Shown: piece by piece, positions 1 through 20,359 of the stretch | Numbering within the stretch: the first letter of the stretch is position 1 | Layout of the letters: every line of letters begins with the position of its first letter | Virus record (IMG/VR): IMGVR_UViG_3300030107_001126 | Coordinates: 1 to 20,359 of that record | From: a virus | Direction: 5' to 3' (one strand) | DNA: 20,359 nucleotides | The notes under the pieces: model-generated | Database searches by the model: none | Seen by the model: only the letters and a program-made list of their open reading frames with translations | What the model was told of the DNA's origin: nothing | Made by a program: the position numbers and the translations under genes

Positions 1-258
1 AGTCGTGCTCTTCATTTCTTCCTTGCTGCTTGGCCCGTCACTTGCATATGGTTTACCGCCATGGGTGTTTCTACAATGGCTTTTAACCTCAACGGATTTA
101 ATTTTAATCAATCCATCACAGATGCAAGTGGAAGAGTCGTCCCTACATGGGCTGACGTATTGAACCGAGCTGACCTCGGTATGGAAGTAATGCATGAGCG
201 TAATGCTCATAATTTCCCGCTCGACTTAGCGGCTAAAGAAGTCACGCCAATCGCTTAA
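1..258 (+). CDS. psbA: Photosystem II D1 protein, C-terminal part (left end cut by window)
   Basis: The frame is open from base 1 and gives 85 residues of D1, starting [20 protein letters not shown], the last transmembrane region and lumenal tail. D1 is the reaction-centre subunit that carries the manganese cluster. Aligned to standard D1 numbering, the cluster ligands of this part are all present: His332, Glu333, His337, Asp342 and Ala344, in the run [17 protein letters not shown]. After Ala344 only eight residues follow (AKEVTPIA), against about 16 in most cyanobacterial D1 precursors, so the extension removed by the CtpA protease is short but present. Phage copies of psbA are known to sustain photosynthesis in infected marine cyanobacteria. 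Position just upstream of capsid genes is usual in cyanopodoviruses. The start lies outside the window. Identity is essentially certain. Confidence 0.98.
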
Positions 259-262
259 CGCC

Positions 263-322
263 ACGTCCGTTCATCCATTTTTATGGACGCATGAAAACCA
301 AGGCATGGAACGGGGCTTTGGT
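263..322 (+). promoter_or_regulatory. Glutamine riboswitch, Downstream-peptide type
   Basis: Three stems around a junction and a pseudoknot can be drawn by hand. P1 pairs CCGTTC (267-272) with GAACGG (308-313). P2 pairs TCCAT (274-278) with ATGGA (283-287) across a TTTT loop. P3 pairs CATG (290-293) with CATG (304-307). The P3 loop ACCAAGG (297-303) pairs with CTTTGGT (316-322) as a 7-bp pseudoknot with one G-U pair. The conserved-looking words CGTTCATCC, GGACGCATG and GGAACGGGG, and their order, match what I recall of the Downstream-peptide RNA, a relative of the glnA RNA. Both classes bind L-glutamine and occur in marine picocyanobacteria and cyanophages, typically before very short genes. 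A 19-codon gene starts 17 bases after the pseudoknot, and its weak ribosome site (AAGG, 328-331) lies six bases beyond it. The fold is seen directly; ligand and regulatory direction are inferred from the family. Confidence 0.85.
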
Positions 323-338
323 AGATTAAGGTATTACT

Positions 339-398
339 ATGACTTTAACCTATCGTGGCGTGAAGTACGTTAAAACTACTCACACAAACTCTAAATAA
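339..398 (+). CDS. 19-residue mini-gene under the riboswitch (MTLTYRGVKY peptide)
   Basis: The peptide is MTLTYRGVKYVKTTHTNSK. The opening LTYRGVKY resembles the N-terminus of small cyanobacterial proteins of the DUF4278 type, which begin with a similar TYRG(V/L)xY motif and are often encoded behind Downstream-peptide riboswitches. An AAGG at 328-331 is correctly spaced for a weak ribosome binding site. It lies directly after the predicted pseudoknot, so folding could change access to it. Four bases separate its stop from the outer membrane protein gene, so the two may be translated in a coupled way. The peptide is much shorter than the cellular relatives and has lost everything after the motif, so it may act as a regulatory peptide or only as a translated leader. 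No biochemical role is known to me. Confidence 0.7.
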   Translation: MTLTYRGVKYVKTTHTNSK

Positions 399-402
399 CT
401 AA

Positions 403-765
403 ATGAAAAAACTTGCACTTGTCCTAGCAACCACTCTTGCTTCTACACCTGCAATGGCTGGACCATATGTAAACGTAGAATCTAACACATCTTACACTGG
501 ATCTGATTATACATCAAGGGCTACCGATCTACATGTAGGTTATGAGAACACACTTGGTTCTTTTGACTGGTATGCACAAGGCGGTAAGACAATCAACGCT
601 GCAGACGGTGTTGACTCTGACTCTAATTGGTCTGGTAAAGTAGGAGGTTCTGTATCTGCTACTGAAAAGCTAGGTATCTATGGTGAAGTAGCCTTCTCAA
701 ATATCTTTGATGAAGATACTGATAACTCATGGGGCACTAAACTAGGTGCTAAGTATAGCTTCTAA
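403..765 (+). CDS. Small secreted outer membrane beta-barrel-like protein
   Basis: Residues 1-20 form a classical Sec signal peptide: MKK, then LALVLATTLA, then an AMA cleavage site before GPYVNVES. The mature part is about 100 residues of alternating hydrophobic and polar positions rich in Gly, Ser, Thr and aromatics. It has short strands such as LHVGYE, FDWYAQGG, WSGKVGGSVS and LGIYGEVAF, separated by Asp/Asn-rich turns. It ends in GAKYSF; a terminal Phe after alternating residues is the usual recognition signal for the outer membrane BAM machinery. Similar small proteins occur near psbA in other cyanophages and are usually annotated as hypothetical or structural. Likely sites are the host outer membrane or periplasm, for example in blocking superinfection like the Lom-type proteins, but this is inference. 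There is no clear Shine-Dalgarno; it follows the mini-gene by four bases. Confidence 0.75.
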   Translation: MKKLALVLATTLASTPAMAGPYVNVESNTSYTGSDYTSRATDLHVGYENTLGSFDWYAQGGKTINAADGVDSDSNWSGKVGGSVSATEKLGIYGEVAFSNIFDEDTDNSWGTKLGAKYSF

Positions 766-908
766 TGGCTCATCAAAGTTCTCAAGCACCAGCTTCTGTA
801 ACTTCTTTTACACCTGAGAAACCTGACACTCTACCGAGTGACAAGCAACCCCCAGGTGTAGATGAGGAGAAGGAATATGAATCCCTTGAAGAAGCTCTTA
901 CAGGTTAA
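765..908 (+). CDS. Small acidic hypothetical protein
   Basis: A 47-codon frame starts at an ATG that shares its A with the stop of the preceding gene (TAATG), a common termination-reinitiation junction. The product begins MAHQSSQAPASVTSFTPEKP and is hydrophilic. It has a Ser/Thr/Pro-rich, probably disordered first half and a strongly acidic end (DEEKEYESLEEALTG). No signal peptide, membrane segment or known domain is visible. Its place one step before the capsid gene, and its acidic disordered nature, would suit a small accessory virion or scaffold-related factor, but nothing in the sequence proves this. The tail of the gene contains the ribosome binding site and start of the following membrane protein gene in another frame. 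Confidence 0.55.
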   Translation: MAHQSSQAPASVTSFTPEKPDTLPSDKQPPGVDEEKEYESLEEALTG

Positions 909-1038
909 TGAATTATGGATAGGGGTCTTCGGACTCCTATTCTTTTTCATCATGGTAGAAGTATTACATACTCATTACCATCATAAGGCAGCACCTCATT
1001 GTGCTTCCAGCGAGCTTAGTTTAGCGGTAAAACTCTAG
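877..1038 (+). CDS. Small single-span membrane protein overlapping a tRNA gene
   Basis: The 53-codon frame starts at an ATG preceded by one of the best Shine-Dalgarno sequences in the window (GAGGAGAAGG, 864-873). It overlaps the preceding gene by 32 bases in a different frame. The product starts MNPLKKLLQVNELWIGVFG and has one hydrophobic span (about residues 14-30, WIGVFGLLFFFIMVEVL). A His-rich patch (HTHYHHK) and a short polar tail follow. The last 29 coding bases, stop included, lie inside the tRNA-Gly gene, so the C-terminal SSELSLAVKL is written in tRNA sequence. Size and topology would fit a holin-like or other envelope-active phage peptide, but there is no family match I recognise and T7-type holins normally sit after the tail fibre. 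The strong ribosome site is the main reason to believe in it. Confidence 0.55.
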   Translation: MNPLKKLLQVNELWIGVFGLLFFFIMVEVLHTHYHHKAAPHCASSELSLAVKL

Positions 1039-1080
1039 CCTTCCAAGCTAGGTTCATCGGTTCGATTCCGATAGCTCGCT
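1010..1080 (+). tRNA. tRNA-Gly (anticodon UCC)
   Basis: A full cloverleaf can be drawn. The acceptor stem pairs GCGAGCT (1010-1016) with AGCTCGC (1073-1079), leaving T1080 as discriminator, as in bacterial glycine tRNAs. The D arm is GTTT-AGCGGTA-AAAC. The anticodon arm is CTAGC-CTTCCAA-GCTAG, with anticodon TCC in a seven-base loop. The T arm is ATCGG-TTCGATT-CCGAT. The 71-base length and the run TAGTTTAGCGGTAAAAC resemble cyanobacterial tRNA-Gly. CCA is not encoded, so the host enzyme must add it. It would read GGA and GGG; the virion genes downstream are rich in Gly and use GGA often. It is embedded between late genes and shares its first 29 bases with the end of an upstream coding frame, so it is probably processed out of the late transcript. 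Confidence 0.95.
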
Positions 1081-1205
1081 TTGGCTTTTGGCCCGGTACG
1101 CCGGATACCCTCTAGCCGTCTAGACGGTGGGATAGACCACAAACTTTTATTTTAATTTGCATGCAAGGGTAAATATACATTCAATACATTTAAAACAATA
1201 AGAAA
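1081..1205 (+). other. Capsid gene leader with GC-rich hairpins and a palindrome
   Basis: This 125-base gap holds no gene. Its first half is distinctly GC-rich in an AT-rich genome and can fold. CCGG (1093-1096) pairs with CCGG (1101-1104) across TACG, and CCGTCTAGACGG (1116-1127) is a perfect 12-base palindrome flanked by CCC (108-110 in the 1000s) and GGG (1129-1131). No T-run follows either, so they are not intrinsic terminators. The second half is AT-rich and contains a second perfect palindrome, TTGCATGCAA (1157-1166), then the capsid start. Reasonable roles are 3' processing of the tRNA, a stabilising 5' end for capsid mRNA, or a phage promoter region comparable to the one before T7 gene 10. 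I could not identify a specific promoter core. Confidence 0.4.
1157..1166. repeat. 10-base perfect palindrome before the capsid gene
   Basis: TTGCATGCAA reads the same on both strands and lies 40 bases before the capsid start codon, in the AT-rich half of the leader. It could be a protein-binding site or part of a promoter. A palindrome of ten bases can also arise by chance, and nothing here identifies a binding protein. Confidence 0.3.
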
Positions 1206-2354
1206 ATGGCTCAACAGTCTACCGCGCATCAAGCGTCGGTAACTATGCCCGGTGCTTCCAATAGCACTGGTGATAGAAGAGCCCTTTACCTCAAGCTGTT
1301 CAGTGGCGAGATGTTTAAAGGGTTCGAATATAATGCAATAGCCAGAGATCTTGTTATGAAGAGAACCCTAAAGAATGGGAAATCTTTACAGTTCATCTAC
1401 ACAGGACACACCAAAGCTGAATTCCATACTCCAGGAAATTCTATCTTGGGTAACTCAGACGGTGCACCTCCTGTTGCAGAGAAGACAATTACTGTTGATG
1501 ATCTACTCATCTCCAGTGCGTTTGTCTATGAGCTAGACGAGACTCTTGCACATTATGAATTGAGAGGAGAGATATCTAAGAAGATTGGATATGCACTTGC
1601 TCAGAAATATGATAGACTAATCTTCCGTGCCGTATCTCGGGGCGCAAGAAAAGCTAGCCCAATTACTAAGGCTAACTTTGTAGAACCAGGTGGTACTCAA
1701 ATTCGTGTTGGTACTACAGCTGATGCTAACGATGCATACAGTGCAACTGGTTTGGTGAACGCATTCTATGATGCTGCAGCCGCACTAGATGAGAAGGGTG
1801 TTAGTTCTGAAGGTCGTGTAGGTGTTCTTAACCCACGTCAGTACTACGAACTAATCCAACAAGTAGGTGAAAACGGCCTAGTTAACAGAGACGAGCAAGG
1901 TACATCCCGTCAAAAGGGTAATGGAATTGTAGAGATCGCTGGTATCAAGGTTTACAAATCTATGAACATACCATTCTTAGGTAGATATGGTACTGCTTAT
2001 AAGCCTTCCTCTGGTAACAATGATGCTTTACATACTAACGTAGAAGATCCTGGTAACACAGGTAGTTTTGTGGCTGAAGAAGTTGAAGATGCACGTAACT
2101 CTGTTACTGGTATCAACAACGAGTACGGTCAGAAATCTAACTATGATAATTCTTGTGGTCTTATCTTCCAGAAAGAAGCTGCTGGAGTTGTAGAAGCAAT
2201 CGGTCCTCAAGTCCAAATTACATCAGGTGATGTTTCCGTGATTTATCAGGGTGACGTTATTCTTGGTAGATTGGCTATGGGTGCTGACTATCTTAACCCA
2301 GCTGCTGCTGTTGAACTGTACGCTGGTACAGCAACTGCACCTGCTGCATTCTAA
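1206..2354 (+). CDS. gp10: Major capsid protein, T7 gp10-like
   Basis: The 382-residue product matches the T7 gp10 / HK97-fold capsid family along its length. Near the N-terminus DRRALYLKLFSGEMFKGFEY corresponds to the T7 segment DKLALFLKVFGGEVLTAF. NGKSLQFIYTGHTKAEFHTPG corresponds to SGKSAQFPVLGRTQAAYLAPG. VDDLLISSAFVYELDETLAHYELRGE corresponds to the T7 gp10 helix containing DGLLTADVLIYDIEDAMNHY. The middle part (NPRQYYELIQQ, IAGIKVYKSMNIP) fits the A-domain region. It is slightly longer than T7 gp10A (345 residues). The ATG follows AATAAGAAA, so the ribosome site is weak. A folded leader precedes it and a strong terminator follows, which sets it apart as its own unit, as in T7. A gp10B-type frameshift product is not evident. 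Confidence 0.97.
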   Translation: MAQQSTAHQASVTMPGASNSTGDRRALYLKLFSGEMFKGFEYNAIARDLVMKRTLKNGKSLQFIYTGHTKAEFHTPGNSILGNSDGAPPVAEKTITVDDLLISSAFVYELDETLAHYELRGEISKKIGYALAQKYDRLIFRAVSRGARKASPITKANFVEPGGTQIRVGTTADANDAYSATGLVNAFYDAAAALDEKGVSSEGRVGVLNPRQYYELIQQVGENGLVNRDEQGTSRQKGNGIVEIAGIKVYKSMNIPFLGRYGTAYKPSSGNNDALHTNVEDPGNTGSFVAEEVEDARNSVTGINNEYGQKSNYDNSCGLIFQKEAAGVVEAIGPQVQITSGDVSVIYQGDVILGRLAMGADYLNPAAAVELYAGTATAPAAF

Positions 2355-2375
2355 CTATATTTTTATACACACACA

Positions 2376-2400
2376 GGGAGGCTTCGGTCTCCCTTTTTTT
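2376..2400 (+). terminator. Intrinsic terminator after the capsid gene
   Basis: GGGAGGC (2376-2382) pairs with GTCTCCC (2387-2393), seven pairs with one G-U, closing a very stable TTCG tetraloop. Seven T residues follow at 2394-2400. It lies 21 bases after the capsid stop and 14 bases before the tail tubular gene. T7 has its late terminator T-phi at the same place, after gene 10, where partial read-through sets capsid mRNA above tail mRNA; the same role is likely here. Confidence 0.93.
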
Positions 2401-2414
2401 ATTCACAAAACTTT

Positions 2415-3026
2415 ATGGCTACCTCGACAATTGACACCGATACCGAACTATCCGCAGTGAACTCAATCTTGGGTAGCATAGGTCAATCTCCAGTAACAAC
2501 TTTAAACTATGAAAACCCAGAAGTAGGTTATATTTATAATATTTTAGCAGAAGTAAATAAAGATGTCCAGAATGAAGGTTGGCATTTTAACACTGAATAC
2601 CATATAGCAACTCTACCTGATGCTGATAAGTACATAACCATACCTAACAATGCATTAAGATATGATATCCATGATGGATTAAAAGATAGATCTAAGGATG
2701 TTGTAATGAGAAATGGTAGATTATATGATTTAGTAAACCATACCGATGAATTTGAAGAGACTCTCTACCTAGACTTGGTGACGCTGTATGCGTTCGAAGA
2801 TCTGCCTAACCCATTCCAACGTTACATAACTTACAGGGCTGCTGTAAGGGCTGCTACCCAGCTTGTATCGAATCCTCAGTTAGCTGCACTATTAAAAGAG
2901 GATGAGTTCAAAGCTAGAGCTGCATGTTTAGAATACGAATGTGACAAAGCAGATCCTTCTTATTTCGGGAATCCGCATGATAGTACCTATACGGCTTACC
3001 AACCATATAATGCACTGAGACGCTAA
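2415..3026 (+). CDS. gp11: Tail tubular protein A / adaptor, T7 gp11-like
   Basis: The product has 203 residues, close to T7 gp11 (196). It shows the family pattern: an N-terminal stretch TELSAVNSILGSIGQSPVTTL, then EVNKDVQNEGWHFNTE, the central NNALRYDIHD and RNGRLYDL, and near the end PNPFQRYITYRAAVRAATQLV. This protein forms the ring between portal and tail nozzle, and tail tube attachment depends on it. The gene begins 14 bases after the capsid terminator, so its message probably comes from read-through. Its stop overlaps the start of the next gene by one base (TAATG at 3024-3028). Confidence 0.95.
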   Translation: MATSTIDTDTELSAVNSILGSIGQSPVTTLNYENPEVGYIYNILAEVNKDVQNEGWHFNTEYHIATLPDADKYITIPNNALRYDIHDGLKDRSKDVVMRNGRLYDLVNHTDEFEETLYLDLVTLYAFEDLPNPFQRYITYRAAVRAATQLVSNPQLAALLKEDEFKARAACLEYECDKADPSYFGNPHDSTYTAYQPYNALRR

Positions 3027-6000
3027 TGGCTAGTATTACACAAACAATACCTAATTATAGTGGAGGTATATCACAACAACCTGATGAAACAAAATTTCCA
3101 GGACAAGTTGTGAAAGCAAAGAATGTATATCCTGATCTAGTTCAGGGTTTAATGAAACGTCCTGGAGGTAAATTTATTGCATCTCTTAGTGATGGTAGTA
3201 AAAATTCTGCAACAAATGGAAGGTGGTTTCATTACTATAGAGATGAAAACGAACAATACATAGGTCAGATATCAACAGCTGGCGTTATAAGAATGTGGAC
3301 TTGTACTGATATTTATGATACAGGTGGTGTCAAACGACATGATGCTGGAGATGAAATGAATGTTCATTACCCTGCAGGTGTATCTAGTGAATCTACAATA
3401 GCTACATACTTAACTCATACGGATGATGAAGATCTACAAACATTAACACTAAATGATTTTACTTATGTAACTAATCGTACTAAGACGGTAGCTATGGCAG
3501 GTACTACAGAAACTGCTAGACCTGCTGAAGCTTATATAGAATTAAAAAAAGTTGCATATGCTAATCAATATGCTCTTAATCTTTTCAATGATACTAGTAC
3601 TACTACTGTCAGTACAGCAACTAGAATTAAAGTTGACCTAGTTAAATCTAGTAATAATTACTGTAGTACTACTGGAGCTATGGTACCTAGAGCTACAAGG
3701 TTATCTTCAACTACTAGATGTGATAGTGATGCTGGTGATAGTAATGATGCTTGGTCTCCTAATGTAGCTACACGGCTTTTTTCTATTTCAGATGGTGCTA
3801 GTATAGTTGATGAACCTGCTATATCTGGAGCATATACTTATACTATTGATGTAAAAGATAGTGGTGGTTCATCCGTTAATAGAGGTGCTGACTTATATTT
3901 TAGAATTGCAACCATAGGTCAATCAGTACCTTATACAACTGGTAGTGGTAGTGATGCAACAACAACTTACCAGACTAGATACACTACTACATTTGATATG
4001 TTATATGGTGGTTCAGGCTGGCAACAAGGTGATTACTTCCATGTATGGATGAGAGATGCTTATTATAAAGTAACTATAGAAGAAATTAGTACAGGTGCAG
4101 TTCAGGCTAATCTTGGATTAATAAGACCTACACCTACTTCCTTTGATACAAAAACAACTGTTACAGCTGAAAGTATTTTAGGTGATTTATATACAGACAT
4201 AATTGCTACTAGTGAATTCACTTCCTCTGAAGTAAAGATTATAGGTAATGGTCTTTATATTACCAATGGTTCAGCTTTCAACGTTACCTCCCCTACAGGT
4301 GAGTTACTTAATGTTATAACTTCTGAATGTAATTCCATTGAAGATTTACCTAGTCAATGTAAACATGGGTATGTAGTTTTAGTTAAAAATAGTTTAGCAA
4401 CAGAAGATGATTATTATGTGAAATTCTTTGGAGAGAATGGTAAAGATGGTCCTGGAGTATGGGAGGAATGTGCAGCCCCTGGACGTACTACAACATTGTC
4501 TCCTAGTACAATGCCTTTACAGATTAAACGTAATTTTGTAAGTAATGCTGTAAGGTTTGATGTAGATCATATTGACTGGGATGCTTGTACCGTAGGTAAT
4601 ACTACTACTGTACCTGAACCTTCTTTTGTAGGACAAAAAATAAACAAGATGGTATTCTTTAGGAATAGAATGGTAATGCTCAGTGATGAGAATGTTATCA
4701 TGTCACAACCTGGAGACTTCTATAATTTCTGGCCTAGATCTGCTATTACATATACTTCTACAGACGTTATAGATTTATCTTGTAGTTCTGAATATCCAGC
4801 TATAGTATATGATGCTATTCAAGTTAACTCTGGTTTAGTTATATTTACTAAGAATCAACAGTTTATGTTGACTACTGACTCAGATGTTTTAAGTCCACAA
4901 ACTGCTAAAATAAACGCTTTAGCAAATTATAACTTTAATCATAAAACTAACCCAATAAACTTAGGTACTACTATAGCTTTCCTTGATAATGCTGGTAAAC
5001 ACTCACGTTTATGGGAAGTTGCGAAGATCTTACGAGAGGGTGAACCTATTGTAATAGATCAAAGTAAAGTTGTAGGTACACTATTTGATAAGGATTTAGA
5101 ATTGGTATCTAACTCTAGAGAGAATGGTGTAATTTTCTTTAGTAAAAAGAATTCTAAAACTTTATATGGTTATAAGTACTTTAATTCTAGTGATAAACGT
5201 TTACAACAAGCGTGGTTTACATGGGAATTAATGGGTGAATTACAACACCATGCTGTATTAGATGATTCGTTATATGTAGTTGTTAGGAATGGTGGTAAGG
5301 ATGTACTGCAAAAGTTTGCTTTAAAATCTAAGAATGATGATGAGCATGAAATAACAGATAATATGAATACAGTATCTGATACTACAGATGATGTAACATA
5401 TAGAATCCATTTAGATAATACTTATTCTGTAGCTTCATCTTCGTTAACTTACGATGCTACTAATAACTGGACTAAGTTTAATTTACCAACAGGATTTAAT
5501 AATAGCTCAGGACAATTATCAGTATTTGTAGTACCGAGCTCTACTGATCTAACATTTCAAGGACGCTCAGAGAATGTATCGACATTTGTAGAAAGTGGAG
5601 TTACTAAGGTTAAACTCCCTGGTAACTGGAAAACTTATGACCCTCAATATGTAGAAGATGGTAGTACAGCTGATGATGTAACACCTGCTAATAATATAAT
5701 ACTTGGTTATCAGTTTGATATGGAGATACAATTCCCTACCATATATTATACCCAACAATCTGGCGATCAATATAGATCATTATTAAATGGGTCTTTAGTT
5801 ATACATAGAGTTAAACTTAATTTAGGTATTAATGGTATGTATACTACTATCTTAGAAAGAATAGGTAAACCAGATTACACTGAAACATGGGAACCTACTT
5901 TAGCTAACCAATATGGAGCTAACAGAGTACAAGTAAATGAATCTCGAACCCAAGTTATACCTACTTATGAGAAGAATAAGAACCTAACTTTAACATTAAA

Positions 6001-6082
6001 ATCCACACACCCTACACCCGCTACATTAAATTCAATGACATGGGAAGGGTCTTATTCAGATCAAAACTATCGTCTTGTCTAA
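3026..6082 (+). CDS. gp12: Tail tubular protein B / nozzle, T7 gp12-like
   Basis: At 1018 residues this is the nozzle protein of the short tail. The N-terminus YSGGISQQPDETKFPGQVV and GLMKRPGGKF match the T7 gp12 start (GGISQQPD, GLQKRPP). PSFVGQKINKMVFFRNRMVM at about 532-551 is the family hallmark, followed by LSDENVIMSQPGDFYNFWP. The end NSMTWEGSYSDQNYRLV matches the T7 terminal CGWEGNY. It is about 220 residues longer than T7 gp12 (794); most of the excess lies before the PSFVG motif, roughly residues 205-375. That part is rich in Ser, Thr and Gly and has Cys-containing stretches. The nozzle extends the DNA channel and binds the fibres. Start overlaps the gp11 stop; the stop overlaps the gp13 start by eight bases. 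Confidence 0.95.
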   Translation: MASITQTIPNYSGGISQQPDETKFPGQVVKAKNVYPDLVQGLMKRPGGKFIASLSDGSKNSATNGRWFHYYRDENEQYIGQISTAGVIRMWTCTDIYDTGGVKRHDAGDEMNVHYPAGVSSESTIATYLTHTDDEDLQTLTLNDFTYVTNRTKTVAMAGTTETARPAEAYIELKKVAYANQYALNLFNDTSTTTVSTATRIKVDLVKSSNNYCSTTGAMVPRATRLSSTTRCDSDAGDSNDAWSPNVATRLFSISDGASIVDEPAISGAYTYTIDVKDSGGSSVNRGADLYFRIATIGQSVPYTTGSGSDATTTYQTRYTTTFDMLYGGSGWQQGDYFHVWMRDAYYKVTIEEISTGAVQANLGLIRPTPTSFDTKTTVTAESILGDLYTDIIATSEFTSSEVKIIGNGLYITNGSAFNVTSPTGELLNVITSECNSIEDLPSQCKHGYVVLVKNSLATEDDYYVKFFGENGKDGPGVWEECAAPGRTTTLSPSTMPLQIKRNFVSNAVRFDVDHIDWDACTVGNTTTVPEPSFVGQKINKMVFFRNRMVMLSDENVIMSQPGDFYNFWPRSAITYTSTDVIDLSCSSEYPAIVYDAIQVNSGLVIFTKNQQFMLTTDSDVLSPQTAKINALANYNFNHKTNPINLGTTIAFLDNAGKHSRLWEVAKILREGEPIVIDQSKVVGTLFDKDLELVSNSRENGVIFFSKKNSKTLYGYKYFNSSDKRLQQAWFTWELMGELQHHAVLDDSLYVVVRNGGKDVLQKFALKSKNDDEHEITDNMNTVSDTTDDVTYRIHLDNTYSVASSSLTYDATNNWTKFNLPTGFNNSSGQLSVFVVPSSTDLTFQGRSENVSTFVESGVTKVKLPGNWKTYDPQYVEDGSTADDVTPANNIILGYQFDMEIQFPTIYYTQQSGDQYRSLLNGSLVIHRVKLNLGINGMYTTILERIGKPDYTETWEPTLANQYGANRVQVNESRTQVIPTYEKNKNLTLTLKSTHPTPATLNSMTWEGSYSDQNYRLV

Positions 6083-6533
6083 AATTTTAATCCTCCCAAT
6101 CACAATGGAGGCTGCCAAAGAGGTGGCCTCTAATCTATTACCAGCTGACCGAAGAGAGGTCGAAGAAGGTCATGGTATAGATCCCACAGAAGCATTGGTT
6201 GATGCTGTTCAGAAACCCTCCTGCATATACTTCGTAATGCCTAACGGCAAGACTGCTGGTATGGCTGGGGTAGATCCAGGAGGACAAATCTGGATGTTAT
6301 GCACACCCGTAATATATGATTACCCTCTATCTTTTGCTCGAGAAGCAAAGCGTTTTGTAGAACGTAGAAAAGAAAAATTGTTATGGAACATTGTTGATAA
6401 ACGCAATGAAGTCCATTTAAAACTACTTAAATTCCTTGGGTTCAAGTTTTTAAGAGAAATAAAATATGGACCTAATAACTTATCCTTTATAGAGTTTTGC
6501 CGTGTGTTTAGGAGCCGACGCAAGAGCTGCTAA
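6075..6533 (+). CDS. gp13: Internal virion protein A, T7 gp13-like (GNAT-type fold)
   Basis: The 152-residue product resembles T7 gp13 (138 residues), a small protein with an acetyltransferase-like fold needed for virion assembly. The clearest agreement is in the middle and end: GGQIWMLCTPVI, then FAREAKRFVERRKEKLLWNIVDKRNEVHLKLLKFLGFKFLREI. The matching T7 segment runs GKAKRKFRKLIMEYRDKMLEKY...LWNYVWVGNTSHIRFLKTIGAVF. The N-terminal ILILPITMEAAKEVASNL is a typical first strand and helix of the GNAT fold. For that reason I take the TTG at 6075 as start, overlapping the gp12 stop by eight bases. The first ATG (6105) would remove the strand. No Shine-Dalgarno is clear for either. No acetyl-CoA binding loop is convincing, so a structural role is likelier than catalysis. 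Confidence 0.85.
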   Translation: MSKILILPITMEAAKEVASNLLPADRREVEEGHGIDPTEALVDAVQKPSCIYFVMPNGKTAGMAGVDPGGQIWMLCTPVIYDYPLSFAREAKRFVERRKEKLLWNIVDKRNEVHLKLLKFLGFKFLREIKYGPNNLSFIEFCRVFRSRRKSC

Positions 6534-7089
6534 TGAAGCAGCTAGACGTAATTACAAGTATAAACTTGAAAAACGTGAACGAGAATGGATGCAAACCCTT
6601 AGTTTAACTAAGACTGAGCATGTCCAACATGAACAATTAATTGATTCTAGTAATCTTGCATTAGCTAATGCTTATTCTGATATACAAGAAAAGCATGGTA
6701 AATTAGTAGATCAAATGTTTGCATCAAGTCAAGAAGATTGGAAAAAATTTCTCCAACAAAGTAAAGGTGCAGATTTAAAAGCAGCTGGTCGTTTAGGACG
6801 ATCTAGTGAAAGATTAAGTGCACTGGAATTTGGTGAATATATGAAACGAGGTAATGACAAGGCTCGTCAATTAACAGAAGCTGGTCAGGCATTAAGTAGA
6901 GAAGGAGCAAAAGCTGCATCAGCTACTCGTGCTCAACAAATGCAATCCTTTACTAATGTAGCATTCGTTAAAAATCCTGATATGGTACCTCCACAACCTG
7001 TTATGAGGAATGTAGGACACGCTATGTTTATGGATGCTTTGAAAATAGGAAGTTCTGTAGCCGGGATGGCTATGCCATTTGTAGTATAA
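6502..7089 (+). CDS. gp14: Internal virion protein B, T7 gp14-like
   Basis: The 195-residue protein is almost the same size as T7 gp14 (196). It opens MCLGADARAANEAARRNYKY, the MC(L/W) start that gp14 proteins share, which supports the GTG start at 6502. That start lies 32 bases inside gp13. The rest is mainly helical and charged (residues 20-150). VPPQPVMRNV follows and then a hydrophobic end (MFMDALKIGSSVAGMAMPFVV) able to enter a membrane. In T7, gp14 is the first ejected protein layer, forming a pore in the outer membrane through which gp15, gp16 and DNA pass. The gene ends two bases before gp15. Confidence 0.92.
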   Translation: MCLGADARAANEAARRNYKYKLEKREREWMQTLSLTKTEHVQHEQLIDSSNLALANAYSDIQEKHGKLVDQMFASSQEDWKKFLQQSKGADLKAAGRLGRSSERLSALEFGEYMKRGNDKARQLTEAGQALSREGAKAASATRAQQMQSFTNVAFVKNPDMVPPQPVMRNVGHAMFMDALKIGSSVAGMAMPFVV

Positions 7090-7091
7090 TT

Positions 7092-9500
7092 ATGACAGTT
7101 AACAATTTTTATCAACCTTCACCACCTACGAATTGGAGAGATAAACTCTCAGAAGTTTATGCTAGACAATCTGAACAACTAAAAGAGCATCATGCTAATT
7201 TAAGAGAAAGAGATCAGCAAGAACTTGCTAGAGCTAAAGAGGAATCTTTTGTTGCAACCTTTCAAGGATTAGCAGAGTTTTCTACAAGTGTAGCTAAATT
7301 AGTAAAAGCTGCTGGAGAAGGCAAAGGCAAAGACAAAGATGATGATGATACAAAACAAAAAGTAGCTAATCTTTTAAAACAAATAGAAAGTGTAGATTTA
7401 GGCGAGGAAGTTAAAACCTATGATGGTAATAAAAAGAACGTTTGGAAAGACAGTGAGTTTTGGGATTCTTTAAAAAAGAATAATACACATTTAAAAGATG
7501 TATTAACTGATATCCAAAAATTTGATCCAAGAGAACAAATACTAATGCGAGAGATGCTTGCATTAAACAGTAGTCAGAATCTTAAAGGACTATTTGCTGA
7601 GATTCCTATAGGAAGTAATGATTATAAACCAAAGAATTGGGATGAGTTAAACGCTACCCAACAAGCAGAATATGAAGTACAATTTGGTATAAATGAGCTT
7701 ATTAAATTTGGTGTCTCAAAAGAATTTTCAGCTAATATTTTAGTAGGTGATATTAAAAGACAAAACGAAACAACTAGGGGTCTTGCTAGAGCAGCAAGTT
7801 CAAATAAGTATAATCAAACTTTAACTCAAAGAAGCAAAGTTTATTTAGGAATAACATCTATTGCAGAGAATCCTAATTTATTTTCTCAGAATATTGGTGA
7901 CCAAATATTATTACGTAAGGATTTATATACAAATATAGACAACGGTGGTCCAACTGCTCAACAACAAGCAGCAGCAGCTGTTTTCCAGGAAGTACTTTCA
8001 TTAGCTGACGAAGGTTATATACCGTCATATGCATTAGCAAATATAGAAGGTTATATTGTAAAACACGATGCTGCCAAAGGTAAAAAAGGAAATATATTTG
8101 AAACTTTCTTCCTTCACGATCCTGATGCTAAAGATAATTTTACCGCAGCTGTAAAGAGAGGGCAATCTAAATTAGTAGCAACAGCAGCACGAGAAGATAA
8201 TATAGCATTTAATGAATTACAACAGGGTGCATATAACAATTTACCACCAGAACAACTTGATCGATTTATACAACGGTTAAAAAGTCGTGGTAATTTAAGT
8301 GATAAACAATTAGGTAAATTAGAGAAACTAAACATCACAGCACAAAGTCCAGAATATGAACAACTTGCATTAGATAATTGGACACCAAAAATAAACACTG
8401 GTTTAATTGGTGTAACTCAAGAGGATATAAATGCTATAGATAATAATACTGTACGAGAAAAAGTACAATTAGCTTTTGATAAACTCACCTATCATAATGG
8501 TCTTCATGGTAATAATGAAGGTAGTTTAAAATCTATAATACATGCTGCTTATAGTTCTCAACCTTATACTGAAGGACAGAAACTTAGTGCATGGGGAGAA
8601 ATGATTTCTAATGACCTAGACAGAGAAGTTGCAGGTAAAAGATTACAACTGATTATGGCTCAGTATGATGATAATGGGAATTTAGTAGCACCTAATGAAA
8701 ATATAGAAGGAGATATAGCAGCTCTTAAAGAAGGCTTATGGAAAATGAGAGGTGGTGGTACTGCAAGTGGTTTGTATGGTCAAACACAAGATGGTGTAGG
8801 TAAGTTTGAGAATTATATACGAGCTAAAGCAACTATGAGTAGAGTAGATTCTCGAAATTTTCACCATATGAATTATGGTGACCGTGTTAATATTGATGGA
8901 GGTACATCAACTGCTGGAGAGGTCTGGACTAAACAATTTTATAATACACTAGACAAGGTTGAGAAAAATGCAGCTGGTCTACCAGATAGACAATTAGCTA
9001 TAGAAAACGGTTTACTCCTCACTAATGATGATTTAGCTGGTGTATTTACTGATCTCACTTATTCAGATAAAATTTATACAATTGCTAGATTAGCAAATAC
9101 AGATCCGGCAACTTTAGTTCTTAAAAAGAAAGCATCTTTATTAAAGAGTAAAGATCCAATAGATATAAAGTTTAGAGAGAATTGGGGATTAGGTTCAAAA
9201 GATACTGACAAAGTAGTTGCTGATACTGCAATAGTTAAATACTTAAATCAAGTCTATGAAAAACTTGACGATCCTAATTCTAATACAGCATATGACATTC
9301 AATTCTTAATAAAGAAAGGTTGGAAATGGTTAGATAAAGTACAACAAGAAAGAGTTTATCTTTATTTAACAAACGAGTTTAATACTGATGAAGATAAAGC
9401 TCAAATAGATAAAGATACTGAGGAAGAGCTTAAACGTGAAAACGCCCAAGCTATTAAAGATAATGCTCCTATCGCTATGGAAGAACTAGGTAACAAATGA
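7092..9500 (+). CDS. gp15: Internal virion protein C, T7 gp15-like ejection tube protein
   Basis: The 802-residue product occupies the gp15 position and is similar in size (T7 gp15 has 747). It is nearly all helical and rich in Lys, Glu, Asn and Gln. The N-terminal region (about residues 10-75) looks like a coiled coil (SEQLKEHHANLRERDQQELA). A low-complexity charged linker, GEGKGKDKDDDDTKQK, lies near residues 76-91. The end is charged (EDKAQIDKDTEEELKREN). There is no signal peptide or long membrane span. In T7, gp15 forms a hexameric tube in the host periplasm with gp16. Sequence similarity in this family is low, so the call rests on order, length and composition. The start is two bases after the gp14 stop. 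Confidence 0.88.
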   Translation: MTVNNFYQPSPPTNWRDKLSEVYARQSEQLKEHHANLRERDQQELARAKEESFVATFQGLAEFSTSVAKLVKAAGEGKGKDKDDDDTKQKVANLLKQIESVDLGEEVKTYDGNKKNVWKDSEFWDSLKKNNTHLKDVLTDIQKFDPREQILMREMLALNSSQNLKGLFAEIPIGSNDYKPKNWDELNATQQAEYEVQFGINELIKFGVSKEFSANILVGDIKRQNETTRGLARAASSNKYNQTLTQRSKVYLGITSIAENPNLFSQNIGDQILLRKDLYTNIDNGGPTAQQQAAAAVFQEVLSLADEGYIPSYALANIEGYIVKHDAAKGKKGNIFETFFLHDPDAKDNFTAAVKRGQSKLVATAAREDNIAFNELQQGAYNNLPPEQLDRFIQRLKSRGNLSDKQLGKLEKLNITAQSPEYEQLALDNWTPKINTGLIGVTQEDINAIDNNTVREKVQLAFDKLTYHNGLHGNNEGSLKSIIHAAYSSQPYTEGQKLSAWGEMISNDLDREVAGKRLQLIMAQYDDNGNLVAPNENIEGDIAALKEGLWKMRGGGTASGLYGQTQDGVGKFENYIRAKATMSRVDSRNFHHMNYGDRVNIDGGTSTAGEVWTKQFYNTLDKVEKNAAGLPDRQLAIENGLLLTNDDLAGVFTDLTYSDKIYTIARLANTDPATLVLKKKASLLKSKDPIDIKFRENWGLGSKDTDKVVADTAIVKYLNQVYEKLDDPNSNTAYDIQFLIKKGWKWLDKVQQERVYLYLTNEFNTDEDKAQIDKDTEEELKRENAQAIKDNAPIAMEELGNK

Positions 9501-9519
9501 GTACTAACAAAAATTAATT

Positions 9520-12500
9520 ATGGAACCAGAAAACCTAGATTTACAACTACCTGAAAATATAGGTGAGTTACTTACGGGTACTACACAAGAATCAGACGTA
9601 AATCAAGCTCCTACGGGAGATAAATTTGAAGGATTAACAACAAGAGAAAAGATTGATCTTGCTGAACCTGGTGAATTAATACCAGGTTTTGGTAGGAAAC
9701 CTAGAGAAGGTGTTGGAGGTTTTTTACAAGATACGCTCCAAAATACAGGAGAAGGTTTAGCACCAGCAGTAGGGGTTTTAGATACTATTATAGATACTCT
9801 TAATTTTGCATCACCTAAAGGTATACCAAACATACCTAAGATACCTCCATATGAAGCTCAATCAGTACAAGCTGTTAGAAATATATCTGGACTTATAATA
9901 CCATCCCTTGGTCTTAGAAGTATGGCTATATCAGCAGCTAGTAAACTACATGCTAGTAAAGCTGTAGCAACAAAAATCCCTTGGTTATACTCATTAGGAA
10001 ATTCTAAATCATTTCAATATTTTGCTAAATTTGGTATTGATGTAGGTACTGGTGGTTCAGTTGATTATGTAGCTGAACAAAACCAAAAAGATGATAACCT
10101 ATTAGGTACTTTAAAAGCTTATTGGCCTAAAACATTTCAATGGATACCTGAAAGTGTAGCTACAGATGCTGATGATACAGCTGGAGAAAAACGTTCTAAG
10201 AATGTACTGGAAGGTGCTGTTTTTAATGTACTATCTAGTATCATTGAAGGTGCTGCTTATCTTACCAAAGCTGGACGAAGTGTTAAAAGAACGGCTCAAT
10301 TTATACCATCTTCAGAAGGTGGTAATTCAAAGATTAATCAATTAACTAAAGATGAATTTAGTGATATTCAATTTTCTGATAATCCTATAGAAGATAAAGT
10401 TCTTAGAAGTTATGCTAGAAAAGAAAAGGAATTAAATTTACTTAATGAATATTATTTAAGTAAAGGTGAGCCACCTATAGATTGGTCTCTTCGTACTGAA
10501 GGTGAATCTTTAGTTCGCACAAAAGATGCTGATGGAATTATTGGTGCACAAGTAGATGCAGCACAAATCCAAACTAATACGGATTCAGGTTGGGGTAGGA
10601 TAGGTAATCTTATACATGAAGCTACAAGAAAAGAAGGTATTGAATTAGAAAATTTAGGAAAGCGTACTTTAGTATCTGAATTAACCAGGCAATTAGAAGA
10701 AGGTGGTTCATTTAGTAAACGATTAAGATCTAATAAAACTATAACTTCTAAAATGATGAGTGACGCTGGTAATCAGTTAGCAGCAACATTATTAAATCCA
10801 AGAGTATCTACTGATGAAATTATAGGTTTATTAGATGAATTCAAAACTTCTGTAGATGATTCTGCTATTAGAATTGTAGGTAAAAAGGGAATCTCAGGAG
10901 CTATCAAGCAACTTAAAGATGATATGTTAAACTTAAATGCTCAGAAAGCTAGAGCATATTTAGCTACATCTGAAGCTGGTCAAGTAGCAGACTTTTCTGA
11001 AGGTGCAAGATTAATGGAAGATGGAGATTCTGTTAATAGAACAGTTGAATTAATGGCAGATCGTTTAGAAGTACTTATGGTAGAAAAAGGTCTTGCTAAT
11101 TTTGAAGCAGGTTCAATGCTTTCTAGTATGGATTCTTGGAAAAAAGCTGTAGAAACTGGTGATAAAGATATTATTAATGGTGCTGCTGATACAATTTTAA
11201 ATGCATCTAATGGTAAAGCTGCTGAAATAATACCTAAAGTTAAAGCATGGACAGAGACATTAAAAGAAGTATCAAGAGAAAACCCTGCATTCCTTAGACC
11301 ATTATTATTAGCTAATGAATTTACTGATGGTAATGTAGATACACTTTGGAAATTACATAATTGGGCAGGTGAAAATCTAGGGACTTTTAAAAAAGCTATT
11401 TATGATGCTAATCCAGACGTACCTTCTATAGTTAATAAAGCTATGTGGAGTAATATTTTTAACTCTGCACTATCTGCTTTAGCAACACCCATCAATGCTG
11501 GTGTAGGTAACTTCACTGGTTTACTGGGTAGAGGCTTGGCTACGGTCACTGGAGCTGCAGTACAAGGTGATGTGAAATTAATGAAGAAAGCTATGGTAGC
11601 TCATTTTTCACTTGATGATACCTTAATGAAAGCTACAGATCATATGAGATTAGTATTTAGAAAAGCTTCTACTAATCCAACTGAAGTTAGTTATATGATG
11701 CGTGGTGATGTAGCTAGAGAAGTAGATCAAGGATTAGACTCTTTAAGAGCTTGGTCAGATGCAGCTGCTGAAAACGGTGAAGATGGTGGTAGAATGATTC
11801 TTAGTGTATATGAAGATTTAGATGCACTATCTAAAGATCCTGTACTTAGATTTGGTGGTAATGCTATGACAGCTTTAGATGGTTTTTCTAAATCTATTGT
11901 AGCTACAACAGAAGCTAAATTTAGAGCTTTTAATAAATTAGCTCAATCTGGTGATGAGATTACAGATAAGAATTTTAAACAAGCAATGAATGAACTTTAT
12001 GATTCAATGTTTGATAGTAATGGTATGATAAATAATTCAGCTATTAATGCAGCTACCAGTGAAATAGCACTTAATGCAGACTCACCTGTAGTTGAAGGGA
12101 TGAATGCTTTTATTAAACGTTTCCCTGCAGCTCGTACATTTATATGGTTCCCTAGAACTACTGCTAACATTATTGATACCTTTGGTAAATGGAGTCCAGC
12201 TGGACTATTATCTGCTGATTATCAAAAGATGTGGGGTCCATTAGGTAGAAAAAAAGTTAGTGAATTTTCATTTGATGAGATTGCACAAATCTTACAAAGT
12301 AAAGGTCAACCAGTAGATGAATTTGCTTTAGATACATTTAATAGAATTAGAGCTGAAGTTAAAGGTAAAGCAGCTTTAGGTAGTCTTATGGTTACTATGG
12401 CTGGTTTTGCTGCTGTTAATGATAGATGTACAGGTAATGGTCATTATGATAAAGCTAGGCAACGTATGAGAATACGAAGTGGTTGGAAACCTAAATCATG

Positions 12501-13485
12501 CAAAGTACCAGGTACTAATAAACAAGTTAGTTATGAATGGATGGGTCCAATAGGTGACTGGTTATCATTAACTATTGATGTTGTAGATAACTTTGATAGT
12601 CTATCAGCTGGTATGCAAGAAGATTTATATAATAAACTATCTTTTGTCTTAGGATCAGCTATTACTAATAGATCAGTCCTATCTCAATTAGAACCTATGT
12701 ATGATGTATTACAAGGTAATGGTGCAGCAGCTACTAGATTTTTATCTAGTTTTGGTAATAACTTAGTACCTTTAGGTAGTTTAAGAAATGAACTAGGTAA
12801 AATCATGTATCCTCAGTTACGTCAAATACGTTCTGAATTAGAGGATAATCTAAGAAACCGTAATGCTTGGTTAGATAAATTTGATCCTGAACGTTCTTTA
12901 CCTTATGTAGTTGATCCTGTAGATGGTAGAGAAATAGGTAAAGAAGATAATTGGTTCCTTAGAGTATGGAATAGAGGTCCAATGAAAGTAACTTCTCAAC
13001 CATCTAAAGAAAGACAATTCTTAATTGACATTGAATTTAATAGTAATCCTATTATGAGATTAAGTCAAAAAGGAGCTCTTTTAGAAAACCATGAGATAAC
13101 TGCTATTAATACTAAGATTGGAGAACAAGGTATATACAAAAAAGAAATAAATAAAATTATGCAGGAAGCTAATAAATTAACTTATACTGGACCTGATGGA
13201 GTTGTACATAAAGGTTTTATTAATATTATCCAAGCTCAACGTAGAGGTTTGATACCTTCTTCTATATTAGATACTGGTAAGTATAAAGGTATTTATAATA
13301 AATTAGATGTTGCTTATAGTAAAGCAAAAGTATTTGCCGAGAACTCATTAGAGGAACCAATGAGATCAGGTATCAGACAACGTGAATATGAGAAAATTAA
13401 GAATGAAAGGAATCAAGGTACTGGTAACTTAAATCAACTATATGAAGACACTGGTTTACAAAAAACACTTAACATAGCTAAATGA
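9520..13485 (+). CDS. gp16: Internal virion protein D, T7 gp16-like, without visible transglycosylase domain
   Basis: At 1321 residues it is nearly identical in length to T7 gp16 (1318) and sits between gp15 and the tail fibre. T7 gp16 begins with a soluble lytic transglycosylase domain with a catalytic Glu and a GxxGLMQ-type motif. Here the first 200 residues show no such motif. Instead there is a Pro/Gly-rich start (PGELIPGFGRKPREGVGG) and hydrophobic segments near 120-145 (NISGLIIPSLGLRSMAISAA). Other recognisable parts are NSALSALATPINAGVGNFTGLLGRG in the middle. The stretch MVTMAGFAAVNDRCTG before GPIGDWLSLTIDVVDNFDSL, in the last third, is of the kind seen in large ejection proteins. 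The protein should cross or line the inner membrane during DNA entry. The ATG lies 19 bases after the gp15 stop; the stop overlaps the fibre start by four bases (ATGA). Confidence 0.92.
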   Translation: MEPENLDLQLPENIGELLTGTTQESDVNQAPTGDKFEGLTTREKIDLAEPGELIPGFGRKPREGVGGFLQDTLQNTGEGLAPAVGVLDTIIDTLNFASPKGIPNIPKIPPYEAQSVQAVRNISGLIIPSLGLRSMAISAASKLHASKAVATKIPWLYSLGNSKSFQYFAKFGIDVGTGGSVDYVAEQNQKDDNLLGTLKAYWPKTFQWIPESVATDADDTAGEKRSKNVLEGAVFNVLSSIIEGAAYLTKAGRSVKRTAQFIPSSEGGNSKINQLTKDEFSDIQFSDNPIEDKVLRSYARKEKELNLLNEYYLSKGEPPIDWSLRTEGESLVRTKDADGIIGAQVDAAQIQTNTDSGWGRIGNLIHEATRKEGIELENLGKRTLVSELTRQLEEGGSFSKRLRSNKTITSKMMSDAGNQLAATLLNPRVSTDEIIGLLDEFKTSVDDSAIRIVGKKGISGAIKQLKDDMLNLNAQKARAYLATSEAGQVADFSEGARLMEDGDSVNRTVELMADRLEVLMVEKGLANFEAGSMLSSMDSWKKAVETGDKDIINGAADTILNASNGKAAEIIPKVKAWTETLKEVSRENPAFLRPLLLANEFTDGNVDTLWKLHNWAGENLGTFKKAIYDANPDVPSIVNKAMWSNIFNSALSALATPINAGVGNFTGLLGRGLATVTGAAVQGDVKLMKKAMVAHFSLDDTLMKATDHMRLVFRKASTNPTEVSYMMRGDVAREVDQGLDSLRAWSDAAAENGEDGGRMILSVYEDLDALSKDPVLRFGGNAMTALDGFSKSIVATTEAKFRAFNKLAQSGDEITDKNFKQAMNELYDSMFDSNGMINNSAINAATSEIALNADSPVVEGMNAFIKRFPAARTFIWFPRTTANIIDTFGKWSPAGLLSADYQKMWGPLGRKKVSEFSFDEIAQILQSKGQPVDEFALDTFNRIRAEVKGKAALGSLMVTMAGFAAVNDRCTGNGHYDKARQRMRIRSGWKPKSCKVPGTNKQVSYEWMGPIGDWLSLTIDVVDNFDSLSAGMQEDLYNKLSFVLGSAITNRSVLSQLEPMYDVLQGNGAAATRFLSSFGNNLVPLGSLRNELGKIMYPQLRQIRSELEDNLRNRNAWLDKFDPERSLPYVVDPVDGREIGKEDNWFLRVWNRGPMKVTSQPSKERQFLIDIEFNSNPIMRLSQKGALLENHEITAINTKIGEQGIYKKEINKIMQEANKLTYTGPDGVVHKGFINIIQAQRRGLIPSSILDTGKYKGIYNKLDVAYSKAKVFAENSLEEPMRSGIRQREYEKIKNERNQGTGNLNQLYEDTGLQKTLNIAK

Positions 13486-14657
13486 CTTATTCAACGGAAA
13501 ATAGCCATACTCAGACGGAAGCAGGTAACAGAGATTTTACTGTTACCTTTCCATTTCTTGCTACCACTGATCTGAAAGTACAATTAAATGGCGTTACAAA
13601 ACAATTAACGAATGACTATACGATTGTTCAATCAGGGGCTAGTACCGTTATTAATTTCAATGTAGCTCCTGCTGTCAATGATACCATCCGTATCTTTAGA
13701 GATACAAATATAGATGCTATAGAAGCTACATATACAGCTGGTAGTGCTATTAGAGCTGGTGATTTAAATACTAATAATACTCAATTATTATATGCAGCAC
13801 AAGAATTTGGAACATTAAAGACTGATAATTCTGTATCATTCTCTTTAGGTAATAAAGGGGATATACAGATTAACAGTTCTACTGATTGGTCTATCAAGAC
13901 TGATGCTATTGAAAATTCTATGATGGCTAACAATAGTGTTGGTACAAACGAATTACTTGACAATAGTGTTACTGCAGATAAAATAGCTGATGATGCTATC
14001 ACAACTGCATTTATACAAGACGATCAGATAACTAATGCATTAATGGCTACCAATTCAGTTAATACTGCTGAAATAGTCAATAATGCTGTAACTAGAGATA
14101 AAGTAACTCCAGGAGGATTTAACCCTATAGGTACTGTTATCTGGTATGCTGGATCTTCAGCTCCTGCAGGGTATTTAAAATGTAATGGTGATGCTATTGC
14201 TAATGGTAGTGGTACTACACAAAGTATAACAGCTGATTTCTCAGCTTTATATGCTATAGTAGGAGCTAATCTACCAGATTTAAGAGGAGAATTTGTAAGA
14301 GGTTGGGATGATGGTAAGGGTACTGATAGTGGAAGATCTATTAGAAGTACGCAAACAGATCAAAATAAACAACATAATCATACTGCTACTTCTAGTACTG
14401 CAACTACTTCTTTAACTGGTTCTGCAACAAAGATTTCAGAAACTTTCCAATCAGGAAGTGGTACAGGTACAGGTATATTCTCTCATGGTGGTAATACACA
14501 AGGAAGTTATACACCTAATGCTACAGATGATAGTGCTACAGGTACTTTAAATATTGACGCATCCCATAACCATACAACAACTACTACGGTAGCAAACGAC
14601 GGTGGAACAGAAGCAAGACCAAGAAACGTGGCTCTTTTAGCCTGTATTAAATATTAA
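13482..14657 (+). CDS. gp17: Tail fibre with T7 fibre N-terminal domain and collar-type tip
   Basis: The 391-residue protein has three parts. Residues 1-110 are the T7 tail-fibre attachment domain: DFTVTFPFLATTDLKVQLNG, FRDTNIDAIEATYTAGSAIRAGDLNTNNTQLLYAAQE. Residues 125-210 hold degenerate short repeats such as NSVGTNELLDNSVTADKIADDA and TNSVNTAEIVNNAVTRDKV, typical of a trimeric shaft. From about 213 comes a phage tail-collar domain: PIGTVIWYAGSSAPAGYLKCNG, LPDLRGEFVRGWDDGKG. Two HNH triplets (QHNHT and SHNHT) follow, and the end is EARPRNVALLACIKY. Paired HxH motifs in such tips bind metal in T4 gp12. It overlaps gp16 by four bases and is far shorter than T7 gp17 (553). It is probably one of two fibres attached to the tail. 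Confidence 0.92.
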   Translation: MTYSTENSHTQTEAGNRDFTVTFPFLATTDLKVQLNGVTKQLTNDYTIVQSGASTVINFNVAPAVNDTIRIFRDTNIDAIEATYTAGSAIRAGDLNTNNTQLLYAAQEFGTLKTDNSVSFSLGNKGDIQINSSTDWSIKTDAIENSMMANNSVGTNELLDNSVTADKIADDAITTAFIQDDQITNALMATNSVNTAEIVNNAVTRDKVTPGGFNPIGTVIWYAGSSAPAGYLKCNGDAIANGSGTTQSITADFSALYAIVGANLPDLRGEFVRGWDDGKGTDSGRSIRSTQTDQNKQHNHTATSSTATTSLTGSATKISETFQSGSGTGTGIFSHGGNTQGSYTPNATDDSATGTLNIDASHNHTTTTTVANDGGTEARPRNVALLACIKY

Positions 14658-14659
14658 AC

Positions 14660-17383
14660 ATGGCCGTAACAACTGAACATTTTTATAGCGGGAATAACTC
14701 CACCACTTCCTTTGCTTATACATTTCCATATTATAAGACCTCTGACATCAAAGTAAAAGTCGGAGGCACTTTAAAAACTGAATCAACACATTATAATGTT
14801 ACTGGTACCAACATAGTTTTCACTAGTGGGAACGTTCCACCAACAGGTACTAATAACATCCATATTTATAGAGATACTGATGTAGACACATCCAAAGCAA
14901 CATTTGCTGCAGGATCATCTATTAGAGCAACAGATTTAAATAATAATTTTACACAATTACTTTATCACGAACAAGAGCGTACATTTAATACACTTCAAAC
15001 TGGAGATATTGCTGCTGCTGAAGGTAAAGGACAATTAGTTAATGCTAATATATCTGATACTGCAGCTATTGCTGGTACTAAAATATCACCAAACTTTGGT
15101 TCTCAGAATATAGTAACTAGTGGTACAGTTGATGGTAGAGATGTATCAGCTGATGGTACTAAATTAGATGGAATTGAAGCAGGTGCAACAGGAGATCAAA
15201 CCAATGCTGAAATTAGAGCTGCGGTTGAGGCTGCTACTGATTCGAATGTATTTACAGATGCAGATCATAGTAAACTCAATGCGATTGAAGCAGGTGCAAC
15301 AGCAGATCAAACAGGTGCTCAGATTAAAACAGCCTATGAAGGTGAATCAAATACTAATGCATATACCGATGCTGAGAAAACTAAGTTAGCTGGAATAGCT
15401 ACTTCTGCAAATAATTATTCCATATCTTCTGATTTATTAGATGAAGATGATATGTCTACCAACTCGGCTACTAAGGTACCGAGTCAACAATCAGTTAAAG
15501 CATATGTAGATGCTAATGCTGGTGGTGGTGGTCAAGCAAACCAAAACGCATTCTCTAATGTAGCTGTAAGTGGACAAACTACCGTAGCCGCAGATTCAGC
15601 TACAGATACACTTACATTAGTAGGTGGAAGTAATGTAACAATTACAACAGATGCTAGTGCAGATTCAGTTACTATTGCAGCTACTGACACTGGAGAAGCA
15701 AACCAAAACGCATTTTCTAATGTAGCTGTTAGTGGTCAAACTACAGTAGCAGCAGATTCAGCTACAGATACACTTACTATAGTAGGTGGTACCAATGTAA
15801 CTGTAACTACTGATGCTAGTGCAGATTCGGTAACTATTGCAGCTAGTGGTGGTGAAGTAACAGTACAAGATGAAGGATCTTCATTATCTACAGCTGCGAC
15901 AACACTAAACTTTGTAGGTGCTGGAGTAACAGCTAGCGGTACTGGAGCAACTAAAACTATCACTATTTCAGGTGGTGGTGGAGCAGTTACAACCGACTAT
16001 CAATACTTAGAACTTAAAGCACATAATAATGCAAGTGGAGCGTTCTCTGCAGGTTCAGCTGATTATGAATTAGTTACTAAAGGAAGTACAACTGCTGTAT
16101 CTCCAAACCAAGCAGCTGCTTTACTTATTAGTATAGCTGGTGTCTTACAAGAACCTAATACTGGTACATCTATAGGATCTAATGATGGATTCTGTATTGA
16201 TGGATCTAGTATTCATTTTGGTGCAAACTTAACAGCACATCCTGATTATATTATCTGGATGAAAGCATCTGGTTCTCATGTTGTATCTGACAATACAGTT
16301 ACTTCTGCTAAGATTGTAGATGGTACTATTGTCAATGGAGATATAGCAGACGACACTATTGCAGAAGCTAAGTTAGATATCCATAATGCACCTTCGGGTA
16401 CAGATAAATATCTTAAGTATACTTCTAATGGAATGGAGTGGGCTACTGCAGGTAGTGGAACTCCAGAGGGTACAGCAATACTTTCAACTGGTGAATCAGG
16501 TGGTACTAAATTCTTACGGGAAGATGGTGATGGAAGTTGCTCATGGCAAGCTGTTCCGGCTGCTGGACTTTCTAATGTAGTAGAAGATACTAGTCCACAA
16601 TTAGGTGGTGCATTAGATGTACAAGCACAGGAAATCAACACCAGTACAACTAACGGTAATATTAAACTTACACCTAATGGAACTGGTCTATTAGAAGTTA
16701 AAGGTAATACTAATCCTGGTACTATCCAACTTAATTGTGAGAATAATAGTCACGGTGTAAAAATAAAAGGACCAGCTCATAGTGCAGCTGCAAGTTATAC
16801 ACTAACTCTTCCTGATGATGATGGATCTGCTAACCAAGTTTTAAAAACTGATGGTAGTGGAAATCTAGCTTGGGTTGCTCAGACTACAGATACCAACACT
16901 CAATTAAGTACTGAAGAAGTACAAGATATTGTTGGTGGTATGGTTACTGGTAATACTGAGACAGGTATTACAGTAACATATGAAGATGGTGATGGTACTT
17001 TAGATTTCGTAGTTGGAACACTGAACCAAGATACAACTGGTACAGCAGCGATAGCAACAACAGTAACAGTAGCGGATGAATCATCTGATACTACTTGTTT
17101 CCCATTATTTGCGACAGCAGCTACAGGTGATCTTGCACCTAAGAGTGGTTCTAACTTAACCTTTAACTCTAACACTGGAGCATTAGGAGCTACAAGCTTT
17201 GCTGGTGATGGTTCAGCTTTAACAAACTTACCATCTTCTATTAGTGATATAGTTGAGCACAAAGCTACGATGACAGCAAACCATACAATAGGTACAGGTA
17301 ATAACGGCTTAGTAGCTGGACCGTTTTCAACAGGAAGCTACACATTAACGATCCCTAGTGGATCAACATTCACGGTGGTATAA
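14660..17383 (+). CDS. Second tail fibre with T7 fibre N-terminal domain and long repetitive shaft
   Basis: The 907-residue protein opens with a second copy of the T7 fibre attachment domain (TSFAYTFPYYKTSDIKVKVGG, IYRDTDVDTSKATFAAGSSIRATDLNNNFTQLLYHEQE), clearly homologous to that of the preceding gene. Three 37-residue repeats follow (LDGIEAGAT, LNAIEAGAT, LAGIATSA, about residues 160-247), then two 54-residue tandem repeats (NQNAFSNVAVSGQTTVAAD, about 293-395). Next come a TVTSAKIVDGTIVNGDIAD segment and a KGPA...LPDDDGSANQVLKTDGSGNLAW module near 700-747. The end GPFSTGSYTLTIPSGSTFTVV is a beta-strand tip common in marine phage fibres. It is Gly/Ser/Thr/Asn/Asp-rich with hardly any Cys or Trp, as expected for a trimeric fibre. 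The start is two bases after the preceding stop. Confidence 0.92.
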   Translation: MAVTTEHFYSGNNSTTSFAYTFPYYKTSDIKVKVGGTLKTESTHYNVTGTNIVFTSGNVPPTGTNNIHIYRDTDVDTSKATFAAGSSIRATDLNNNFTQLLYHEQERTFNTLQTGDIAAAEGKGQLVNANISDTAAIAGTKISPNFGSQNIVTSGTVDGRDVSADGTKLDGIEAGATGDQTNAEIRAAVEAATDSNVFTDADHSKLNAIEAGATADQTGAQIKTAYEGESNTNAYTDAEKTKLAGIATSANNYSISSDLLDEDDMSTNSATKVPSQQSVKAYVDANAGGGGQANQNAFSNVAVSGQTTVAADSATDTLTLVGGSNVTITTDASADSVTIAATDTGEANQNAFSNVAVSGQTTVAADSATDTLTIVGGTNVTVTTDASADSVTIAASGGEVTVQDEGSSLSTAATTLNFVGAGVTASGTGATKTITISGGGGAVTTDYQYLELKAHNNASGAFSAGSADYELVTKGSTTAVSPNQAAALLISIAGVLQEPNTGTSIGSNDGFCIDGSSIHFGANLTAHPDYIIWMKASGSHVVSDNTVTSAKIVDGTIVNGDIADDTIAEAKLDIHNAPSGTDKYLKYTSNGMEWATAGSGTPEGTAILSTGESGGTKFLREDGDGSCSWQAVPAAGLSNVVEDTSPQLGGALDVQAQEINTSTTNGNIKLTPNGTGLLEVKGNTNPGTIQLNCENNSHGVKIKGPAHSAAASYTLTLPDDDGSANQVLKTDGSGNLAWVAQTTDTNTQLSTEEVQDIVGGMVTGNTETGITVTYEDGDGTLDFVVGTLNQDTTGTAAIATTVTVADESSDTTCFPLFATAATGDLAPKSGSNLTFNSNTGALGATSFAGDGSALTNLPSSISDIVEHKATMTANHTIGTGNNGLVAGPFSTGSYTLTIPSGSTFTVV
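15140..15400 (+). repeat. Three 111-base in-frame repeats in the second fibre gene
   Basis: Equivalent Ile codons fall at 15173, 15284 and 15395, exactly 111 bases (37 residues) apart. The first two copies share the 17-base run attgaagcaggtgcaac; the third is diverged (GGAATAGCT). The encoded units carry KLxxIEAGAT(G/A)DQT followed by NTNAYTDAEK-like text, a shaft repeat familiar from marine phage fibres. Confidence 0.85.
15536..15845 (+). repeat. Two 162-base tandem repeats in the second fibre gene
   Basis: Copy 1 runs 15536-15697 and copy 2 15698-15845, with identical openings (gcaaaccaaaacgcatt) and the same encoded text NQNAFSNVAVSGQTTVAAD, SATDTLT(L/I)VGG(S/T)NV and TTDASADSVTIAA. Differences are mostly at third codon positions, so the duplication is recent or is kept uniform by selection or recombination. 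The period is 54 residues. Copy 2 is cut by replacement of the linker TDTGE with SGGE. Confidence 0.93.
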
Positions 17384-17385
17384 CT

Positions 17386-17892
17386 ATGGCAATAACATTA
17401 AACGGAACAACAAACGTTATAACTCCGACAACTGCTGTTCAACCGACAGGGGCAATCCTTCAAGTAGTACAAGCAACTCATACAACTGCAAAAACTATCG
17501 CAGGTACTTCATTTGTAGATACAGATTTAACTTGTGATATCACTCCTTCAGCAACTAGTAGTAAAGTACTTATAAGTGTTTATCATCCTGTAGAACTAAA
17601 CAGATTTAGTGGCGGTGATACATTAGGTTGTACAATACAATTACTTAGAGGTTCTACAGTAATTAAATATGGAAAAGCATCTACTAATTATATTTCTGTA
17701 CCCGAAGAAGATGATTATATTGTTTGGAATTTTACTGAATCTTTTATGTATTTAGATTCACCGAATACAACATCTGCTACTACATATAAAACACAAGCAA
17801 AGGAACTTCATGCCGATCAAAATACAACCTTTAATGGAGGAAGTGCGACTGAAGGTCAATCAATTATCATTCTAATGGAGGTAGCAGGATGA
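17386..17892 (+). CDS. Fibre-cassette structural protein, beta-rich
   Basis: The 168-residue product starts MAITLNGTTNVITPTTAVQPTG, a short repetitive N-terminus of the type seen on marine phage appendage proteins. A beta-rich domain follows, with ILQVVQATHTTAKTIAGTSFVDTDLTCDITPSATSSKVLISVYHP. It ends with QSIIILMEVAG. The run ITPSATSSKVLI and the ending ILMEVAG are common in virion proteins of cyanophages and other marine phages, where they mark a jelly-roll-like head domain. There is no signal peptide, no enzyme motif and no Cys pair beyond two scattered residues. It begins two bases after the second fibre and overlaps the next gene by four bases (ATGA), so it is co-translated with fibre genes and is most likely a fibre tip or decoration protein. 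The exact role is unknown. Confidence 0.7.
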   Translation: MAITLNGTTNVITPTTAVQPTGAILQVVQATHTTAKTIAGTSFVDTDLTCDITPSATSSKVLISVYHPVELNRFSGGDTLGCTIQLLRGSTVIKYGKASTNYISVPEEDDYIVWNFTESFMYLDSPNTTSATTYKTQAKELHADQNTTFNGGSATEGQSIIILMEVAG

Positions 17893-18545
17893 GTGAATTA
17901 AAACTAACAGCTGACTCAGGAGGAGGCACTGTCTCCTTTAAGGGTCCAGCCTCAACAACGGGGAATAATGATGTTCCGTTTGTTCTCCCAGTAGCCGATG
18001 GGAGTGCAGGACAGTTTTTAAAGACTGATGGGTCGAAGAATTTAGCTTTCGCTACAGTAACAGATACAAATACTGTTGGAATTGCAGAAGCTGATATGTG
18101 GAGAATACATTCAGAAACGGCTGGAGGTAATTCTCCTCAAACAACCAATTGGGAACGAGCAGATACTGGTGGATTTGGTCATTTAGGAACTGGTTTAAGT
18201 GAATCATCTGGAGTATTTACCTTTCCTTCTACTGGTTATTGGTATATACAGTTAACTGTTATGGCTAGACATAGCTCAGATTGTAGTGCTATTTGGGTAA
18301 GGATTGACCAGACATCAAATAATGGAGGTTCTTGGGGACACTATGCAGTAGGGACTGGTAATATTAATTATGTATCTGGGTCATGGTGGTATGGAGGAGC
18401 TACTTGTCAGCATATATTTGATATAACAGATACAAGCAATCAAAAAGTACGCTTTCATATGAGTGCAAATGATAGTGCATATATTGAAGCAAACTCAGGT
18501 CAACAATGTAGTGGCTTTATTGCTTTAAAACTAGCGGATACTTAA
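17889..18545 (+). CDS. Fibre-cassette protein with shared linker module and C1q-like head
   Basis: Residues 1-62 (MSELKLTADSGGGTVSFKGPAS, LPVADGSAGQFLKTDGSKNLAFA) repeat a module found inside the second fibre. From about residue 70 comes a compact beta-rich domain, DMWRIHSETAGG. It includes SSGVFTFPSTGYWYIQLTVMARH, WVRIDQTSNNGGSW, HIFDITDTSNQKVRFHMSAN and SGFIALKLAD. The order, with a GxFTFPxTGYWxI strand early and an FIALKLAD strand at the end, fits a C1q/TNF-like jelly roll, a fold used in phage receptor-binding tips. The start ATG overlaps the preceding stop (ATGA), and GGTAGCAGG just upstream could serve as ribosome site. Likely a receptor-binding or adhesin subunit of the virion. The fold call is inferred from the pattern, not proven. 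Confidence 0.7.
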   Translation: MSELKLTADSGGGTVSFKGPASTTGNNDVPFVLPVADGSAGQFLKTDGSKNLAFATVTDTNTVGIAEADMWRIHSETAGGNSPQTTNWERADTGGFGHLGTGLSESSGVFTFPSTGYWYIQLTVMARHSSDCSAIWVRIDQTSNNGGSWGHYAVGTGNINYVSGSWWYGGATCQHIFDITDTSNQKVRFHMSANDSAYIEANSGQQCSGFIALKLADT

Positions 18546-18547
18546 TT

Positions 18548-18880
18548 ATGGATAGAAACACAGGAAAAGCTAATCACATTGAAGATTACTTAATAACAGT
18601 CCGTAATGGATCTTGGTTTGGATGGACTGATTCAAAGAATAAAATTTATGCAAATTTAATTGTACATGATGGAGGTTATAAACCAACAGAAAAAGAATGT
18701 ACTGATGGGTTAAAAGCATTACAAGACAACTTTGATGCTACAACTTATGCTCGTAATAGACAAGCTGCGTATCCTAAATTACCAGATCAATTAGATCAAC
18801 TCTACTGGGACAAAAAGAATGGCACTAACAAGTGGGTCGAAGCCATTGACAAAGTTAAATCTGACAATCCTAAACCATGA
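18548..18880 (+). CDS. Small fibre-cassette protein with XkdW-like C-terminal segment
   Basis: The 110-residue product has two parts. Residues 8-60 (NHIEDYLITVRNGSWFGWTD, YANLIVHDGGYKPTEKECTDGLKALQDNFD) form a segment common in small proteins next to marine phage fibres. Residues 70-110 (RQAAYPKLPDQLDQLYWDKK, then a WVEAIDKVKSDNPKP end) match the pattern YP-x-(I/L)-x-(D/E)QLD-x-(L/I)-Y-W-D. That pattern is typical of the XkdW-like domain, seen in many phage fibre and tail-assembly genes. Such proteins are thought to help fibre folding or attachment. The gene starts two bases after the preceding stop and overlaps the following one by four bases, in a position where chaperone or connector genes for fibres are usual. 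Confidence 0.7.
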   Translation: MDRNTGKANHIEDYLITVRNGSWFGWTDSKNKIYANLIVHDGGYKPTEKECTDGLKALQDNFDATTYARNRQAAYPKLPDQLDQLYWDKKNGTNKWVEAIDKVKSDNPKP

Positions 18881-20043
18881 GCCAATTAAAAACAAACGCA
18901 ATACGCCATACAACGGCAACTAGCGATGCGATTACATTGGCTAGTGATGGAACAGCAACCGCTAAGATTACTAATAACGCTTCCTATCGTAATTTATTTA
19001 TAAATGGAAGCATGAGATTTGCCCAAAGAAAAACGACAAGCACAGCTCAGGAATATGCTTTAGATAGGTGGAAAGTTACGATGAATAATACAGGTGTGAC
19101 CAACACTCATTCACAACACACATTAACTTCGGCTGATTCTGGCCCGTGGGAGGCAGGACATAGAAATTCAATACGTGTAGAACTAAGTGGTGCTGGTACA
19201 GTATCGGCGGATACAGGCTTAACAATTTTAAGTTCAATCGAAGCTCAAGATGTTGCACATTCAGGATGGGATTATACTTCTGCTTCTAGTTATATAACTT
19301 TTGGTTTCTGGTTTAAAGCTAGTACTAATCAAACTTTCTATGCTTATTTTGAAAGTCAAGACGGTACTAAACAAAGATATCCATTTAGTTTTACAGCGTC
19401 AGGGAATGATACCTGGACTAAAATAACCAAGACAATTCCTGGTAATAGTAATCTTCAATTTGATGATAATAATGGAGCTGGATTAAGAATATATATTGAA
19501 ATTTTTAGCGGAACAAATAATACCGCAAGTGGCGTTTCTTTGGATACTTGGGCTGCTTCAGGGAGTGAAAATATCCCTGATATGGCTTCGACATGGCTTA
19601 CGGCCGGAAGTGGCTCAACCATTGAATTTACAGGTATTCAGCTAACAGCTACAGATTTTTGTCCTGATTATCCACATACGACCTACGGACAAGAGCTTGC
19701 TCGATGCCAACGCTACTTTCAACATCATTTCTCATCAACGAATGAAGGTCAAACATTTGCCACAAGATTTACTACACAAGCACAAGGTGGAATCACTTAT
19801 TACACTGCTTTAAGAGCAGCCCCTACGGCTACTTTAAAAGGAATAAATATCCATGTTATGAATACAGGAGCTAACGTTGATGTGACCAGTATGAATATGA
19901 CTATAAGTGGTACAAATTATACTACTCAGACTAGCTTAGTTGCTTTAATTACTGCTGGTAGTTTAGTTCAAGGAGATGCGTGTTTAGCACATGGCAATGC
20001 TGGAGATTCCCCTATGGGTCTCTTCTTAGACTCGGATTTTTAA
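18877..20043 (+). CDS. Large appendage protein with carbohydrate-binding-like domain
   Basis: The 388-residue product begins MSQLKTNAIRHTTATSDAIT, a short docking-type N-terminus, then NLFINGSMRFAQR. The latter opens a domain common in phage appendage proteins (NLIxNG-x-M-x-x-AQRG). The middle (about residues 55-255) is a beta-sandwich-like region: YALDRWKVTM, SAYIEAQ-like SSIEAQDV, SSYITFGFWFKASTNQTFYA, WTKITKTIPG, IEFTGIQLTATDF. It resembles carbohydrate-binding modules. PDYPHTTYGQELARCQRYFQ (about 266-285) is the hallmark linker after that domain. A separate C-terminal tip follows, residues 290-388. It probably recognises surface glycans on the host. The start overlaps the preceding stop (ATGA). 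The final stop is followed after two bases by the next small gene. Confidence 0.8.
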   Translation: MSQLKTNAIRHTTATSDAITLASDGTATAKITNNASYRNLFINGSMRFAQRKTTSTAQEYALDRWKVTMNNTGVTNTHSQHTLTSADSGPWEAGHRNSIRVELSGAGTVSADTGLTILSSIEAQDVAHSGWDYTSASSYITFGFWFKASTNQTFYAYFESQDGTKQRYPFSFTASGNDTWTKITKTIPGNSNLQFDDNNGAGLRIYIEIFSGTNNTASGVSLDTWAASGSENIPDMASTWLTAGSGSTIEFTGIQLTATDFCPDYPHTTYGQELARCQRYFQHHFSSTNEGQTFATRFTTQAQGGITYYTALRAAPTATLKGINIHVMNTGANVDVTSMNMTISGTNYTTQTSLVALITAGSLVQGDACLAHGNAGDSPMGLFLDSDF

Positions 20044-20045
20044 TT

Positions 20046-20225
20046 ATGAATTTCACAAATGTAAAAAAAGTCTTTTACAATGAAGTCTTTACTAACTCGT
20101 ATAATGTAACTGTAAATGGAGAGAACATGTCTATTCCTCTTGATACAGCTAATAGAGATTATGTCGAGCTAAAAAAATGGATTGATGATGGCGGAACAGT
20201 AACTGATTTGGATATAGGTAAGTAA
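20046..20225 (+). CDS. Small conserved-type fibre-cassette protein
   Basis: The 59-residue product is MNFTNVKKVFYNEVFTNSYN followed by VTVNGENMSIPLDTANRDYVELKKWIDDGGTVTDLDIGK. The motif (S/V)IPxDxxNRDYxxxxxWxxDGGTV is one I associate with small proteins near phage tail-fibre genes, where it also occurs as the N-terminal part of longer fibre or assembly proteins. The ATG at 20046 is two bases after the preceding stop, matching the junction style of the cassette. A longer frame starting at 19980 would lie inside the preceding gene and adds no sensible sequence. No membrane segment or enzyme motif is visible. It is the last + strand gene that I can support. Confidence 0.65.
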   Translation: MNFTNVKKVFYNEVFTNSYNVTVNGENMSIPLDTANRDYVELKKWIDDGGTVTDLDIGK

Positions 20226-20256
20226 TAACAAAAAGCAATACGCCAGACCCAGCCGA

Positions 20257-20359
20257 TTAATTAAGACGTTCAGACTGTTGAACTGATATAACGCTGCCCA
20301 TAAGATAAAGAGGAAGTAATGCTGTCCCTGTTGCAAAGACGATTACAATTATAGGTGCA
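20257..20359 (-). CDS. Possible membrane protein, C-terminal end only (start beyond window)
   Basis: On the minus strand a frame is open from the right edge to a TAA at 20257-20259, giving 34 codons including the stop. The product reads APIIVIVFATGTALLPLYLM, then GSVISVQQSERLN. It has one convincing hydrophobic span followed by a polar tail. It would be the only minus-strand gene here and would run toward the fibre operon. The frame is short, overlaps a hairpin, and could be chance, especially since + strand frames in the same bases contain stops but no gene. I recognise no family. Confidence 0.3.
   Translation of the reverse strand, partial: APIIVIVFATGTALLPLYLMGSVISVQQSERLN
20268..20283. 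other. Hairpin after the last fibre-cassette gene
   Basis: GTTCA (20268-20272) pairs with TGAAC (20279-20283) across six bases, with a possible sixth G-U pair inside. There is no T-run on either side in either direction, so it is not a normal intrinsic terminator. It may be a processing site or part of a leader for the next gene to the right. The rest of 20226-20359 shows no + strand gene longer than 11 codons. Confidence 0.4.

Follow-up and report, generated by a model that had tools for sequence, protein, structure and literature searches.

The window, i.e., the whole stretch of DNA analysed, is a virus fragment of 20,359 bases (IMG/VR record IMGVR_UViG_3300030107_001126). Because it carries capsid, tail, and internal virion protein genes and its nearest relatives are Tangaroavirus, Cheungvirus, and others, its source is classified by sequence as a T7-like cyanophage (Autographiviridae). 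The placement of the site in a phage late region by the initial annotation is supported. The riboswitch and its surroundings are composed as follows:

1..258 (+), 3' end of psbA (photosystem II D1), the upstream neighbour; partial match to Pfam Photo_RC (1.9e-5) and DNA similarity to psbA of related cyanophages
265..322 (+), Glutamine-II riboswitch aptamer; Rfam RF01704, 56.0 bits, E 2.3e-11, model positions 1-60 of 60
268-272 with 308-312, plus C290:G313 (+), PK helix; mapping onto 6QN3, where 268..272 correspond to C1-C5
274..287 (+), P1 hairpin (274-278 with 283-287); mapping onto 6QN3 and covariation
297..322 (+), P2 helix of 8 bp with one G-U pair (297-304 with 315-322); mapping onto 6QN3 and covariation
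315..359 (+), alternative hairpin, candidate OFF state (315-332 with 342-359); fold of 313-362 at -14.1 kcal/mol, z -2.57
328..331 (+), Shine-Dalgarno-like AAGG, read from the sequence, seven bases ahead of the start codon and five past P2
339..398 (+), mini-gene of 19 codons, MTLTYRGVKYVKTTHTNSK, plus stop, putatively for a one-repeat YRG (DUF4278) peptide; PF14105 fragment, conserved, supported by pN/pS
403..765 (+), gene of a cyanophage outer-membrane-like protein (OMP); PF24653 5e-45, phrog_417; a neighbour that is not constant
1206..2354 (+), major capsid (head) protein gene, the constant downstream neighbour in relatives; phrog_27239, 2.7e-82

No sigma-70 promoter was found between psbA and the mini-gene of the window. 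A terminator-like hairpin is located at 917-942, and a tRNA gene (67.8 bits) at 1010-1080 separates a small ORF from the capsid gene. Phage NATL1A-7 has a tRNA-Gly at the corresponding place.

The aptamer exceeds the RF01704 gathering cut-off of 33 bits. Its E value given above was computed against all 4227 Rfam families, and it is 5.3e-15 when only its own genome is searched. Membership in the Glutamine-I class (glnA, RF01739) was rejected, as its model scores 20.6 bits where 35 are required. The RNA at 265-322 almost certainly belongs to the Glutamine-II class, formerly Downstream-peptide, which is the glutamine-type class proposed in the initial annotation, and as far as sequence can show it is an ordinary member of this known class.

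Parts of the aptamer were assigned by mapping onto the solved crystal structure 6QN3 (PMC6698751). Compared with that source, the core words are kept in the window as CGUUCA at 268-273, CGCA at 288-291, and GGAACGGG at 307-314, and the A:G pair closing P2 is present as A305/G314. P2 encloses the 3' strand of the PK helix (308-312). A pseudoknot of 7 bp had earlier been drawn between 297-303 and 316-322; this helix is real and represents P2, only it was drawn one pair short, and which of the two crossing helices gets the name of pseudoknot is a matter of drawing.

A pattern fixing only CGTTCA, CGCA, and CATGGAACGG, and leaving P1 and P2 free, recognized at least 120 loci in IMG/VR. In 113 unique phage aptamers among the matches listed, P1 layers were paired in 97% and P2 layers in 96%, while shuffling of the 3' sides over these kin sequences gave 81% (maximum of 500 shuffles 85%) and 64% (maximum 68%), respectively, the shuffle figure not being a probability. 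Many compensatory pair types occur, such as GC, TG, GT, TA, CG, and AT in the first layer of P2. The PK helix is complementary in the window and invariant across loci; as it is partly fixed by the search pattern, this is uninformative either way. The free energy of the aptamer alone is ordinary (z -1.25) and not informative, and the reality of the aptamer is argued from the covariance-model score and covariation instead. The Rfam models and covariation in related phages had both been suggested as checks in the initial annotation, and on both, the latter for P1 and P2, the assignment holds.

The mini-gene and the ribosome site near the aptamer were recognized correctly from the start. What had been missed is that the product of the mini-gene is a piece of DUF4278; with this, the link to nitrogen becomes much stronger. 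The peptide matches positions 1-15 of the 57 in PF14105 (DUF4278) with E 7.7e-4 and 20.2 bits; this score is below the Pfam cut-off of 25.3 because the peptide is truncated and only 15 of the 57 positions remain. Judged by this match, it is a DUF4278 fragment or one-repeat relative and not a full member. Among the matches listed, a YRG mini-gene begins 21-29 nt past the core in 117 of 121 viral aptamer loci, and the remaining four are truncated by contig ends. These 117 mini-genes start with ATG or GTG and have frames of 13-60 codons, mostly 17. Their peptides share the motif [L/Y/F]-x-Y-R-G-[V/I/T]-x-Y-[T/K]-[K/R]. YRG was the rule by which mini-genes were selected; the second Tyr was not selected for and is invariant in all 93 unique peptides. 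The pN/pS of the peptides is 0.30 (34 independent pairs), and they are under purifying selection. In the T7-like isolate records examined, the mini-gene lies mostly in an unannotated gap; in S-RIP2, an annotated hypothetical gene covers it.

Codon usage in the YRG motif is strongly biased (mini-genes of loci L001-L120), with CGT/CGC for 94% of Arg, GGC for 65% of Gly, and TAC for 84% of the second Tyr, in contrast to phage genes, which are rich in AGA, GGT, and TAT. The bias is equal in short and long mini-genes and perhaps reflects high expression or host origin. That these codons are kept solely because their RNA pairs with the ribosome site is unlikely, since long mini-genes share the CGT/CGC and GGC/GGT bias while their YRG codons are far from the ribosome site and show no pairing signal there.

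Among the matches listed, 87 loci extend 1.6 kb or more downstream, and in 85 of them the capsid gene follows on the same strand. Where the scaffold gene is present on the contig (58 loci among the matches listed), psbA lies between it and the riboswitch in 32 and is absent in 26, with hli, gp222, or the scaffold gene in its place. As the capsid gene is so constant and psbA is missing that often, the riboswitch module belongs to the scaffold-capsid interval and not to psbA. The initial annotation had supposed that the switch ties psbA to the nitrogen state; this was abandoned, because psbA is located upstream and a switch in a 5' leader would not act on an upstream gene. The OMP gene, taken there for another partner, proved to be an optional neighbour. 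Two neighbours of the switch are constant: the YRG mini-gene directly behind it and the capsid gene further on. It could be supposed that the module is only a host leader that came in with auxiliary genes and has persisted by chance or because it serves as a spacer, as host origin is plausible and the aptamer does lie within the auxiliary-gene stretch between the scaffold and capsid genes. Such a passive relic is contradicted by the covarying helices and the purifying selection, as well as by the occurrence in several T7-like genera at a constant position, also where psbA is lacking, and it is extremely improbable.

Of the annotated T7-like records bearing psbA that were examined, nine out of 11 had an aptamer above the RF01704 cut-off (9515-10a, P-SSP7, P-SSP10, NATL1A-7, P-GSP1, P-SSP3, S-RIP2, P-SCSP-R27W, and fosmid S45-C4). 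No Glutamine-II aptamer was identified in 7B11-B and Syn5 in the covariance-model scan of these records. In S-SBP1 (L129), a sub-threshold match of 19.6 bits at 2506-2539 is limited to the aptamer's 3' half (model positions 25-60) and is overlapped by an annotated CDS; this copy is a decayed or divergent aptamer. A loose pattern was used in a wider scan of genome contigs, and its non-cyanobacterial hits, mostly due to chance, were ignored. One contig from the Tara Red Sea binned as Dehalococcoidia (L249) combines a Glutamine-II aptamer with a YRG mini-gene of the phage type, MTVTYVYRGVKYTRKK, and is probably a misbinned cyanophage contig. A search of the available papers found no description of the T7-like module, which is weak evidence of novelty.

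Type 2 glutamine riboswitches are regarded as ON switches of translation (PMC6698751), and those of picocyanobacterial hosts switch on DUF4278 genes upon glutamine (PMC6316151). In the predicted alternative hairpin of the window, the 3' arm of P2 and the Shine-Dalgarno sequence are paired with codons 2-7, and the start codon is in the loop. Short mini-genes with their leader fold better than their synonymous versions (mean z -0.84, Wilcoxon p 1e-5, 25 cluster representatives), with 90% of 73 loci below zero, and the hairpin signal is absent from long mini-genes in the same synonymous-codon fold test. This suggests that the first codons of short mini-genes also serve as an anti-Shine-Dalgarno sequence. 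Without glutamine, the beginning of the mini-gene would pair with the P2 arm and the Shine-Dalgarno sequence and the ribosome site would be hidden; with glutamine, the P1-PK-P2 fold would be stabilised, the P2 arm withdrawn, and the hairpin partly freed, so that high glutamine would turn on translation of the 19-residue YRG peptide. Predicted exposure of the Shine-Dalgarno sequence hardly changes in the window (0.21 free and 0.22 with P1 and P2 enforced). Across 116 loci, its mean rises from 0.35 to 0.42, with an increase of more than 0.1 in 39 and a decrease in 10. The release step is what we infer, as the energy model, which is without the pseudoknot, predicts little release for the window, and its average effect across loci is modest. 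Glutamine-ON translation of the window mini-gene is likely.

The extra pairing of the ribosome site with mini-gene codons would also suit a translated RNA leader, in which the switch and the mini-gene together tune the OMP and capsid genes and the peptide itself does little; the constant place ahead of the capsid gene, in 85 of 87 loci, points in the same direction. This role is quite improbable in view of the gap from the mini-gene stop to the capsid match (median 259 nt, and up to 1306 nt with intervening genes), the purifying selection on the peptide, and the use of the same peptide motif elsewhere by hosts and T4-like phages.

Among cellular loci, picocyanobacteria with the same aptamer code mostly for DUF4278 proteins of 33-57 residues with two or three YRG repeats. 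The 33-residue form adjoins tRNA-Ser in two of these loci (L164 and L264) and, by its length and position, fits the Yfr6 peptide of Prochlorococcus MED4, which has 33 aa and is coded in the trnS-nrdJ region (PMC1242208). The 5' UTRs of yfr6 ORFs were described by Weinberg et al. as Downstream-peptide RNAs (PMC2864571), and Yfr6 drops under nitrogen depletion (PMC1242208). In the literature, DUF4278 is assigned a stabilising function within IF17; that factors of this kind regulate glutamine synthetase is unproven in marine picocyanobacteria (PMC6316151). No convincing solved structures were found for host DUF4278.

The picocyanobacterial Glutamine-II riboswitches (Prochlorococcus RS01 of 6QN3 and MED4 yfr6) are the closest known systems, as they share with the window the aptamer fold, core words, distance to the start codon, and a small DUF4278/YRG protein behind. 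The window copy differs from them by its presence in a lytic T7-like phage, ahead of the capsid gene, and by a peptide with one YRG repeat in 19 codons. The Glutamine-I (glnA) switch before gifB/IF17 of Synechocystis is also a glutamine-sensing ON switch with DUF4278 in its product, but its aptamer architecture is another one and the C-terminal part of IF17 is missing from the phage peptide. In the papers searched, phage glutamine riboswitches were reported only from T4-like cyanophages and from phages of heterotrophs (PMC9602691, PMC9964418, PMC9004378). Those of T4-like cyanophages and of OM43 and SAR11 phages are phage-borne as in the window, and the T4-like cyanophage ones also precede YRG proteins; unlike that of the window, they are glnA-type, often in tandem, and away from the capsid gene. 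The glutamine riboswitch of phage Melnitz is linked to tmRNA, unlike the one in the window. What is new is the combination, in a phage, of this riboswitch with a one-repeat peptide next to the capsid gene; the aptamer class was already known.

In T4-like cyanophages (P-SSM2, P-SSM7, S-SM2, and many IMG/VR contigs), two-repeat YRG proteins (phrog_545 and phrog_5049) are encoded behind tandem glutamine aptamers that are nearer to the glnA class. They are located at L141:1712 ff in P-SSM2, L143:1738 ff in P-SSM7, and L144:1724 ff in S-SM2, PSSM2_320 being an example. That two phage lineages with two aptamer classes have the same cargo speaks for a glutamine-related function of the peptide. In these three records, thymidylate synthase (td) is coded soon after the YRG genes.

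The second of the tandem aptamers was enlarged in 52 out of 80 cases by about 120-180 nt replacing the small P1 loop, and 28 were plain. A nested ORF of 49-66 codons, starting at the P1 strand (CGTTCATCYC-ATG), is carried by 48 of the enlarged aptamers (in L141, L143, L144, and IMG/VR loci L265-L384, e.g., L267:3737-3916 and L308:1778-1972). It stops at the aptamer's own TGA or TAA before AGGAACGG, and its C-terminus, such as WDAND, is encoded by the core. P1 of the enlarged aptamers is still paired, with five layers at 94% or more. The pN/pS of the nested ORF is 0.37, and its products are in phrog_504 or phrog_13397 (unknown function). The start codon of the nested ORF would be buried once the second aptamer forms.

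In phage-infected MED4, two antisense RNAs rise early, one of them Yfr14, opposite yfr6, and the other opposite PMED4_04601, a gene for a protein with 67% identity to a part of the Yfr6 peptide (PMC2518516). P-SSP7 carries its own riboswitch and YRG peptide, while the MED4 antisense RNAs oppose two host YRG-like genes. The phage of the MED4 infection data set, from the 2007 study of Lindell et al., is said to be P-SSP7.

The explanation preferred here, with some reservation, is that the phage Glutamine-II switch (265-338) turns on a peptide mimicking host YRG proteins at high glutamine and that this peptide acts in the glutamine feedback of the host. The phage peptide would be a one-repeat mimic of the multi-repeat YRG proteins of the host (DUF4278; Yfr6 in Prochlorococcus), acting during infection in the glutamine feedback on nitrogen assimilation. 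It is read in this way because of the cargo shared with T4-like phages, the early host antisense RNAs, the nitrogen response of Yfr6, and the module of P-SSP7. That the peptide works in this feedback, whether by reinforcing or by blocking the host proteins, has somewhat less than an even chance.

If blocking is the case, the single-repeat peptide would compete with the multi-repeat YRG proteins of the host so that the brake they exert upon glutamine induction is lost and phage nucleotides and protein continue to be supplied with glutamine, and the same switch would time the peptide to the host brake. The peptide has one repeat, whereas most host proteins encoded after this aptamer have two or three, its induction would be expected under the same signal, and the early antisense RNAs lie opposite two host YRG-like genes. 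An antagonist is, nevertheless, rather doubtful, as T4-like phages keep two repeats, unlike a minimal competitor, and the YRG motif has no known partner. Also unlikely is a contest of phage and host over glutamine feedback via YRG micropeptides, where two unrelated phage lineages would counter or take over DUF4278/Yfr6 proteins and the host would respond to infection by directing antisense RNAs at the YRG genes of its own.

Under the preferred reading of a glutamine-induced mimic, phages that infect the most abundant phototrophs of the ocean have a fixed glutamine sensor with a one-motif peptide beside their capsid gene. As the same pair of switch and mini-gene precedes the capsid gene in many relatives, these viruses probably read the nitrogen state of the host and act on it. 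The module makes the reading and bending of the host nitrogen state by a virus directly testable, and the YRG proteins found with both classes of glutamine riboswitches in two phage lineages point to a defined target for a motif of unknown function.
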